Of a stretch of 64,000 bases of DNA, positions 1-64,000 are shown piece by piece. A model generated the notes under the pieces. It was given only the letters and a program-made list of their open reading frames with translations, did not search any database and had not been told where the DNA came from. Origin of the DNA: Fibrobacterota bacterium (GTDB taxonomy: Bacteria; Fibrobacterota; Chitinivibrionia; Chitinivibrionales; FEN-1185); NCBI GenBank assembly GCA_003165595.1, contig PLWQ01000009.1, positions 79,516 through 143,515 of the forward strand. Reading direction: 5' to 3'. The number at the start of each line of letters is the position of its first letter. Positions within the stretch are counted from its first letter, which is position 1. The position numbers and the translations under genes are program-made.

Positions 1-19
1 TGAATATTTAGAGGTCCCC
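1..19. repeat. Right end of a MITE-like element
   Basis: TGAATATTTAGAGGTCCCC matches the right terminal inverted repeat of the elements at 37138-37401 and 59924-60100 with two mismatches. The rest of the copy lies outside the window. Nothing else is recognisable between here and the first gene at 266. Confidence 0.5.
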
Positions 20-265
20 TTAATAATAGCGAGGCATTTCTACCACACTCCTTTTCCTGTAACCCGCTGAATCGACAGAAATAGACCCTGTAAACTCTTC
101 TTTTGTCCGCGGTACATTCACCACACTTTGCCGGTTTCTTTTCGTCCCCGCATCCTGCCAGTATTCCCGCAAAACATTGATTCGCAATCAATAAAGCCTG
201 TAGTTGGAATGTGGCTTGGCAGTTGCGAGATATATTCCGAAACTCTAAACAAGGGTGTACGCACT

Positions 266-688
266 ATGCTTGAAGACATCTTGATAATAGGAATTGACCA
301 GTACGACCGGGAAATAATTACCAAGCTCTTTTCGGAGAAATACGGCCTTATGTTTGTTGACAAAACGGATCGCAGGTCTTGGTGCGCCACGAGCCCGTTC
401 TTTAAACTTGTTATTTACAATATGGGCATACCGAGCGAAGAAAGCCTCCAAGCGCTTCAAAGCATAAAGAACAACGATTCTTTCGAAAGACCGGTAATCG
501 TCATCACCTCACAGAACACCGTAGACGTTGACCGTTTCCTGGCTACCACGGGAGTGTTCTATCATCTTGTGAGACCGTTTGAAATTCGCGACCTCGACGA
601 CCTCATAAGCGGCGCTTTGCGGTTCTGGAAGAAAAAGCTTATTGATGTTCCGGCGCAATTCGAACCCCGGAAAGCAGTGAGGGAATAA
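266..688 (+). CDS. Receiver-like protein lacking the phosphoacceptor Asp (pseudo-receiver)
   Basis: This 140-aa protein has the alternating beta/alpha pattern of a response-regulator receiver, but key residues are gone. The acidic pair after the first strand is DQ, the strand that should end in the phospho-Asp reads LVIYNMG with no Asp, and the usual Lys-Pro is Arg-Pro (LVRPF, near residue 103). The ATG at 266 is chosen because the receiver-like fold begins there (MLEDILIIG); an open frame extends upstream to 128 without domain support. The stop overlaps the next start (TAATG), so it is translationally coupled to a receiver-kinase. It probably acts as a phosphorylation-independent adaptor or partner of that kinase. 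This is inferred from fold pattern only. Confidence 0.7.
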   Translation: MLEDILIIGIDQYDREIITKLFSEKYGLMFVDKTDRRSWCATSPFFKLVIYNMGIPSEESLQALQSIKNNDSFERPVIVITSQNTVDVDRFLATTGVFYHLVRPFEIRDLDDLISGALRFWKKKLIDVPAQFEPRKAVRE

Positions 689-2256
689 TGGACACAAAGT
701 ATCGCATCCTTGTCGTGGACGACTCGGAAACCATCAGGGACGCAACAGTGGAAATCCTCGCTCACGAAGGGTATTCCATGATGACCGCAAGCGGCGCGAA
801 CGAGGCATTGTCGCTGCTTTCCCAAGGCCGGTTCGACTTGTTTCTTCTGGACGTGATGATGCCGGAAGTAAACGGACTCACCCTGCTGAAGGATCTCAAG
901 GTGTACGAAAACACCTACGAGGCGGTCATGATGACCGGCCACGAAAACATCGATGATGCCGCAACGGCTATGGAGCTTGGTGCTTTTAGTTATATACGCA
1001 AGCCGATCAAAAGGGAAGAACTGATCCACCATGTGCAAAAGGCGCTTGCCATGGTGAGCGTTAAGAAGAACCGCTACGACCATCTCATGGCATTGGAAGA
1101 AAAGATCCGGAGTCGCACAACGGAGCTGGAAAATGCGGTGCGCCAGCTCGAGCAGCAGGGCATGCGGATCGACGCGATTATCAACAGCATGGGCGAGGGG
1201 CTTCTGGCAACGGACAACAACGGAACCGTTGTGCTCATGAACGGCGTTGCGGAAACGATTACGGGCCTGCGGTTCAGCGATTGCGCGGGAGTGCATGTGG
1301 CGCGTCTTGATGCAAGGAGAGAGGTGAAAGATTTTTTGCGGTCCCATGCCGGAGAGATGATGCCGGCCATGATTGAAACCAAAGTCCTTTCCGTGGCGCT
1401 GGACAATGCCGACACGCGCCATTATTCGGTGAACATGCAGGCGATAACGGATGAAGCCGGGGACAGGACCGGCACCGTAATGCTCTTTATGGACCAGACC
1501 GGCGCGGTGCATATGGAGGCGCTGCGGAATTCGTTCCTCAGCGTTGCCGCGCATGAGCTGCGGACACCGGTCAACATAATCATGAATTACCTTTCCCTCC
1601 TTAAAACCAAGGGCGATAGCGGCGACATCCGGGCCGTGGCGGTGGAAGACATGAGCTGCGCTAACAACCGGATAAAATATCTTGTCAACAGTATCATATC
1701 CTTTGTCAACCTTTCGGCCGGCTACATCCCGGTTTATGCCGGCACGGTTGACGCGGGAGCAATTGTCCGTGAGGAAATTGAAAAGCTCGGCGGCGAGATG
1801 CGGGAGAAAAACGTCGGGTTCGAAGTCGCACCCGCAAATGGAGCGTCCCTCATCAGCGCGGACCCGCACCTTGTACGGGTAGCGCTGTCCAACGTGCTGA
1901 GCAACGCGGTCAAATTCAACAGGCAGAACGGGAAAGTGCGCATCGCCGTTAAAGACGCGGCGGTAAAGGGAGCGCCGGGAATTTCAATTGACGTATCGGA
2001 TGATGGCGAGGGAATATCGGAGCGTGCGATGAACAATCTTTTCGAAGGTTTTATCCAGGGGGAAGATCCCAATACCAGGAGCCATTCCGGGCTGGGCACG
2101 GGGCTGTACCTTGCAAAACGCGCGGTTGAGCTGTTGGGCGGGGAAATCCGCGCGGACTCGCATCAGGGACAAGGAAGCAGGTTTTCAATAGAACTTCCTG
2201 TTTGTCCGGTGGGCTGCACATTGCTCGAAAAGGGGCCGATCCTGCATCGGACCTGA
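688..2256 (+). CDS. Receiver-PAS-histidine kinase
   Basis: This is a soluble 522-aa kinase. It has an N-terminal receiver (acidic pair D11/D12, phospho-Asp D55, T83, K105), a coiled-coil linker (about 130-160), a PAS domain (about 160-280), a dimerisation/phosphoacceptor helix with H289 in AAHELRTP, and a GHKL ATPase domain (N box near NVLSNAVKFN, G1 DDGEGIS, G2 GLGTGLYLAK). There is no membrane segment, so it senses cytoplasmic signals or takes phosphate through its receiver. The start is one base inside the preceding stop. The receiver-first arrangement is typical of kinases that act inside a phosphorelay. Confidence 0.9.
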   Translation: MDTKYRILVVDDSETIRDATVEILAHEGYSMMTASGANEALSLLSQGRFDLFLLDVMMPEVNGLTLLKDLKVYENTYEAVMMTGHENIDDAATAMELGAFSYIRKPIKREELIHHVQKALAMVSVKKNRYDHLMALEEKIRSRTTELENAVRQLEQQGMRIDAIINSMGEGLLATDNNGTVVLMNGVAETITGLRFSDCAGVHVARLDARREVKDFLRSHAGEMMPAMIETKVLSVALDNADTRHYSVNMQAITDEAGDRTGTVMLFMDQTGAVHMEALRNSFLSVAAHELRTPVNIIMNYLSLLKTKGDSGDIRAVAVEDMSCANNRIKYLVNSIISFVNLSAGYIPVYAGTVDAGAIVREEIEKLGGEMREKNVGFEVAPANGASLISADPHLVRVALSNVLSNAVKFNRQNGKVRIAVKDAAVKGAPGISIDVSDDGEGISERAMNNLFEGFIQGEDPNTRSHSGLGTGLYLAKRAVELLGGEIRADSHQGQGSRFSIELPVCPVGCTLLEKGPILHRT

Positions 2257-2468
2257 AGAATGCAGTTTTCCGCAAAGGCGCGAAGTACGCTAAGGTTCGC
2301 AAAGGGAAGCGGGTCCAATGTCAATAACTTGCAGAAAACGGAAGCGAGACTTCGATATTTGGCGGATAATGCCTTGCAATAGTAGAAACTCTTTACGGCC
2401 ATTTCTTTGCGGCCTTTGCGGTGAGAATTATCTCCGGAATTACGGATCAAACTTGACATGGAGGAAAC

Positions 2469-2837
2469 ATGGCGGCAAAAGTACTTGTGATCGACGACGA
2501 AAAACTTCTCGTAAAATCCACCTGCATGGCCCTGTCGTTCTACGGGTTCGAGGCCAAAGGGGCGCTCGACGGCGAGGAAGGGTTGAGCGCGGCGGTGCAG
2601 TTTGCGCCCAAGGTAATCCTTCTGGACATCATGATGCCGGGAATGGACGGCTGGCAGGTGCTGTCGCGTCTGAGGGCGGAGGAAATTACCAAAAACATTC
2701 CCGTCATCATCTTTACGGCAAAGGAACATTCCAACGGGACGTCCCTGGCGCGGTCGAAGGGCGCGGTGGACTATATCTCCAAGCCGTTTGAACCCGAAGA
2801 ACTCGTGGCAGTGCTCAATAAGTACATCGCGGCTTGA
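2469..2837 (+). CDS. Single-domain response regulator
   Basis: This is a stand-alone receiver of 122 aa with all catalytic residues: D9/D10, phospho-Asp D53 in LLDIMMPGMDG, T83 and K105 (YISKPF). It has no output domain, so it acts as a CheY-like shuttle or phosphate-relay protein. A good ribosome site (GGAGG about 6 bases before the ATG) supports the start. About 210 bp separate it from the upstream kinase. The next kinase starts 19 bp after its stop, so the two are likely co-expressed. Confidence 0.9.
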   Translation: MAAKVLVIDDEKLLVKSTCMALSFYGFEAKGALDGEEGLSAAVQFAPKVILLDIMMPGMDGWQVLSRLRAEEITKNIPVIIFTAKEHSNGTSLARSKGAVDYISKPFEPEELVAVLNKYIAA

Positions 2838-2856
2838 CGCAGGCAAGGAGAACCTC

Positions 2857-3912
2857 ATGAACATGAATGTTACGCACAAGGAATTTGAACAGATCGCCGA
2901 CTATCTTCCCGTGGGGATTCTGGTATTCGATCCGGGGATGCAGATACGTCTGTGGAACGATCTTGCCCTCCAGCTTACCGGCATCGGGATAGAACACATT
3001 CTGTCGGGCAATTACAGTTCCCTGCTTGACGAAAAAGTTCTTGCGATGCTCGCCGTTGCCAGAGATGCCGAAAAAACATCACAACAGCATCTGCTTTTGG
3101 AAAAAGACAATAGAACCGTCAGTTACACGGTGAAGAGGGTCCCCGACAATAGCGATATCGAAACGATACTCATTATCGAGGACGCCACAAGATTCCTGCA
3201 AATCGAACGGATCGAACGGGATTTTATCGGCACCCTGCTACATAAGCTGCGGGGCCCACTGTCCACCCTCAAGACATCGCTTGCCATGATGCAGGGCGGC
3301 GCGATCGAAGGACTTGCGCCCCAGGGCAGGGAAATCCTCGACATGGGATATCACGAAGTGAACCGGCTCGTAACGCTCACAAACGATTTGCGCGACCTTT
3401 TCCTCATAGAAACAGGACTTGCGGAAAAAGACATTGAAATCGAAAAGTTCAATGTCTCCACCGCGCTTAATCGCGCGGTTGAAGACCTGGCGAGAATGCC
3501 TGATCCGTTTGGTTCCGTCCGCAAACGCCTTGTTCTAAAAAGTTTCTTTGACGTTCCCGTGGAAACGGATTTCGAAAAGCTGAAGAAGGTTTTCCACATC
3601 TTATTGAAGAACGCGCTTATGTATTCCCCGGAAAAATCCGCGGTTGCCGTGGAGTGCTGCGACAACTCCGGGTCCGTCGATATCAAGGTATGTGACCAGG
3701 GCATAGGCATGTCTTTGGCCGGTATGCCGCTGCTATTCTCAAAATATTTCCGCGAAATCAACCATGCAACCAGGGCGGCGGAGGGAAACGGCCTGGGCCT
3801 TTTTATCGCCAAGTCTTTTGTGACGCTGATGAAAGGGACCATATACTGCGAAAGCATGCAGGGGAAAGGCAGCGCGTTTCTGCTCTCACTGCCGCAGGCA
3901 TGGGGCAAATAG
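2857..3912 (+). CDS. PAS-histidine kinase
   Basis: This soluble 351-aa kinase has a short PAS domain (about 10-112), a phosphoacceptor helix with H129 in LLHKLRGPL (an unusual variant of HELRTPL in which Gly replaces Thr), and a GHKL ATPase domain (N box LLKNALMYS, G1 DQGIGM, G2 GNGLGLFIAKS). The ATG at 2857 is preferred over an upstream in-frame Met because AAGGAG lies 6 bases before it and the PAS fold begins shortly after. The next gene begins within 3 bp of its stop. It may be the cognate kinase of the single-domain regulator just upstream. Confidence 0.85.
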   Translation: MNMNVTHKEFEQIADYLPVGILVFDPGMQIRLWNDLALQLTGIGIEHILSGNYSSLLDEKVLAMLAVARDAEKTSQQHLLLEKDNRTVSYTVKRVPDNSDIETILIIEDATRFLQIERIERDFIGTLLHKLRGPLSTLKTSLAMMQGGAIEGLAPQGREILDMGYHEVNRLVTLTNDLRDLFLIETGLAEKDIEIEKFNVSTALNRAVEDLARMPDPFGSVRKRLVLKSFFDVPVETDFEKLKKVFHILLKNALMYSPEKSAVAVECCDNSGSVDIKVCDQGIGMSLAGMPLLFSKYFREINHATRAAEGNGLGLFIAKSFVTLMKGTIYCESMQGKGSAFLLSLPQAWGK

Positions 3913-3914
3913 CC

Positions 3915-4778
3915 ATGGACAAAACAGCATTTCTCATCCGGCTTGAAACCATTGAAAATCTCCCCACGCTGCCCATTATCGTCCAGCAGATCCAGAGACT
4001 CATCGCAAGCCCAAGCTCGAACATGGGCCAGATTGCGGCCGTCATCACCAAGGACCAGGCAATCGCCTCACGCGTGATACGGCTCATCAATTCCGCCTTT
4101 TACGGCATGGGCGGCAAAGTCACCTCGATCCAGCAGGCAATTGTGCTTCTCGGGCTCAATACGGTCAAAAACCTGGTGACGGGCGTTTCGGTGGTAAAAA
4201 TGTTTGAAGATGCGGGTGTTGCCTCGATATTCGACAGGCAGAAATTCTGGATGCACACGTTTGCCTGCGCGCTCGGCAGCCGGGCGATTGCACGTGAAAT
4301 CCATGCCGCGGAACCCGAGGATTTTTTTCTTGCCGGCCTGCTGCATGATATCGGGATTCTGGTTTTGGACCAGTTCTTCCACGGGGAATTCATAGGAGTT
4401 CTGCAATGCGCCGTGGGCGACAAGACCGATTACACAAAAGCGGAGCAAAACATCCTGGGAATAACGCATCAGGAGATTGGCGAATACGTGGCCCAAAAAT
4501 GGAAAATCCCGGAATTACTCGTGCATTCCATCCGGCACCACCACAACCCGGCCACTACGGACAGCGCCTGCGCCGGGAGCATTGTGGCAATAGCTGCGGT
4601 CCATGTTGCGGATATCGCGGCATTCAACAGAGGTTTGGACCTGGGGTACAAAAACGGGGTGAAACCGTACCATACCGCCGCGATGAGGTCCATCGGCATT
4701 TCGGAAAGCCGGGTTAACGAGCTGTTCGACGGCGTCGAAAAAGAGGTCAAGACAGTTGCGGCGGAATGGGGAGTGTGA
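3915..4778 (+). CDS. HDOD domain protein
   Basis: The 287-aa product is an HDOD protein, a family related to HD phosphohydrolases and common in bacterial signalling. Residues 5-210 carry the typical pattern (LPTLPIIVQQI, INSAFYGM, QAIVLLGL, AGLLHDIG). HDOD proteins usually lack phosphohydrolase activity and act as scaffolds. The second ATG (3915) is chosen because it follows the upstream stop by two bases; an ATG at 3900 in the same frame would overlap the kinase gene. It is the last gene before a 356-bp gap and belongs by spacing to the upstream signalling operon. Confidence 0.85.
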   Translation: MDKTAFLIRLETIENLPTLPIIVQQIQRLIASPSSNMGQIAAVITKDQAIASRVIRLINSAFYGMGGKVTSIQQAIVLLGLNTVKNLVTGVSVVKMFEDAGVASIFDRQKFWMHTFACALGSRAIAREIHAAEPEDFFLAGLLHDIGILVLDQFFHGEFIGVLQCAVGDKTDYTKAEQNILGITHQEIGEYVAQKWKIPELLVHSIRHHHNPATTDSACAGSIVAIAAVHVADIAAFNRGLDLGYKNGVKPYHTAAMRSIGISESRVNELFDGVEKEVKTVAAEWGV

Positions 4779-5134
4779 GTAGAATTGCCGGTCGCAGACT
4801 GATCCAAGCTGACTTCTGATTGCTGAAAGCTAAGTTCCGGGGCATCCATAGGCAAAAGCTGAAAAGAATGAATGTCCGTTTGTTTTATCATGAACTGATG
4901 AGTGTTACACTGATTGCTGTGTACTGATTCTTTTTTGCGCCAGGTGGACCGGAGCGGTGCGCTAAAGCGCAGAGCCGCCTGACCCCGGCCCATGGGGCCA
5001 TAGGGGCAGTGCGGCACCGAGGCCTTGGCCGAGCCCGAAGGGAGACCGACCTTTTATAGAGTGGCACGGCCGTGCGACTCTACAAAAGGGAACGCCCGGA
5101 ATTCTATTTTACCTTAATTCTTGAAATAGTCACT
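4779..5134. other. Intergenic segment with GC-rich repeat-like DNA
   Basis: No gene is seen in this 356-bp gap. Positions 4940-5045 are GC-rich and look like dispersed repeat sequence, including a small hairpin (TGCGCT aa AGCGCA near 4957-4970). The large palindrome at 5051-5088 is listed separately. Confidence 0.5.
5051..5088. promoter_or_regulatory. Large imperfect palindrome upstream of the FapA-like gene
   Basis: Two 19-base arms centred between 5069 and 5070 pair at 17 positions: CTTTTATAGAGTGGCACGG against its complement, with mismatches at 5056/5083 and 5063/5076. It lies 46 bp before the start at 5135. It could be a terminator for the upstream operon, a regulator site, or a mobile-element scar. 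It has no long T-run on the + strand. Confidence 0.5.
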
Positions 5135-6988
5135 ATGCTTACAAACAACGAAAATTATGAATCGGACGAACTGCTTGCGCGGATCGAGAAGCAGCTCGAC
5201 GAGATAGACACCGGCGAGATTCTAAGCGACATGACCAGGGAGTGTCTTGAGCAGAAGGGATTTATAGGAAACAAACCGGTTGCGATCCCAAGAAAACAAC
5301 CCAAACAGGAAACCGACAAGGAACACCTCCTGTTTGAAGAAAACGTCGATTTCGTCCGGCTACCGGACAGTACGGTCGCCGCGGAGCTTGACGCCGGGTC
5401 GCTTCTTGATTTAAAGGACGTTACCAAAGGCCAGCTTCTCGCCACGAGGAGCGCAAACGAACAGATTCCGTTTTCCAGCGGCATCAATGTCGTCCGGTCG
5501 ACAGACGGCCCAAGGGAGATGTTCCATGCAAATGCCAGAGGCAAAGCGGTCATCATAAAGAACGGCCTTCATGTGGTACTGTCGGACCGTGACTGCAAGA
5601 TCCAGATTCGCACCGACGACGCAAAGATGCATGCCTATCTCGATTGCGTTCCGTGCCTGGGAACAGGGAAAGCCCTGACCGTTGATGCGGTTATTGGGGA
5701 GTTGAAAAACGCCGGCGTACGGTTTGGAATAGACAATGCGGCGGCCAAAAATGCTGTTGATAAAGCGGAAACGCTAAAGAAGGGACTTTTGGACGTCTGT
5801 GTCGCGACGGGAAAGGCGCCGACGCCCGGAGACGACGGCAAGGTACACTACGAATTCAAAATTGAACAACAGGAATACGATTTTCAAATTCTCCCCGACG
5901 GCAGGATAGATTACCATAATTTCAAGAACATTCTCATGACCCAAAAGGGCCAGTTGCTCGCCCGGCTCGTGGAACCGAAGCCGGGTACAACCGGAACCAA
6001 CGTGCTGGGCGAGGGAATCCCGGCTTCAAACGGAAATCCCGTTTTTCTCATTCCGGGCAACGGGGTAAGAAAATCCGCCAGCGGCAAGGAGTTTTTTGCC
6101 GAGACCAACGGAAGCATAATGATAAACGGTTCGGTTATCGAGGTGGTGAACACTTTTGTCGTCAATGGCGACGTGGATTATTCCACTGGAAATATCCAGT
6201 TCAACGGCAATGTTTTGATCAACGGCAATGTCCCGGATGGCTTTGAAATACAGGCCGAAGGAGACATTATCGTTGCGAAAATCGTTGAATCGGCGCGGTT
6301 GGAAGCCGGGCGCGACGTCATCATAAAAGGCGGAATACAGGGGAAAGGCAAGGGCCTTGTATCGGCGGGAAGGGACATACGCGCGGGGTATGCGCAGAAC
6401 GCCCGGCTGGAGGCGCAGGGCGCGATTTACATAGAGAACTCCGCCATCAACAGTTACATTTTCACGTCAAAATGCCTTGTCATGCTGGACAAAAAAGGGT
6501 CGGTTATCGGCGGGGAAGTATTTGCCCAGCGCGGGATCGATGTGAGGGTCCTGGGCTCCGAAACCGGCGTCAAGACGTTCGTTGAGGCAGGCACGAATTT
6601 TCTTGTGATGAGAAAAGTTGCGGAACTCGACACGGCTGCGGAATTCTGCAGAACAAACATTGACAAAATAGAAGACAGCCTCAAGGCGCTTTATGGCCGC
6701 GCCAAATCGAGCCAGACATTCGATCCGGGAATGAAAAGGGTCGTGGACAAGGCGCTGGAAAAAAAGAAAGACCTGGAACAGCGCCGCGCCGTAATGATCG
6801 CCAAACGCAACGACCTTTCACTTCAGTCACAGGAAAGGGACGCGTGTTATGTCAAGGTCAAGCAGACCTGTTATCCGGACGTGTACATAAAAATCAAGGA
6901 ATACAAGACCCTCGTGTCGAAGCCGAGGGACAATGTCCGGTTTTCGGAAGACCGTGAGGCTCGCGGGATCGCGGTGGGAGCGTATTGA
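5135..6988 (+). CDS. FapA/DUF342-family protein
   Basis: This 617-aa cytoplasmic protein belongs to the FapA (DUF342) family. The N-terminal 150 residues are variable. The middle (about 180-300) carries the FapA N domain with the typical run GQLLARLVEPKPGTTGTNVLGE. Residues 330-480 form a right-handed beta-helix made of short NGNVLINGNV and AGRDVIIKGG repeats. The C-terminal 100 residues are a coiled coil. Family members are linked to flagellar assembly, surface structures or signalling, but no flagellar gene is present here. The ATG at 5135 is chosen because the upstream extension runs through the palindrome at 5051-5088. Its setting among kinases suggests a signalling scaffold. Confidence 0.8.
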   Translation: MLTNNENYESDELLARIEKQLDEIDTGEILSDMTRECLEQKGFIGNKPVAIPRKQPKQETDKEHLLFEENVDFVRLPDSTVAAELDAGSLLDLKDVTKGQLLATRSANEQIPFSSGINVVRSTDGPREMFHANARGKAVIIKNGLHVVLSDRDCKIQIRTDDAKMHAYLDCVPCLGTGKALTVDAVIGELKNAGVRFGIDNAAAKNAVDKAETLKKGLLDVCVATGKAPTPGDDGKVHYEFKIEQQEYDFQILPDGRIDYHNFKNILMTQKGQLLARLVEPKPGTTGTNVLGEGIPASNGNPVFLIPGNGVRKSASGKEFFAETNGSIMINGSVIEVVNTFVVNGDVDYSTGNIQFNGNVLINGNVPDGFEIQAEGDIIVAKIVESARLEAGRDVIIKGGIQGKGKGLVSAGRDIRAGYAQNARLEAQGAIYIENSAINSYIFTSKCLVMLDKKGSVIGGEVFAQRGIDVRVLGSETGVKTFVEAGTNFLVMRKVAELDTAAEFCRTNIDKIEDSLKALYGRAKSSQTFDPGMKRVVDKALEKKKDLEQRRAVMIAKRNDLSLQSQERDACYVKVKQTCYPDVYIKIKEYKTLVSKPRDNVRFSEDREARGIAVGAY

Positions 6989-7007
6989 AAAGGGCAAAGG
7001 GTAAACC

Positions 7008-7727
7008 ATGATGATATCGAAATTCGGGTTACGGGAAGCCACAAACTGTTCGACGGCGCTGAGAAAAATCGGCCGGAACTGCCGTTCCATGGAAGAAGCC
7101 GCTGCGGAAATAGTGGACCTGTTCTACAATAGTTTTACGGATGAAACGGGCTCGACAAGAGATTTTGCTCTTGTACGCGTGTTCAAAACACATGCTTATG
7201 GAAAGCTCAATGCGGAACTGAAGAAATTTGCCAGGCAATGTTTTCCCGATGAAGTAGTGAACATTACAACAAAGTGTTTGACGCTTCTTGCGACGATCGG
7301 GGACGATGAATCCTGGAAATCACGCAGGAATTCGAGAGGGCACAAGGCTATACCTCTGTCAAGCGAAGACGTGGTGAATAAACTGCCCATGATCCGGAAC
7401 CTCATAAAACAACTCGGGCTGGATGTGCAAACAGTGCTCCAGCCGGACCCGGAAATAGTCCGGGACATGTCGGAAAAAACGTATAATGTTTTTCTGGTCC
7501 CAAACGCTTTGGGCAGCCCCTATATCCCGGCACAGAATGATTTTGTAATTCCGTTCCATATAGAATCGGTCCTGGGCTTCGGCGGCGCTTTTCCGGACGG
7601 GGAAATATTTGTAACGATCATTTTTTCAAAAAAGCCTATTAACGAGGATGTCGCCACCCTATTCAAAACCATTGCTTTGTCAATAAAGGTCTCACTTCTG
7701 CCGTTTATTGGGAAAACATTTTCATGA
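7008..7727 (+). CDS. Conserved protein of unknown function, partner of a PAS kinase
   Basis: This soluble 239-aa protein has no signal peptide or membrane helix. I cannot assign a named domain. The C-terminal 60 residues (FGGAFPDGEIFV to VSLLPF) resemble, from memory, a GAF-like module found next to PAS/histidine kinases. The stop overlaps the start of the four-PAS kinase by 4 bases (ATGA), which indicates translational coupling. It probably supplies a sensory input to that kinase. Similarity to a heme- or ligand-binding sensor is possible but unsupported by a visible motif. Confidence 0.7.
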   Translation: MMISKFGLREATNCSTALRKIGRNCRSMEEAAAEIVDLFYNSFTDETGSTRDFALVRVFKTHAYGKLNAELKKFARQCFPDEVVNITTKCLTLLATIGDDESWKSRRNSRGHKAIPLSSEDVVNKLPMIRNLIKQLGLDVQTVLQPDPEIVRDMSEKTYNVFLVPNALGSPYIPAQNDFVIPFHIESVLGFGGAFPDGEIFVTIIFSKKPINEDVATLFKTIALSIKVSLLPFIGKTFS

Positions 7728-10009
7728 ATAGCGTAAAGACACTGCAGGACAAAATAGACGCGCTTGAACAGCTGCTTGATGTCCAGGAAAAGAGCATCAT
7801 TGAGCAGACGGACAAGCTCGTTGAATCCGAAGCGCGTTTCAAGGCGATTTACGAAGGATCGAGCGATGCTCTCATGCTGCTTACGGTAAAAGGATTCTTT
7901 GACTGCAATCCGGCCACACTTGAAATGTTCGGCTTCAGTAGAAAAGAAGAATTCACGTGTGTGCATCCGGCGGATATTTCCCCGCCTCTCCAGCCGGACG
8001 GAACGGAATCGTTCCCCGCTGCCATGGAGCGCATCAAGACCGCCTTTGACACGGGAAGCAACCGGTTCGAATGGGTACACCGCCGCAAGAGCGGGGAGGA
8101 CTTCTTCGCGGAAGTGCTCCTCACCGCATTCGACATGGACGGCAAACGGGTCCTGCAGGCCACGGTTCGGGACATTTCCAAGCGCAAACGGGCCGAACTC
8201 GCGCTGCAGCAGAGGGAAGCGACGCTGCACGGAATTTACATGGCTGCGCCTATCGGCATTTCCGTATCGAGCAAACGCACCATGATTTCGATCAACAGGC
8301 GGATCAGTGAAATCTCCGGATACGCGGAAGAGGAACTGGTCGGGCGCGGCGCGCGGATATTTTTTGTTGACGATGCGGAATATGAACGCGTGGGTATGGA
8401 ATTATACGGAAATTCCAAGCAGACGGGACGCGCGAGCGTCGAAGCGAGATGGAAGCGCAAAGACGGAACACCGATATATGTTCAGCTTTCGGCAGCGCCC
8501 ATCGAAGGCGCGGACCATGAAATTGTCGCCGTTTTGGACATAACCGAGCGGAAGCGGGCGGAAGAGGCGCTCCGAAAGAGCGAAGCAATGTTGCGCGGCG
8601 TTTACCTGGCCGCTCCGGTGGGGATTACCGTGTCGAATAAACGGGTAATAGAATCCGTCAATGGATGGTTCTCCAGGATGAGCGGTTTCTCCGTAGAGGA
8701 AATGGTCGGGATGAGCTCCCGCATGTACTTCCCCGACGATGTGGAATACGAGCGCGTCGGACGAGAGTTGTACGGCAGGGGCGGGAACGTCGAAGCGCGT
8801 CTTCGACGCAAAGACGGCATGCTATTCGATGTATTGTTGAGCATTGCGGCCCTGAACCCCTGCGATCCTTCCGCCGGAAACGTGGTTACGGCCCTTGACA
8901 TCACCGAACGTAAGCGCGCCGAACGATCCATTGCCGAATCGGAAAAAGGCTTCAGGAGCATGTTCGAACTAACTTCCGAAGGGGTGACGCTCATAAGCCC
9001 GAATACCGGCAAGTTTGTCGCGGCAAACCCGGCCATGTGCGTTATGTTGGGCTATTCGGAAGAGGAATTTCGCAGCCTTTCGCCGGAAGACATCACCCCT
9101 GCCGGAATGAAAGAGGTCATGCGGTGTTCCATGAAAGCGCTTACCGACGGCGGCACAATCCCGGACCACGAAGGAATAACTGTAAGAAAGGACGGCACCC
9201 AGGTCAACGTGATCGTGAGTAACAGCCATATGTTTTGGAGAGGGGATCCTGTCTTTCATGTCACCTTCAAGGATATCACTTTTCTAAAAGAAATGCAGGA
9301 CAAGTTAAAAAAGAAGAATACCGAAATCCTGGAATTCACGGACATGGTCGTGCACGACCTGAGAAAACCCCTCACGACAATGAACATCGTTCTTGGCATG
9401 TCGAGGAAAGGCGCGTTTGGCCCGCTTACCCCGGACGGCGAGGAATCGGTGGACACCGGAATCGAGGCCTCGCACTATATGCAGGAAATGCTCGAAGACC
9501 TGCTCGCATGCGCGCGGCTGGAATCCGGCACGCAGGAGCTTGCCATTGAGGAAACCCGGTTCGGGGAAGTTGTCGAACCGGTGCTCACGCGGATGAAATA
9601 CCAGATTGAAGAAAAGAAGATACAAGTCGTTTTGCCCTACAAGGACATTTCGGTGATGGCGGATAAAAAGCAATTGACCAGGGTGCTCATGAATCTTGTT
9701 GGAAACGCGATTAATTATATCGGCAGCGGGCCAGACAAATTCATCAGGATAGCCTGGGAACAGAGAAACGGCGCGCCGGTATTCATGGTAGCGGACAACG
9801 GGATCGGCGTTCCCGAAGGGTCCCGCAAAGACCTTTTCGCAAAATTCAAGAGGGGCAGCAACGTTTCCGGCGTCCAGGGGACCGGGCTTGGATTATCCAT
9901 TGTGAAGGGAATCGTGGAGGCGCACGGCGGGGAAATCTGGTTCGACAGCGAGGTGGGGAAGGGAACGACTTTTTATTTCACGCTTGGCGGCGAAGGGGCG
10001 AAGGCGTGA
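7724..10009 (+). CDS. Four-PAS histidine kinase
   Basis: This is a soluble 761-aa kinase. It has an N-terminal coiled coil (1-35), four PAS domains (about 35-155, 165-275, 290-395, 405-520), the first three each ending in a (D)ITERKRAE- or DISKRKRAE-type linker, a phosphoacceptor helix with H544 in VVHDLRKPL, and a GHKL ATPase (N box NLVGNAINY, G1 DNGIGV, G2 GTGLGLSIVKG). PAS2 and PAS3 share near-identical openings and look like a recent duplication. The ATGA overlap couples it to the unknown protein upstream. There is no membrane segment. The cognate regulator is not adjacent, since the next gene is convergent fic. Confidence 0.9.
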   Translation: MNSVKTLQDKIDALEQLLDVQEKSIIEQTDKLVESEARFKAIYEGSSDALMLLTVKGFFDCNPATLEMFGFSRKEEFTCVHPADISPPLQPDGTESFPAAMERIKTAFDTGSNRFEWVHRRKSGEDFFAEVLLTAFDMDGKRVLQATVRDISKRKRAELALQQREATLHGIYMAAPIGISVSSKRTMISINRRISEISGYAEEELVGRGARIFFVDDAEYERVGMELYGNSKQTGRASVEARWKRKDGTPIYVQLSAAPIEGADHEIVAVLDITERKRAEEALRKSEAMLRGVYLAAPVGITVSNKRVIESVNGWFSRMSGFSVEEMVGMSSRMYFPDDVEYERVGRELYGRGGNVEARLRRKDGMLFDVLLSIAALNPCDPSAGNVVTALDITERKRAERSIAESEKGFRSMFELTSEGVTLISPNTGKFVAANPAMCVMLGYSEEEFRSLSPEDITPAGMKEVMRCSMKALTDGGTIPDHEGITVRKDGTQVNVIVSNSHMFWRGDPVFHVTFKDITFLKEMQDKLKKKNTEILEFTDMVVHDLRKPLTTMNIVLGMSRKGAFGPLTPDGEESVDTGIEASHYMQEMLEDLLACARLESGTQELAIEETRFGEVVEPVLTRMKYQIEEKKIQVVLPYKDISVMADKKQLTRVLMNLVGNAINYIGSGPDKFIRIAWEQRNGAPVFMVADNGIGVPEGSRKDLFAKFKRGSNVSGVQGTGLGLSIVKGIVEAHGGEIWFDSEVGKGTTFYFTLGGEGAKA

Positions 10010-10073
10010 GCGGGGGAAGATGCATCTATTGCATATCATAGTAGGACAGGAAAGGATATTCTTTGTTCGGTGT

Positions 10074-10967
10074 CTATTTGAGTTCCTGAACAGAGCCGGA
10101 TCCGATTTTCCACACACCTTTTTCACGGAATGCCGGGATGGTCTGCCTGCGGGCCGCGTTGAGAAGAGCGTTCACCGAATGTTGCTTTTCTTTGGCATAG
10201 TCCGCCAGCGGGGTTATCGTATCTCCGCGAAGGTAGGCCAGCCTTTTATGGAGCGATTCCATGAGGGCGAGAGAAATGATGGTTTCCATGAGTTTTGTTT
10301 TGTTTGATACATGGTATGCTTCGAAGGCCTTGTAATATCCTTGTTTTTCCTTGTTTCTGATGATGATGGAGGGAAACCCGTATCGGGCCAGCTGATAATT
10401 AATGATAACCCGTCCCATTCTCCCGTTTCCGTCGCAAAAGGGGTGAATGGTTTCGAAGGCAAGATGGAATGCAGCGATCCGGTCGGTAAAGTATGATTCG
10501 GAGTCGGAATTATAATCGGTTGTGATTGATTCGATCATCGATTCGACCTTTTCCGGTGCAGGGGCGATATGTGTGCCGACGCGCACATATTCACCGGGTT
10601 TCCGGAATCTTCCGGCATAATCATCATTAATATTTCCGAGCAGCATTTTATGCAGGAGCAACATCAGTTCCATGGAAAGACCCGAATCAACAGATTTACT
10701 TTTGGTATATTCCATGACCCGTGCGAGATTTTTCGCCTCAAAGACCTCGCGAACCGAGATGTCCCGCGATATTTCGAGTTCCATGAGAATGCGTTCGGTT
10801 TCCTTAAGAGTCAAGGTCGAATTCTCTATCGCGTTCGAGTTAAAGACGCTTTCCGAAAGTTCGGATTCATCGATAATCTTCAGCAAAGAATCCTTGCCCT
10901 TGGAAAGCCGGGTGTAGTGAGCCTTCAATTGCTTGATCTGGTTTTTTGTGGGATTGGTCGAAGCCAT
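10074..10967 (-). CDS. Fic-family protein with C-terminal DNA-binding-like domain
   Basis: The 297-aa product carries the canonical Fic core HPFCDGNGRMGR (175-186), which transfers AMP or another nucleotide to target hydroxyls. The inhibitory motif SNAIEN (44-49, pattern S/TxxxE G/N) sits before the core as in class II Fic enzymes, so it is predicted to be self-inhibited. The last 45 residues (about 252-297) look like a small helix-turn-helix (VNALLNAARRQ, then TIPAFREKGVWKI). Together with repeated 9-mers over its promoter this suggests autoregulation. It is convergent with the kinase gene ending at 10009 and divergent from the che operon. Length is normal for the family. Confidence 0.9.
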   Translation of the reverse strand: MASTNPTKNQIKQLKAHYTRLSKGKDSLLKIIDESELSESVFNSNAIENSTLTLKETERILMELEISRDISVREVFEAKNLARVMEYTKSKSVDSGLSMELMLLLHKMLLGNINDDYAGRFRKPGEYVRVGTHIAPAPEKVESMIESITTDYNSDSESYFTDRIAAFHLAFETIHPFCDGNGRMGRVIINYQLARYGFPSIIIRNKEKQGYYKAFEAYHVSNKTKLMETIISLALMESLHKRLAYLRGDTITPLADYAKEKQHSVNALLNAARRQTIPAFREKGVWKIGSGSVQELK

Positions 10968-10973
10968 GGTTCT

Positions 10974-11002
10974 AATATAACAAATTAACGCAAAAAAGCC
11001 AA
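10974..11002 (-). promoter_or_regulatory. fic promoter, probably giving a leaderless transcript
   Basis: Read on the - strand, TTGGCT (11002-10997) and TATATT (10979-10974) are separated by exactly 17 bases, close to the sigma-70 consensus. Only six bases lie between the -10 box and the fic ATG, so transcription should start at or next to the start codon. Confidence 0.6.
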
Positions 11003-11041
11003 ATTATCGTTAATTTTAATCGAAATCAGCCTAAATTAACG
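10982..11041. promoter_or_regulatory. Three AAATTAACG boxes over the fic promoter
   Basis: AAATTAACG occurs at 10982-10990 and 11033-11041, and in inverse orientation at 11008-11016, spaced about 25 bp. The first box lies inside the spacer of the fic promoter, so a bound protein would block transcription. The Fic protein has a DNA-binding-like tail and is the obvious candidate. The boxes also lie upstream of the divergent gene at 11128. Confidence 0.5.
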
Positions 11042-11127
11042 GTTGTTTAGCCCGCCGCTTCAGCAGGTTGTTGCCTGCCGGAAAAGATGCGACGTTTTTT
11101 CAGGCTTGCAGGGACAGAGGAAAAATC

Positions 11128-12216
11128 ATGAGCAAGGTCACTGTCTTGTTGGTAGACGACGACCCCGTTATTCGGGAAACGGTGTGTGAGCAACTGAGCG
11201 CCCATTCGTACGCCGTTACCACTTCGGAAAGCGCGGTGCAAGCCCTTGAGACAATGAAAGAGAAATCCTTCGAAACAGTCCTGTCGGACATTAAAATGCC
11301 GGGCATGTCCGGCATAGAATTCTTGAGAAGGATAAGCGAAATCGATTCCGATTTACCTGTTATTCTGCTTTCCGGACATGCCGGAATAGACAATGCCATA
11401 CAGGCTGTTGTCAACCGCGCATTTGATTTTATTCAAAAACCATTTACCACAAGCCTCCTTTTGCGCTCTGTTGAGAAAGCCGTTGAATTCAGGAGATTAA
11501 GACTGGCTGAAAAACAAAACAGAAGCACGCTGGAAGACGCTGTGACAAAAAGGACCGCCGAGCTGTCGGAGGCCCTTAACCAGATAAAGAATTCGAGCAG
11601 GGAAATGATCCAAAGGCTTCTTGTCGCGGCCGAATACAGGGACGACGATACGGGTCAGCACGTTAAACGCATTGGAATCTATTCCACGACCCTGGCAGGA
11701 ATCATGAAAATGCCAAAGGATTTTCTAGAAAACATCGCCATTGCAAGCTCCATGCACGATATAGGGAAAATCGGTATTCCCGACGGTATTCTGCTTAAGC
11801 GCGGGCCGCTTCTGCCGAGCGAATTCGATGCGATAAAGACCCACTGTTTTATCGGCGCCAAAATACTGGCGAATCCCAAAGGCGCAATGCTCAAGATGGC
11901 CGAAATAATCGCCGTAGGCCATCACGAAAAATGGGATGGAACCGGGTATCCGCGCGCCGTCAAGGGAGAAAACATTCCGATTGAATGCCGGGTTGTGATG
12001 ATTTGCGACCAGTACGACGCGCTGCGGAGCAAAAGACCGTACAAACTGCCGTTTGACCACAAGAGAACGTGCAAGATCATAACCGAAGGCGACGGCAGGA
12101 CAAAACCCGAGCATTTTGATCCCGCGGTGCTCAGCGCTTTTTCGGGAGCGGCAGAGGTGTTCGACAAGTTATTCACCAAATACAGCGCGGGCGCGGAGAG
12201 CGGCGCCGCAAAATAG
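11128..12216 (+). CDS. Receiver-HD-GYP response regulator
   Basis: The 362-aa regulator has an N-terminal receiver (acidic residues 10-12, phospho-Asp D54 in [11 protein letters not shown], Lys in QKPF), a coiled-coil linker, and a C-terminal HD-GYP domain with H210/D211 ([11 protein letters not shown]), [11 protein letters not shown] and a downstream DQYDAL. HD-GYP domains with these residues hydrolyse cyclic di-GMP, so phosphorylation probably tunes c-di-GMP level. The ATG at 11128 follows a purine-rich GAGGAAAA and starts the receiver fold directly. It is the first gene of the chemosensory operon, 23 bp before cheW. Confidence 0.9.
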
Positions 12217-12239
12217 ACGATAGCACAGGATGGTTTCAA

Positions 12240-12734
12240 ATGGATGACATCATACAACTTGAGGACCGGCAGCCGGCGAGGGATCGCATTGTCGTGTTCG
12301 CTCTTGACAATCCGCATTACGCGCTTTATCTGTCTGCCGTGGAACGGATCGTTCGCGCGGTTGAAATCACGCCTTTGCCAAAGGCCCCGGAAATAGTGCT
12401 GGGAGTCATCAATGTCCAGGGCAGTGTCCTGCCCGTGCTGGACATACGCAAACGTTTCCGCCTGCCCGCGCGTGGAATGAACCTGGACGACCGGTTCATC
12501 ATCGCACGGACCGCGCGGCGGCAGGTGGCGCTGGTGGTCGATTCGGTTTGGGGCGTCCATGAGCTTGCGGAGACGGAAATGGTGAATGCGAAGGAGGCAC
12601 TGCCCTTTGCGCAATACCTTAAGGGCGTGGCAAAATTGGAAGACAACCTGGTTCTTATCCACGATCTGGACCAGTTTCTTTCCCTTGACGAAGAGCGGGT
12701 TTTGGACACCGCCCTTGCAAAAGGCGCACAATGA
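12240..12734 (+). CDS. cheW: CheW-type coupling protein
   Basis: This single CheW (SH3-like) domain of 164 aa links the chemoreceptor to CheA. Typical segments are visible: YALYLSAVERIVRAVEITPLP, VLGVINVQGSVLPVLDIR and the closing strand pair LVVDSVWGV. It overlaps cheR by 4 bases (ATGA). It is the first of two coupling proteins in the operon, which are too different to be recent duplicates. Family assignment is clear. Confidence 0.9.
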   Translation: MDDIIQLEDRQPARDRIVVFALDNPHYALYLSAVERIVRAVEITPLPKAPEIVLGVINVQGSVLPVLDIRKRFRLPARGMNLDDRFIIARTARRQVALVVDSVWGVHELAETEMVNAKEALPFAQYLKGVAKLEDNLVLIHDLDQFLSLDEERVLDTALAKGAQ

Positions 12735-14224
12735 AGCATACCCTCACCTCCGGCTTGTTATCGCAACTGAGCGACTTTATAGCTGCAAAAACCGCTTTGC
12801 ACTTTCCGCCGGAGCGGTGGGATGACTTGGAATACAAGGTGGGTTTTGCTGCCAAGGAATTCAGGGTTGCAGACAAAGAAGCGTTTGTACAATGGCTGTT
12901 ATCTTCGCCGTTGACAACCGGCCAGATGGACATTCTGGCGAGTCACCTTACCATTCACGAGACCTATTTCTGGCGGGAACCCAAGGTTTTTGAGGCGCTC
13001 ATTACGCAGGTCCTGCCCGCGCTTGTACGCTCGCGGGAAAACAACAACAGGTGCATAAGAATATGGAGCGCGGGCTGTGCCACCGGCGAGGAACCATACT
13101 CCATCGCCATAGCGTTGCACAAAGTAATACCCGAATTGAAAGAATGGAACATAACCATTCAGGCAACCGACATCAATCCCCACATGCTTCGAAAGGCCCT
13201 GGCCGGTGTTTATGGCAAATGGTCGTTCCGTAACGCACCGCCCTGGCTAATTGACGGTTACTTTAACTGCAAAAAGGACGGCGTGTCTGAGATACTGCCT
13301 GAAATCAGAAAAATGGTCACTTTCGCCTATTTGAACCTGGCGGAAGACAATTATCCTTCTTCCCTGAACAATACCAACGCCATGGACATCATCTTCTGCC
13401 GTAACGTGCTCATGTATTTCGCGCCGGAACGAGCAACGCAGGTCGGGCAGAATCTCTTTCGCTCACTCGTGGAAGGCGGATGGCTCATGGTGGGCGCCAG
13501 CGAGCTTTCCCAGCATCTTTTTCCGCAATTTGCATCAGTCAACTTTCCCGGCGCAATTGCGTTTCGTAAGGAAACTCCGGGCCTTCCATTGCCCAAGGCT
13601 TTCCCGTATGAAGCGCCCTCTTTCCAAACAGCCGAAAATCAGCAGCCGGTGAAGTCGCCTGCGTGGGACATTCAACCGGAGCCCGCGTTTCAATTTATTA
13701 AAGATGAAAGGACACTGGCAGCGGTCAACGGTTCGCCCGTGCGGAACGAATATGCCGCTGTGCCGGAACAATCCTCTCCGTCAACCGGCCTTGAGACCAT
13801 TGCAAAAACCGCAGAAGAAACGTTGGCCTCCAAGGTCTCCACGATCCGGGCGCTTGCAGACCAGGGAAAACTTCCGGAAGCATTGGCCCTGTGCGAAGAA
13901 TCCCTGACTTCCGATAAACTCAATCCCGGCCTGCATTTTCTGCGCGCAATAATTCTTCAGGAACTTAACAGGATCGAGGAGGCGGGCGTTTCATTGAAAC
14001 GGACGCTGTATCTCGACCAGAATTTTGTGCTGGCCCATTTTGCGCTGGGCAACGTTGCGCTGCGACAAGGTAAAGCGCGTGCGGCAAGAAAACATTTCGA
14101 GAACGTGCTTTCTCTCTTGAAAGAGAACCGTCCCGAAGACGTCCTGCCCGAATCCGAGGGCCTCACGGCTGGCCGGTTCAGGGAAATCATTATGGCCACC
14201 ATGGAAACCGGAGCGTTGGTATGA
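12731..14224 (+). CDS. cheR: CheR methyltransferase with C-terminal TPR
   Basis: The 497-aa protein joins a CheR methyltransferase to a tetratricopeptide tail. The catalytic part (1-275) has the N-terminal helical domain with IHETYFWRE (75-83), the SAM-binding loop AGCATGEEPYS (114-124) and IFCRNVLMYF (221-230). Residues 275-365 are a low-complexity linker, and 370-470 carry TPR-like helices (LHFLRAIILQELN, AHFALGNVALRQGKARAA). It methylates receptor glutamates. TPR-fused CheR proteins are typical of chemosensory systems that do not simply drive flagella. It overlaps both neighbours by 4 bases. Confidence 0.9.
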   Translation: MKHTLTSGLLSQLSDFIAAKTALHFPPERWDDLEYKVGFAAKEFRVADKEAFVQWLLSSPLTTGQMDILASHLTIHETYFWREPKVFEALITQVLPALVRSRENNNRCIRIWSAGCATGEEPYSIAIALHKVIPELKEWNITIQATDINPHMLRKALAGVYGKWSFRNAPPWLIDGYFNCKKDGVSEILPEIRKMVTFAYLNLAEDNYPSSLNNTNAMDIIFCRNVLMYFAPERATQVGQNLFRSLVEGGWLMVGASELSQHLFPQFASVNFPGAIAFRKETPGLPLPKAFPYEAPSFQTAENQQPVKSPAWDIQPEPAFQFIKDERTLAAVNGSPVRNEYAAVPEQSSPSTGLETIAKTAEETLASKVSTIRALADQGKLPEALALCEESLTSDKLNPGLHFLRAIILQELNRIEEAGVSLKRTLYLDQNFVLAHFALGNVALRQGKARAARKHFENVLSLLKENRPEDVLPESEGLTAGRFREIIMATMETGALV

Positions 14225-14757
14225 ATCAAGATCCAATCGTTCTAAACCAAGCTGCCATTCTAAAAACGAGGGCACGCGCGCTGGCGCAGGAACCGAAGAA
14301 AGCCGCACAGGCGGGAACGTTCCTTGAAATCATCGAGTTTTGCCTTGCGTCCGAAACCTACGGGATCGAAGCCGTGTTCGTCCGCGAAATTCATCCCCTC
14401 AAGGATTTAACTCCGCTGCCTGGCGTGCCGGCTTTTGTGCTGGGCATAACCAATGTGCGCGGGAAGATACTATCGGTAGTCGATCTCAAGAAATTTGTCA
14501 ATCTGCCGGACAAGGGTTTGGGCGAGCTTAACAAAATGATAATCATCCGCAACAGCCGGATGGAATTCGGCATCCTGGCCGATGCCGTACTCGGGGCGCG
14601 GTCGGTGTCGCTTGACACGATTGAGCCTTTGCCCGCCACGGTCACCGGGATCGGGGCGGATTACGTGAAAGGGGTCACGGGAGAACATGTCATAATTCTC
14701 GATGCGCAAGGAATTTTGGATGATGAGAGAATAATCGTGAATGAAGTTGTTGCATAA
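14221..14757 (+). CDS. cheW: Second CheW-type coupling protein
   Basis: This 178-aa CheW homologue has a 35-residue N-terminal extension before the CheW domain (EIIEFCLASETYGIEAVFV, VLGITNVRGKILSVVDLK). It overlaps cheR by 4 bases and lies 50 bp before the receptor gene. The operon thus encodes two different couplers, which may load different receptors or tune array composition. Confidence 0.9.
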   Translation: MNQDPIVLNQAAILKTRARALAQEPKKAAQAGTFLEIIEFCLASETYGIEAVFVREIHPLKDLTPLPGVPAFVLGITNVRGKILSVVDLKKFVNLPDKGLGELNKMIIIRNSRMEFGILADAVLGARSVSLDTIEPLPATVTGIGADYVKGVTGEHVIILDAQGILDDERIIVNEVVA

Positions 14758-14807
14758 CATGAAAGCGAATCAATGGAACACAGGAATAAACAAAGAAAGG
14801 GTGCGGT

Positions 14808-16442
14808 ATGTTCAATAACATGAAGATCGGAATACGTCTGGCGCTGGGGTTTTGCGTGGTGATCGGATTCATGATTGCAATAATCGTCGTGAGTGTGAAT
14901 CAGATCGCGGTTAGCCGCGAAATGCTTGATAGTATCGTAAAAGTCAACAATATCCGCGTTCAATTAGCCAATACCATGATTGATCATGTGAGAGAAGTGT
15001 CAATTGCTCTCCGCACTGCTTTGCTGCTGAAGGACACGGAAAAATCAAAGCAAATGAGAGACAAGATCGCCGAAACCAGGAAAGAGTACGATGAGAGCCT
15101 GAGGAAAGTTGAAGAATTGACACCGCGAGATGATTCAAAGGCACTTGAAATAATCTCGAAAGTCAAAGCTTGCCAGGAGAAATCAAGGACGTTGAACAAT
15201 GCAGTGTTTGATCTGGCTGTGTCAGGCAAGCACGACGCGGCCCTCGATTTGATGACCGGAAAAGCGAGTCCCGCGGTTGGTCAATGGATAGAAGTCATAG
15301 ACGATCTCATACATTACAATGAAGATCGTATTGCATCACGGTATTACGAAGCAACCCTGGCCCAGGAAGACGCGCGCAAAATCATGCTCCTTCTTGGAGC
15401 GCTGGCCATAGCGCTTGCCTTGACACTTGCCATCTTGTTGACCACAAGCATCACAGGGCCACTCAAGGCAAGCGTTCACGCCGCAAACACGATTGCGGCA
15501 AAAGACCTGACCATAGATCTCTCCAAGTATAAGAAACGGGGGGACGAAATAGGAGACCTGGTACAGGCTCTCAGTAGAATGGTCGAGTCGTTAAAGGAGC
15601 AAATACAAGGGATCATGGAAGGAGTGAATGTGCTTTCGAGTTCCTCCAACGAGATCCTTGCCGCAACCACCCAGGTGGCATCCGGCACCGCCGAAAACGC
15701 CTCGGCCATCAGCGAGACCACCACCACGGTTGAAGAGGTTCGGCAGGCCGCGGAGCTTTCCTCGACAAAGGCGAAAAACATGTCCGACAGCTCGCAGCGC
15801 GTGGCCCAGGTCTCTCAATCCGGGAGAAAAGCCGTGGAAGACACCGCAGCCGGTATGCTTCACATCCGAGCGCAAATGGACTCCATCGCGCAGACCATTG
15901 TCCGCTTAAGCGAGCAGAGCCAATCCATAGGCGGCATTATTGCTTCCGTCACCGACATCGCCGACCAGTCCAACCTTCTCGCGGTGAATGCCGCGATCGA
16001 GGCCACAAGGGCCGGAGAACAAGGCAAGGCATTCGCGGTGGTGGCGCAGGAGATAAAAAGTCTTGCCGAGCAATCCAAACAGGCGACCACGCAGGTGCGC
16101 ACCATTTTGAACGACGTGCAGAAGGCTACCAGTGCCGCGGTGATGGCAACGGAACAGGGGAGCAAGGCGGTTGAGGCAGGGGTGAAACAATCCGCCCAGG
16201 CCGGAGAGGCGATACGCGTGCTTGCCGAAAGCAGCGACGAAGCGGCCCAGACCGCGACGCAGATTGTGGCATCCAGTCAGCAGCAGGTGGTGGGCATGAA
16301 CCAGATCGGGACCGCAATGGAAAATATCAATCAGGCAGGGGCCGAGACGGCCGCAAGCATGAAGCAGGCGGAAACCGCGGCGAAGGATTTGCACGAGATA
16401 GGGCAGAAACTGAAGGGCATGGTTGAGCAATTCAAAGCGTAG
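14808..16442 (+). CDS. mcp: Methyl-accepting chemotaxis protein
   Basis: The 544-aa receptor has TM1 (about 12-33), a periplasmic four-helix-bundle sensor (35-187), TM2 (about 188-212), a HAMP domain (213-265) and a cytoplasmic signalling coiled coil. The hairpin tip near 385-415 reads IADQSNLLAVNAAIEATRAG and keeps the glutamate for kinase contact. The C-terminus ends MVEQFKA without a pentapeptide tether, so CheR/CheB must act without one. It is the only receptor in the window and lies directly before cheA. Confidence 0.93.
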   Translation: MFNNMKIGIRLALGFCVVIGFMIAIIVVSVNQIAVSREMLDSIVKVNNIRVQLANTMIDHVREVSIALRTALLLKDTEKSKQMRDKIAETRKEYDESLRKVEELTPRDDSKALEIISKVKACQEKSRTLNNAVFDLAVSGKHDAALDLMTGKASPAVGQWIEVIDDLIHYNEDRIASRYYEATLAQEDARKIMLLLGALAIALALTLAILLTTSITGPLKASVHAANTIAAKDLTIDLSKYKKRGDEIGDLVQALSRMVESLKEQIQGIMEGVNVLSSSSNEILAATTQVASGTAENASAISETTTTVEEVRQAAELSSTKAKNMSDSSQRVAQVSQSGRKAVEDTAAGMLHIRAQMDSIAQTIVRLSEQSQSIGGIIASVTDIADQSNLLAVNAAIEATRAGEQGKAFAVVAQEIKSLAEQSKQATTQVRTILNDVQKATSAAVMATEQGSKAVEAGVKQSAQAGEAIRVLAESSDEAAQTATQIVASSQQQVVGMNQIGTAMENINQAGAETAASMKQAETAAKDLHEIGQKLKGMVEQFKA

Positions 16443-16481
16443 GGCAGTTATTCAAGCCTCTCGGATACCCTCACCCCTGCC

Positions 16482-16505
16482 CCCTCTCCCGTTAACGGGA
16501 GAGGG
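16482..16505. repeat. Perfect 12-bp-arm palindrome between mcp and cheA
   Basis: CCCTCTCCCGTT is followed directly by its reverse complement, inside a segment of the CCCTCTCC/GGAGAGGGG repeat type that recurs at 17027, 25277, 25963 and 41351. It could act as an attenuator between mcp and cheA, but no T-run follows. Confidence 0.6.
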
Positions 16506-16561
16506 GAAAAGGGACAAGGAGAGATGGTTTGAGTGGTTACACCTAAAAGCGGTTACAAACT

Positions 16562-18922
16562 ATGGAAAATAGAAACGATGAATTCCTGAAACGGCTCCGG
16601 GCGACATTCCGGATCGAGGCGGAGGAACACGTGCGTGCGATTTCGGCCGGTCTCATCGAACTGGAAAAGACCTCGGGGCCGGAAAGGCGCGCGCAGATAG
16701 TTGAAACCATCTTCCGCGAGACCCACAGCCTCAAGGGCGCGGCCCGTTCGGTGAGTTTGAATGACATCGAGTCAATCTGCCAGCCTATGGAGAGCATGTT
16801 TGCAGCGGTGAAGCGGCAGGAAATTGACTTGACCCGTCCGATGTATGATCTGTTTCACCAGGCGGCGGATGTTATCACGCAACTCGTCGCAGAAACGGGA
16901 GAAGAGAGTGCACCCGCATTCCGATCGCGCAGCCGGGACCTTGCCAGGCAGCTTAAGGAAATGTCCGAAGGAAACGCGGAAGTTGAAATGCCCCGAAGCA
17001 CAGCATTGAGGAATCCGGAATTTGCAACTCACCCCTCCTTACCTTACCCGGCTTCTCCTCTCTCAAAAGAGAGGGGACCTGCGGCGGGTGAGTCCGAGCC
17101 GAAGCACAGCTTAGAGGAACTAAACCCGTTGCCATTGATAAAACAGGATTTGCCGAAGCCGGGTTTTTTAGCGGAAACCGTAAGGATCCCAACGGCCAAG
17201 CTTGACCCGCTCCTTCTTCAGGCGGAAGAAATGATAACCGTCAAGACAGCCGCAACTCAGCGGGCAAAGGAATTGCAGGAAATCAATGCCGAGGTTGCTT
17301 CATGGAAGACCGAATCGGTCGGAGGTCGGGGCACTGGCGTCGGGGGCCAGGGTGCGGAATGGAACGAGTTTTTGGCCTGGAACGAAGGGCGACTCAATGC
17401 GATTCAAAGCCGGATATCAGCGGTGGCCCGCGCGGCCGAACAGGATCGGCGCGTCGCGGATCGTCTGGTGGATGAACACCTTGAGTCAATGAAAAGCGTT
17501 TTGATGCTACCGGTTGGCTCATTGGTTGAGGTGCTTCCCAAACTGGCCCGCGATCTTGCGCGCAGCCAGGGCAAAGAGGTGGAACTGACAGTCCAGGGAA
17601 CGGAGATTGAAATAGACAAGCGCATACTGGAGGAATTGAAAGACCCGCTTATCCACCTTGTTCGGAATTGCGTTGACCATGGCATTGCGAAGCCCGAGGA
17701 ACGAAAGGGGGAAGGCAAGCAATCCTGCGGGTCGATCAAAATAACCTTTACGGCAAAAGAAAATCGCAGGATGGAAATTTTGGTATCGGACGATGGTTCG
17801 GGGGTCGCTGTGGATAAAGTTCGGGCAGCGGCATCAAAGCTGGGATTATTGCCGTCGGATGCCGCAAAGCAGTTGTCGCCCCGGGACGCCTTGCAGCTCA
17901 TTTTCCGTTCAGGTGTATCAACCAGCCCAATTATTACGGACATTTCGGGACGCGGGCTTGGACTTGCCATTGTGCGAGAAAAAGTCGAGAAACTCAACGG
18001 TGTCGTGTCCGTGGAAAGTGCAATAGATACAGGTACTACATTCCGGCTTGTTGTACCCATGACGCTCGCCACGTTCAGGGGTGTTATTGTGCGGGCGGGC
18101 GAATGTGAGTTTGTAGTGCCTGCTATTAACATCGAGCGTGTTTTGCGGGTGCGCCAGGACGATATCAAGACCGTCGAAAACCGTGAAACAATCCGCCTGG
18201 ATGGCTCCTTGCTGCCACTGGCCCGCCTGCGCGATACTTTGGAATTGCCTGCCAGCAAAACCAGAACGGGAGCATCCGGATCTCCCGGACCCGCAGAAAG
18301 TACTCACATGCCTGTGATTGTCCTTTTCTCCAGCGAAAAACGGTTTGCTTTTCTTGTCGACGAAGTGTTGCAGGAGCAGGAAGTGCTGGTAAAAGGGATC
18401 GGCACGCAGTTGAAACGCGTTCGCAACATCGCGGGCGCTACAATTCTTGGAACAGGCAAGGTCGTGCCCGTGCTTAACGTAGCGGACCTGATGAAGTCGG
18501 CAGTTTTGACAGCCGCTGGTTCCCGGAAAGAAACGGCGGCCGGGCAAGCCCCGGCCGGTGCGGGAAGAATCCTTGTGGCCGAAGATTCCATTACATCGCG
18601 TGCCCTGCTCAAGAATATTCTGGAAACGGCCGGTTTTCGGGTGACGACCGCCGTTGACGGCGCGGACGCCCTGGCGCAGGTTCGCAGCGGCGAATTCGAC
18701 CTGGTGGTGTCTGATGTCGACATGCCGCGAATGAACGGTTTTGAGCTTACGGTAAAAATCCGGGCGGACAAAAAACTCGGCGAAATGCCGGTGGTTCTGG
18801 TGACCGCGCTCGAATCGCGCGAGGACAGGGAGCGCGGCATCGATGCAGGCGCGAATGCCTATATTGTCAAGAGCAGTTTTGATCAGAGCAATTTGCTGGA
18901 AGTTGTCCGAAGATTTCTTTGA
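16562..18922 (+). CDS. cheA: CheA histidine kinase fused to a receiver
   Basis: This 786-aa hybrid CheA has P1 (HPt) with H55 in RETHSLKGAARS, a long linker, P3 dimerisation helices (about 210-345), the P4 ATPase (HLVRNCVDHGI, DDGSGV, GRGLGLAIVREK), a P5 CheW-like domain (500-650) and a C-terminal receiver (665-786, phospho-Asp D718 in VVSDVDMPRMNG). No CheY-binding P2 domain is evident. Its linker contains two repeat-derived inserts (residues 156-178 and 251-267). The fused receiver probably acts as phosphate sink or internal output. It lies 120 bp after mcp and is followed by GGTCAGGG repeats and the S23 gene. Confidence 0.93.
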   Translation: MENRNDEFLKRLRATFRIEAEEHVRAISAGLIELEKTSGPERRAQIVETIFRETHSLKGAARSVSLNDIESICQPMESMFAAVKRQEIDLTRPMYDLFHQAADVITQLVAETGEESAPAFRSRSRDLARQLKEMSEGNAEVEMPRSTALRNPEFATHPSLPYPASPLSKERGPAAGESEPKHSLEELNPLPLIKQDLPKPGFLAETVRIPTAKLDPLLLQAEEMITVKTAATQRAKELQEINAEVASWKTESVGGRGTGVGGQGAEWNEFLAWNEGRLNAIQSRISAVARAAEQDRRVADRLVDEHLESMKSVLMLPVGSLVEVLPKLARDLARSQGKEVELTVQGTEIEIDKRILEELKDPLIHLVRNCVDHGIAKPEERKGEGKQSCGSIKITFTAKENRRMEILVSDDGSGVAVDKVRAAASKLGLLPSDAAKQLSPRDALQLIFRSGVSTSPIITDISGRGLGLAIVREKVEKLNGVVSVESAIDTGTTFRLVVPMTLATFRGVIVRAGECEFVVPAINIERVLRVRQDDIKTVENRETIRLDGSLLPLARLRDTLELPASKTRTGASGSPGPAESTHMPVIVLFSSEKRFAFLVDEVLQEQEVLVKGIGTQLKRVRNIAGATILGTGKVVPVLNVADLMKSAVLTAAGSRKETAAGQAPAGAGRILVAEDSITSRALLKNILETAGFRVTTAVDGADALAQVRSGEFDLVVSDVDMPRMNGFELTVKIRADKKLGEMPVVLVTALESREDRERGIDAGANAYIVKSSFDQSNLLEVVRRFL
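17027..17093. repeat. Palindromic repeat inserted in frame in the CheA linker
   Basis: Outer arms ACTCACCC (17027-17034) and GGGTGAGT (17086-17093) enclose an inner hairpin with arms of the CCTCTCTC/GAGAGGGG type around AAAA (near 17056-17077). It is translated as the proline/serine-rich CheA residues 156-178 and matches the intergenic CCCTCTCC repeat family. Confidence 0.6.
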
Positions 18923-19043
18923 AAGGGGTCAGGGAGCAGGGGTCAGGGAGCAGGGGTCAGAGGTCAGGGGTCAGAGGTCAGAGGTCAGAGGTCAGGGGTC
19001 AGTTGGAGGGATTTTAAGGGCCGACCCCTGACGCCTGATCCCT
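18923..19043. repeat. GGTCAGGG tandem array with inverted arm, left of the S23 gene
   Basis: At 18926-19000 units of GGTCAG(G/A)GG follow one another about ten times. After a 20-base spacer the reverse complement CCGACCCCTGACGCCTGATC follows (19021-19040). The transcript could fold into a long hairpin with several registers. The same design recurs on the other side of the S23 gene at 19452-19550. Confidence 0.75.
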
Positions 19044-19060
19044 AAAAAGAAAGGAAGAAA

Positions 19061-19444
19061 ATGAGTATAAAGAGTTATCGGGATTTGGAAGTATGGAAAA
19101 AAGCCATGGATTTAATCGTGGAATGTTACGGGATGACAGAGTGTTTTCCGAAAAAGGAAACCTTTGGACTTTCAAGTCAGTTACAGAGAGCCGCGGTTTC
19201 AATAGCAGCGAATATTTCAGAAGGCCATGCTCGCCAGCATACCAAGGAATTTCTCCAGAGTCTGTCAATATCATACGGTTCACTTGCTGAATTGGAAACC
19301 CATATACTTATTGCCGAAAGATTGCACTATACTGATAACCAGCATTCAATAAAACTCCTGGATAAGACAGCAGAAATAGGGCGGATGCTCAACGGCCTGC
19401 GCAGATCTTTGGAAAAAAGTCGGAATGAGGTGGAAAATGCCTAA
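19061..19444 (+). CDS. S23/IVP-type four-helix-bundle protein
   Basis: The 127-aa protein belongs to the four-helix-bundle family first described from 23S rRNA intervening sequences. Diagnostic segments are SYRDLEVWKKAMDL, FGLSSQLQRAAVSIAANISEG and the helix SYGSLAELETHILIAERL. Molecular function is unknown; relatives such as Avd of diversity-generating retroelements bind nucleic acid. It is not inside an rRNA here but between cheA and cheB, bracketed by GGTCAGGG palindromic repeats, with its stop overlapping cheB by 8 bases. That arrangement suggests a cassette inserted into the che operon. Confidence 0.85.
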   Translation: MSIKSYRDLEVWKKAMDLIVECYGMTECFPKKETFGLSSQLQRAAVSIAANISEGHARQHTKEFLQSLSISYGSLAELETHILIAERLHYTDNQHSIKLLDKTAEIGRMLNGLRRSLEKSRNEVENA

Positions 19445-20585
19445 TCAAATAACAGGGGTCAGGGATCAGGGGTCAGGGAACAGGGATAAGGAAACGAACC
19501 AGATTCCCGAACTCCGACCCCCGACCCCTGACACCCGGCCCCCGATCAAGGTCCTCATTGTCGAAGATTCGCCCGTGGCGCAGGAATTCCTGACCTATAT
19601 GCTTACGTCCGATCCGTCAATACAGGTTGTCGGCGTGGCGCATAATGGGGCCGAGGCCATTGAAGCTGTAAAGGTGAAACACCCCGACGTTGTAACCATG
19701 GATATCCACATGCCCGTCATGGACGGCTTCGAGGCGACCAGAAGGATCATGGAAACCGTTCCCACGCCGATCGTTATCGTAAGCGGAAGCACCGGGGCCG
19801 GCGAGGTGGGCGGAACTTTCCGCGCAATCGAGGCCGGCGCCCTGGCCGTTGTTCGCCGTCCGCCCGGCATCAAGCACGAAGAATTCGAGGCCGGTTCCAG
19901 GGAACTGATACAAACGGTAAAACTTATGTCCGAGGTGAGGGTGGTAAAACGCATCCCCAGAGTATTCAAAGTAGATGTGCCGGAGCGACCGGTTCTATCC
20001 CCGCCTTTGCAGAGGACTGCCGGAATACAGGCCATTGCCATTGGCGCGTCCACCGGCGGGCCTCCGGTGCTCAAAGATATCCTTTCGGGTCTGCCGCAAG
20101 GTTTTCCCGTTCCAGTGCTCATTGTCCAGCACATTGCGCAGGGCTTTGTAAAAGGTTTTGCGGAGTGGCTTTCCGGTGCGTCCCGCTTTCCGGTAAGCGT
20201 TGCATCGCAGGGCGAGCTTCTTGCGCCTGGACACGGTTATGTCGCCCCGGATGGTTTTCATATGGGATTAGGAAACGGGCCAACCATCGCGCTGAGCGAC
20301 CACGCGCCGGAAAACCACCTGCGGCCTTCGGTTTCATACCTTTTCCGGTCTGTCGCGCAGGTGTTGGGCCCGGCCGCGGTGGGCGTGCTGCTCACCGGCA
20401 TGGGCAGAGACGGGGCGGAGGAATTAAAGGTGATGAAAGAAAAGGGCGCTATCACTATTGCGCAGGATGAAGAAAGTTCCGTTGTGCACGGTATGCCGGG
20501 CGAGGCAATCAAGCTCGGCGCGGCAACGTACGTTCTTCCGCCCGAAGGCATTACAGCCTTGCTGGTGGAGCTGGTGAAAAAGTAG
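19437..20585 (+). CDS. cheB: CheB methylesterase response regulator
   Basis: The 382-aa enzyme has a receiver (37-160, phospho-Asp D89 in VVTMDIHMPVMDG) and a methylesterase/deamidase domain with S205 in IGASTGGPP, the VQHI histidine and Asp in LLTGMGRDG, the family catalytic triad. It removes methyl groups from the receptor. The ATG at 19437 overlaps the S23 gene. The first 36 residues (TGVRDQGSGNRDK, then RPPTPDTRPP) are translated from GGTCAGGG repeats and are not part of any CheB fold. Translation may really begin later, but no in-frame ATG occurs before the receiver. Confidence 0.9.
   Translation: MPNQITGVRDQGSGNRDKETNQIPELRPPTPDTRPPIKVLIVEDSPVAQEFLTYMLTSDPSIQVVGVAHNGAEAIEAVKVKHPDVVTMDIHMPVMDGFEATRRIMETVPTPIVIVSGSTGAGEVGGTFRAIEAGALAVVRRPPGIKHEEFEAGSRELIQTVKLMSEVRVVKRIPRVFKVDVPERPVLSPPLQRTAGIQAIAIGASTGGPPVLKDILSGLPQGFPVPVLIVQHIAQGFVKGFAEWLSGASRFPVSVASQGELLAPGHGYVAPDGFHMGLGNGPTIALSDHAPENHLRPSVSYLFRSVAQVLGPAAVGVLLTGMGRDGAEELKVMKEKGAITIAQDEESSVVHGMPGEAIKLGAATYVLPPEGITALLVELVKK
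19452..19550. repeat. GGTCAGGG repeat with inverted arm inside the cheB 5' end
   Basis: CAGGGGTCAGGGATCAGGGG begins near 19454, and the inverse arm CCGACCCCCGACCCCTGAC lies near 19515-19533. It mirrors the array at 18923-19043 and is translated as the CheB N-terminal extension. Confidence 0.7.
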
Positions 20586-20589
20586 GGAG

Positions 20590-20675
20590 AAGGGAACTCG
20601 AAAGTGGGAATGCGGAACTCGGAATAATATGTTAAGGGCTGAACCCTGGTACCTGGCCACTGAACAGATTAAATG
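20590..20675. repeat. Short direct repeats between cheB and the next regulator
   Basis: GGGAACTCG and GCGGAACTCGG recur within 30 bases, followed by CCCTGGTACCTGGCC. This resembles the dispersed simple repeats elsewhere in the che operon. No gene is seen in the gap. Confidence 0.4.
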
Positions 20676-20685
20676 AGAGGCTTTT

Positions 20686-21807
20686 ATGAACGCTGAAAAG
20701 AATATCCCCGAAGACACAAGAGAAATTCTCATCGTCGAGGACAGTCCCACGCAGGCCGAGGTATTGAAATACCTGTTGGAACAACATGGCTATTCGGTAT
20801 TGGCGGCGGGCAGCGGCAGGGAGGCCCTTTCGTTGCTTGATAAGCATAAACCGGCGCTGGTCATCAGCGACATTGTCATGCCGGAAATGGACGGCTACGA
20901 ATTATGCAGGCGAACAAAATCCGCCAACAGCAAGCAGGACATTCCGGTGATTCTGCTGACGTCGTTGTCCAATGCGGAGGATGTCCTTGACGGCCTGGAG
21001 TGCGGGGCGGACAATTTCATCACCAAGCCTTACAACGAAGAGTACCTGGTTGCGCACGTTGAACAGATCATTGCCAGCCGGAAACTCTTCAAAAATGAGC
21101 GCGTGCGCGTCGGGCTCGAAATCATGTTCGGCGGGAAAAGACGTTTTATAACTGCGGACCAGCAGCAGATGCTCACCTTGCTCATTTCCACGTATGAAGA
21201 AGCGGTGCGCAAAAACGCGGAGCTTGCCAAAACGCAGAATATGTATAAATTGCTGAACGAACGGCTGGAAGACATAGTCGAGGAACGGACCGCGGCGCTT
21301 ACCAACGAGGTCGCAGAGCGCAAGCAGGCCGAGGCCAAAGCCGAGGTGCTTGCAAGGTTCCCGTCCGAAAATCCCAATCCGGTTTTGCGTATTGCCCTGG
21401 ATGGTACCTTGCTCTACATCAACATGGCCGGCACGGACCAACTTGAGGAATGGAATTTGCATGAGGGCCGGAAAACCCCGTCATTCCTGCAGGAAGTCGT
21501 CACCGAAGCTATAACCAGGGGGTTAACTCAGGTGCTCGATCTCGAGTATTCCAAGCGTGTATACTCGTTCTTTATCACGCCGGTAGGCGCCTGCGGTTAT
21601 GCCAATCTTTACGGTCGTGACATCACCGACCGCAAGCGGGCCGAGGAGAAGATCAAAAGCCAACTGGACGAACTCCAACGCTGGCAAAACGCCCTGAACG
21701 GGCGTGAAGGCCGTGTGCTCGAAGTGAAGAAAGAGGTCAACGAACTCCTTGCCCGGCTTGGTGAACCGCCACGGTACTCAAGCGCGGCTGAGGAAAACGG
21801 GAAGTGA
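20686..21807 (+). CDS. Receiver-PAS response regulator
   Basis: The 373-aa protein has a full receiver (acidic residues near 18-19, phospho-Asp in VISDIVMPEMDG near residue 66, Lys in ITKPY), a helical/coiled-coil segment (145-220) and a PAS domain (about 225-325) ending in GRDITDRKRAEEKIK, then a C-terminal coiled coil. There is no DNA-binding or enzymatic output. The architecture resembles the N-terminal half of a hybrid kinase. The following multi-PAS kinase starts 22 bp after its stop, so the pair may act together. Confidence 0.85.
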   Translation: MNAEKNIPEDTREILIVEDSPTQAEVLKYLLEQHGYSVLAAGSGREALSLLDKHKPALVISDIVMPEMDGYELCRRTKSANSKQDIPVILLTSLSNAEDVLDGLECGADNFITKPYNEEYLVAHVEQIIASRKLFKNERVRVGLEIMFGGKRRFITADQQQMLTLLISTYEEAVRKNAELAKTQNMYKLLNERLEDIVEERTAALTNEVAERKQAEAKAEVLARFPSENPNPVLRIALDGTLLYINMAGTDQLEEWNLHEGRKTPSFLQEVVTEAITRGLTQVLDLEYSKRVYSFFITPVGACGYANLYGRDITDRKRAEEKIKSQLDELQRWQNALNGREGRVLEVKKEVNELLARLGEPPRYSSAAEENGK

Positions 21808-21829
21808 ATCGCTGAAAGGCATTTCTTGC

Positions 21830-24800
21830 ATGGAAACGAATAGAAATCGTCATCGTTTTCTGTTGTTGCCGGCGGCCCTGTTTCTGGTCCTTTTGGCAGG
21901 TATTGTCGCTGGTGCGTGGTATTACTATCAACTTCAGGAAACTCATTTTAAAGCAAAGGTGCAGGATGAACTTTCCGCAATTGCCAATCTTAAGATGGAT
22001 CAGATTGCGGCATGGAGAAATGAAAGGCTCGCGGACGCCGAACTTCTCTCCAAGGGCGGCTTGTTGACTTCGGAAATGGCGCCAAATGAAAAGATCCGCG
22101 ACAGGTTCCGCCGGATCGGTCCGCTGCTCGCTATTTACAAAAAGGATTTCGGGTATTATTCGCTGATGGTCACGGACATTGCGGGGCGGGTTATCGAAAA
22201 GATAGGAGACGCCTCCCATGCGCCGCCGTATGTGGACACGGCCGCCATTCTAAAAGTGGTTTCCGAAAAGAAGACGAAGATCGTGGATTTTTACCGGTGC
22301 CCCGCCTGCGGACGAATACACCTTGATGTGCTCGTTCCCGTTTTTGCAGGAGATACCGGGAGCGCCGTGGTCGGGGTCGCGGTTTTGCGCAGAGACCCGG
22401 AACAATTTTTGTTCCCGCTCATTCAGACTTGGCCGGTCCCGAGCAGGACATCGGAAACGCTGCTGTTCCGACAGGAAGGCGACAGCATCGCCTACCTCAA
22501 CGAGCTGCTGTACCGGAAAGGCGCCGCGTTGAAACTCCGGTTACCATTAAAAAGCAAGGACCTTCCTGCCGCGCAGGTCGCCCGCGGCAAAGAGGGTTTC
22601 CTGGAAGGAACGGATTACCGGGGCGTAAAGGTCTTTGCCGTGGGGCGGCATATACCGGATTCACCGTGGTATATCATTTCAAAAGTAGACAAAGAAGAAG
22701 TGCTTGCGCCGCTCCGTGCCGTGGGGAGGACCGTGTTGATCGTTGCAGGGCTCTTTGTGGCCATTCTCTGTTCCCTGCTAGTGATGTTGTGGTTGGCATA
22801 CGACCGTACAATGCTCTTGGCCCGGCACAAGGAAGAAATAGCGCGCGAACAGGCCGAAGAGGGGTTGCGTGAAAGTGAAGAAAAATTCCGGAACGTGTTT
22901 GACAACTCCTCCGTTGGAAAATCAATTACTTCCCTCGAAGGCCAGGTAAATGTCAATAGTGCCTTCTGCGAAATGTTGGGCTATACAAATGAAGAATTGG
23001 CGCAGCAAAATTGGCGGAACCTCTCTCATCCCGATGATATTGCATTGACACAGAGGAACCTCGATCAAGTACGGTCGGGGGAGAAGAAATCCGCCAGATT
23101 CATTACGAGATACTTGAAGAAGGACGGTTCAATTGTCTGGGCGGATGTGGGTGCGACATTGCAAAAAGACAAGGACGGTAAACCACTCTATTTCATCACG
23201 TCGGCGATAGACATCACCGAGCGCAAGCGGGCGGAAGATGCGATGCAGCAAGCAATCGGCAATGTCGAGGCATCGCGCCGAACGCTGCTGAGCGTCGTAG
23301 AGGACCAGAAGCGCACCCAAGATGAGTTGCGTCAGAGCGAGGAAAAATTCAGGAACGTATTTGATAACTCTTCAATCGCAAAATCAATCACCGCTCTCAA
23401 TGGTTCGATGAATGTGAATCAGGCCTTCTGCGACATGCTGGGCTACACAAAAGAGGAATTGGCGCGCCGGAATTGGCAGGCCGTAAGCCATCCGGATGAT
23501 TGTGAATTGACACAAAAGAATCTTGATCAGTTGCAGTCGGGTGAGAAGAAATCCTCCAGATTCATCAAGAGATACATCAAGAAGGACGGTTCAATTGTCT
23601 GGGCGGATGTGGGTACGACGTTGCAAAGGGATAAGAACGGCAGCCCGTTGTACTTCATCACATCGGTTATCGACATCACCGAGCGCAAGCGGGCGGAAGG
23701 CGCCTTGCAGCAGAGCGAAGCCAAGTACAGAAATCTCTTCGATAACGCGCAAATCGGTATGTTCCGAACAAAAATGGATGGTTCGGCCATCCTGGAAGTA
23801 AACCAGAACCTTTTGGATGTTTTCGGCTTTACCAGGGAAGAAATGCTCGCTTCGCCATCAACGATGCGCTGGGCGCACCCGGAGGAGCGGGAGGAGATGG
23901 CGCGCCGGTTGCGAGCCGATGGCGTCGTTACGAACCTCGAGGTTGGATTCCTCACGAAAGCGGGCGAGACAAGGAACTTCCTGATCTCGGTGAAACCCTA
24001 TATCGAGCAGGGAATCCTTGAGGGCTCCGGTATGGATGTCACCGACCGCAAAAAAGCGGAAGAAGCCCTGCAAGAGAGCGAAAAAAGACTTAGTGAAGCC
24101 CAGAAGATGGCTCAACTGGGTAATTGGAATTGGGACATTAAGACCGGCAACGTCGAATGGTCGGATGAAGTATACCATATCTTTCAACTCGATCCCAAAA
24201 AGTTCACGCCGCAAATCGATTCAATTCTGGAATTTTCGCCCTGGCCCGAAGACCACGAACGTGATAAGGAATTGATCCGGAAAGCGATGGAGAGTCGTGA
24301 AAAGGGCAATTATGAACAACGGTTTCTTCGGCCGGACAAGAGCATTGGATACTATCAATCGACCTTCCAGGGCAAATATGATAACGAAGGCAATCTTGTT
24401 TCAATTGTCGGGACGATACTTGATATCACCGATCGTAAACGGGCCGAAGACAAAATAAACCTGCTCAACAATGAACTTCTCCAGAAAAACACCGAACTCG
24501 AACAGCTCATCTACGTTGCATCCCATGATCTTCGCTCGCCGCTCGTTAATGTGCAGGGCTTCAGCAAGGAAATGGGGTTGCTTGCAAATGAACTCGTGGC
24601 GATCACGTCGCAGGCCGGCCTGCCCGACCGGCAGAAAACCAGGGTCTCCGATATAGCGACAAAAGAGTTCCCCGAAGCCCAGAGTTATGTTTCCGCAAGC
24701 GTCTTGAAAATGGACGGATTGCTCAAAGGCCTGCTCAAGCTCTCACGGCTCGGCCGCGCGGCTCTTGCCCTGCAAGAAATCGATATGGACGAAATGGTGT

Positions 24801-25216
24801 CCGGAGTCCTGAAAACATTGGAATTCCAGGTCCAGAAATGTGGCGCCCGCGTTGAAACCGGATCGCTCCCAGTCTGTACCGGCGATCCTGTGCAGGTGAA
24901 CCAGGTATTTACAAATCTCGTAGACAACGCGATCAAATATCTGGTCCCAGGCAGGCCGGGTTTCATCAGGATCACCGGAAAATCGGAAAACGGTATTTCC
25001 GAATATTGCGTTGAAGACAACGGCATCGGCATTGCTCCGGAGCACCAGTCAAGAGTATTCGAAATCTTTCACCGGCTAAACCCGCTTGCCAGCGAAGGAG
25101 AAGGGCTGGGGCTCACCATAGCAAAAAAGATTGTGTCGCGGCTGGGCGGCAGCGTAAGGGTGGAATCGGAAATTGACAAGGGGAGCAGGTTTTTCGTGAC
25201 GCTGCCGGGGGCGTGA
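21830..25216 (+). CDS. Membrane multi-PAS histidine kinase
   Basis: The 1128-aa kinase has TM1 (10-30), a periplasmic sensor (about 31-298) that includes a CPAC motif (157-160), TM2 (301-323), four PAS domains (about 350-470, 505-625, 630-745, 760-870), phosphoacceptor H899 in VASHDLRSPL and a GHKL ATPase (NLVDNAIKY, DNGIGI, GEGLGLTIAKK). PAS1 and PAS2 are nearly identical at DNA level (about 22870-23225 and 23335-23690), pointing to a recent duplication. The ATG at 21830 is chosen over an upstream Met because a signal-anchor begins there and AAAGG precedes it. Confidence 0.9.
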   Translation: METNRNRHRFLLLPAALFLVLLAGIVAGAWYYYQLQETHFKAKVQDELSAIANLKMDQIAAWRNERLADAELLSKGGLLTSEMAPNEKIRDRFRRIGPLLAIYKKDFGYYSLMVTDIAGRVIEKIGDASHAPPYVDTAAILKVVSEKKTKIVDFYRCPACGRIHLDVLVPVFAGDTGSAVVGVAVLRRDPEQFLFPLIQTWPVPSRTSETLLFRQEGDSIAYLNELLYRKGAALKLRLPLKSKDLPAAQVARGKEGFLEGTDYRGVKVFAVGRHIPDSPWYIISKVDKEEVLAPLRAVGRTVLIVAGLFVAILCSLLVMLWLAYDRTMLLARHKEEIAREQAEEGLRESEEKFRNVFDNSSVGKSITSLEGQVNVNSAFCEMLGYTNEELAQQNWRNLSHPDDIALTQRNLDQVRSGEKKSARFITRYLKKDGSIVWADVGATLQKDKDGKPLYFITSAIDITERKRAEDAMQQAIGNVEASRRTLLSVVEDQKRTQDELRQSEEKFRNVFDNSSIAKSITALNGSMNVNQAFCDMLGYTKEELARRNWQAVSHPDDCELTQKNLDQLQSGEKKSSRFIKRYIKKDGSIVWADVGTTLQRDKNGSPLYFITSVIDITERKRAEGALQQSEAKYRNLFDNAQIGMFRTKMDGSAILEVNQNLLDVFGFTREEMLASPSTMRWAHPEEREEMARRLRADGVVTNLEVGFLTKAGETRNFLISVKPYIEQGILEGSGMDVTDRKKAEEALQESEKRLSEAQKMAQLGNWNWDIKTGNVEWSDEVYHIFQLDPKKFTPQIDSILEFSPWPEDHERDKELIRKAMESREKGNYEQRFLRPDKSIGYYQSTFQGKYDNEGNLVSIVGTILDITDRKRAEDKINLLNNELLQKNTELEQLIYVASHDLRSPLVNVQGFSKEMGLLANELVAITSQAGLPDRQKTRVSDIATKEFPEAQSYVSASVLKMDGLLKGLLKLSRLGRAALALQEIDMDEMVSGVLKTLEFQVQKCGARVETGSLPVCTGDPVQVNQVFTNLVDNAIKYLVPGRPGFIRITGKSENGISEYCVEDNGIGIAPEHQSRVFEIFHRLNPLASEGEGLGLTIAKKIVSRLGGSVRVESEIDKGSRFFVTLPGA

Positions 25217-25479
25217 GAAATTAACAGGCAATTGATATGTTTCTTGGATCCGTTGTGACCTCTCCCCGGCCTTCGGCCACCCCTCTCCCACAGGGAGAGG
25301 GGTGGCACGCTGGAAGCGTGACGGGGTGAGGTCAAAAGAACAAGGGATTAATCGCGGCATTCCTATCCCCTCCATCTCCCTGAGGGAGCGCTACGGGATA
25401 AACGTTCCGGCGCCCCCTCAGGGGGTTAGGGGGGATTTAAAACAGTACTTTATTACCCATATTCCAGAAAGGTCTTCCC
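25217..25479. repeat. Repeat segment with strong hairpin
   Basis: CCACCCCTCTCCC (25277-25289), loop ACA, and its exact complement (25293-25305) form a 13-bp hairpin of the CCCTCTCC family. A second GC-rich stretch (CCCCCTCAGGGGG near 25419-25432) follows. No gene is seen. It lies between a kinase and its likely regulator. Confidence 0.7.
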
Positions 25480-25932
25480 ATGAAGAAAGAAGTAGTAATA
25501 TTAATCGCCGAAGACGACGACGGCCACGCCACCCTGATAGAAAAGAACCTGAGGCGGGCAGGGTTGCTCAACGAAATAGTGCGGTTCAGGGACGGGCAGG
25601 AATCCCTGGATTTTCTGTTTGAAAAAGGCAACGGGAATAAGCGGGAACGCGGTACGTCGTACCTTCTGCTGCTTGACATCCGCATGCCGAAGGTGGACGG
25701 CGTCGAGGTCCTTCGCAAGATAAAGGCCGATAAGGAGCTTAAGAAACTTCCCGTAATAATGATAACCACCACGGACGATCCGCGCGAGGTGGAATTGTGT
25801 TTTGAACTTGGTTGCTCCAATTACATCGCCAAGCCCATTGAGTACGAAAAATTCATGGAAGCGATTCGACAGCTCGGCTTGTTTCTTCTTGTGGTTGAAG
25901 TGCCGGTGATCGATGGAGGCGGGAAGAAGTAG
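25480..25932 (+). CDS. Rcp1-like single-domain response regulator
   Basis: The 150-aa receiver resembles the Rcp1 subfamily that partners phytochrome-type and multi-PAS kinases. It has the acidic cluster EDDD (11-14), phospho-Asp D66 in LLLLDIRMPKVDG, and K118 (IAKPI), with the usual 15-residue insertion (FLFEKGNGNKRERG) before the phosphorylation strand. It has no output domain. The most likely partner is the membrane multi-PAS kinase just upstream. Confidence 0.9.
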   Translation: MKKEVVILIAEDDDGHATLIEKNLRRAGLLNEIVRFRDGQESLDFLFEKGNGNKRERGTSYLLLLDIRMPKVDGVEVLRKIKADKELKKLPVIMITTTDDPREVELCFELGCSNYIAKPIEYEKFMEAIRQLGLFLLVVEVPVIDGGGKK

Positions 25933-25940
25933 GGGAGTTC

Positions 25941-26040
25941 CCACCTCACCCCAACTCCCCTGCCCCTCTTCCCCTCTCCTTGCCAAGGAGAGGGGAAGAG
26001 GGGTGCCCGAAGGGCGGGGTGATGGGGTGAGGTGGGTGAG
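25941..26040. repeat. Long hairpin with 20-bp perfect stem
   Basis: CCCCTCTTCCCCTCTCCTTG (25963-25982) pairs perfectly with 25984-26003 around a single base. Outer arms CCACCTCACCCC (25941-25952) and GGGGTGAGGTGG (26023-26034) also pair. It is the largest copy of the CCCTCTCC palindrome family in the window and fills the gap between two signalling genes. Confidence 0.75.
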
Positions 26041-26080
26041 GTCGGAAGGAAGAAAGTAAATCAAACAGAAGGTTCTTACT

Positions 26081-28801
26081 ATGGACAACATCGAAACAAA
26101 CACGGCCACCACAATCCTTCTTGTGGAAGACGACCAGCTTCTCAACAAATCGATCCAGATGCTTCTGCGGCGCGAGGGGTTTACCATCGAAGGGTTCCTT
26201 AACGGCGCAAAAGCGCTTGAAAGAATGGCGGCCTCTTCGGAGAACGTTTTACTCCTCCTCGATTATTCCCTGCCCGACATGACCGCCAAGGAGGTCATTG
26301 CCGCAATGCGTGAGCGAGGCCTTGATATCCCGTTTGTCATTGTCACCGGCCACGGCGACGAACTGCTTGCCGTTGAAATGATGAAGCTCGGCGCACTGGA
26401 CTATATCGTCAAGTCAATCCAGTTTCATGAGGTGGTGCCGGCAAAGATAAGACACGTGATTCAGGAGATCGCAGGCAGGAAAAAACTTGCCGAATCGGAG
26501 GTCGCGGTCAAACAGGCGGCTGTTGAATGGCAAAACACCTTCGATTCGATTACCGACGCGGTTCTGATATTGGACAAAGAACGAAAAATCATGCGATTTA
26601 ACCTGGCGACGCTCGCACTCACCGGCAAATCCGCCGAAGAACTGTTGGGCCGGCACTGCTGCACGGTTATTCACGGATCGCAAGACACCGTGACCGATTG
26701 TCCTATGTCACGCATGGAAAAGTCGTTGTCGAGGGAATCCGGCGAAATGCAATTTGGCGACCGTTTTTTCGGCATTACCGTTGACCCCGTCTTCGATGCT
26801 GAGAAGAGGCTTGCGGGCGCCGTGCATGTTATATCCGATATTACCGCCAAAAAACGCGTCGACGACGCACTGCAGAAGAGCGAAGCGCGGTTTCGCGGAT
26901 TGTTTGAGACCATGACCGAAGGGGTTTCACTGCGCGAATTGGTGTACGATGCCCGGGGGTGCGCTGTGGATTGCCGGGTGCTGGATGTCAACCCCGCGTT
27001 CGTGGCTCATACGGGCATTTCCCGGGAAAAGGCGATAGGCGCCACGTCGAAAGACCTGCACGGCTTGAACGATCCTTGTTTTCTGGAACGATACGACAAG
27101 GCCGTTTCCACGGGCGAGGCGCAACAGTTTGAGAGTTTTTTCGGACCCACGAAAAGACATTTCAGAATAACCGCATTTTCCATGGGGCTGGGCCGGTTTG
27201 CCACGGTGTTCGAAGACATCACCGATCGCAAAATGGCCGAACAGGCGCTTCGGGAAAGCGAAGAGAAATTCCGCAATCTCGCCGACCTTCTGCCGTCGCT
27301 TGTTTATGAAATGGACCTGAACGGGACCATCACCTATGTCAATAAGAACGGTCTCGAAATGTCGGGCTATTCCCGGGAAGACATTGACGGGGGATTTTCG
27401 GCAATCGATTTTATTTCCCCGGAGGACCGGCCGCGGGCGCTGGAAAAGATGAAGAGCCTGCTGACGAACGGCAAAGCGGGTGGACAAAGTGAATACCTGG
27501 CAATCACAAAGGACGGCAGGAAATTTGCCGTTCTTTCCACTTCCACGCCCGTTTTCAAGGATGGCATTCCTGCCGGAGTTCGCGGAATCCTTTTTGACAT
27601 AACGGATCGCAAGCAGGCCGAGGAGAAGCAGAAACACCTCGAAGACCAGCTCCGCCAGTCCCAGAAGCTCGAGGCGATAGGCCAGCTTGCAGGCGGCGTG
27701 GCGCACGATTTTAATAATCTTCTCGGCGGGATCATGGGAAACGCCGAGCTGATTAAAATGCATTCGGGCAAAGATCCCACAATGGACCGGTACGCAGACA
27801 TCATCGTAAGCTCGTCCGTCAAGGCGGCCGACCTAACCAGGCAGCTGCTCACGTTCGCGCGAAAAGCACGGGCCTCATTTGCACAGGTGGACCTGAATGC
27901 GGGTGTAAAGAACATCATTGAATTGCTCACGCACACCGTGGACCGTAAAATAAGAATCGATAACAAATGTGACAAGAATCCTTATATCATTCAAGGCGAT
28001 TCCACTATGATCGAAAACGCCATCCTCAATATTGCGATCAACGCGCGCGATGCAATGCCCCGGGGAGGAACGATTTCCTTTTCCATTGCCAAGGCGATAT
28101 TGACAAAGGCTAGCATGCCTTCGGGGAGCGAAGACTGCGTACCGGGAGCGTATGTAGGCGTCGCAATATCGGACACCGGTACCGGTATCGACAAAGAAAC
28201 GCAAAAACGGATGTTCGAGCCCTTTTTTACCACCAAGGAGCTCGGCAAAGGCACGGGACTCGGGCTTGCCGCGGTGTACGGTTGCGTTCGTCAGCACAAC
28301 GGGTATATCACCGTGGACAGCAAAATGGGCGTAGGGACTACATTCACCATCTATTTACCGGAAACAGCGGTGGTTTCTGCGAAAGAAGAATCTGCCACAA
28401 CCGCTTGCGTCACGGGACATGGCAGGGTGTTGGTTGTCGACGATGAAAAAGTTGTCGGTGAAACTGTTTGTGAAATCCTTAGAGGCCTCGGATACTCTCC
28501 GGAAGTTTTTGATGATCCAGTGGCTGCCTTGGATTTTTTCAAGGAGAACTACAAAACCGTCGATGCCGTCATGCTCGACATCATCATGCCCAAAATGAAC
28601 GGGCTCGACCTGTTCCGCGCGCTCAAGAAACTCGATCCGGAAGTAAGAGTGATCGTCTCCTCCGGATACAGCGATAATGATCAGGAAAAGCGGATCATGC
28701 AGGAAGGCGCGAAGGAATTCGTGCAGAAGCCGTACCGGGCGTCGGAGTTGTCAAGGGTGATGGCAGGGGTGATTTTGTGCGACACGAAAACTCCTCTTTA
28801 A
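26081..28801 (+). CDS. Hybrid histidine kinase (receiver-PAS3-kinase-receiver)
   Basis: This is a soluble 906-aa hybrid kinase. It has an N-terminal receiver (phospho-Asp D61 in LLLLDYSLPDM; the usual Lys-Pro is Lys-Ser, IVKSIQ), three PAS domains (about 150-268, 275-395, 400-520), phosphoacceptor H542 in GGVAHDFNNLLGG, a GHKL ATPase (NAILNIAINARDAM, DTGTGI, GTGLGLAAVYG) and a C-terminal receiver (phospho-Asp D833 in VMLDIIMPKMNG). The HDFNNLL form of the His motif is typical of kinases that end in a receiver. It needs an external phosphotransfer partner, not seen nearby. Confidence 0.92.
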   Translation: MDNIETNTATTILLVEDDQLLNKSIQMLLRREGFTIEGFLNGAKALERMAASSENVLLLLDYSLPDMTAKEVIAAMRERGLDIPFVIVTGHGDELLAVEMMKLGALDYIVKSIQFHEVVPAKIRHVIQEIAGRKKLAESEVAVKQAAVEWQNTFDSITDAVLILDKERKIMRFNLATLALTGKSAEELLGRHCCTVIHGSQDTVTDCPMSRMEKSLSRESGEMQFGDRFFGITVDPVFDAEKRLAGAVHVISDITAKKRVDDALQKSEARFRGLFETMTEGVSLRELVYDARGCAVDCRVLDVNPAFVAHTGISREKAIGATSKDLHGLNDPCFLERYDKAVSTGEAQQFESFFGPTKRHFRITAFSMGLGRFATVFEDITDRKMAEQALRESEEKFRNLADLLPSLVYEMDLNGTITYVNKNGLEMSGYSREDIDGGFSAIDFISPEDRPRALEKMKSLLTNGKAGGQSEYLAITKDGRKFAVLSTSTPVFKDGIPAGVRGILFDITDRKQAEEKQKHLEDQLRQSQKLEAIGQLAGGVAHDFNNLLGGIMGNAELIKMHSGKDPTMDRYADIIVSSSVKAADLTRQLLTFARKARASFAQVDLNAGVKNIIELLTHTVDRKIRIDNKCDKNPYIIQGDSTMIENAILNIAINARDAMPRGGTISFSIAKAILTKASMPSGSEDCVPGAYVGVAISDTGTGIDKETQKRMFEPFFTTKELGKGTGLGLAAVYGCVRQHNGYITVDSKMGVGTTFTIYLPETAVVSAKEESATTACVTGHGRVLVVDDEKVVGETVCEILRGLGYSPEVFDDPVAALDFFKENYKTVDAVMLDIIMPKMNGLDLFRALKKLDPEVRVIVSSGYSDNDQEKRIMQEGAKEFVQKPYRASELSRVMAGVILCDTKTPL

Positions 28802-28823
28802 ACGTCTTTGTAAAGGATACCGT

Positions 28824-29855
28824 ATGAAACAATCGATACTGCTCGTTGGTGAACAGCAAAAAGGCCGTGAAGAGATTGCGGCAACACTTCGCAATGCCGG
28901 GTTTACGGTGCTTGAGGCATCCGATAGTACCGAGGCGCTGTTGCAAATCAAGCAGCGTGGCGTGGCGGTCCTCATCACCGACCTTGTATTACCCTCCGGC
29001 AAAAACGGAATAGAACTCATACTCGAAGCGCATCTTTCCCTGCCGGACATGGAGGCTATTGCCATGTCCCGGTACGGAAGCGAAGCTACCAAAGACAAGC
29101 TTTCGCGAATCGGCGCTTTCGGCTATTTGGAAAAACCGGTACATGCCACCATACTGCTCGACATGGTGCGCGCAGCCATTAAAAGCCGGCGCAAGGCCCG
29201 CATCGGTTTCGGTGAGGCCGAACCGCGGCTCGGTTTCAACCACGAGCGGATTCTTATCGTGGATGACGACCCGACGATTCAGGAGGCGCTCTCGGAATTT
29301 CTTCTGCAAAAGGGATACAGGGTAACCCTGGCCGGTAACGGACTCCTGGCATATGAGAAGATCCTTGTCAACGACTACGATTGCATTATTCTGGATGTCA
29401 ACATGCCCGAGATGGACGGGGCCCAAACCGTTGCCGCAATCCGCAGGACCGATCCCTATACATACATTCTTCTCGTGAGCGGAGATCCGGAATCGGAGAA
29501 GACAAAAGAAGCAATGGCCCTCAAGGCCAGCACGTTCATGCCCAAGCCCCTGCACTTCGAAAAACTACTGGCATGCATCAAGGAAGTTGATTTTGTGAAA
29601 ATAGCCGAGTCGAAACGTATGCTTTTTCAAGAGGAAAAGGCAAATGTCCTTCGCAGCGTATCATGGCTCGGGCGAGCGTTCAATCCTTATCGCGCGAAGA
29701 GAATCAAACGAACCATACCCTATGCCGCGGCGGTTGTCGTCATCGGCATGGCGCTGTGGGTCATCAGCGCGCTTTTTCAGGTCCGCATGTTCAAAATGCT
29801 CGAAGACAGCGATTTGTTTCACCACTTTGACAAGATGATTGAATCGGTACAATAG
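28824..29855 (+). CDS. Double receiver with C-terminal membrane anchor
   Basis: The 343-aa protein has two receivers. The first (1-120) has lost the acidic pocket (VGEQQ) but keeps D53 and K104. The second (140-255) is canonical: DDD 147-149, D191 in IILDVNMPEMDG, K241. A basic segment (RAKRIKR) leads into a single membrane helix (about 300-321), followed by a 22-residue tail predicted outside the cytoplasm. Receivers tethered by a C-terminal helix are uncommon. It starts 22 bp after the hybrid kinase and ends 17 bp before an exported protein, suggesting a membrane-side output complex. Confidence 0.8.
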   Translation: MKQSILLVGEQQKGREEIAATLRNAGFTVLEASDSTEALLQIKQRGVAVLITDLVLPSGKNGIELILEAHLSLPDMEAIAMSRYGSEATKDKLSRIGAFGYLEKPVHATILLDMVRAAIKSRRKARIGFGEAEPRLGFNHERILIVDDDPTIQEALSEFLLQKGYRVTLAGNGLLAYEKILVNDYDCIILDVNMPEMDGAQTVAAIRRTDPYTYILLVSGDPESEKTKEAMALKASTFMPKPLHFEKLLACIKEVDFVKIAESKRMLFQEEKANVLRSVSWLGRAFNPYRAKRIKRTIPYAAAVVVIGMALWVISALFQVRMFKMLEDSDLFHHFDKMIESVQ

Positions 29856-29872
29856 CACATTGGAGGATCGCA

Positions 29873-30601
29873 ATGCGTTTGGCATTCAAACTAGCAATAG
29901 TCGCATTCATATTGTCGGGATGGAGTGCGCTCCAGGCACAGGAAAAACAGCCTCATGGTTTTCTGAACATCCCCTTCGGGGCAACCAGGGAAACATTGCT
30001 GGCGGGACTAACATCCTCCTACGATCTGAAACCAACCGTCCTGTCGGCATGGCCGATGTGCGGAAGCGGCATGTTCCTGCTCTGGACATCCGACAATACC
30101 TACACCCTGGAACACTTCGCGCTCGACGAGCGCCGTTTTACCGTTCTGTTTTATCTTAACAGCGACGGCAAATTCTACGGCTTCCGCATGAAAGAAGAGG
30201 AAGATAACCGTTCCCGGATACGGAACGCAGCCCCTCCGCATCTGGAGAAAATGTGCACATCGGAGCTGACCGGCACCCAAGCGCAGGATTTGCTGGAAGA
30301 TGCATTGTTTTTGAAAAAGGTCTTTGAGGATAAGTATGGCAGTCCTACCAGAGTGCTGCAATGCAGCGCCGAAGACATCTGCCGGGATGCGGATAGAATA
30401 TTCTGGATCCAGAACACCAACCGCTATCTGGCAGCCGTTGGCACGATCACTACCGTGTTTGTCGGTTACAAGGAGAAATTTGCCAACCTGCATTGCCCCG
30501 TTGCCGTCGTGTATGACAAAGAATTGAGGCCTGCGGTAGAGAGTAAGCCCCCTTTGATTGAAGAACCCAAGAGTATTAAAAAAGCCGCGGGATCGTTCTG
30601 A
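29873..30601 (+). CDS. Exported protein of unknown function
   Basis: The 242-aa product begins with a clear signal peptide (KLAIVAFILSGWSALQAQ, AxA-type cleavage near residue 22, no lipobox). The mature part is soluble and has six cysteines (PMCGSG, MCTSEL, LQCSAEDIC, LHCPV), which could form disulfides in the periplasm. I do not recognise the family. It is the last gene of the signalling operon, directly after the membrane-anchored double receiver, and could be its periplasmic partner. Confidence 0.65.
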   Translation: MRLAFKLAIVAFILSGWSALQAQEKQPHGFLNIPFGATRETLLAGLTSSYDLKPTVLSAWPMCGSGMFLLWTSDNTYTLEHFALDERRFTVLFYLNSDGKFYGFRMKEEEDNRSRIRNAAPPHLEKMCTSELTGTQAQDLLEDALFLKKVFEDKYGSPTRVLQCSAEDICRDADRIFWIQNTNRYLAAVGTITTVFVGYKEKFANLHCPVAVVYDKELRPAVESKPPLIEEPKSIKKAAGSF

Positions 30602-30908
30602 TTCGTTTTTCAGCCCTTCTTTATATTTTCTTTATACATTTGGCCCGCCTTTTTAGAACTTCCCAATACAATATTCCGTAATTTTGATAAACAGGAGGGC
30701 AGAATGATCGGACGTGGACCAGTATATCGGATTGAATCCCAAAGCGAGCATTCCCCGAAGGTTCGCTGTCGCGTCTACTCCTGTAGCGCTGTATGCCGTC
30801 GAAGTCGTGGCGCCACGTCGCTACGCTCCTCGCAATGACATTTCGGCAATTTTTCGAGGTGCCCCTGAGTGTGCAAAACTGTTGCTGTCTTGAGAAGGAG
30901 GGTTGTCC
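30602..30908. other. Gap before kdp holding a dispersed repeat
   Basis: No gene is seen in these 307 bp. Positions 30775-30840 carry CTACTCCTGTAGCGCTGTAT and a GCTCCTCGCAATGACA end. Both motifs recur inside the MITE-like element at 37138-37401. An A/T-rich stretch at 30605-30690 may hold the kdp promoter, but no convincing -35/-10 pair was found. Confidence 0.5.
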
Positions 30909-31004
30909 ATGACCTTGATAATGTGGCTGATAGGAATGTTCACTGCCGGATTGGTGTCGATGGGGTTGTGTATTGCGTTTGTCAAAGCTTGCGAAAAGAT
31001 ATAA
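30909..31004 (+). CDS. 31-aa membrane microprotein upstream of kdpF
   Basis: A 31-residue reading frame (MTLIMWLIGMFTAGLVSM then GLCIAFVKACEKI) forms one membrane helix with a basic C-terminus. AAGGAGG lies 7 bases before the ATG, the best ribosome site in this region, so it is very likely translated. It ends 10 bp before kdpF. It is probably an accessory small subunit or regulator of the Kdp complex; no named family is claimed. Confidence 0.65.
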   Translation: MTLIMWLIGMFTAGLVSMGLCIAFVKACEKI

Positions 31005-31014
31005 GGCGGTAACC

Positions 31015-31095
31015 ATGATTTACCTTGCGGCAGGTATCGCGCTCTTTTTACTTGTTTACCTTTTTGTCGCGCTTATCAGGCCCGAATGGTTCTAA
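31015..31095 (+). CDS. kdpF: KdpF, small Kdp subunit
   Basis: The 26-aa product MIYLAAGIALFLLVYLFVAL followed by IRPEWF has one membrane helix and the characteristic ending (ALxxPExF) of KdpF, which stabilises the KdpFABC complex. It is preceded by GGCGG and followed by kdpA 16 bp downstream, the expected order. Confidence 0.88.
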   Translation: MIYLAAGIALFLLVYLFVALIRPEWF

Positions 31096-31111
31096 CACAA
31101 GTGAGGCTTGC

Positions 31112-32935
31112 ATGAAACTCTGGATTATCCCGATAGGTCTTCTTCTGGCGGCAACGCTATGCGCAATTCCGTTGAGCAGGTATTTCGCCTGGATCATGGA
31201 TGGCAAGTTCCGACCGCCCCGGTGGCTGCGTTTCTTCGAAAAGGCTCTTGACACCGGAGAGCAAACCTGGAAAAGTTACGCGGTGTCGCTTATCGTGTTC
31301 AACGCCGGGCTTTTCGTGACGGGGTTCGTCGTGTTGGCATTGCAGCCATGGATGCCGATGAACCAGGACCATAAGGGAATGCTCGCTCCGACCACGATTT
31401 TCAACAGCGTTGTTTCCTTTATGACAAACACGAATCTTCAGCATTACGCCGGTGACGTGAACTTGTCGAATTTCAGCCAGATTTTTTTCTGCATTCTCAA
31501 CATGTTTTTGTCGGCCTCGGTCGGGTTTTGCGCTCTTGTCGCCATCATCCGCGCCTTTCGGGGACAAAAAACCGTGGGCAATTTCTTCGTGGACATGTGG
31601 CGGGTGTTCGTGTACCTGTTCCTGCCGGCGTCGATCCTCTTTGCCGTTTTTTTCATTTCACAGGGTTCTCCGATGAGTTTCCAGAGCTCGTTCCAGGTTA
31701 CCACCCTTGAGCCCGGATCGATGGGAACAAACGACAAAGGAGAACCCGCCAGGCAAACCATCGTAACCGGTCCCGTGGCGGCCCTTGAATCCATCAAGAT
31801 GCTCGGTACCAACGGCGGAGGGTTTTTCGGGATGAATGCCTCTCATCCGTACGAAAATCCGACAGCGGCCTCGAACTTCTTCAATACCCTTGCCATGATG
31901 CTGTTTCCTTTTGCGCTTGTCCTGATGTACGGACGGATGCTTGGGAAAATGCGGCACTCATGGGTGATTTTCTCCGTGATGCTGCTCATGATGGCCGGCA
32001 CCATTATCTGGTCTGTGTACTTTGACACCATGAAGCCGAATCCGGCATTTACGTCTCGTGCGGCCTCAAGAACATACGACATTCCCGACAAGACCGCGCC
32101 CGGTGGAAAAATCGACGTGTGCAAGCCGCGTGTGGCGGGTTTGCCGGTGGACCAGCATCTGGGAAATCTTGAAGGTAAGGAATTGCGTTTCGGCACATCG
32201 GCCGGAGCCACCTATGCCGCGGTCACCACCGACGTCACGTGCGGTTCGGTCAATGCCGAAGCGGACGCGCTCAATCCGCTTGCCGCGCTGGCGCCGCTCA
32301 CCGGGATGTGGCTCAACTGCATTTTCGGCGGCAAGGGCGTGGGACTCATGAATTTCCTCATGTTCCTGATTCTCGGGATTTTCCTTGCCGGACAAATGGT
32401 GGGCCGCACACCGGAATACCTGGGAAAAAAGATAGGGGGCCGCGAGGTAAAGCTTGTGGTGATCGCCTTGCTCATGCACCCGATTATGATCCTGCTTCCC
32501 GTTGGGCTTTTCGCGGCAACGCCATGGGGAATGAAGGCGGAAAGCAATCCGGGGCCGCACGGTTTTACGCAAATCACCTATCAGTTTTCGTCCGCCTCCG
32601 CAAACAACGGCTCAGCATTCGACGGGCTCGGCGTGAGCTACGGTTTTAACGACAATCCGAACCCCGCGCCCGAGGCGCGCGCATGGGACATCGCAACCGG
32701 CCTGGTCATGCTTTTTGGCCGATATCTTCCCATCATCGCCATGATCGCCATGGCCGGGTTTCTGGGAGAGAAGAAATCGGCTCCCTTTGGACTTGGAACG
32801 CTGCGCGACGATACGGTCACCTTCGGGTTCTTGCTTTTAGGCACTGTGGTAGTCGTGGGCGCTTTGCTGTTTCTGCCCCTCGCGGCGCTCGGCCCTATCG
32901 CCGAACAATTGGGCCCGATACCCTTCGGAGGTTGA
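31112..32935 (+). CDS. kdpA: KdpA, potassium-binding channel-like subunit
   Basis: The 607-aa membrane protein is the selectivity-filter subunit of the KdpFABC potassium ATPase. The four pore regions are visible: SFMTNTNLQHYAGD, MLGTNGGGFFGMNASHPYEN, PLTGMWLNCIFGGKGVG and SSASANNGSAFDGLG. It is about 50 residues longer than the Escherichia coli protein, mainly from a loop near residues 310-395. The ATG at 31112 is chosen because the first membrane helix (KLWIIPIGLLLAATLCAI) starts there and GAGG precedes it. Confidence 0.95.
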   Translation: MKLWIIPIGLLLAATLCAIPLSRYFAWIMDGKFRPPRWLRFFEKALDTGEQTWKSYAVSLIVFNAGLFVTGFVVLALQPWMPMNQDHKGMLAPTTIFNSVVSFMTNTNLQHYAGDVNLSNFSQIFFCILNMFLSASVGFCALVAIIRAFRGQKTVGNFFVDMWRVFVYLFLPASILFAVFFISQGSPMSFQSSFQVTTLEPGSMGTNDKGEPARQTIVTGPVAALESIKMLGTNGGGFFGMNASHPYENPTAASNFFNTLAMMLFPFALVLMYGRMLGKMRHSWVIFSVMLLMMAGTIIWSVYFDTMKPNPAFTSRAASRTYDIPDKTAPGGKIDVCKPRVAGLPVDQHLGNLEGKELRFGTSAGATYAAVTTDVTCGSVNAEADALNPLAALAPLTGMWLNCIFGGKGVGLMNFLMFLILGIFLAGQMVGRTPEYLGKKIGGREVKLVVIALLMHPIMILLPVGLFAATPWGMKAESNPGPHGFTQITYQFSSASANNGSAFDGLGVSYGFNDNPNPAPEARAWDIATGLVMLFGRYLPIIAMIAMAGFLGEKKSAPFGLGTLRDDTVTFGFLLLGTVVVVGALLFLPLAALGPIAEQLGPIPFGG

Positions 32936-32968
32936 CGAAAACCTGTTCTTAGTTGCAAAGGACCATGT

Positions 32969-35113
32969 ATGAATATGACTGCGCATATTTCCGATCCACC
33001 CCTCAAAGTCCATTCGGCGCGCAAGAAGATGCGGCGCAAACCGATTTTTTCCATGGATGTGGTGGCTCCCGCCCTCAAAGACGCATTCGTCATGCTCCGT
33101 CCGGACGTCCAGTGGAAAAACCCGGTGATGTTCGTGGTTGAAGTGGGCGCGGTTCTTACGCTGGTGTATATCGTGATGGCGCTCCTGGGCAAGAGTGAGA
33201 GCCAGGTCCCCATTTCCTACTTTGTGTCGCTGGATGCATGGCTGTTCGTGACGGTGCTGTTTGCAAATTTCGCAACCGCGATTGCCGAGGCGCGCGGCAA
33301 GGCCCAGGCGGAGAGCTTGCGACGCACCCGCCGCGACACCGTTGCGCACCGCAGGCTCGCCGGCGGCGCAACGGAGGAAGTCTCTTCTACGGCGTTACGG
33401 GCGGGAGACGAGGTGGTCGTCGATGCGGGCCAGATCATTCCCGGCGACGGGGAAATAGTGAGCGGCATCGCGTCGATAGACGAATCCGCCATCACCGGGG
33501 AATCCGCGCCGGTGATCCGGGAATCCGGCGGCGACAGGTCGGGCGTTGTGGGGGGAACGCTGGTGATTTCGGACAGCATAGTCGTGCGGATCACGGGCGC
33601 CAGCGGCGAGTCGTTTCTCGATAAGATGATTGGGCTTGTGGAAGGCGCGATACGCCAGCGTACACCCAACGAGCTCGCCCTGACGCTGGTACTGTCCGCG
33701 CTCACGCTCATTTTTTTGATTGTCGTGATTCCGCTCGTGCCCATGGCCGCCAATGCGGAGCAGTACATGACCGCTTATCTGGGGCTGGACAAGCCGCTCA
33801 AAAGTTTGGGAACCGACGTCCCGACCCTCATCGCACTCCTGGTGTGCCTCATTCCCACCACAATCGGGGCGCTGCTTGCCGCAATCGGTATTGCGGGAAT
33901 GGAACGGGCTTTGCGAAACAACATTATCGCAAAAAGCGGAAAAGCCGTCGAAACCGCCGGGGATATCGACGTCGTCCTCTTTGACAAAACAGGAACAATT
34001 ACCGTGGGAAACCGGCAGGCAACCGAGTTCCTTCCCATGGCGGGATATTCGGCGGAAGAGGTTTCCAGGCTTTCGGCCGTGGCATCGTTTGCCGACGAAA
34101 CCCCGGAAGGAAAAAGTATTGTGAAGGCATATGAGGCCAAAGGCAACGGTTCCGCCGCGCTTCCGGCCGGCGCGCGGTTTGTGGCTTTTTCCGCGCAAAC
34201 GCGCATGAGCGGGGTAGACCTGCCGGACGGACAGAGGATCAGAAAAGGCGCGTCGGACGCAATTGCCTCCTTTGTCAAGTCGTTGGGAGGCGCCGTGCCC
34301 GACGCGCTGCGGTCGGTTGTTGAGCGTGTGGCGTCCAAGGGCGCCACCCCGCTTGTAGTGGCAAACAACGGCACGGTAGCAGGAGTAATCGTTTTGTCCG
34401 ATATTCTAAAACCCGGCATGAAGGAACGCTTCGACAACCTCCGGAAAATGGGGCTTCGCACGGTTATGATTACCGGCGACAATCCGCTTACCGCAGCTAC
34501 CATTGCGGCGCAGGCGGGAATGGATGATTTTCTTGCCCAGGCAACGCCTGAGGCAAAGCTCGATTATATCCGCAAGGAGCAGGCCGAGGGGAAGCTTGTT
34601 GCCATGATGGGCGACGGCACCAACGACGCGCCGGCGCTGGCGCAGGCCGATGTCGCCCTTGCCATGAATGCAGGCACGCAGGCGGCGAAAGAAGCGTCGA
34701 ACATGGTGGACCTCGATAGCGATCCCACCAAACTGATCGAAGTTGTCGAAATCGGTAAACAACTGCTCATGACGCGCGGGGCATTGACCACATTCTCTAT
34801 TGCCAACGACATAGCAAAGTACTTTGCGATTATTCCGGCGCTCTTCGCGGGCACGCTGCCGTGGCTCAAAGGAATCGACGTTATGCACCTTCATTCGCCC
34901 ACGTCAGCGATTCTTTCGGCGATTATCTTCAACGCGCTCATCATTCCGGCGCTTATTCCGGTTGCGCTCAAGGGCGTCAAGTACCGGTCGCTTGGCGCGG
35001 ACGCTTTATTGCGGAGAAATCTGCTTGTGTGGGGGGTGGGCGGGGTTGTTGTCCCGTTCATAGGGATCAAACTGATCGATATGGTGATGACCGGGTTGCA
35101 TCTGATTGCCTAG
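32969..35113 (+). CDS. kdpB: KdpB, P-type ATPase subunit
   Basis: The 714-aa catalytic subunit of the Kdp pump hydrolyses ATP through an aspartyl-phosphate. Motifs are TGESAPV (actuator), [10 protein letters not shown] with D339 as phosphorylated Asp, [10 protein letters not shown], and [17 protein letters not shown]-terminal membrane helices follow ([16 protein letters not shown]). The Ser of TGESAPV, the inhibitory phosphorylation site known in E. coli, is present. It lies 33 bp after kdpA. A structured repeat separates it from kdpC. Confidence 0.96.
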
Positions 35114-35124
35114 AGGCCAGTTGA

Positions 35125-35295
35125 TTTTGTGCAGCGTGAACGAGCACATATGCAAAGCATATGGTGTTTCTCGAAAAGAGACCACGCCCTTTTGGCGTGG
35201 TGCACAATGTTACGCTAAAGCACTAACGTGCTTTTCTTTGATTTCGGGGTTGCACCCCTCATCAAAGCCATGGCCCATGGCCGTGGTTCTTTACT
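35125..35295. repeat. REP-like structured repeat between kdpB and kdpC (copy 1)
   Basis: This 171-bp segment can form five hairpins: CATATGC aaa GCATATG, ACCACGCC ctttt GGCGTGGT, AAAGCAC taac GTGCTTT, GGGGT tgc ACCCC, and GCCATGG c CCATGGC. It matches, in inverse orientation, 62936-63061, with stems conserved while loops differ. It sits inside the kdp operon just upstream of kdpC. Confidence 0.8.
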
Positions 35296-35312
35296 GGAAA
35301 GGAATTCTCATT

Positions 35313-36320
35313 ATGATAAAGAACATTTCGAGAACCGCACTGCTCATCGCATTAGCCATTGGCATCTGTTGCGTTCTGTATCCTGCTCTGCTCTGGGGAG
35401 TAGGCAAGGTATTCTTTCCCTTCCAGGCAGGCGGAAGCGTTATCTACGGTCCCGGCAAAGAACCGGTCGGGTCCGAGCTCATTGCCCAGCCGTTTACACA
35501 AGACCAATACTTCCAGCCGCGTCCTTCTGCCGCATCATACAACGCAGCGGCATCGGCGTCGGCCGCGCTGGCGGCGTCGAACTACGCGCTCAGAAGCCGG
35601 GTGGCAAGCGTGTTGGGCCCCATCGTCAGGTACAAAAGCGGACCTCGGGCCGGGCAGCTTGTTGCTCCGGACATTGAACATTGGTTTCAGAAAGACACGT
35701 TTGGGGGAGCGCCGTCGATTGTTTCGCAATGGGCCACGGCCCACGGCGGCCTTGCGCAGGCCTGGGTTTCCGCGGACTCCAGCCACGCTCGTTATGTAAA
35801 CAAATGGGCGGCTTCACATTTTTTGGACGTGGCGCAGTTCGTCAAGCAAAATCCGGGAACGCCAAAGCCGGGGGCGGCGGATCTTGCCGTAGCATTTTTT
35901 ACGTCGTTTTCAAAGGAGAATCCGGGAAAGTTTCCCGGGGTCGTTTCGCAGGCAGGCGCGGCGGCCGCCGAAATGGGCCCCGTAAACCAGGGAACGGACA
36001 TTCAATCGACATTCTTTGACATGTGGCGGCAGGACAACCCGGACATCGATCTTGAAGCAGTGCCCGGCGACATGGTGACGACGTCCGCGTCCGGGCTCGA
36101 CCCGCACATCACATTCGAAAACGCGGAATTCCAGGTTGATCGGGTTGCATCAAAATGGGCGCAGCTCTCGCATCTGGACCAGACGCAAGTGCGGGAGCAA
36201 ATCCGGCGCATTTTGGAAGCAAATGCATTTTTGCCGTTGAGGGGCCTGGCCGGCGACAAGATGATTAATGTCCTCAAAGTAAATATTCAACTTCAGCGTC
36301 GGTTCGCGCCGGCTTTGTAG
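35313..36320 (+). CDS. kdpC: KdpC, long variant
   Basis: The 335-aa protein has the KdpC N-terminal membrane helix (NISRTALLIALAIGICC), the PFQAGGSVI and IAQPF segments, and the conserved end GDMVTTSASGLDPHIT to QVREQIRR and LRGLAGDKMINVLKVN. It is about 145 residues longer than the E. coli form because of an insert at about 110-245 (HWFQKDTFGGAPSIVSQWA, KPGAADLAVAFFTSFSKE). Long KdpC proteins occur in several phyla, so the insert is probably a lineage trait. The ATG at 35313 follows GGAAAGGAA and excludes repeat-derived sequence. Confidence 0.9.
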   Translation: MIKNISRTALLIALAIGICCVLYPALLWGVGKVFFPFQAGGSVIYGPGKEPVGSELIAQPFTQDQYFQPRPSAASYNAAASASAALAASNYALRSRVASVLGPIVRYKSGPRAGQLVAPDIEHWFQKDTFGGAPSIVSQWATAHGGLAQAWVSADSSHARYVNKWAASHFLDVAQFVKQNPGTPKPGAADLAVAFFTSFSKENPGKFPGVVSQAGAAAAEMGPVNQGTDIQSTFFDMWRQDNPDIDLEAVPGDMVTTSASGLDPHITFENAEFQVDRVASKWAQLSHLDQTQVREQIRRILEANAFLPLRGLAGDKMINVLKVNIQLQRRFAPAL

Positions 36321-36342
36321 CCGATGCGGGAGGTGAGGTATC

Positions 36343-37137
36343 ATGAACTTCATTCGTAACCATCGGAACAATCTCATTCGATTCGGAAAAATTCTTGGCT
36401 TTGCCGCGGCGATCCTGCTCGCTACAAAACTAACGCTGATGTTCGGCAGCATAGCAAACGCATCGACGAGCGCCTTTAGCTTTCTCGTCATAGTTCTTCT
36501 GAGTGCCTTTTTCGGCGATCTCTTTGTGGCAATAACCACCTCTCTGGTGGCCACGCTCTGTTTTGACTACTTCTATTTGCCGCCGGTCGGAACGTTCACC
36601 ATTACCGCTTTTCCCGATTGGATCTCGCTGGCGACTTTCCTTCTTGCTTCCGTTATCACAAGCCATCTCACTGCGCTGGCGGCCGAAAATAGAAGGAAAT
36701 CAAACGACTTGAGCGGCACTTTGGCGAAATTGGAGGAATTTGGAAGGTGGCTTTTGGCCGAGCCGCAAGAGCAACTCACCCTCACGACAATTGCCCAAAA
36801 GACACTCACGATGTTCTCGTTGGAATACTGCTCCATCCACGTTTACGGTGAGGGGAAGTGGCAGCATTTTTCCGGAACAGCGGCACCCAGGATTTCCGAA
36901 GAGGTCGAGAACCGGCTGAGGATTCTCCAAGACCATTCGAGAAACTTGAGCGAATTGGCGGACGAAAACATGTTGGGGGTGAGATACGCGCAGATAATCA
37001 AGGGCTCTTCGACGCTTGCAATACTGGCTGTCAAGAGCGAAACGTTGCCTGCCGAAGCAATCGGAACAATAGCCTACATGATCGGCGTGCAGCTCTCCGC
37101 AATCATGGTTGCAGAGCACAAACAGCCGCCGACATAA
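36343..37137 (+). CDS. DUF4118/GAF membrane protein (KdpD-like middle part)
   Basis: The 264-aa protein has four membrane helices in its first 115 residues with the DUF4118 signature (AFFGDLFVAITTSLVATLCFD, YFYLPPVGTFTI), a short coiled coil, and a GAF-like domain (about 130-255). This is the layout of the middle of KdpD without the N-terminal KdpD domain and without a kinase. It lies 22 bp after kdpC and before kdpD, so it may interact with KdpD or sense conditions for the pump. Its stop codon abuts the MITE-like element at 37138. Confidence 0.85.
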   Translation: MNFIRNHRNNLIRFGKILGFAAAILLATKLTLMFGSIANASTSAFSFLVIVLLSAFFGDLFVAITTSLVATLCFDYFYLPPVGTFTITAFPDWISLATFLLASVITSHLTALAAENRRKSNDLSGTLAKLEEFGRWLLAEPQEQLTLTTIAQKTLTMFSLEYCSIHVYGEGKWQHFSGTAAPRISEEVENRLRILQDHSRNLSELADENMLGVRYAQIIKGSSTLAILAVKSETLPAEAIGTIAYMIGVQLSAIMVAEHKQPPT

Positions 37138-37401
37138 GGGGACCTCTAGAAATTCATCCGATGTCATTGCGAGGAGCAAAGCGACGAAGCAATCGCCTCT
37201 AATTCCTTTCAAAAACGCGAGATTCGCTTTGCGGCTACTCCTGTAGCGCTGTATGCAGTCCTAGTCGTGGTGCTTCGCTTGGTTCACGCTTCGCCTCCAG
37301 CTTCGCGCCCGTAGGGCGCACTTCGTGCGTGGTCTCCGCACGTCCTGTGCTACGGCTCGCTCGCAATGACAAACCGCGTTTTTGAATTTATAGAGGTCCC
37401 C
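37138..37401. mobile_element. MITE-like element with 19-bp inverted ends
   Basis: The left end GGGGACCTCTAGAAATTCA (37138-37156) and right end TGAATTTATAGAGGTCCCC (37383-37401) are inverted repeats with one mismatch. Inner ends TGTCATTGCGAGGAGC and GCTCGCTCGCAATGACA are also inverted, suggesting a nested element. It encodes no protein. Another copy lies at 59924-60100 and an end at 1-19. It separates the DUF4118 gene from kdpD. Confidence 0.7.
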
Positions 37402-37577
37402 ATAGGTACGGCCGCAAAAGCCATCAAAGGCATCTGGTAATGGATTGAAGTGGTTTTGTGCCACGGAAGATACTATTTATTAGCAACGACCCCCGGTGGA
37501 CAACGAGAGGCGGGTGCGGTTGGCCCAATGGGATCAATCGCCTGCCTCATGATTGGGTTTGACAGGACATACGCACG

Positions 37578-40274
37578 ATGAGCGAACCAGACCGCCCGAA
37601 TCCCGACGCCCTGCTCGCCTCCATACAAAGAAACGAACGTGCTAAATTGCGCGGCACACTTAAGATTTTTTTCGGAATGTGCCCCGGCGTGGGAAAGACA
37701 TTTGCCATGCTCAAGGCCGCACAGTCGTTCAAGGCGAAGGGCGTTTCCGTCGCGGTCGGAATCGTGGAGACTCACGGACGCGAAGAAACGGAATCGCTGC
37801 TTTCAGGACTTGTCGTCATCCCGCGGCTTCACGTAAACTACAAAGGTAAGGAGCTGAGCGACCTGGACCTGGACGCGGTGCTTGCCGCGCGGCCGGGGTA
37901 TGTGCTTGTGGACGAGCTCGCGCACACCAATGCCGAAGGCATGCGCCATTCCAAGCGATTCCAGGACGTCCTCGAATTGCTTGACAATGGGATAAACGTG
38001 CTCGCCACGCTCAACGTGCAGCACGTGGAAAGCCTCGTGGATTCGGTGCGCCAGATTACCGGCGTCACGGTGCGCGAAACGGTGCCGGACAGCGTTCTTG
38101 ACCTGGCGGACGAAATAGAGCTCGTTGATCTTCCGCCCGACGAACTTCTGGCTCGCCTCAGGGAAGGCAAAGTGTATACCGCGGAGCGTTCCGAAGCCGC
38201 GGCAAAGCATTTCTTCCAGAAAGGCAACCTCACCGCGCTCCGGGAGATTGCGCTTCGCAAAACCGCCGACCGGGTCAACCTCCAACTCAAAGATTACATG
38301 CAGGAGAACCGGATTGTTGGGCCGTGGAAGACGGTGGAGCGGCTGATGGTTGCGGTCGGGCCGAGCCCGTATTCGGAGCAGCTCATCCGCTGGACGCGGC
38401 GCATTGCGGCCACCATGGAGGCGCCGTGGATTGCCGTATACGTCCAGGCATCCCGCCCGCTTCCCGAAATGGCCGAAAAGCGGCTCAAGAAGAACATTGC
38501 GCTCGCCCAGGAACTGGGCGCGACTTTATTGACTACCGCAGACGACGACATAGCGCAGGCGCTCCTGAGGGTCGCGCGCCAGAACAACGCGACGCAGATT
38601 GTCATCGGCAAGTCGATGACAAATCCGATAATCGATCTCGTCCATGGCGGGTCGTTGGTCAATAAGCTGATCCGCGATAGCGGAGCAATCGACATCTATG
38701 TCGTAAAGAGCGATGCCGGAGCCCCGCCAAAAAAGCCCTTCCAAAACCGAGGGTCTGCCGGCGCGTCGTCCCGGCAGCGTGACTACGTCGTTTCGGGCGT
38801 CGCGGTTGGCGCAGCCACCGCAGCCTGCTTTCTTGCGTCGTCGTACATTGACTACCGATCGGTGGGAATGTTTCTCCTTTTTATTATTTCGCTGCTTTCG
38901 CTTTTTGTGGGACGCGGACCGCTTTTTACCGCCGCAGCCTTGAGTGCGATCTTCTGGGACTTCTTCTTTATCCCTCCGCTTTTCACTTTTTCAATTTCAC
39001 ACCCGTCCGATGTTCTGCTGGTGTCTCTGTATTTTATTGTCGCACTCGTGAGCGGCACGCTCACATCCCGTATCAGGACAAAGGAAACGATTGTGCGCCG
39101 GCGTGAACGCCACACCTCCGCGCTATACTCTTTTGTCAATGCTCTCGCGTCCGCCGAAACCATAGACGACATCGCGCGTGTCGGCATGGAAAATATGACG
39201 ACTGCTTTTGCCACCCGTGCCGCATTGTTCCTGCCGGAAACGGGCGAGTCGATCGGACGGGACCCGCATCCGTTAAGTACGTTCACCCCCGACACCGACA
39301 AGGAGTGGAGCGTCGCCGAATGGGTTTTCTCCAACAAGAAACCAGCCGGACACGCCACGGCAACGCTCCCGTTCGCAACGGCAGCATATTATCCCTTGCT
39401 GATGCATGGGCTGTGCAGGGGAGTGGTCGGGCTTGTTTCGTCCGGTGCACGGGAAATGCCGGTGGAACAGGAGGGCCTGCTGATGATGTTCCTGCACCAA
39501 TGGGCCTTTGCTTTGGACCGGGCAGTTCTTCGGGAGGAGGCGGCGAGAACGAGACTGCTTGAGGAGTCCGAGCGCCTGAACAAGACCCTTCTCAATTCTA
39601 TTTCGCACGAATTGCGTACCCCGCTGGCTGCGATTACCGGCGCATCAAGCAGTCTGATGGAACCCGCGGTGGCAAAAGACACGGTTGCTCGCGACGTTCT
39701 TGTCGGAGACATCCGGGCGGCTTCTTCCAGGTTGAACAGACTTGTCGAAAATCTGCTCGACATGACGCGGATCGAATCGGGGAGCCTGACAATAGCGAAG
39801 GACTGGTGCGACGTCCACGACATCATCAATTCGGTGCTCAGCGGACTTTCCGAGGAGCTTTCGCGATACACCGTGCGGGTGTCGATTGACGATAATTTGC
39901 CTCTGGTAAAGCTTGACGGAATTATTGTGGAACAGGTGCTTTCCAATATCATTCTCAATGCCGCGCAATACACTCCGCCCGGAACCACAATCCAAATCAG
40001 GTCTCTCTTCGAAACTTCCATGCTGGTATTTGCGATAGAAGACGAAGGCCCCGGGCTGCCCGAAGAATCGATAGGCCGGATTTTCGACAAATTCTACAGA
40101 GTTCCCGGCACGAAAGCCGGCGGCACGGGGCTGGGATTGTCTATTGTAAAAGGATTCGTCGAGCTGCACGGCGGGTCGGTGGAGGCCGCAAACCGGGCAA
40201 ACAAAGGGGCTCGGTTCCTGATTCGGATTCCTGTCGAGCACAAGCCGTTTTCCGACGATGAGGAGGCGTCTTGA
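37578..40274 (+). CDS. kdpD: KdpD sensor histidine kinase
   Basis: The 898-aa kinase senses potassium limitation. It has the KdpD N-terminal domain with Walker A GMCPGVGKT (33-41; Cys replaces the common Ala) and VLVDELAHTNAEGMRHSKR, a universal-stress-like domain (about 250-375), four DUF4118 membrane helices (about 405-500), a GAF-like region, phosphoacceptor H677 in ISHELRTPLAAITG, and a GHKL ATPase (NIILNAAQY, DEGPGL, GTGLGLSIVKG). It overlaps kdpE by one base (TGATG). Confidence 0.96.
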   Translation: MSEPDRPNPDALLASIQRNERAKLRGTLKIFFGMCPGVGKTFAMLKAAQSFKAKGVSVAVGIVETHGREETESLLSGLVVIPRLHVNYKGKELSDLDLDAVLAARPGYVLVDELAHTNAEGMRHSKRFQDVLELLDNGINVLATLNVQHVESLVDSVRQITGVTVRETVPDSVLDLADEIELVDLPPDELLARLREGKVYTAERSEAAAKHFFQKGNLTALREIALRKTADRVNLQLKDYMQENRIVGPWKTVERLMVAVGPSPYSEQLIRWTRRIAATMEAPWIAVYVQASRPLPEMAEKRLKKNIALAQELGATLLTTADDDIAQALLRVARQNNATQIVIGKSMTNPIIDLVHGGSLVNKLIRDSGAIDIYVVKSDAGAPPKKPFQNRGSAGASSRQRDYVVSGVAVGAATAACFLASSYIDYRSVGMFLLFIISLLSLFVGRGPLFTAAALSAIFWDFFFIPPLFTFSISHPSDVLLVSLYFIVALVSGTLTSRIRTKETIVRRRERHTSALYSFVNALASAETIDDIARVGMENMTTAFATRAALFLPETGESIGRDPHPLSTFTPDTDKEWSVAEWVFSNKKPAGHATATLPFATAAYYPLLMHGLCRGVVGLVSSGAREMPVEQEGLLMMFLHQWAFALDRAVLREEAARTRLLEESERLNKTLLNSISHELRTPLAAITGASSSLMEPAVAKDTVARDVLVGDIRAASSRLNRLVENLLDMTRIESGSLTIAKDWCDVHDIINSVLSGLSEELSRYTVRVSIDDNLPLVKLDGIIVEQVLSNIILNAAQYTPPGTTIQIRSLFETSMLVFAIEDEGPGLPEESIGRIFDKFYRVPGTKAGGTGLGLSIVKGFVELHGGSVEAANRANKGARFLIRIPVEHKPFSDDEEAS

Positions 40275-40966
40275 TGCCGGAAGGTAAAAGAATACTTGTT
40301 GTTGATGACGAGATCCACATCAGGCGGTTCCTTAAGGTAACGCTTGAGGCCAACGGATATCATGTGCTTGAGGCGTCGACCGCCAAGGATGGAATTTACA
40401 AAGCTGCGACTGACCGTCCGGACGCCATTGTTCTTGATCTTGGACTGCCGGACATGGATGGCGGCGCCGTTCTTAAGCAGGTGAGGGAATGGAGCGCGGT
40501 TCCCGTCATTATCCTTTCCGTGCGGGACGACGAAAAGGGTAAGGTCGCGGCGCTTGATGCCGGGGCGGACGACTATGTGGTAAAGCCGTTCGGCGTCAAC
40601 GAGTTGATTGCACGGCTCAGGGTCGCCCTGCGCCATGGCCTCGATGGGGCCGATGATATAAAGGAATTCGAGAACGGTGAATTATTTGTTGACCTTGTAA
40701 ACCGGATAGTGAAGGTGGGCGGTTTGCCGGTGAAACTTACCGCGACGGAATACTCTCTCTTGATCCAATTCGTCAAGAACGCCGGGAAAGTTCTAACCCA
40801 CCGGCACCTCATGAGAGAAATATGGGGGCCATACCGGGAAGACGAAACCCAATACCTGCGTGTCTACGTTGCCCAGCTCAGGAAGAAACTTGAGACCGAT
40901 CCCGCGCGGCCAAAACTGTTCATCACCGAATCCGGAGTCGGATACCGGATGCCGGTTGCTGAATGA
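40274..40966 (+). CDS. kdpE: KdpE response regulator
   Basis: The 230-aa OmpR-type regulator has a receiver (D11/D12, phospho-Asp D55 in IVLDLGLPDMDG, Lys in VVKPF) and a winged-helix DNA-binding domain (about 130-228; LTATEYSLLIQFVKNAGKVL, GYRMPV). It activates the kdp genes after phosphotransfer from KdpD. The ATG at 40274 overlaps the kdpD stop. Confidence 0.96.
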   Translation: MPEGKRILVVDDEIHIRRFLKVTLEANGYHVLEASTAKDGIYKAATDRPDAIVLDLGLPDMDGGAVLKQVREWSAVPVIILSVRDDEKGKVAALDAGADDYVVKPFGVNELIARLRVALRHGLDGADDIKEFENGELFVDLVNRIVKVGGLPVKLTATEYSLLIQFVKNAGKVLTHRHLMREIWGPYREDETQYLRVYVAQLRKKLETDPARPKLFITESGVGYRMPVAE

Positions 40967-41004
40967 ACATAGTCGCCGAACGGAAAACCGTTCAATTCGA
41001 TCGC

Positions 41005-41306
41005 TTATTTGAACACCTCAAACGGCACCGAATCCTTGATCTGATCCCCTAAGCTCGCATAGATATCTGTCCACTTCACCCCATCCAGCACATCGGCATC
41101 CTTGCTGAGCCTGCAATTGATTCGTGTGAGAGTGTAATTGCCTGCACGCTGGATGAACAGGTACCGTTGCCTGTGGAAGTACCGGTTATAAGGTCGAATA
41201 CTTCGCTGCACCTTTTGCGGAGAACTTCTTCGAAGTGGGCGAGGACCGTGGCCGGGATGATGCCTTTGAGGCCGCCGCCGTCTATTTGTAATATCTTCTT
41301 TGACAT
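41005..41306 (-). pseudogene. Patatin-like phospholipase remnant with internal deletion
   Basis: From 41306 downwards the frame encodes a patatin N-terminus: ILQIDGGGLKGIIPATVLAH (oxyanion-hole DGGGxKG) and FDLITGTSTG (GxSxG nucleophile elbow), ending near 41169. The frame then shifts. A different frame continues with YLFIQRAGNYTLTRI to DSVPFEVFK and a stop at 41005, which could be the original C-terminus. The whole middle of the enzyme (about 250 residues in intact relatives, including the catalytic Asp) is missing. Confidence 0.65.
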
Positions 41307-41923
41307 TTGGAAATTCCTTTCTGGATTCGTTCCAGGAACGTTACAGTACTTAGGTGGCTCCCCTCTCCTTGTGGGAGAGGGGCAGGGGGTGAGGTCGCGA
41401 ATGCGGAAGCCACGATTCAATCGTTAGCCTTCGCACAGACGGAGCCGGGAGGGTCGCCCCCCGGCACGCACGACCAGAACAGTCGGGGCCTTCCGCCCCG
41501 AACCCCGACCAAAGAGTGGTCAGCAGCAACCACTCCTTGGAACCACGTGCCGCCCCGCAGTGGCGCTTGACCGCCGCGCACGAGCCAGGGCTTGCGGAAC
41601 AATGGAAACACATTGTAAAGCCTTTCCCTTGCGGGAAAGGCAGGACTCGTCCTCGCCCCACACCGAAGAAAACAACCGATTTCTGTAAGGTTCATTACAA
41701 GGGGAAACCACTTTCGGGCTCGCGTGCGTCTGCGCCACTGAGGGGGAAGAAAAGAAAGTCAAGTCCAAACCGCGCAGGCTGCTATTGACAATTGGCAGTC
41801 AACCCTCTGCGCCGCGCCAGAGCGGACCGGCAACGGGGCCGACAGCCGACGGACCTTGGAAGCACCCGAAGGGGTGGCACGGAGCGAGGGGGACGCCGAT
41901 TCCGTTGCCTTTGCATCCGGCAA
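41307..41923. repeat. Repeat island downstream of the C25 gene
   Basis: No gene is seen in 617 bp. It holds a CCCTCTCC-type hairpin (41351-41395), a 26-bp motif (41442-41468, GAGCCGGGAGGGTCGCCCCC...) repeated at 46277-46304 and inversely at 55327-55352, and a roughly 115-bp repeat (41644-41757) recurring directly at 46605-46723. Confidence 0.7.
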
Positions 41924-44900
41924 TTATCTGGGCGGATTGATGGCCAGCTTCTCTATCGGGCTCTTCACCATCTGCTGCTGGATCCTGTCTTCCGCATACA
42001 TCTGATACAAGTATACCCCCGGCGCAAGCCTGTTCCCGAAACCGTCCCTTCCGTCAAACAGCTCTCCGCGGCTCACGTTGTTCAACACGCGGACAAGACG
42101 TCCGGAAAGCGTGAAAAGCCGGACCGTCACAACCACCTCGTCCTGGGTCGTTTGGGTAATTGTTTTGGAAAGATCGTAGTAAAAACTGCATGTCTGGCCC
42201 ATGCGCATCGGGTTCGGATAAGTAAAAACATGATAGAGAGCAAGCGCCTCGTCCGTGGTGACCACAAGCGTCACGCTCCTTTTTGCCACGTTTCCCAGCA
42301 AATCCTCGGCAGTGATGTTTACCGAGTACGAGCCCGGCGCCATCGCTCCCTGGTCGAAAGTCCAGTCCGCGGTTCCCCGCCGGTAGTCGCCCTGGGCAAA
42401 CTGGAATTTACTGTTGACGCTGGTGCGCGTCACTATGCCGGGAACCTCGAACGTTATACCTTCGTTGGGCCCTGTAGACACCGCGTCGATGCCGCTGGAA
42501 TCAAACATCACAATCTCCATGGTGACGGGAAGCGTGACCGTAAGCTTGTCCGTTGAGGATGCTCCCGCACTCAACGCGGACGACGACGTCGCGCCTTGGT
42601 ACACCGGGCGCACCGAGATGCTGGGGCCGACGGTGTCCGTTATTTTTGTCGAGGCAAACCCGTCAAAGAGAAAACCGCTGCGGCACCCGAGTGCGAGGCT
42701 GTCGCTTGCCCATGCGTATGCGGTGAGCCGCACGCCGGGGGCATTGAACTTGACGTTCTTAGGAAGCAGGATGCTTTGCTGGAAATTCCCATTTGTGATT
42801 ACCGTCTGGCCGGCGAATATCGGAGTACCCGGCATGGAGTAGGTTACTCCTTTGTCCCATTGTCCGTTGTCCTTGCTCCCGGTTGTATAGGCGGGGTTGA
42901 ATATGCTTATCTGGACTTTGGCCGTCCCGCCCGATCCGAACCTGGCGTCCACAGTACCGTCGGGGTTGGTAATTGCGCCCCGAATGGTCACCTGCTGCAA
43001 CGCCTTGAGGGTATCGTTCAAGGGGGTACCGTGGTTGTCGGCGATGGAAAGAGACATCTTGTGCCCCGACTGAACCAGTTGAAGCGACGGATCTCCCAAA
43101 TACGAGTACACCTTTTCGTTATAGTCCTGGACTATGCCTTTTGCAACCGCAATTGCTTGCCCGAGCGTCCTGCCGCCGGTATCCGAGGTGTCGAAGATAA
43201 ACGAAAAGAAGTTCTGCGCGAGCATCTCGTTGTCGCCGGAGAACGTTTCGCGCGTGGCCGAGATGGTTGCAATAGCTGCGCTGGCGGGCGCCAGCACACA
43301 GCATTCGGACAGGCATCTCGAGGTTCCGGGCTGGTCGAACATGCCCACCGAACACGAAAACGAGGTTATCACCGGATACTGTCCCGTGTTGTGCAGGTTG
43401 CCGATGTCCTCCGGCATAAAAATGTGTTCGTCGGCCCACACATTGGGGGCTCCGTGTCCGAACCAGTTGACATAGGCAACTCCGTTGTTGATGTCGTTGA
43501 GAAGCGCCTGCTTTGCCTCGGGCTTTTCGTGCTGGACGTCATACGGGTATTCGAACTCGTTTACCTTCTCAACGTCGATTGCCGGACGCAAATTTCCCAC
43601 GATCGTATTGATGAGTTCGGACGAAAGGAGGTGCCCGGTGCCGATCGGGTCTACCAGGATGCCCTGCTGGTCGTCGTCGTTCACCAGACACATGCGGTTA
43701 CGCCAGGCGCCGAAATCCGCTCCTTTGGACGGGTTCTCGATTTGAATGATCTTGTTGACAACCTGCGACGCTTCCTGGGACGTCCTGCAGGGAATGCGGC
43801 CCAGAAAAAGATCCGGCGTGGACGCGCTGCTGTTTACGTTGTCGGCCGAATCCAGGTACACAAAGAAATCCTCAACGCACGTGTTGTTGAACTCCGCGAC
43901 CGGCATAAAGCTTGTCTCCTGCGTTGCAATGTTCCGGTAGTCGTAGTGACCGGAGCCCATGAGCACAACGTAGTCGAAGGAAACGTTCCATTGGGAACGG
44001 ACGTAGTCGCGGATATATTCCAGACAATTGCGAAGCGCCGAAGGATCCTTGTTGCCGCCCGAGAATTGGTCGTAGATATCGGAAATTGAAATAACCTTCG
44101 GGTTTGCAAATTGTCCCGTGGCCGCCTTTTCTACCGCCAGGTTCTGGGCGGGAACAATGAAATCCGGATGCGTTACAACCAGATAGTCTATCTCCGGGGG
44201 TACCGCGGGGCTGCGCAAGTCCCTCACCGTGAAATCCGAATTGCTCCTTGGCCCGACAGGGGAAAGTACTACCGAACTTCCCATCGCCTGCTGCGTGCAC
44301 ACATAATACCGCAGTCCGATGCCTGCAGTGTCGGTCCACTCGTAGGCGCCGCCGCCTCTCACGGTGTCGAGGAGCATCATCGAACCGTCGTCGTTGCCTA
44401 TTCTTATGATGTAAACCAGCGCCGCGGGAAGCCCCGACAAAACGTAGTGCGCCATTCCCGGGGTTTCGGGTGAAAAAATGGTCATTGACGACCTGTTCGT
44501 CATGTCCAGCTTTTGCCAAGACTTAATCTCCACTTGATCCAGTTCCACGGTGTCGCCGACGCCCGTATTTGCCGTGAATACCATGTTGTGGCCCGGGCTA
44601 TAGGTAAACGGGACCCATGCGCCGCTCTGGCATCCGTCGCAGACAGACGCGCCGCCGAAACCCATCCCCAATGCGGGGTAGTGATTTATTGCGGGATGAA
44701 TGTTGCAAATCACCTGCACGCTGCATGGTTGGGCCGGGTCTGCATTGGGGAGAAGAAGCGTGTCGACGGCGTCGGAGGGTACGGAAAAAGACTGTGCGTA
44801 TGAGGTCAACCTCGTCCAGCCCCATTCGAGACCTCCGTTGGTCTGCGTGATGGACGGCCACACGGATTTCTTGAAAAGAATATGATTTTGAAATGATGTG

Positions 44901-46015
44901 ATCACCGGGGCCGGCACGGAAACCGGGGCGAATCTTGAGAGAGAAAGCGCTGTGTCCTTGACAGCGATCCAGTAGTGGCGGTAATCGTCGTAGTGGTCGA
45001 TCCGGTAGGAAAAACGGTGCGCGGTGGTGTCGTATTCCCAATCGGAAATGCTGCTTACGTAAGCAAGAAAATAGTCCGATGAATCAACTATGCCGTTGCC
45101 GTTGACGTCAAACCTGGCCATCGGGACTTCGGTGAGGCCGCTGGGGATCTGGCCCACCGGGGGCGTTTTAACCGGTAACTCTCCCTTGTAGGATGCAAAA
45201 AGCGCAACCCGGCCCATTGGTACGGGCGTGGAAATCCCCATCATCTGCAGGATATCGGTTCCCCGCAGTCTGATCACGCCGTTTTCATTGATTGTTCCTT
45301 CGTTGAAAGCCGTGCGGCCGTCGCCGATGGTGAACGCGACCATACTCTGCGTTGCCTGCAGCGGGTATCCCATTGTTGCCGCGCGCTTGGCCAGCCGGGC
45401 CTGGATTGTGGTCCAGTTCCGGGCCACCGAATAGTTGAGAATGAGCCGCCGCAGCATGTTCGCAAAGTCGGATTTTGGAGGCGAATGAGCGACCGTTGCG
45501 GCGGAATAGGGAGGAAACTCAATCGTGATGTCTGCTTTGTCGAGGACCTGAAGGGTCCAGGCGTTCTTTTGGTACAATATGGGTCTTAGGATAAACTGCG
45601 AGGTCTTCAGTCCGCCGAATTGGGTATTGAGAGCATCGGAAATCCATGGACTATTGAACCTGAGCCCCGGATATCGCGGGCCGGTTCGCGGCGCATTCCG
45701 AATGTAAAGGGGATTTCGTAGGGCTACCACGTGGGAAGAAATTGCGACGGCTTTTACGGAAACGCTGCCCTGCGGAGGCACCCCGACGTGCAGAGAAACT
45801 GCCGGTACCACCGGTTCGCCATCATCGCTCAGGTCGGTGTTTGAGCCTGCGAGTGCAACTGAAGACGAAGTCGCGGTTATGGGAACTATGCGGAGGCTGT
45901 CCGTGGTCCATTCAAAGGAGAGTCTTTTTGCAGTATTTTCGGTAATGCGGATTGCCGAAAACGAGGCGCTAGAGAATGCAAGACACCCGAACAGTGCAAA
46001 CCCGTAAATTCGCAT
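41924..46015 (-). CDS. C25-family (gingipain/PorU-like) cysteine peptidase
   Basis: The 1363-aa exported protein has a signal peptide (1-21), a beta-rich N-terminal region with a calcium-loop-like DVNGNGIVDSSD (303-314), a C25 peptidase domain (about 607-975) with H854 in NWFGHGAPN and C888 in SFSCSVG, an Ig-like segment, and a C-terminal domain starting YPNPMRMGQ and ending with RLAPGVYLYQM (FlgD/Por-tail type). This resembles PorU, the type IX secretion sortase, and related surface peptidases. A PorU role is inferred; a secreted protease with a sorting tail is the alternative. It stands alone between repeat islands. Confidence 0.85.
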   Translation of the reverse strand: MRIYGFALFGCLAFSSASFSAIRITENTAKRLSFEWTTDSLRIVPITATSSSVALAGSNTDLSDDGEPVVPAVSLHVGVPPQGSVSVKAVAISSHVVALRNPLYIRNAPRTGPRYPGLRFNSPWISDALNTQFGGLKTSQFILRPILYQKNAWTLQVLDKADITIEFPPYSAATVAHSPPKSDFANMLRRLILNYSVARNWTTIQARLAKRAATMGYPLQATQSMVAFTIGDGRTAFNEGTINENGVIRLRGTDILQMMGISTPVPMGRVALFASYKGELPVKTPPVGQIPSGLTEVPMARFDVNGNGIVDSSDYFLAYVSSISDWEYDTTAHRFSYRIDHYDDYRHYWIAVKDTALSLSRFAPVSVPAPVITSFQNHILFKKSVWPSITQTNGGLEWGWTRLTSYAQSFSVPSDAVDTLLLPNADPAQPCSVQVICNIHPAINHYPALGMGFGGASVCDGCQSGAWVPFTYSPGHNMVFTANTGVGDTVELDQVEIKSWQKLDMTNRSSMTIFSPETPGMAHYVLSGLPAALVYIIRIGNDDGSMMLLDTVRGGGAYEWTDTAGIGLRYYVCTQQAMGSSVVLSPVGPRSNSDFTVRDLRSPAVPPEIDYLVVTHPDFIVPAQNLAVEKAATGQFANPKVISISDIYDQFSGGNKDPSALRNCLEYIRDYVRSQWNVSFDYVVLMGSGHYDYRNIATQETSFMPVAEFNNTCVEDFFVYLDSADNVNSSASTPDLFLGRIPCRTSQEASQVVNKIIQIENPSKGADFGAWRNRMCLVNDDDQQGILVDPIGTGHLLSSELINTIVGNLRPAIDVEKVNEFEYPYDVQHEKPEAKQALLNDINNGVAYVNWFGHGAPNVWADEHIFMPEDIGNLHNTGQYPVITSFSCSVGMFDQPGTSRCLSECCVLAPASAAIATISATRETFSGDNEMLAQNFFSFIFDTSDTGGRTLGQAIAVAKGIVQDYNEKVYSYLGDPSLQLVQSGHKMSLSIADNHGTPLNDTLKALQQVTIRGAITNPDGTVDARFGSGGTAKVQISIFNPAYTTGSKDNGQWDKGVTYSMPGTPIFAGQTVITNGNFQQSILLPKNVKFNAPGVRLTAYAWASDSLALGCRSGFLFDGFASTKITDTVGPSISVRPVYQGATSSSALSAGASSTDKLTVTLPVTMEIVMFDSSGIDAVSTGPNEGITFEVPGIVTRTSVNSKFQFAQGDYRRGTADWTFDQGAMAPGSYSVNITAEDLLGNVAKRSVTLVVTTDEALALYHVFTYPNPMRMGQTCSFYYDLSKTITQTTQDEVVVTVRLFTLSGRLVRVLNNVSRGELFDGRDGFGNRLAPGVYLYQMYAEDRIQQQMVKSPIEKLAINPPR

Positions 46016-46411
46016 TTCGCTTTTTCCCTTTGTGCAAGGCGGGCGACAAATCTTTCAATCCTGCGCGATCTTTTGGCATTGCAAAGAATAAGAACTGTAC
46101 GATGAATACGTTCGCACAGTGCCGTTTAGTGCCGTGGAACCAGGCTTGCGGAACAACGGAGTCAGGAGGGATCTCACTATCGCTTCGTAGGGCAAGGTAG
46201 TGGTGCTGCGCACCACCTAGTATGCCGTTTGCCTTTTCGCTCCCGACACCCTGGGCAAGATGGCCTTCGCATAGTAGGAGCCGGGAGGGTCGCCCCCCGG
46301 CACCCACGACCAAGGAGAGTGTCACTTCCGTTCCCCAAGGAGAAGTAGTTGGCGCTGCGCGCCAGATATTATGTCGTTTGCCTTGTCTGCAGCGAACTCC
46401 CCTTGGAACCC

Positions 46412-46605
46412 CGCGCCGCGCCTGCAGCGTCGCCGGTACCCATGAGTCCGGTAGGCCGCTCGCGAACGCGTCCGGCAGGACATTTTTCCAATCCTCATAA
46501 GATGCCGGCCTTGAACGGCGCGAGCGGACCAATCTGCCGGTCCCCATGGGGCGTCGCTGATGGCGAAAAGCAAGATGCCAGAAAGAGGCGGTGGCGATTC
46601 GCTTG
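46412..46605 (-). repeat. ~170-bp family repeat, copy R1
   Basis: Its reverse complement reads through CATCTTGCTTTTCGCCATCA, AAGGCCGGCATCTT, TGTCCTGCCGGACGCGTTCG and GCTGCAGGCGCGGCG. It is nearly identical to 54977-55245 apart from an internal duplication there. Confidence 0.75.
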
Positions 46606-46756
46606 ACTCGTCCTCGCCCTACACCGAAAAGCAAACAACCGATTTCTGTAAGGTTCATTACAAGTGGAAACCTCTTTCGGGCTCGTGCGCGTCTGCGCCA
46701 CTGAGGGGGAAGAAAAGGCAAGAACACACAATAGGGCCACAAGGGCATTTTTGATC

Positions 46757-46918
46757 TTCTTCTCTTCCGCCATCAGTGACGGCTCCTCGGGCCCAAGGGT
46801 TGGCCGCTCGCGCTGTTTGAGCCCGGTATCTTTTGTCAAGCCCTACAATTGTCCTGCCGGGTAAGTTTGCGAGCGGCCCGCGGGCCCGAGGACAAGCCGG
46901 CACTGCAGGCGCGGCTGG
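46757..46918 (+). repeat. ~170-bp family repeat, copy R2
   Basis: It shares CTTCCGCCATCAG, TTGGCCGCTCG, GAGCCCGG, CTACAATTGTCCTGCCGGGT, GCGAGCGGCCCG and CTGCAGGCGCGGC with the other copies. It is closest to copy R3 at 53631-53790. Confidence 0.7.
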
Positions 46919-47392
46919 GGGCGCAGCTGCTGGCGCCTCCTGCCCGGGGTGTCGGGAGTGAAAGGGCAAACGACATAATGGAAGGTGCGTAGCACCACTA
47001 CCACACCCTTACGAAACGCTAGTGAGAACGTCCCGACGCTGTATGAGAAAGCGTTTCTTCTGGAGTTGTGCGCAAACGCCGACCAGTGGGATCAACACGG
47101 AGGCCTGTCGCCGTCTTCGGGAGGGCGCCCACCTCCTTCTTGCGTTAATCTTGTGAGAAGGTTGTGAATACGGAAATCCCGTTCCAGACACAGCGGCGAT
47201 AGAGAGCAGGCGGCTGGTATGCAGCGCTGTGCAAAAGAATAGCTGAATACGGGCTTCGATTGACACAGGCCGCACGCAATGGTATATTCATTTGTTCATA
47301 CCCCGGCTGTTGATTTGCGGAAGGCAAGAGAATACAACAAAGAAGATTTTTGTCGCCCGTTGCCCTGAGTCCGGAGCACGAGCCGTAAATCA

Positions 47393-47523
47393 AATGCTTT
47401 CTGGATCGCTGAACGGGGCGTGAAGAAAAGGATTAAGGCGGAAGGATGAAGGATGAATGAAATGCAAAATCAATTCAATCCAAAATCAATGCAAATTCTT
47501 TCTGGATCGCTGAGCGGGGTGAC
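47393..47523. repeat. Pair of ~30-bp direct repeats before the GH16 gene
   Basis: The TTCTGGATCGCTGA(A/G)CGGGG motif with flanks occurs at 47393-47424 and 47494-47523. The second copy ends 15 bp before the TTG start, so it could be a control site or a small duplication. Confidence 0.6.
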
Positions 47524-47538
47524 CTAGGGAGGTTTTAT

Positions 47539-48558
47539 TTGAACAAGCCCATCACATTCTGTCTGTTGCTGGGTCTTATTTCAGCCGCTTTTGCTGCCCC
47601 GCCGCCAGGCTATTACCTTGTCTGGTCCGATGAATTCAATGGCACCACATTGGACACTGCCACATGGACCATAGATACCAATTCCGAAGTTGAGCAGGCT
47701 CCTTACAGGTATTACACCAATGGCCTTAACCTGACAAATGAAGACGGTGCTGCTGTTTTATGGGCGAAGAAGGAAAGTTACAGGGGTTTTAATTATACTT
47801 CTTGCAGCATGAGGACCAGCGGCAAGAAGGAATTCCTGTACGGTTACATAGAAGCAAGAATCAAGACGCCACACGGCCGCGGCCTGTGGCCCTCATTCTG
47901 GATGGGAGGGAGCACCGGTCAAATTGCATTGTACTCTCAATTAACAGGGCCACAGCTTTACAACGGGACGCCCGGGGACAATTGCTTTAGCGTTTCTTGT
48001 AACTACACAAACCTCAACCGGCCGGTTTATATAACCAAACAACATGATTATACGGGTTGCCTGTGTGATGATTATCATCTGTATGCCATCGAGTGGGATT
48101 CTCTTGGAATAGGATATTTCTTCGACAACAATAAATTCTTCGAATATGATTCCATTAATCAGCCCGCCAACTTCCAAACCTTTCATCAACCGTATTATTT
48201 CATGACCTGGATTGATATCGGCGGCGCTTATGCGGGCTACGATATAGACACCACCATCTTCCCCCAGAAGATGTACATCGACTACGTCCGCGTCTTCCAG
48301 AAGGACCCCGATGTAATCGTAAACTCGCCCAGGCACACGCTCCAAGGCATCACCCTGGCGAACCTTTCAAATGCCCAACTGAAGTTGTATGACCTCCAGG
48401 GCCGGCTGATCGCCGATTACACCAACACAGTAAGACACTTGAAACCGGCCCAGAATGCGATGAAGAGTATAGCATCAGATTTACCTATCGGAATATATGT
48501 GGTCAGGCTATTCGATGGAGTGAGAACGGTCTCGGAAAAGCTGGCGGTGTCAAGGTAA
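47539..48558 (+). CDS. GH16-fold exported protein without catalytic Glu residues
   Basis: The 339-aa protein has a signal peptide (about 1-20) and a GH16 beta-glucanase fold (24-257; YGYIEARIKTPHGRGLWPSFWM, YAIEWDSLGIGYFFDN). The slot for the catalytic ExDxxE motif (128-133) reads QIALYS, so both catalytic carboxylates are missing and it should bind rather than cut beta-glucan. Residues 275-339 (KLYDLQGRLI, LPIGIYVVRL) look like a Por-type sorting tail. The start is TTG, supported by AGGGAGG 6 bases upstream. Confidence 0.8.
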   Translation: MNKPITFCLLLGLISAAFAAPPPGYYLVWSDEFNGTTLDTATWTIDTNSEVEQAPYRYYTNGLNLTNEDGAAVLWAKKESYRGFNYTSCSMRTSGKKEFLYGYIEARIKTPHGRGLWPSFWMGGSTGQIALYSQLTGPQLYNGTPGDNCFSVSCNYTNLNRPVYITKQHDYTGCLCDDYHLYAIEWDSLGIGYFFDNNKFFEYDSINQPANFQTFHQPYYFMTWIDIGGAYAGYDIDTTIFPQKMYIDYVRVFQKDPDVIVNSPRHTLQGITLANLSNAQLKLYDLQGRLIADYTNTVRHLKPAQNAMKSIASDLPIGIYVVRLFDGVRTVSEKLAVSR

Positions 48559-48891
48559 GAGTAATTCGGGGAATTTGATGAGAATCGTTCCGGCAATACT
48601 GTTTTCAGGCGCATTGTGCCTAGTCTCGGCCTCCCCGCACGGGTGCTCCGTGTGACCAAGAATCGCAATCGTGTGCCACTGCCGCCCTCGGCAGTGCTCT
48701 CGACCGTTGACTAATTGCAACCGAATCCTCAGGACAAAACCCGTGCGCACCAAACACCTTCTCCTAGAAATCTCCCATTCCCTGAATCTCCCCAGCCTGT
48801 CCGCAGAAATCCCCCCAAACCCCCGCTCGCAATTCCTATTTTATTCATAGCCCCGCAGTGAAACCCGAAACCATGACCCCCAGGAGCCCTC
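48559..48891. other. Gap with one perfect hairpin
   Basis: No gene is seen. CACTGCCG ccct CGGCAGTG (48677-48696) is a perfect 8-bp hairpin about 120 bp after the GH16 stop. It lacks a T-run, so a terminator role is uncertain. Confidence 0.5.
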
Positions 48892-50712
48892 ATGACCGTT
48901 CAGACCCACAAGCAAATGGCGAATTTCATCTGGAGCATCTGCAACCTGCTGCGCGGTCCGTACAAAAGAAACGAATACCGCAAAGTCATCCTTCCGCTCA
49001 CGGTCCTTCGGCGCTTCGATTGCATTCTCTTGCCCACAAAACAAAAAGTCCTTGCCGAGTTTGCCAAGCTCAAAGGAAAGTCCGAAACGATTATCCAGGC
49101 GCGGCTCAAGGTAATCACACTCGTCCCTTTCTACAACCATTCCAAGCTCACGTTTGAAAAGCTGCTTGACGATCCCAACCACATTGCGCCGAATCTTAAC
49201 GGATACATAAACGGCTTTTCGTTCAATGTTCGCGAGATATTTGAGAAATTCGAGTTTGGCGACGAAGTACGCAAGATGAACGAGAAAAATCTCCTTTACG
49301 AGGTTGTAAAGAAATTCGCTTCTCCCGAGGTCGATCTTTCGCCCGCAAAGATCGATCAGATGCAGATGGGGTACATTTTCGAAGAGCTTATCCGGATAGG
49401 CGCGGAACAGTCGAACGAAGAAGCGGGGGAGCACTTCACCCCGCGAGAGGTTATCAGGCTCATGGTGAACCTGCTTCTGTCCCCGGAACAGGACCTTCGC
49501 AAAAGTCACGTTGTGAAGACGATTTACGATCCGGCGTGTGGGACGGGCGGAATGCTTTCGGTTGCCGAGAATTACATCCGCCAGCTTAACGACGACGCCC
49601 AGCCGCTTCTCTACGGCCAGGACCTTAACGATGAGGCCTGGGCGGTTTGCCGTTCCGACATGCTCATCAAAGGCGAGGAGGCCGACAACATCAAGAACGG
49701 CGATACGTTCACCGATGACGGTTTTCCCAAAGACAAGTTCGATTATATGCTGGCAAACCCACCGTTCGGTGTGGAATGGAAGCAGCAGGCAAAGAAGGTA
49801 AACGACGAGAACGAGAAACTCGGGTACGACGGCCGGTTCGGCGCCGGCCTGCCCCGAATAAACGACGGTTCTTTGCTTTTCCTTCAACATATGGTTTCAA
49901 AAATGCGCCAGCCCAAAGACGGAGGAAGCAGGATCGCCATTGTCTTTAACGGCTCACCATTGTTTACGGGCGACGCGGGAAGCGGTGAATCGGAAATCCG
50001 GCGCTGGATTATCGAGAGCGACTGGCTTGAAGCCATTGTCGCCTTGCCGGACCAGTTGTTCTACAATACCGGCATTTCAACCTATGTGTGGGTGCTTACC
50101 AACAGAAAAGAAAAGCGCCGCAAAGGGAAAATCCAGCTCATTGACGCAAGGCAGTTCTACATCAAGATGCGCAAAAGTCTTGGTAATAAACGCAACCAGA
50201 TAGGCGACGGCGAAGATGGCAGGGTCAATCAGATTAGCGAGATTACAAAGATTTACGGCAACTTCAAGCACGACGAAGCGCGGTCACTCGAAATCGACGG
50301 CGTTAAGAAAACGCTTGTCGTCTCGAAAGTTTTTGACAACGAGGACTTCGGATATAATAAAATTACAGTGGAGCGGCCATTGCTTGACGAAAAGGGGAAG
50401 CCGGTAGTTTCCTCAAAAGGGAAGGCCAAAGGCAAACCGGACGCCGATCCGGACCGCAGAGACACCGAGAACGTTCCACTCAAGGAAAAGATCGACGACT
50501 ATTTCAAGCGCGAAGTTCTGCCCCATGTTCCGGATGCGTGGATCGACCACGATAAAACGAAGGTCGGGTACGAAATACCGCTCAACAGGCACTTTTACAA
50601 GTACGAACCGCCAAGGGAATTGGAAGAAATTGAGGCGGACATTCGGGGGCTGGAGACGGAGATTGTGAAGATGCTGGCAGAGGTGACGGGGAGTGGGGAG
50701 GCGAGGAAATAA
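48892..50712 (+). CDS. hsdM: Type I restriction-modification methyltransferase subunit
   Basis: The 606-aa N6-adenine methyltransferase has the HsdM N-terminal helical domain (1-140), the SAM motif DPACGTGG (213-220) and the catalytic NPPF (289-292), followed by GSGESEIRRWIIE and a C-terminal coiled coil. It is full-length. It needs an HsdS specificity subunit to bind DNA, but none is encoded nearby. A ribosome site (AGGAG) precedes the ATG. A probable terminator follows, separating it from the abi/hsdR remnant. Confidence 0.92.
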   Translation: MTVQTHKQMANFIWSICNLLRGPYKRNEYRKVILPLTVLRRFDCILLPTKQKVLAEFAKLKGKSETIIQARLKVITLVPFYNHSKLTFEKLLDDPNHIAPNLNGYINGFSFNVREIFEKFEFGDEVRKMNEKNLLYEVVKKFASPEVDLSPAKIDQMQMGYIFEELIRIGAEQSNEEAGEHFTPREVIRLMVNLLLSPEQDLRKSHVVKTIYDPACGTGGMLSVAENYIRQLNDDAQPLLYGQDLNDEAWAVCRSDMLIKGEEADNIKNGDTFTDDGFPKDKFDYMLANPPFGVEWKQQAKKVNDENEKLGYDGRFGAGLPRINDGSLLFLQHMVSKMRQPKDGGSRIAIVFNGSPLFTGDAGSGESEIRRWIIESDWLEAIVALPDQLFYNTGISTYVWVLTNRKEKRRKGKIQLIDARQFYIKMRKSLGNKRNQIGDGEDGRVNQISEITKIYGNFKHDEARSLEIDGVKKTLVVSKVFDNEDFGYNKITVERPLLDEKGKPVVSSKGKAKGKPDADPDRRDTENVPLKEKIDDYFKREVLPHVPDAWIDHDKTKVGYEIPLNRHFYKYEPPRELEEIEADIRGLETEIVKMLAEVTGSGEARK

Positions 50713-50756
50713 AATGTGTGCAATCAGGTTCTTTCATAGTATATTATTATTAACAG

Positions 50757-50816
50757 TCCCCGCCACGCTTAGGGCTCTTCGGAGTACCGCGGACCAGGGT
50801 GGGGCTTCTTTTTTAT
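50757..50816 (+). terminator. Probable terminator after hsdM
   Basis: CCGCCAC pairs with GTGGGG around an inner CTC-TTCG-GAG hairpin, and the structure is followed by CTTCTTTTTT. The stem has a bulge. Confidence 0.4.
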
Positions 50817-50874
50817 ACCCCTTCGTCAGGTTCCCCCGTCAAAAAATCACGATGCTTTCAAGTGCGGAGGTATT

Positions 50875-51210
50875 GTGAAATTTCCAAAACCAGCCACAAC
50901 CGTAGCCGAACAACTTGACAAACTCCGTTCACGCGGTATGATTGTCGACGCTCCTGCCGTGGCTGCAGAATTTCTCAACGCCGTTTCGTATTACCGCTTC
51001 AGCGGATATGCGCTTCATTTCGAGTATTTTGAAAATGGAGAACGTACCCATAAATTCAAACCGGGCACGACCTTTGCCAACGTCGTAAGGTTGTACGATT
51101 TCGATTCCGCGTTACGGACAATACTCTTTTCCTTTATTGAGCATGTCGAAATTGCGTTTCGTACTGCGCTATTTCTGGGAAGAGATTTTACAACGCGACA
51201 GTTTTATTGA
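50875..51210 (+). pseudogene. Abi_2 (AbiD/F-like) fragment fused to hsdR DNA
   Basis: The frame opens as an Abi_2 abortive-infection protein: TVAEQLDKLRSRGMIV, AVSYYRFSGYALHF, TFANVVRLYDFDSALRTILF, FIEHVEIAFRTAL. Intact relatives run to about 300 residues and continue after this point. Here the family sequence stops near 51170 and the DNA becomes hsdR in another frame, so the product ends after 111 codons. GTG is the start, with GGAGG 4 bases upstream. It lacks the C-terminal HEPN active-site part and is not expected to work. Confidence 0.75.
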
Positions 51211-53548
51211 AATAATGGGAAGCTTTGTTTTTCTGGAGACGAAGGAAGAAACAATCGATGATGGGGCGGGCGGGAGAACAACGGTTACAAAAGAGACAAT
51301 GATATTCCCGCGCTATCACCAGCTGGATTCTGTACGCAAACTCACAAATACCGCGCGCGAAGAAAAGGCCGGTAACAACTACCTGATACAGCATTCGGCG
51401 GGAAGCGGAAAAACCAACAGCATATCCTGGCTCTCGCACCGGTTATCGAGCCTGCATACCTCTGCCGACGAAAAAATATTCGATTGCGTGGTTGTAATAA
51501 CGGACCGCAAAGTCCTCGACAAACAATTGCAGGACGCAATCTATCAGATAGAACACGCGCAGGGCGTTGTTAAACCGATAGACGACAACTCCCGCCAGCT
51601 TGCGGAAGCATTGGTTGACGGCACAAAAATCGTGATAACCACGTTGCAGAAGTTCCCATTTGTTTTGCGCGGTCTGCTCCACATTTCGGGCGCGGAAAAC
51701 CCGGACGATCCCGACGCCGCATCCGTCCTGCGGGCGAAGGAATGGGAAGAGAAGATTGCGGCCAGGAAATATGCCGTTATCGTTGACGAGGCGCATTCGA
51801 GCCAGACCGGCGAAACTGCCCGTGAACTCAAACGAATACTTGGCGCGGGAACGGAACAAGGTACGGAAGATACCGAAGCCGACTGGGAAGACGGGCTCAA
51901 TCAGATAATGGAATCTCGCGGACGCCAGAAGAACTTGAGCTTCTTTGCGTTCACCGCAACCCCGAAGGGCAAAACGCTGGAACTGTTTGGGCGCGTTGGA
52001 GCTTCGGGTAAGCCAGAGGCGTTCCATACCTATTCCATGCGGCAGGCAATTGAGGAAGAGTTCATCCTCGATGTTCTCAAACGATATACTACATACAAAA
52101 CTTACTTCAGGTTGGTAAAGAAATTCGAAGACGACCCAAGCATGCCCAAAAAACGCGCGGCGAAAAAGCTGGGCAAGTTTCTTGTGTTGCATCCCGTAAA
52201 TATTGAGCAGAGAACCGAGATTATCGTTGAGCATTTCCGGGACCACGTAAGGCAGAAATTGAACGGCCGGGCAAAGGGCATGGTGGTGACCGGTTCGCGT
52301 CTTCATGCAGTTAGATACATGCTTTCGTTTCAGAAGTACATTGCAGAGAACAAATACACCGACATCCGTCCCCTGGTTGCTTTTAGCGGAACAGTGAGAG
52401 ACCCCGATTTAGACAAGGAATTCACTGAGCCGGGAATGAACATCGATGTTGTGTCGGGCAGACCGATTTCCGAAAGCCAGCTTCCGGAACGATTCGACAG
52501 TTCCGATTATCAGGTTCTGCTTGTAGCAAACAAGTATCAAACGGGATTCGACCAGCCGTTATTGTGCGCTATGTACGTTGACAAGAGGCTTGATGGTGTG
52601 CAGGCTGTTCAAACGCTTTCACGTTTGAACCGGACGCATGCGGGAAAAGAACCGCCGTTTGTCCTCGATTTTGTGAACGATACCGAAGGAATCTTCGAAG
52701 CATTCAAACCTTACTATGATGTAACCACGCTTCAGGAACCTTCCGACCCGGGCCATCTGGAAATCCTGAAACACGAATTGAACGCCTTTCAGGTTTATTA
52801 CTGGAGCGAGGTGCAAGCTTTTGCGCAGGTCTTCTACCTTCCGCAGCACCGCCAGAATCCTTCCGATCATGCCCGCATGCAAAAACACATTCAACCGGCA
52901 GTTGACCGTTTCAATGCGTTGGATGAAGAAAAAAAGGAATCCTTCTATGAGAAGCTGACCGCGTATGTCAGTTTCTATTCCTTTATTAGCCAAATAATTC
53001 CATATTCGGATGCCGAGCTTGAGATGCTCTACAGCTTTGGTCGCTTCTTGGTACCTTCTCTAAAGTACGGTGAGGAAAATGTTAATCCTCATCCAGAAAA
53101 AGAAGTAGAGTTGCAATACTACCGGATTGAGAAGGTGAGCTCGGGTTCAATTGTCATGGAGGATGGCGAATCCTACGGCGTCAAAAGCCCGACTGCGGTT
53201 GGCACGGGGAAATCGAAAGATGAGAACAAGCCTCTGTCCGAGATTATAAATGTCTTGAATGAGAAATTCGGCACCGAATTCACCAACGAAGACCGGCTGT
53301 TCTTCGAGCAGATCAAAGAAAAGGCCTGCGCCGACGAACGAATCATCCAGACCGCGCACGCGAATCCTCTCGATAAATTTGAACTCGGTATTAGAAAGAT
53401 CATCGAATCTCTCATGATGCAAAGAATGTCGGAAAACGACGAGATAGTAACCAAGTACATGGATGATGACGCTTTTCAGAAGACCGTCTTTCCGCTTCTG
53501 GCGAAAGAGATTTATGAGGGGATACTGGCCGTTTCGCCAAGCGATTGA
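51143..53548 (+). CDS. hsdR: HsdR translocase lacking its nuclease region
   Basis: The helicase/translocase part of a type I restriction subunit is intact: Walker A HSAGSGKTN, VIVDEAHSSQTGE, FAFTATPKGKT, NKYQTGFDQPLL and QTLSRLNRTHAGK. The N-terminal region (about 250 residues, carrying the PD-(D/E)xK nuclease) is absent; the frame enters from abi sequence at about 51170. Intact HsdR is about 1000 residues, here at most 802. The true start is uncertain: ATG 51143 lies in abi DNA, and ATG 51215 lies 4 bases after the abi-frame stop and could be reached by reinitiation. DNA cleavage is not expected. Confidence 0.8.
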   Translation: MSKLRFVLRYFWEEILQRDSFIEIMGSFVFLETKEETIDDGAGGRTTVTKETMIFPRYHQLDSVRKLTNTAREEKAGNNYLIQHSAGSGKTNSISWLSHRLSSLHTSADEKIFDCVVVITDRKVLDKQLQDAIYQIEHAQGVVKPIDDNSRQLAEALVDGTKIVITTLQKFPFVLRGLLHISGAENPDDPDAASVLRAKEWEEKIAARKYAVIVDEAHSSQTGETARELKRILGAGTEQGTEDTEADWEDGLNQIMESRGRQKNLSFFAFTATPKGKTLELFGRVGASGKPEAFHTYSMRQAIEEEFILDVLKRYTTYKTYFRLVKKFEDDPSMPKKRAAKKLGKFLVLHPVNIEQRTEIIVEHFRDHVRQKLNGRAKGMVVTGSRLHAVRYMLSFQKYIAENKYTDIRPLVAFSGTVRDPDLDKEFTEPGMNIDVVSGRPISESQLPERFDSSDYQVLLVANKYQTGFDQPLLCAMYVDKRLDGVQAVQTLSRLNRTHAGKEPPFVLDFVNDTEGIFEAFKPYYDVTTLQEPSDPGHLEILKHELNAFQVYYWSEVQAFAQVFYLPQHRQNPSDHARMQKHIQPAVDRFNALDEEKKESFYEKLTAYVSFYSFISQIIPYSDAELEMLYSFGRFLVPSLKYGEENVNPHPEKEVELQYYRIEKVSSGSIVMEDGESYGVKSPTAVGTGKSKDENKPLSEIINVLNEKFGTEFTNEDRLFFEQIKEKACADERIIQTAHANPLDKFELGIRKIIESLMMQRMSENDEIVTKYMDDDAFQKTVFPLLAKEIYEGILAVSPSD

Positions 53549-53989
53549 AATTAATGGGCGACCGGAACCGTGGTGAAGCAGGCGGCGTTCCATTGACCGC
53601 TTGTGCGAACCCGGCTTCTGTTGTTTTGTTTTTCTTCCGCCATCAGCGCCGCCCACTTGGCCGAGGGTTTGGCCCGCTCGTGCTGTCCGAGCCCGGCATC
53701 TTTGTTCAGATACTACAATTGTCCTGCCGGGTGAGTTCACGAGCGGCCCGCAGGCCGAGGGATCAGGCGGCGCTGCAGGCGCGGCGCGGATTCCAAAAGG
53801 TGCTCGCTGCAGAGCACCTTTGGTCAGGGTTCGGGGCAGACTGCCCCGACTCATACTTTGGCTACCGAAACCGTCTTGAAGCAGGCGGAATTGATTGCAG
53901 TGGACATCGCGAACGAGAAGTAGGCTGTCGAAAGGCGCACAGATTCGTCATTTGTGGTTTTGCAAAGAATAAAAAGAAGAGAGTTGATT
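53549..53989. repeat. Repeat island with ~170-bp family copy R3
   Basis: No gene is seen. Positions 53631-53790 are copy R3 (CTTCCGCCATCAGCGCCGCC, GAGCCCGGCATCTTTGTT, CTACAATTGTCCTGCCGGGT, GCGCTGCAGGCGCGGCG). A stretch around 53800-53860 (GGTTCGGGGCAGACTGCCCC) is also of repeat type. Confidence 0.7.
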
Positions 53990-54520
53990 ATGCGGAGCAA
54001 ACCTGAAAAGAAAATCGTTATAATTGCCGGTCCAAACGGGTCTGGAAAGACGACATTCGCTCGCGAGTACCTGCCATACGAAGCCGGTTGTCCAGTATTT
54101 GTAAATGCCGATTTGATCGCCGCAGGGCTGGAGCCATTCCGTCCTGAACTGGCCGCGATTCGCGCCGGACGCTTGATGCTGAAAGAAATACAAGAGCATG
54201 TGCGCAAAGGCGAAAGTTTTTCTTTTGAAACGACATTGAGCGGGTTGCTCTATTCTCGCCTTATTCCGGTATGGCGGAAACGTGGGTATAACGTCAAGCT
54301 CATATTCTTGATGTTGCCGAATGTTGCATTTGCCATCGAGCGCGTTGCGGTTTGAGTTAAACAAGGTGGCCATTTCGTGCCGGTGGAAACTATTCGGCGT
54401 CGTTTCTCATCGGGTCAGAAAAATTTCAAGCATGTATACAGGCGAATTGTTGACGCATGGGCGGTTTATGACAATTCCGGTGAAGTTCCGAAACTAATCG
54501 AGGAGGGCACAAATAAATGA
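53990..54520 (+). pseudogene. Zeta-toxin-like kinase interrupted by one stop codon
   Basis: This is a zeta/AAA-type P-loop kinase: IIAGPNGSGKTTFAREYLP, FVNADLIAAGLEPFRPE, FSFETTLSG. The frame meets TGA at 54353-54355 after IERVAV, then continues open and in family register (VKQGGHFVPVETIRRRF, RRIVDAWAVYDNSGEVPKLI) to a second TGA at 54518. Loss of one Arg codon (CGA to TGA) would explain the stop. The Walker A and catalytic Asp remain, but the C-terminal segment is cut off. The ATG at 53990 follows AAGAAGAGAG. Its downstream partner overlaps the distal stop. Confidence 0.8.
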
Positions 54521-54696
54521 GATCAAAGAAAGTCAAAGATGCTGATCTGGCAAGAGTCAAGCCAGCCTTGCTTCGCGCGGCACAGCAGGCGCGCCGGACG
54601 GCTGCGGCGACGTTTACCCCGCTTGTGATATACAAGGACGGCAGGACGACAAAACTGGCGGTAGTGAAGGAAAAGCGTTCAAAATACGGTAAGTAG
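54517..54696 (+). CDS. 59-aa partner gene of the zeta-like kinase
   Basis: A small basic protein (DADLARVKPALLRAAQQAR, FTPLVIYKDGRTTKLAVVK) starts within the distal stop of the zeta gene (ATGA). Small proteins of this look follow zeta-like kinases in other bacteria, so it may be the antitoxin or a cofactor. No domain is assigned. The coupling suggests it was translated together with the intact kinase, so its expression may now be reduced. Confidence 0.6.
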   Translation: MRSKKVKDADLARVKPALLRAAQQARRTAAATFTPLVIYKDGRTTKLAVVKEKRSKYGK

Positions 54697-55752
54697 TCAT
54701 TGGCTGTTTGTCCTTGAATATCGACAGGTGGTGGCCGTTGTCCTATTCGAAAAGTTCGGCGAAAACGCCTCAATAGAGAAGAAGTTGAAAGTTGGCAGTT
54801 GACCGTTGACGGTCAACTAACCCTATCGATGATTCTGGAAGGGCGCAGTTTTAGCATTTCGTCATCAGCGCCGCCCCCGCGGCCGGAGGGTTGGTCCGCT
54901 CGTGCGGACTTGACTTGTATTGTTTTGTTTTCCTTCCCCCTCAGCGGCGCAGCCGCGGCCGGAGGAGGACGAGTCAAGCGAATCGCAACATCCTCTTTCT
55001 GGCATCTTGCTTTTCGCCATCAGCGACGGCCCTACGGCCTCCGGATTGGCCGCTCGTGCGAATTTGGCTTGTGTTGTTTTGCTTTTCTTCTTTCGCCATC
55101 AGCGACGCCCCATGGGACCGGCAGATTGGTCCGCTCGCGTCGTTCAAGGCCGGCATCTTTTGAGGATTTGGGAAAATGTCCTGCCGGACGCGTTCGCGAG
55201 CGGCCTGCCGGCTCATGGGTACCGGCGGCGCTGCAGGCGCGGCGTTCTTTGCTTACTTTCTTTCGCTGCAGAAAGAAAGTAAGTCTGGGTTCGGGAGTGA
55301 AGCTCCCGACTCAGTTTATTCCGGGGGTGCCGGGGGGCGACCCTCCCGGCTCTGTCTATTGGCAACCGAAACCATCCTAAAGCAGCCGGTGCTGATTGCG
55401 GCAGGGAAGTAGGCTGTCGTCGAGTTCCCTGTAACCGCGTGCTGCTTTCATTTCAACAATTGCCAAAATTCCTCTTGAATTCGGCTTCCATTTGAGATAA
55501 TATTAAGTTTAAGCTGCGGAAACTTAATACGTTATGAGGGGTTCGTCCGTTGTAAACAACGGATAAATTCCCGGCAGAAGCAACATTTTATTTGGATGAA
55601 CGAATTTACGCGATCAGGCAGACGCAGCCCTGTGACGTACCTTGGCTATAAATGCCCTCGCGTGTCCTGCAAAGAGAAGTGGTACAGGCCGTTATGATAG
55701 GAGAACTGAGGCGCCGGCCGCCCCGGCAACCCATTACCATACTGGAACACGC
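54697..55752. repeat. 1-kb repeat island before the GT35 gene
   Basis: No gene is seen. Positions 54840-54975 carry partial copies of the ~170-bp family, 54977-55245 a full copy (R4) with an internal duplication, and 55327-55352 the inverted 26-bp GAGCCGGGAGGG motif. The A/T-rich stretch 55440-55600 could hold a promoter for the GT35/enzyme I operon, but no clear -35/-10 pair was found. Confidence 0.65.
54977..55245 (+). repeat. ~170-bp family repeat, copy R4 (with internal duplication)
   Basis: It contains two consecutive CGCCATCAGCGACG starts, then AAGGCCGGCATCTTTTGAGG and TGTCCTGCCGGACGCGTTCG, ending GCTGCAGGCGCGGCG. It is nearly identical to R1 in inverted orientation; together they bracket about 8.8 kb. 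Confidence 0.75.
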
Positions 55753-58158
55753 ATGGATTCCATAGAACAGTCCTATCACAGATACCTCAGATACTTCCTT
55801 GCAAAGGATGATGCCACAGCCACGGTGTACGACAAATACCTGGCGCTTTCCTATGCGGTGCGAAGCGAGATGGTTGACCGCTGGATCGCGACGCAGGGAA
55901 CCTACAACGGCAAGGGGGTGCGGCGGGTATACTTTTTGTCAATGGAATACATCTTCGGCAAGAGTCTTCAGCAGAACATTCTAAGCCTTGACATGGAAGA
56001 TGGTGTGCGCGCGCTGGCGTCCCAGCTCGGGTTCAACATCGAAGAGATTTACGCGCAGGAGGACTCCTTTGATCTCGGCAACGGCGGCAAGGCTCGCCTC
56101 GCCGCGTGTCTGCAGGACGCTCTGGCAACCGCGGGGCTCCCCGCCATGGCCTACGGGCTCAGGTACGATTACGGACAATTCCGCCAGTCCATCGAGGGCG
56201 GGGTCCAGGTGGAAAGACCGTACGACTGGTTGCACAAGGGACATCCATGGGAAATAATCCGTCCGGAATATTCATGTGAAGTCAATTATTACGGGACCGC
56301 CGTGCCCGCGACAAATTCCAATGATCCGCTTGCAGGGGTATGGAAGGACGCCGAGCGGGTTTTGGCCGTGCCGTACGATTTTCCGGTGGCCGGCTTCAAG
56401 AACCGCACCGTCAATACCCTCAGGCTCTGGGTTGCAAGAGCGTCGGAGGAATTTCTCGGCGACTACGCGAACCATGGCGACTATCTTCGCGCCTGTGAAG
56501 ACAAGTCGCGATCGGGCACCATAACAAAAATACTCTTCCCGGAAGAAGACGTTCTCAGGGCCACCGAACTGCGGCTCAAGCAGCAATTCTTTCTCGCAAG
56601 TGCGTCGCTTCAGGACATTATCCGCCGCTTCAAACGAAACAATAGGAATATTCACACTCTGGCCGACAATGTCGTCATCCAACTGAGCGGGAGCAATTGC
56701 GCTTTGGCGGTTGCCGAACTTCTGCGTCTGCTCGTTGACGTCGAAAATGTTCCGTGGAAACAGGCCTGGAGCATTACGTCCCGGGTGTTCGCCTATACTA
56801 GCAACGCGGTTTCGCGCGAGCACCTGGAGGCGTGGCCCGTCTACCTGATAACACAGGTTTTCCCGCGCCACATGCAAATTATCTACGAAATCAACCAGGG
56901 CCACCTGGATGACGTGCGCACGAAGCAAGGTGACAACAACGACCTGATCCGCGACCTTTCTCTTATTGCGGAAGGTGAGGTGCGCCGCGTTAAACTGGGT
57001 CACCTGGCCATGCTCGGATCGTGTGTTGTCAACGGCGTTTCGGCTGCGCAAACCGAAATTCTTAAAAAATCCGTTTTTCCGGAATTCATGGTGATAGCTC
57101 CGGAAAAGTTTCAGACTAAGACCAATGGGATTTCTCACCGGCGGTGGCTCTTATGCGCAAACCGGCCGCTGGGCGATCTCATTAGCAGCGCCATCGGCGA
57201 GGGGTGGATAAAACAGCCGGAGCAATTGTCCAAACTCGAACCGATGGCCGCCGATTCCGCGTTCCTGGAGAAGATGGGAAAGGTGCGGCGTGTATCCAAA
57301 CAGTTGCTTGCCGAGTATATCAGGACCGCGACGGGCGTGTCGGTAAATCCGCACGCAATGTTCGATGTCCAATGCAAAAAGATTCACCAGTACAAGCGCC
57401 AGGTGTTGCACGTGCTTCTTGTGCTGGCGCGGTATCTTCGCATCAAAGGCGGGGAAGCGCCCGGGGCGAACCGCGTGCATATTTTTGCGGGTAAGGCGGC
57501 TCCCTCGGATCAGCTTGCCAAACAGATAATCTGTCTTATCAACGTTGCGGGTGAAATCGTCAATAACGATCCGCAGGTGAAAGACTCCATCAAAGTCGTC
57601 TTTCTTCCCGACTACGGGGTGAGCCTGGCGGAAAAGATCGTTCCGGCGGCCGACCTCTCCGAGCAGATTGCCACGCCGGGCCAGGAGGCAAGCGGCACGG
57701 GGAATGCGAAGTTCGCCGTGAACGGCAGCCTGCTCATGGCAAGCAAGAGCGGGTCGAATATGGAGATAGTCGATCGCGTGGGCGCGGAAAACGTTTTTGT
57801 GTTCGGCAGAAGCGCGCCGGAGCTTCCTTCTGTCAACCTGTATCAACCTTACGACCTTTTGTCGGCCAACGCCTCGCTCTCCGCGATATTCAAGTTCGTT
57901 CAAGGGCAGCTCGATCGTCTTTCTCCCACCGCGCTCTGCATTCGTCCGCTCCTGTCCACGCTCATGGATTCGGACCGCTACTTCGTTCTGCTGGATTTCG
58001 ACGACTATGTCCGGAAACAGGACGAGGCCGACGCACTGTTCGGGAATTCCAGGGAGTGGGCGAAAAGAGCTCTTGTGAATATCTCGCGCTGCGGCTATTT
58101 TTCCATTGACCGGACCGTCAGCCAGTACGCGACCGATATCTGGAAAGTAAAGCAGTAA
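55753..58158 (+). CDS. GT35 glycogen phosphorylase-fold protein with altered active site
   Basis: The 801-aa protein aligns end to end with glycogen/starch phosphorylases. The PLP site (K653 in EASGTGNAKF) and phosphate-side KKIHQYKRQ are kept. The glucose side is not: QLNDTHPALA is QLSGSNCALA (310-319), YTNHT is YTSNA (348-352), GNGGLGR is GNGGKAR (109-115), and TIGTLDGANVE is LMASKSGSNME. These replace residues equivalent to Asp339, His341 and His377 of the muscle enzyme. Normal phosphorolysis is unlikely. The ATG at 55753 starts the family fold. It is coupled to enzyme I by a TAATG overlap, so a regulatory or altered-substrate role is inferred. Confidence 0.85.
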   Translation: MDSIEQSYHRYLRYFLAKDDATATVYDKYLALSYAVRSEMVDRWIATQGTYNGKGVRRVYFLSMEYIFGKSLQQNILSLDMEDGVRALASQLGFNIEEIYAQEDSFDLGNGGKARLAACLQDALATAGLPAMAYGLRYDYGQFRQSIEGGVQVERPYDWLHKGHPWEIIRPEYSCEVNYYGTAVPATNSNDPLAGVWKDAERVLAVPYDFPVAGFKNRTVNTLRLWVARASEEFLGDYANHGDYLRACEDKSRSGTITKILFPEEDVLRATELRLKQQFFLASASLQDIIRRFKRNNRNIHTLADNVVIQLSGSNCALAVAELLRLLVDVENVPWKQAWSITSRVFAYTSNAVSREHLEAWPVYLITQVFPRHMQIIYEINQGHLDDVRTKQGDNNDLIRDLSLIAEGEVRRVKLGHLAMLGSCVVNGVSAAQTEILKKSVFPEFMVIAPEKFQTKTNGISHRRWLLCANRPLGDLISSAIGEGWIKQPEQLSKLEPMAADSAFLEKMGKVRRVSKQLLAEYIRTATGVSVNPHAMFDVQCKKIHQYKRQVLHVLLVLARYLRIKGGEAPGANRVHIFAGKAAPSDQLAKQIICLINVAGEIVNNDPQVKDSIKVVFLPDYGVSLAEKIVPAADLSEQIATPGQEASGTGNAKFAVNGSLLMASKSGSNMEIVDRVGAENVFVFGRSAPELPSVNLYQPYDLLSANASLSAIFKFVQGQLDRLSPTALCIRPLLSTLMDSDRYFVLLDFDDYVRKQDEADALFGNSREWAKRALVNISRCGYFSIDRTVSQYATDIWKVKQ

Positions 58159-59903
58159 TGAAGAAGGAAGAAAGGCTCACGGGCATCACCGTGGTGGGCG
58201 GCAAAGGCCTTGGGGCGGCGTATTTCGTCGGCCGCGGAATGGAGCAGCCGTCCGCGGTTTCCATATCGCGCCAGGACGTTGGCGATCAGATCATGCGGTT
58301 CAACGAGATCCGGGAAAAAGCAAAAAAAGACTACGCGCTTCTGGCCAAGAAATCCGATTCAACCGTTACGCCTTCCATCCTTCCCATTTACGAGCACATC
58401 CTCGATGATCCGTCGTTTATCGGCCAGGTGGTCGAAACCATTTCAACAAAGCTATACGACCTCGAAACTTCCATCCGTCTTGTGCTCAATGACCTTGTCA
58501 AGCGCTTCAACGGCGCGGACACGCCCTATCTCAAGGAGCGCAGCGGCGACATCGTGGAAGTGTGCGAGAAGCTCATTTCCTATTTGTACCAGGACGACGG
58601 GAGAGCCAAGGGATTCATGGAACCCGTGGTTCTCGTGGTTCTCAGGACATTCACGCCCTCAGATATTCTCTCCTACGACCGGACGATGATCCGGGCCGTC
58701 GTGAGCGCGAGCGGCGGCAAGACGTCCCATGCGGCTATTATCGCGCGCGCCTATTCGATTCCGGTGGTGTCGGGAGTAAGAGACATTCAAAAGAGCGTTT
58801 GTCCCGGGGATCAGCTGTACGTTGACGCCGACAAGGGAATCGTACACGTGCGGCCGAACCCGTCGGTGGTGAGCAAGATGCCCCAGAAACGGGCCTGGCA
58901 GGACGAGCTCGATAAGCTGCAGAACAAGTGGCAGCGCCCGGTTTACACACGCGATGGAATTCATATTGAAGTGCTCGCCAATGTCTCGCTTCCCGAAGAC
59001 GTTTCGGAGGCGAACCGGTTTGGCGCCGACGGCATCGGTCTCGTGCGCACGGAGTACTTGCTGTCGAACAGGAAGAGTTTCCCGGACGAGGATATGCAGC
59101 GCGCCTACTACGAACAGATCTTCGAGAATACCGGGGGCAAGCATTGCGTCATTAGGATCATGGATATCGGCGGGGACAAGGTGCCCGAGTTTTTCGACAT
59201 GCCCGCAGAGTTCAACCCCTTTATGGGATGGCGCGGAATAAGGATCCTGCTCGAACGGAAAGAGCTTTTCGAATCGCAGGTTTCCGCAATCATGAAGGCG
59301 GGGAAGAAACACGACTATTCCCTGATGGTTCCGATGGTGACAACGCTGCAGGAATGGCTGGAGGCGAAAAAAGTCATCGCGGCCGTTGCGGCGCGCTGCG
59401 GCGTGAAAATGCCGCAATGCGGAGTCCTGTTCGAGGTGCCGCTGGCGATTCTCGAAATGGATACGTTCATGAAAGAGATCGATTTCGCCGCGATAGGCAC
59501 CAACGATCTCATTCAGTACTTGAGCGCCGCCGATCGAAATAATTCAAAAGTGAACTATCTTTACAATCCAATAGAGCCCGCTTTTCTCAGGATAATCAAG
59601 AACGCGATGAATGTTTCAAAAGACAACGGCAAGCCGCTTTCCATTTGCGGCGAAATGGCCGGCAACGCGTTTCATTCCATTCTGCTTCTCGGTCTTGGCC
59701 TCAAACGGTTCAGCGTCATTCCCAGGGCTATTCCAATCATCAAGGAAATCGTTTCACGCGTGAGTTTCGCGGAGGCGGCCGAGAGTGTTTCTCACATAGA
59801 TTCCCTTGAATCCACGGAAGAAGTATCGAAGTGGCTCAAGAGCCTGCACAAGCGGCTCCTGGGAGAACTGCTGGAAAAACTGCCCCTTGTTGCGGAAGTG
59901 TAG
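58158..59903 (+). CDS. ptsI: PTS enzyme I (PEP-protein phosphotransferase)
   Basis: The 581-aa protein is a complete enzyme I: phospho-His H191 in SGGKTSHAAIIAR, GIGLVRTEYL, MDIGGDKVPEF, NPFMGWRGIR, FAAIGTNDLIQY and C497 in SICGEMAGN. It moves phosphate from PEP to HPr. No HPr, EIIA or sugar permease is near. There is no N-terminal GAF domain, so it is not PtsP. It overlaps the GT35-like gene by one base, suggesting the two proteins act together. The symbol reflects family only; it need not be the housekeeping enzyme I. Confidence 0.9.
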   Translation: MKKEERLTGITVVGGKGLGAAYFVGRGMEQPSAVSISRQDVGDQIMRFNEIREKAKKDYALLAKKSDSTVTPSILPIYEHILDDPSFIGQVVETISTKLYDLETSIRLVLNDLVKRFNGADTPYLKERSGDIVEVCEKLISYLYQDDGRAKGFMEPVVLVVLRTFTPSDILSYDRTMIRAVVSASGGKTSHAAIIARAYSIPVVSGVRDIQKSVCPGDQLYVDADKGIVHVRPNPSVVSKMPQKRAWQDELDKLQNKWQRPVYTRDGIHIEVLANVSLPEDVSEANRFGADGIGLVRTEYLLSNRKSFPDEDMQRAYYEQIFENTGGKHCVIRIMDIGGDKVPEFFDMPAEFNPFMGWRGIRILLERKELFESQVSAIMKAGKKHDYSLMVPMVTTLQEWLEAKKVIAAVAARCGVKMPQCGVLFEVPLAILEMDTFMKEIDFAAIGTNDLIQYLSAADRNNSKVNYLYNPIEPAFLRIIKNAMNVSKDNGKPLSICGEMAGNAFHSILLLGLGLKRFSVIPRAIPIIKEIVSRVSFAEAAESVSHIDSLESTEEVSKWLKSLHKRLLGELLEKLPLVAEV

Positions 59904-59923
59904 CCCCAGGGATCCTTTCTTTA

Positions 59924-60100
59924 GGGCACCTCTATTAATTCAGTGAAAATTGTTTTGCATGTGATTCCCGCGAAAGCAGGACCGCGACTTTGACCGCATA
60001 CGAATGGCGGGAGCAGAGGCTTCGCCAATCCATTTCCCCGAGCAGATCCCCGATCGGGTCGGGGATGACAGAACTTTCTTCCGAATTTCCAGAGGTCCCC
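59924..60100. mobile_element. MITE-like element, second complete copy
   Basis: The left end GGGCACCTCTATTAATTCA (59924-59942) and right end CGAATTTCCAGAGGTCCCC (60082-60100) match the ends of 37138-37401. TTTA flanks both sides, a likely 4-bp target duplication. The inside carries a GATCCCCGATCGGGTCGGGG hairpin and no gene. It separates the convergent ptsI and barrel-like genes. Confidence 0.65.
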
Positions 60101-60132
60101 TTTACGCAGGTTCCGGAGGGTCGCGCCTCGAT

Positions 60133-61044
60133 TTACAATCCAAGCAGGAGCGCCACCACCAACCGCTGTTTTGTGGCATCGTCAAACGAAAAGGCCCGCT
60201 CGAAGTCCACGGAAAGTCCCATGCTGTAGCACCGTTTCTTGATATAGAATGGCTGGCGGATGGAGATGCCCAGCATGTAGTGAAAGTAATATTCCACGTA
60301 CCCGCCACGGACATTGCCTCGTAAATTGGTGTAACCTATCACCGCATTATCGAGGCCGATGCCGGCCATCGGCGAATATTCGAATGGAATATTCTGAATT
60401 GTGAACGGTACGCCGAGGCGGATCTCATTGGTCGCGGTGATCAAGGCCATCAAGATTGCCGTGTCGTTGGGCACTGCCCAGTGGAACGTCGCTTTTGCGT
60501 GATAATAGAGCATGGCAAAAGGAATCTTGAGAGGAAACAGAAGGCCGACTGCGACACCGGAACCCCCCACGTCGAATTGCTGCAACTTTGTTTTTGACGA
60601 GAGATATTCGTTAAGCGCCACCTCAATCACCACAAGGCTTTCGTAGGAAAGGTGTTGGGGAGTTCGTATTACAGACGGGGCCTGGGACGTGTCGCGGCCC
60701 GCTTCCGGGCCAAGCAAGGAAAGAATCGAGTCCTTCCGCGCCGAGTCGGCAGGAGAAAGGGCAGCGGCTGCCGAATCGGGATTCTGGCCCGTGGTTGTCA
60801 TCAGCCCGTGCAGGGAGTCGTCGAGCGATTGTTGCCTGCTCGTGCTGCGCGCGCCCGGTTCCTGTGCGTTTTCGGCAGGAAGTTCAAGCCGGGGTTCGGT
60901 GCTGTCGCTTTCCATCTGGGCGTGCGCGCACGTAACGAGGGAAAATCCCAGGATCACCGAGACGAATGCGAATCGACCGGCAGTTGTAGCGCCGTTTGAT
61001 TCTCTTCTGAAGAACTGCCGAACCGCTGCACCGACGCGCATCAT
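60133..61044 (-). CDS. Exported outer-membrane-like protein, tandem paralogue 2
   Basis: The 303-aa protein has a signal peptide (ATTAGRFAFVSVILGFSLVTCAHAQ), a polar linker rich in Ser/Asp/Gln (about 45-125) and a C-terminal beta-rich domain (FDVGGSGVAVGLLFPLK, YYHAKATFHW, NEIRLGVPFTIQNIPFEYSPMAGIGLDNAVIGY, YYFHYMLGISIRQPFYIKKR). It ends in a hydrophobic strand, LVVALLLGL, like barrel proteins. The first of two adjacent ATGs (61044) is used, 8 bases after the upstream gene. It is paralogous to that gene. Family unknown. Confidence 0.7.
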   Translation of the reverse strand: MMRVGAAVRQFFRRESNGATTAGRFAFVSVILGFSLVTCAHAQMESDSTEPRLELPAENAQEPGARSTSRQQSLDDSLHGLMTTTGQNPDSAAAALSPADSARKDSILSLLGPEAGRDTSQAPSVIRTPQHLSYESLVVIEVALNEYLSSKTKLQQFDVGGSGVAVGLLFPLKIPFAMLYYHAKATFHWAVPNDTAILMALITATNEIRLGVPFTIQNIPFEYSPMAGIGLDNAVIGYTNLRGNVRGGYVEYYFHYMLGISIRQPFYIKKRCYSMGLSVDFERAFSFDDATKQRLVVALLLGL

Positions 61045-61052
61045 GTACCCCG

Positions 61053-61961
61053 TTAAATGCCCAGGAGAAGGCTTATTACCAAATGCTGCTTCGTATCTTC
61101 GTCCGCGATAAACGCACGTTCGAAGTCGGCGTTCAAACCTATCGAATAGAGACGTTCCTGATACACGAAAAGCTGGCGAATGCAGAGGCCCACCTCCCAA
61201 TGGAAATAATAGTGGGTTTCCAACCCAATGATGTTCCCGCTTTGCATGCCCGTAATGATCATCCCGTTGTTGTAGCCGATCCCCGCCGCGGGAAGAAACT
61301 GACAGGGAATCCCTCCAAGATAGAACGATTTCCCCACGCGGAGTTCGTTCGTTGCAGTAAAGTAGGTCACCGTTTTCTTGACATCGGAGACCGCTCCGTT
61401 GAATGACCCCCGTGCGTGATAGTACATCGACACGTACGAGAACCGCAGCGGGATAAGCACGCCCAGGGCAAAACCGGCCGGGTCTACCAGGTACTTCGTG
61501 AATTTCGCGTTGGATTTGGTATAGACGTTGGATCCGATCTCGATGACCCCGACGCCTTCATAGGGTTCTTTCGAACTGTATGCGGCGCCGGAGCTGTCCT
61601 TCACATAGTATTGACTGAAGAAGGTCTTCCAGAAACCCTGCTGGACGGCCGATGAATTTTGACTGTCTGCAGGTTGCTTTGCGGTCTTGACGCCGCCGGC
61701 TTGCGGAGCGGCAGTACCCGTCGCTAGCGTGTCTTTCCGGCGGTTCAGCAGCGAATCCATGTTGATTTCTGCGGCATGGGAAGCCGGAGCAAGTGACTTT
61801 GCGGTGTCGTTTTGCCGGTTCTTCACCGAATCAATAGTGATCTTCTGGCCTGTTGCCTCGGTGTCGGGCAGGGGAGCCAAAGATTCCTGGCAGAGGGCAC
61901 TTCCTGCAAGGATCGCTATTGTCAGGCAGGAGCACAGGACGCTCGATGTCGTTGCAGTCAT
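61053..61961 (-). CDS. Exported outer-membrane-like protein, tandem paralogue 1
   Basis: The 302-aa protein begins with a signal peptide (SSVLCSCLTIAILAGSALCQ), then a low-complexity linker with two related DS(V/L)xNRxxDT segments, and a C-terminal beta-rich domain matching the downstream paralogue (ALGVLIPLRFSYVSMYYHAR, NELRVGKSFYLGGIPCQFLPAAGIGYNNGMII, YYFHWEVGLCIRQLFVYQERLYSIGLNADFERAF). The ATG at 61961 is chosen because the signal peptide starts there. Function is unknown; a small barrel or periplasmic adaptor is possible. Confidence 0.7.
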   Translation of the reverse strand: MTATTSSVLCSCLTIAILAGSALCQESLAPLPDTEATGQKITIDSVKNRQNDTAKSLAPASHAAEINMDSLLNRRKDTLATGTAAPQAGGVKTAKQPADSQNSSAVQQGFWKTFFSQYYVKDSSGAAYSSKEPYEGVGVIEIGSNVYTKSNAKFTKYLVDPAGFALGVLIPLRFSYVSMYYHARGSFNGAVSDVKKTVTYFTATNELRVGKSFYLGGIPCQFLPAAGIGYNNGMIITGMQSGNIIGLETHYYFHWEVGLCIRQLFVYQERLYSIGLNADFERAFIADEDTKQHLVISLLLGI

Positions 61962-62099
61962 TCGTGGCTGTTCTTCCTGGTGAAGGTCTCTCAACGATAT
62001 AACTATTATCCATATCCGGGTGGAACTTTGTCAATTGTTTCGGCACAATGGGGCGCAGAGGGGTGAGGAGCGGCAAGACCATCAACCTGCGCGGCCCGG

Positions 62100-62897
62100 C
62101 TAATTGCCGGGCTTTTGGAGAATCCTGCTGAAATACAGCACGTGGAATTCGACGCACTGCCGGGCATATTCGAAGGAATGAGTGCCGGGCCTTTCGTAGT
62201 ATTCATGTGGAACGCCAAGCGCGAGCAGTTTTTCGTGGGTGCGCCGGTTGCCCGGAAGCGCAAAATCCGACACACCGCAGTCCAGTATCAGGGCCTTACT
62301 TTGGCCAACGAGCTTCTCGCACAACATCAGGAAGGAGGACGATTTCCACAGGCCGGCGCTTGTGCGGAATTCGCCGAGGACCTCGTGCAAATCCCATTGC
62401 GATGGGAATTCGGTGAGGTCCATTATTCCGCTGATGCTGCCGGCGCCGCAGAAAAGGCTGCAATGCTTTGCAAGAATTGTCGCGGCCCCATGGCCGCCCA
62501 TGCTTGACCCTATGATTGCACGACCCCGGGCTTGCGCCCATGTGCGATAATTTTTGTCGATAAAAGGGACCACATCATCAACGATATATGATTCAAACTT
62601 GGAATCCGCTCGAACCGGGGAGTCCATATACCATGAATTGAAGTTGCCGTCCGGGCACACGAAGACGACGTGGTACCGATCCGCGTATTCATCAAGGGGC
62701 GCCACTCTGGTCCATGTCAAGTAGTCTCCGCTGTATCCATGCAGCAGGTACACAACGGAGAAATGACTGCTGTTATTCTTGTATTCTTCCGGAGTTATGA
62801 CGGCTGCGTTAAAGCTTTTCTTCATGTATGCGCTTGGTATGGAAACGACGCACGTCTGGCTCGCCTGGGTTATGGCAGCCAGCAGCAGTAAGCCCAT
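62100..62897 (-). CDS. Exported esterase (PF00756-type)
   Basis: The 265-aa alpha/beta hydrolase belongs to the esterase D/tributyrin-esterase-like group, often acting as acetyl- or feruloyl-esterase. It shows VVYLLHGYSGDYLTW, the nucleophile elbow IIGSSMGGHGA (S132), Asp in LDCGVSDFAL and His in GTHSFEYA. A short signal peptide (MGLLLLAAITQASQ) supports export. The start is uncertain: an upstream in-frame TTG would lengthen the signal peptide to include CQSA. A REP-like repeat lies just upstream. Confidence 0.85.
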   Translation of the reverse strand: MGLLLLAAITQASQTCVVSIPSAYMKKSFNAAVITPEEYKNNSSHFSVVYLLHGYSGDYLTWTRVAPLDEYADRYHVVFVCPDGNFNSWYMDSPVRADSKFESYIVDDVVPFIDKNYRTWAQARGRAIIGSSMGGHGAATILAKHCSLFCGAGSISGIMDLTEFPSQWDLHEVLGEFRTSAGLWKSSSFLMLCEKLVGQSKALILDCGVSDFALPGNRRTHEKLLALGVPHEYYERPGTHSFEYARQCVEFHVLYFSRILQKPGN

Positions 62898-62935
62898 TGC
62901 ACTTTGACACAATGCTTTTTTGATGAGACGTGGAG

Positions 62936-63061
62936 CAGTAAAGAACCACGGCCATGGGTCGTGGCTTTTTTGTAACGTTGTGCGCCACGCCCATAGGGCG
63001 CGGTCTCTTTTCAGGAAAACGCCATAGGCTTCTCTCTTGTGCTTGTTTATGCTGCACAAAA
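62936..63061. repeat. REP-like structured repeat upstream of the esterase (copy 2)
   Basis: In reverse complement it reads TTTTGTGCAGCATAAACAAG, GAAAAGAGACCGCGCCC, GGGCGTGGCGCACAACGTTA and CCCATGGCCGTGGTTCTTTA. It matches 35125-35295 but lacks the two middle hairpins. Both copies lie upstream of a gene in the same orientation. Confidence 0.8.
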
Positions 63062-63222
63062 TGACGGGAAGACGGCATCGTGCGACGAACCGGGACGCTT
63101 CGAGAGTACAGCATACCCGGCGTTGCGCAGTGGAAATATTTCGGAAAATCATGGCATTGGTCATGCTGGCAGGCTTTGGGGGAGAAGCAATCAAATTACG
63201 GAAAAATATTTCTTGATCGAAC

Positions 63223-63774
63223 CTAGCTTCTTGCCATGCCGATCAGGTTGAGAAATTCGTCTCTGGTGGCGTGCTCGGAACGAAAACTTCCGAGCATTGC
63301 CGACGTTATCATTTTGGAATTCTGTTTTGTGACCCCGCGCATCATCATGCACAAATGCTGCGCCTCGATTACAACGCCGACACCCTCCGCCTTGATCGGC
63401 TTCATAAGGCACGAAGCGATTTGCTGGGTGAGCCGCTCCTGCACCTGGAGACGCCTTGCAAAACAATCCACAAGCCTTGCCAGCTTGCTTACCCCGTACA
63501 CCTTGTCCTTGGAGATGTAGCCAATGTGGCATTTACCAAAAAAGGGAAGCATGTGATGTTCGCACAGACTGTAAAGTTCGATGTCCCTCACGATTATCAT
63601 GTGGTCGCAGTGCTCGTGGAATATGGCTTTTTTCAATATCTTGCCGGGATCTTCTTTGTATCCCTGGGTGAGATATTCCATCGAAAGCTTTACGCGCAGC
63701 GGGGTATTTTTGAGTCCTTCGCGATCGGGATCTTCCCCGATTTCCCTGAGAATTTTCCGTATGGCGTCTTCCAT
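63223..63774 (-). CDS. folE: GTP cyclohydrolase I
   Basis: The 183-aa enzyme converts GTP to dihydroneopterin triphosphate, the first step of folate/tetrahydropterin synthesis. The zinc ligands C71, H74 ([12 protein letters not shown]) and C142 ([10 protein letters not shown]) are present, as are [21 protein letters not shown] and RLTQQIA. The ATG at 63774 is preferred because [20 protein letters not shown] is the usual beginning; an upstream in-frame Met at 63828 would add 18 residues without family support. It is a single gene, with about 325 bp to the esterase. Confidence 0.95.
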
Positions 63775-63932
63775 GAATTTATCCTCGCGTTTATCACCGG
63801 CAAACAAAACGGGCGTCCAATTTAACATAATATATATTTTGAATGAATCCCACAGCGAGCGCATTTGAGGCTGCTCACCGGGGTGTACATCTGACCCATA
63901 CAATCCTTTCTACCAAGGATCGCGCATCAACC

Positions 63933-64000
63933 GTGTTTTCCAGTGAATCAAGAAAGTCGTTCTCCAAAGCACTGCTTATGCTTTTGTTGCTGGCTGCCGT
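63933..64000 (+). CDS. Start of a possible exported protein (cut by window end)
   Basis: From a GTG at 63933 the frame stays open to the window end and reads SSESRKSFSKALLMLLLLAA, a basic segment followed by a hydrophobic run typical of a signal peptide. The same frame is open from an ATG at 63843. It is too short to identify. Confidence 0.35.
   Translation, partial: MFSSESRKSFSKALLMLLLLAA

Follow-up and report, generated by a model that had tools for sequence, protein, structure and literature searches.

A single S23/IVP gene set between reverse-complementary arrays of a 7-nt (sometimes 8-nt) unit is likely to be a widespread compact element of approximately 400 to 700 bp, and we propose that the gene and its heptamer arrays, which would act as terminal inverted repeats, probably form a mobile element, the mRNA counterpart of the intervening sequences (IVS) of rRNA. 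The architecture is constant across many phyla. The S23 intervening sequences of rRNA are known; what is added here, and is new within the open-access literature that was searched, are heptamer-ended S23 cassettes between the genes of operons. In that literature, from which subscription papers and most preprints are missing, no title or abstract ties heptamer arrays to S23 genes that lie outside rRNA.

The S23 insertion between cheA and cheB

The window, by which we mean the whole 64-kb stretch of DNA that was analysed, carries an S23-bearing insertion of approximately 622 nt in a che operon, and all features described here lie on the + strand. Upstream of the insertion is cheA (16562..18922), identified as an open reading frame with Hpt, HATPase, CheW, and receiver domains by Pfam. 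Directly after its stop codon comes the left heptamer array (18921..19002; direct repeats, lag-7 score 47), with the unit GGGGTCA/GAGGTCA/GGGAGCA, and then the left inverted arm CCGACCCCTGACGCCTGATCCCT (19021..19043), found by inverted-repeat detection. The S23 (23S_rRNA_IVP) gene (19061..19444) encodes a four-helix-bundle protein of 127 amino acids that matches the whole PF05635 model (positions 1–106 of 106, E 2.5e-38, 131 bits against a cut-off of 33.8), and its nearest solved structures by sequence are 2gsc (E 7e-23) and 2rld, with five chains deposited for each. The right heptamer array (19444..19491; direct repeats, lag-7 score 17) has the same unit and direction as the left one and is followed by the right inverted arm (CCGACCCCCGACCCCTGACACC..., 19494..19547; lag-7 score 14 at 19494–19544), which is the complement of the left array.

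An earlier note, made from the sequence alone, had described an S23 gene with repeat arrays and inverted arms on both sides within the che operon, and this description held in repeat, shuffle, and Markov tests. The 3 arrays reach lag-7 scores of 47, 17, and 14, and no score above 11 arose when the whole window was resampled 20 times with a Markov model. The letters that the note gave for the repeat (GGTCAGGG) held only in part. They are enriched, with 6 copies in the stretch around the S23 gene (at 18927, 18941, 18962, 18990, 19457, and 19471) and 8 in the 64-kb window against an average of 1.76 and never more than 5 in 100 shuffles, but the true unit is the heptamer given above, and the signature of the element is the seven-base period with left-right complementarity, not the letters GGTCAGGG. 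No GGGGTCA 14-mers were found elsewhere in the source genome, all 6 matches being at this locus. The layout of an array plus an inverted arm on each side is also true for the window but is a minority layout elsewhere: an inverted unit is present in the left flank too in only 8 of 159 elements, the usual form being '> S23 <' rather than '> <' on each side. The placement unlike the classical rRNA location held as well, the gene lying between cheA and cheB.

A 39-nt inverted repeat encloses the window element, with arms that are 74% complementary and 522 nt apart (the second arm at approximately 19512–19547), so that the element meets the IVS criterion of enclosing terminal inverted repeats. As RNA, the left array and the right arm are predicted to pair with −51.5 kcal/mol and the left array and the left inverted arm with −39.7 kcal/mol; the local hairpins of this copy are predicted at −39.7 and −44.5 kcal/mol. 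The predicted RNA fold of the whole stretch has only a moderate advantage over shuffled sequence (z −2.3, with 1 of 20 shuffles as good).

The right array has also become coding sequence of cheB (19425..20585; open reading frame, Pfam, and start-codon list), as had been claimed. The first 40 or so codons of this gene (19425–19544) are the tail of S23 and the heptamer array read as protein. The in-frame ATGs at 19425 and 19437 overlap the end of S23, and the next ATG, GTG, or TTG is a GTG at 19575, inside the receiver domain. Because no usable start follows 19437 until inside the receiver domain, the right array encodes the N-terminus of CheB, and we infer from the start codons that the window copy has taken over the start of CheB.

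Other repeats were seen in the window. At 54782–54830, AGTTGAAAGTTGGCAGTTGACCGTTGACGGTCAACT is an array with an inverted arm and without an S23 gene, resembling a solo (S23-less) derivative, and at 47428–47460 there is a short period-7 array (GGAAGGATGAAGGATGAATGA) where no S23 gene was seen. Inside cheA, at approximately 17310–17350, GTCGGAGGTCGGGGCACTGGCGTCGGGGGCC contains heptamer-like units that are read in frame in CheA (VGGRGTGVGGQGAE); these could stem from an old solo insertion into the coding sequence. At 16468–16519, in the gap that separates the mcp gene from cheA, there is a REP-like palindrome around CCCTCTCCCGTTAACGGGAGAGGG.

Arrays and S23 genes across phyla

Of 136 Fibrobacterota genomes, 85 have a member of the S23/IVP family, which was also found across the sampled bacterial loci and at one archaeal locus; its records bear the annotation 'S23 ribosomal protein' or 'four helix bundle protein'. 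A cross-phylum set (set A) consisted of the best 80 of 579 relatives and is biased to S23 proteins near the query alignment; flanks were usable for 78 of the 80 loci, 2 having been dropped for flanks under 150 nt. Cross-phylum, Fibrobacterota, and plasmid loci together gave 223 unique elements, from which 3 with flanks under 100 nt were dropped, leaving 220. Most loci come from draft genomes and bins. An array with a 7- or 8-nt period (score ≥10) was present on at least one side of 197 of the 220 S23 elements, in many phyla, and on both sides of 118, against 3, 3, and 12 for control lag pairs in the same elements. At the remaining 23 S23 genes no array above this threshold was found. Within set A, a lag-7 score ≥12 was reached in 50 of 78 left flanks and 40 of 78 right flanks, against 0 of 78 left and at most 1 right flank at the control lags 4, 5, 10, 11, 13, and 17, and against 3.9% of 1374 windows lying more than 1.5 kb away. 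In 50 kb of E. coli K-12, none of the lags tried gave an array of score 12.

The source genome has 4 PF05635 matches. The 2 full-length S23 genes other than the window copy (L002 and L004) have arrays with distinct units (AGTTGAA and GGTCATT), and the partial gene L003 has a period-8 array on one side. Plasmid copies in Calothrix, Nostoc, Anabaena, and Riemerella have inverted arrays, and in the Trichormus copy only the left array is clear. A lag-8 left score ≥12 was reached at 10 of 78 cross-phylum loci, and an 8-nt instead of a 7-nt unit was seen in L093, L105, L108, L123, L127, L129, and L142. Some loci have unusual arrangements. At L328 (G006:C68), 3 consecutive S23 matches approximately 70 nt apart are accompanied by period-7 or period-8 arrays, and in a type I-D CRISPR-Cas operon on the Anabaena sp. 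90 plasmid pANA02 (L149) an S23 element with long CAGGTGA arrays separates cas6 from cas4. L012, L014, and L015 are S23-like genes that miss the family cut-off (PF05635 E 1e-5 to 5e-7), and no array scoring above 8 was found beside them. At least L012 and L014 adjoin what we take to be genes resembling those of type I restriction-modification systems, and the 3 array-less genes could represent a domesticated branch.

Left and right arrays match each other, and their letters drift. Among the 116 elements with period 7 on both sides, the left unit matched the reverse complement of the right unit at ≥6 of 7 positions in 81, against a mean of 4.9 and a maximum of 14 in shuffles; comparing the 2 sides on the same strand gave 2 of 48 in the cross-phylum set. 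This is massive covariation, in which the letters of the unit drift and complementarity is kept. A conserved sequence motif for the arrays was rejected, the only pattern common across loci being a loose RKRRNYR (3.91 bits against a letter-shuffled maximum of 3.62). That the heptamer is fixed by the S23 lineage holds only weakly: between different sites, unit similarity followed protein similarity with a Mantel r of 0.19 (0 of 500 shuffles as high). That it is fixed by the insertion site was rejected by comparing same-site with different-site units. At the same site, elements with <50% protein identity mostly have unrelated units, sharing them no more often than different-site pairs do, and those with >70% mostly have a common unit. 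Because dissimilar S23 genes at one site differ in unit and similar ones share it, the unit is the element's own, with fast turnover. Thus, the repeat unit changes quickly between copies, and left and right stay matched. In the left array of FAYRKL-type elements (L161, L178, L180, and L181), small palindromes were seen at one fixed place, with different letters and the pairing kept.

The earlier note had held that S23 genes lacking such repeats, together with repeats occurring freely without S23 genes, would refute its reading. The opposite of the first was found, with arrays at 197 of 220 S23 genes. Free arrays do exist: set A has 185 lag-7 arrays (score ≥14), of which 81 are more than 400 nt from S23 and the other 104 are within that distance. 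Yet these free arrays resemble the unit of their own S23 neighbour. The 72 that could be compared have a mean identity of 5.14 of 7 with the S23 unit of their own locus against 4.08 with those of other loci (0 of 1000 shuffles); an N-run in L073 that had been listed as an array was left out of this comparison. Given this resemblance, the free arrays may be solo derivatives or may have spread in trans. Earlier catalogues of heptamer repeats cover Geobacter (GGACCGG; PMC2700814), Beggiatoaceae (TAACTGA), cyanobacteria, and Bacteroidetes (PMC4679880), and Xanthomonas and Nostoc (GGGANTN; PMC4692102). The term 'S23' is absent from all 3 papers, as are 'four helix' from PMC4679880 and PMC4692102 and 'four-helix' from PMC2700814.

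Empty and filled sites

Among 40 genomes of the same order that were searched, the one close orthologous cheA-cheB junction, L334, has no S23. Its CheB is 78% identical to that of the window and the last 48 CheA residues are 90% identical, and only 24 nt separate the cheA stop codon from the GTG of cheB, with a purine-rich stretch ahead of the start. More distant cheA-cheB neighbours (L335–L337) have no room for S23. Because the L334 junction is empty and L335–L337 leave no such room, the window carries an insertion, and the claim that the S23 gene breaks the usual cheA-cheB junction held. The cheB locus of another genome (G002, L017) was unusable as an empty site, a different gene lying upstream of cheB.

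Two further junctions were followed through 80 Fibrobacter genomes (genus inferred). The lysS-lolC junction, with 73 loci, contains S23 in 34 and lacks it in 34, and 5 were unscored (one of which, L163, has S23). Most empty loci have a gap of a few nt between stop and start. The fills are of 4 S23 types, each with its own heptamer: KDLVVWQKA (AGTGGTT), RDLVVWQQA (AGTAGAC/AAGTAGG), FAYRKL (ACGAGAG/AAAGACG), and RDFxSLEIW (GAGGTAT/GAGGTGT). One site is thus used by unrelated S23 copies. Degenerate CTCGTCT-like units persist in 4 empty loci, and a FAYRKL-type remnant lies beside lolC in 4 of 7 KDLVVWQKA fills, because of which successive occupancy of this junction is suggested. On a local host tree of 62 loci, occupancy changes 27 times against a shuffled mean of 29.9. 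This tree rests on approximately 900 nt of conserved genes, is weak, and leaves out 11 of the 73 loci, and it shows only that occupancy hardly follows the tree. At the second junction, next to an SPFH gene, the 47 best-scoring of 77 matches were examined; 14 contain S23 and 33 do not, stop and start being 3 to 5 nt apart in 16 of the 33 and the gap being unscored by motif in the other 17. Elements of the FAYRKL type occupy both of these Fibrobacter junctions and have the same unit there (L186; L233 and L254).

Some lysS-lolC loci carry additional hairpins. L242 and L243 contain heptamer hairpins without S23 that look like deletion derivatives. The lysS end of L160, L174, L153, L179, and L170 carries perfect hairpins whose loops are three bases long (GC-GAA-GC, GC-GGA-GC, GC-AGA-GC). 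In these hairpins the stop-codon region of the host gene is repeated, inverted, just before the left array; they could be snap-back copies from insertion.

In one clean same-genome pair, the mobile unit is delimited by the arrays. In genome G039, L363 and L364 are 87% identical over 322 nt and have unrelated flanks, and the similarity begins at the outer edge of the left array and stops with that of the right array. This is the only same-genome pair with fully unrelated flanks that was seen; a second pair (L329 and L362, 99.7% identical) shares its left flank. Altogether 24 pairs have ≥72% nucleotide identity, several of them in a common context, and 2 Calothrix plasmids considered as a transposition pair were dropped, their surrounding genes being shared.

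The elements insert where only a few bases separate a stop codon from the start codon that follows, and mostly in sense to transcription. In the cross-phylum set the median element is approximately 468 bp and often starts only a few bases from the stop codon upstream, and the neighbour is co-directional with S23 at 57 of 74 loci upstream and 51 of 71 downstream. Of the 68 set-A loci at which both sides could be scored, 40 have both neighbours co-directional with S23 and 7 have both opposite (40 versus 7, binomial p 1e-6). An antisense insertion was found on a Nostoc plasmid (L148), between ribonucleotide reductase (nrd) genes. Purifying selection acts on the S23 protein: among 88 Fibrobacterota pairs the median dN/dS is 0.091, and every pair is <0.5. 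A tree of 84 S23 proteins requires 35 changes of phylum, against a minimum of 15 and a shuffled mean of 53, with many forks unresolved, and in it the nearest to the window S23 is a Chloroploca protein (62% identical).

Mobility, rival explanations, and relation to known systems

The earlier suggestion of a small mobile or recombining cassette is supported by the empty cheA-cheB junction, the filled and empty Fibrobacter sites, the same-genome copies, and the arrays at 197 of 220 genes. The criteria for a mobile element that are met are the existence of filled and empty sites (L334, lysS-lolC, and the SPFH junction) and of near-identical copies at unrelated sites (L363 and L364). The criterion of a known recombination or strand-transfer enzyme is not met, as the element encodes S23 alone, and the analysis revealed neither a transposition intermediate nor a target rule or an enzyme. 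We infer that the element would lack a promoter of its own and would be co-transcribed with the host operon. In the transcript the arrays would pair into a stem enclosing the S23 frame, as in the rRNA intervening sequences cut by RNase III; the host message may then be cut at this stem, with both neighbours remaining translatable. RNase III processing of mRNA copies is inferred because the pairing and the enclosed frame match the plan of the Coxiella 23S rRNA IVS. The S23 protein, a pentamer in solved relatives, may bind its own array as RNA or single-stranded DNA and may take part in mobility, with an unidentified strand-transfer enzyme that would probably be the host's. We propose that left-right matching may be kept by selection for pairing together with template switching between the arms.

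Three other explanations were weighed against this mobile element. S23 might be a stably inherited operon gene whose arrays are its own binding sites, for autoregulation or mRNA processing, grown by replication slippage, with presence and absence reflecting loss and homologous exchange. The strong purifying selection on S23 and the retention of the unit in same-site copies with >70% protein identity speak for this explanation. We nevertheless regard it as unlikely, since one junction is filled by 4 unrelated S23 types in some loci and is a clean gap of a few nt in others, occupancy changes on the host tree (27, 62 loci) nearly as often as in shuffles (29.9), same-genome copies at unrelated sites end at the arrays, and phyla are mixed in the S23 tree (35 changes against a minimum of 15). 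A still less probable explanation is that self-expanding heptamer repeats, of the kind catalogued in Xanthomonas, Nostoc, Beggiatoaceae, and Geobacter, create palindromic landing sites, into which S23 inserts as a passenger. Arrays without S23 do exist (81 of 185 in set A; L242 and L243), and free heptamer repeats have been reported without mention of S23 (PMC4692102, PMC4679880). Against this stand the clean empty sites without an array, the unit that follows the element and not the site, and the 104 of 185 set-A arrays lying within 400 nt of S23.

It also seems very improbable that a resident reverse transcriptase (RT) or an IS200/REP-type Y1 transposase mobilises the element in trans, which would make it a retroelement or a hairpin transposon. 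The S23 relative bAvd works with a reverse transcriptase, and hairpin ends resemble Y1 substrates. In favour are the weak match of the window S23 to the bAvd profile (E 9.5e-8, 32.9 bits, below the cut-off of 40) and a co-occurrence of S23 and Y1 slightly above chance (Y1 in 47 of the 85 genomes with S23 and in 19 of the 51 without it; Fisher p 0.052). Against it, 49 of the 85 S23-bearing Fibrobacterota genomes have no RVT_1 match, 26 have neither RVT_1 nor Y1_Tnp (although undetected or lost enzymes cannot be excluded), and the presence of RT and S23 is not associated (Fisher p 0.36). An RT partner as a general requirement was rejected on the counts in the 136 genomes (S23+RT+ 36, S23+RT− 49, S23−RT+ 17, S23−RT− 34), and a Y1 partner is not required either (S23+Y1+ 47, S23+Y1− 38, S23−Y1+ 19, S23−Y1− 32).

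The proposed element resembles several known systems. S23-encoding IVS of 23S rRNA (Coxiella, Leptospira) likewise have an S23/IVP frame within terminal inverted repeats and total approximately 430 nt. In Coxiella, tandem heptamers (GACAGAT) precede the S23 start, and 28-bp terminal repeats form a stem that RNase III removes; S23 was concluded to be probably untranslated there, and the IVS was called a selfish element (PMC4990558). The elements described here differ in lying between protein genes of operons and in having heptamer arrays at both ends, with a unit that varies per copy. That they are 23S rRNA insertions was rejected: with E. coli 23S as the query, no 23S rRNA was found in any examined locus, and the window copy lies between cheA and cheB. 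S23/IVP frames also occur in insertions of both 16S and 23S rRNA genes of CPR bacteria (PMC11270868), because of which S23 elements are not tied to one rRNA site. These insertions have the protein family in common with the present elements and differ in sitting inside rRNA genes; neither heptamers nor 'S23' appear in the text of that paper. The heptanucleotide repeats of Xanthomonas and Nostoc, Beggiatoaceae, and Geobacter share the period of 7 and the mainly intergenic position, and the Xanthomonas consensus, conserved at positions 1–4 and 6, resembles the RKRRNYR of S23 elements (PMC4692102), but they were reported as quadruplex or regulatory repeats, without S23. The diversity-generating retroelement accessory protein bAvd is a related four-helix bundle with a sub-threshold Pfam match; however, its criteria (a profile match above the cut-off and a neighbouring RT) are not met by the window S23, and the sole RT match of the source genome is on contig C29, whereas the window is on C14. 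MITEs and REPINs are similarly short, hairpin-forming, and intergenic, whereas the S23 element encodes a conserved protein and its ends are arrays set by period, not by sequence.

A bolder reading, which we lean slightly against, is that these elements form a new class of mobile element, with ends set by a seven-base period and mutual complementarity instead of a fixed sequence. Such an element would move between intercistronic gaps, and occasionally into rRNA, probably as RNA or in a single-stranded hairpin form to which the S23 pentamer binds and with the chemistry done by host enzymes, and the rRNA IVS and the heptanucleotide repeats of many bacteria, long without an explanation, would be its specialised and decayed descendants.

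The S23 family has until now been noticed mainly inside ribosomal RNA genes, and to our knowledge no function is known for it. The view of S23 as part of a mobile cassette would give the family a function, would explain how the intervening sequences of rRNA can arise, and would offer an origin for the heptanucleotide repeats that have been catalogued separately in cyanobacteria, Xanthomonas, and others. S23 cassettes would then be a natural kind of insertion that goes into an operon in the gap from one gene's stop codon to the next start codon and leaves the genes unbroken.

Follow-up and report, generated by a model that had tools for sequence, protein, structure and literature searches.

A GT35 gene overlaps the gene of a complete enzyme I

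The window, by which we mean the whole stretch of 64,000 nucleotides analysed here, carries at 55753..58157 of the + strand a gene for an 801-residue protein with the glycogen-phosphorylase (GT35) fold. Its ATG start at 55753 is backed by the alignment of orthologues and its stop ends at 58157-58158. In profile searches the protein matched PF00343 with 836 bits and, as a full-length family match, TIGR02093 with 896 bits (cut-off 553). Its identity to canonical GT35 proteins is about 42-45%, including 44% to a second, canonical GT35 found on another contig (G000:C37) of the same genome, which measures 5.4 Mb and is 98% complete.

The gene that follows, at 58158..59903 (+), encodes a PTS enzyme I (EI; PEP-protein phosphotransferase) of 581 residues, which scored 436 bits against TIGR01417 (cut-off 342). 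The N, mobile and C domains were all detected with Pfam and the active site is complete, since the phospho-His motif GGKTSHAAI, the PEP-site arginines and the CGEMAG cysteine are intact. It shares 26-34% identity with the other EI-like proteins of the genome and, judged from its sequence, forms a distinct EI subfamily. An earlier note on this DNA, made from its letters alone, had proposed that the GT35 frame shares a TAATG with a complete EI, and this is confirmed. The stop and start overlap in GTAATG/TAATG at 58155..58160 (+), a putative site of translational coupling: most orthologous pairs have an ATGA or TAATG overlap and the remainder a short gap. No RNA elements were found near the pair, and promoter and terminator scans around it gave nothing clearly above shuffles.

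Glucose- and acceptor-site residues are replaced in the GT35 protein of the window

The protein was aligned with human liver phosphorylase and residues are numbered as in the rabbit enzyme. The positions compared are those that touch glucose, glucan, phosphate or PLP in rabbit GPb and E. coli MalP. The four glucose-site motif changes described in the earlier note were all recovered (GNGGLG to GNGGKA, NDTHP to SGSNC, YTNHT to YTSNA and GT(M/L)DGAN to SKSGSN), and the equivalents of Asp339, His341 and His377 are G, N and N in the alignment. The substitutions comprise L136K, G137A, D283E, N284D, D339G, T340S, H341N, P342C, N376S, H377N, T378A, R569K and Y613D, together with Y280 to F in the gate loop. 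Four of these losses (D283 to E, P342 to C, Y613 to D and Y280 to F) come on top of those noticed earlier. All five of the glucose- and acceptor-site residues L136, D339, H341, H377 and Y613 are thus replaced.

Most of these replacements recur in a main clade of 29 orthologues. GNGGKA, at 56077..56094 (+), contains the L136K (window K113) and G137A changes; position 136 is K in 27/29 orthologues and L in none. The 280s gate loop reads FPEED for the canonical YPNDN at 56536..56550 (+), with Y280F, D283E (window E265) and N284D, and E283 is found in 29/29. SGSNC (window residues 312-316; 56686..56700, +) combines D339G, T340S, H341N and P342C: G339 occurs in 29/29 and C342 in 28/29, and position 341 is never H, being R in 24/29. 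In TSNA, which stands for TNHT at 56797..56808 (+) and carries N376S, H377N and T378A, A378 is shared by 28/29 and H377 is kept in 9/29 only. Y613, the tyrosine of the glucan-acceptor/inhibitor site, is replaced by D (57508..57510, +) in 29/29. A histidine new to the clade also occurs throughout it at rabbit position 259 (window H241).

The phosphate side of the site is better preserved in the window. E672, N484, K568, K574 and the PLP lysine K680 (window K653; 57709..57711, +) are retained, the last in 29/29 of the main clade. The claim that the PLP lysine and the phosphate-side motif had both been kept holds for K680, K568 and K574, and the motif itself is only nearly intact: in KKIHQYK (57376..57396, +) the residues K568, R569 and K574 read K, K and K, R569 being a contact to the substrate phosphate. 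The orthologues keep K568 in 6/29, R569 in 4/29 and K574 in 24/29. With K568, K574, N484, E672 and the PLP lysine in place, the window copy could by its sequence retain some chemistry.

An AF2 model of the protein (pLDDT 83.7) was matched by Foldseek to rabbit GPb with a TM of 0.91, i.e. the GT35 fold. Residues 139-170 and 231-269, which belong to the stretch that the EI-linked proteins have rebuilt, are weakly modelled, so that the model confirms the fold only and the new pocket cannot be read from it.

The EI-linked GT35 proteins form a single clade with a conserved, altered active site

Among 168 Fibrobacterota genomes, orthologues of the protein (46-74% identity) are restricted to the order of the window, the Chitinivibrionales; outside this order only canonical GT35 proteins were found among the best 80 matches listed in a contig profile search. 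In the tree the EI-linked proteins separate as one group from canonical GT35 (SH-aLRT 100), which points to a single, old origin.

Residue counts were made on the 29 orthologues of the main clade and 87 canonical sequences. Of 181 positions invariant in the canonical set, 31 are active-site positions and 150 lie elsewhere; the clade has lost 17/31 of the former against 29/150 of the latter (Fisher p=1.5e-4). L136, D283, D339, H341, N376, T378 and Y613, which are invariant or nearly so in the canonical sequences, are absent throughout the clade, and their places are largely taken by fixed or nearly fixed new residues, as detailed above. The concentration of losses in the active site and the clade-wide fixation of the replacements indicate that they are not due to chance. 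To call the protein degenerate, as the earlier note did, is therefore misleading. Simple degeneration was rejected because the new residues are under strict conservation of their own, and no member seen is less altered than the window copy. The strict conservation of the replaced sugar-site residues in the main clade would be expected equally of a new ligand or substrate site. Variation affects the phosphate side: K568, R569, Y573 and N484 are each missing from about half or from most of the orthologues, and in 26/29 another residue, usually Phe, stands in place of G677 in the PLP-phosphate loop.

Most active-site blocks are less conserved in the clade than in the canonical enzymes, and the N-terminal 50 residues are the second-highest block of the clade (conservation 0.70, versus 0.53 in canonical enzymes). 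A conserved N-terminus with relaxed active-site blocks is the pattern expected when a protein gives up catalysis for contacts with other proteins, a change to which it points without proving it.

The GT35-EI pair is conserved throughout the Chitinivibrionales

The GT35 paralogue lies immediately upstream of EI, on the same strand, in 36 of 40 Chitinivibrionales genomes, the window included. In three of the other four the pair is cut by contig ends (G011, G019 and G036), and in G003 neither gene was found. The earlier note had made its interpretation depend on the pair recurring in other genomes, and adjacency was indeed found in 36/36 evaluable cases. The downstream EI is 61-82% identical to that of the window in most families and 41-50% identical in family f4 (genomes G026-G030); its catalytic phospho-His, PEP-site and Cys residues are kept in every linked copy, f4 included. 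Other neighbours (GTP cyclohydrolase I, an esterase, a PAS histidine kinase) are only partly common between families. No EI was found near canonical GT35 genes at any of 8 loci in Fibrobacterota, nor at any of 78 loci in other phyla among the matches listed, with flanks of up to 8 kb. G153, from another order, encodes an EI relative (46% identity) without an adjacent GT35, suggesting that EI may predate the partnership and that the partner is not universally needed by this type of EI.

In f4 the protein upstream of EI is only 31-40% identical to the window GT35, and yet a PF00343 match spans it (393-570 bits in the four tested). This family shows a further decay of the active site with fold and EI partnership retained: G026, G029 and G030 have no lysine at or beside the PLP position and keep the gene pair. 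The role common to the family therefore cannot depend on PLP, and this speaks against a PLP sensor, as well as against a PLP enzyme with a changed substrate, as explanations for the family as a whole. Because of long branches in the tree with f4, the exact position of this family is not trusted, only its split from the canonical enzymes.

The pair is under purifying selection and its members co-vary in rate

For close pairs, dN/dS (NG86) was 0.07-0.14 for EI-linked GT35, 0.02-0.09 for EI and 0.10 for canonical GP; these values are rough, since dS was saturated in several pairs. The EI-linked GT35 proteins are under purifying selection, and no internal stop was seen in any listed copy. Having lost catalytic residues and kept the fold under such selection, the members of the clade are most likely pseudoenzymes.

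Evolutionary distances of the pseudo-phosphorylase and of EI correlated with r 0.98, and with r 0.96 when canonical GP was controlled for (22 genomes). With canonical GP and TypA as controls (14 genomes) the partial r was 0.90, or 0.81 without f4 (Mantel p=0.001), while the control partials (canonical GP-EI and TypA-EI) were -0.15 to -0.30. The pseudo-phosphorylase gave lesser partial r with TypA (0.50-0.63) than with EI, and 0.16-0.27 with canonical GP. Gene adjacency could add to this covariation.

A phosphorelay that appears regulatory

The genome encodes HPr (on C41), HPr kinase (HprK) and four EIIA_2 domains. Neither of the two EIIC families searched for, PF02378 (glucose superfamily) and PF03609 (mannose family), was found in it. 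With HPr, HprK and EIIA present and no EIIC of these two families, the relay appears to be regulatory rather than sugar-transporting.

A probable protein partner of EI

The dismantled site, the constant position before EI and the co-varying evolution together suggest that the GT35 protein is most likely a protein partner of EI and not an enzyme. We think it probable that this pseudoenzyme is dedicated to EI, as its subunit, scaffold or regulator, within a PTS without the permease families searched (PF02378 and PF03609). It would have kept the glycogen-phosphorylase fold, with its phosphorolysis site dismantled, and would be produced in step with the EI encoded directly downstream; it may then hold EI, or adjust how EI autophosphorylates from PEP or how it passes phosphate on to HPr. 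It possibly descends from a PTS-regulated phosphorylase. Physical binding of the two proteins, the direction of regulation with its effect on EI, and any bound ligand are what we infer from the observations above. The earlier suggestion of a PLP- and phosphate-binding sensor or scaffold tied to the PTS survives in part: a non-catalytic GT35 fold is linked to EI by the complete pairing, purifying selection and co-evolution, but a PLP and phosphate sensor is not supported as a trait of the family, given the variable K568, R569, Y573 and N484 and the three f4 genomes without the PLP lysine. More tentatively, and with less than even confidence, we propose that the fold was converted once, in the ancestor of the order, to an obligate EI subunit which would gate the entry of PEP-phosphate into a permease-free PTS, the former glucose site being plugged or re-purposed as a ligand pocket.

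A neofunctionalised enzyme is unlikely. Its glucose site would have been rebuilt (K136, E283, D284, R341, S376, D613) to take another substrate, perhaps a charged one, supplied or sensed by the PTS, with PLP chemistry kept. The near-invariance of the new residues and of the PLP lysine in the main clade would fit such an enzyme, as would the retention of most phosphate-side residues in the window copy. Yet the residues on which phosphate-dependent GT35 chemistry relies (K568, R569, Y573, N484) differ between orthologues, G677 is mostly replaced, and three f4 genomes lack the PLP lysine and have the pair.

Still less probable is that the protein joins the canonical glycogen phosphorylase in a pseudo/active heterodimer and regulates it, EI being co-expressed so that the PTS state is signalled to glycogen breakdown. 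GT35 proteins are dimers, most genomes with the pair (that of the window included) have a canonical copy, and the HPr-GlgP system described below offers a precedent. Against this, its rates track EI and far less canonical GP, and in six of the genomes that have the pair (G016, G018, G020, G023, G033 and G034) the search gave the pseudo copy only, which argues against a role solely as subunit of the canonical enzyme, with the caveat that these genomes may be incomplete.

We regard it as very improbable that the protein is a normal alpha-glucan phosphorylase which tolerates its substitutions and shares an operon with EI as a matter of convenience: overall GT35 similarity is high and the window copy is less altered than the other members seen, but seven residues near-invariant in canonical enzymes are absent from the clade, and the EI pairing is complete in the order while other flanking genes differ by family. 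A pseudogene decaying toward loss, for which the faster evolution relative to the canonical paralogue could speak, was rejected on the low dN/dS, the uninterrupted frames, the one old origin and the near-universal retention in the order.

Relation to known systems

The nearest parallel is E. coli, where HPr binds the glycogen phosphorylase GlgP and controls its activity, according to PMC5320558 (citing Seok 1997) and PMC11046441. PDB entries 9s8b and 9s8k contain glycogen phosphorylase and HPr chains together. Both cases link a GT35 protein to a general PTS phosphocarrier and couple the PTS state to a phosphorylase fold; in E. coli an active enzyme is under HPr, whereas here the protein has a dismantled site and is paired genetically with EI itself. 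With the GT35 glycogen and maltodextrin phosphorylases (rabbit GPb, E. coli MalP) the clade shares fold, length and full-length homology, and in most members the PLP lysine. It differs from them in its replaced glucose site, acceptor site and gate loop, in the loss of the phosphate site in most members and of the PLP lysine in some. The downstream protein resembles EI (TIGR01417) in domains and motifs, and the chain resembles permease-free, PTS-Ntr-type chains in having HPr, HprK and EIIA_2 with no EIIC of the two families searched; the difference lies in a distinct EI subfamily preceded by a GT35 pseudoenzyme.

In the literature searched we found no report of a bacterial GT35 pseudoenzyme and nothing relevant on a Chitinivibrio PTS. 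If the obligate-subunit reading is true, this would be, to our knowledge, the first case of a pseudoenzyme subunit dedicated to an enzyme I. Were the partnership real, a metabolic enzyme, perhaps once PTS-controlled, would have turned into a PTS component, and nature would have provided a setting in which to study how the opening step of a regulatory phosphorelay is controlled. The 896-bit TIGR02093 match is also a warning for annotation, because this protein is probably no phosphorylase. Glycogen-breakdown capacity would thus be over-called in Chitinivibrionales, six genomes of which have the pseudo copy as the only GT35 match found.

The probable GT35 pseudoenzyme paired with PTS enzyme I carries a histidine, H241 (window 56473-56475), which adjoins GDY and corresponds to position 259 of rabbit glycogen phosphorylase. 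This residue is near-invariant and clade-specific among the GT35 proteins paired with enzyme I and is retained in their divergent family f4, while the matching position is variable in canonical enzymes. H241 is a candidate phospho-acceptor or interface residue. A second, canonical phosphorylase was not found in G016, G018, G020, G023, G033 or G034, all Chitinivibrionales genomes that contain the pair.

Five enzyme-I-like proteins were detected in the genome of the window, G000 (C14:137673, C27:11748, C36:50788, C23:16258 and C14:46605), together with HPr, HprK and EIIA_2; no EIIC of the two families searched, PF02378 and PF03609, was found there. On the minus strand of contig C41 of this genome (locus L167, 8008-10265), an MCE-like gene is clustered with the genes for HPr and its kinase, a grouping that suggests a regulatory PTS locus.

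Downstream of enzyme I, two adjoining minus-strand proteins of similar appearance (355 and 313 aa; window 60133-61994) gave no Pfam match and are probably exported. A Type I restriction-modification remnant (48892-53548), with HsdM-like, Abi_2 domain and HsdR-like ORFs in that order, looks rearranged. The Abi_2 ORF (50875-51210) is truncated, covering only positions 1-63 of the 184 of the domain, and overlaps the start of the 803-aa HsdR-like ORF. A short zeta-toxin-like kinase ORF (53954-54355; 133 aa), which matches positions 10-140 of 199 in PF06414, is probably truncated.
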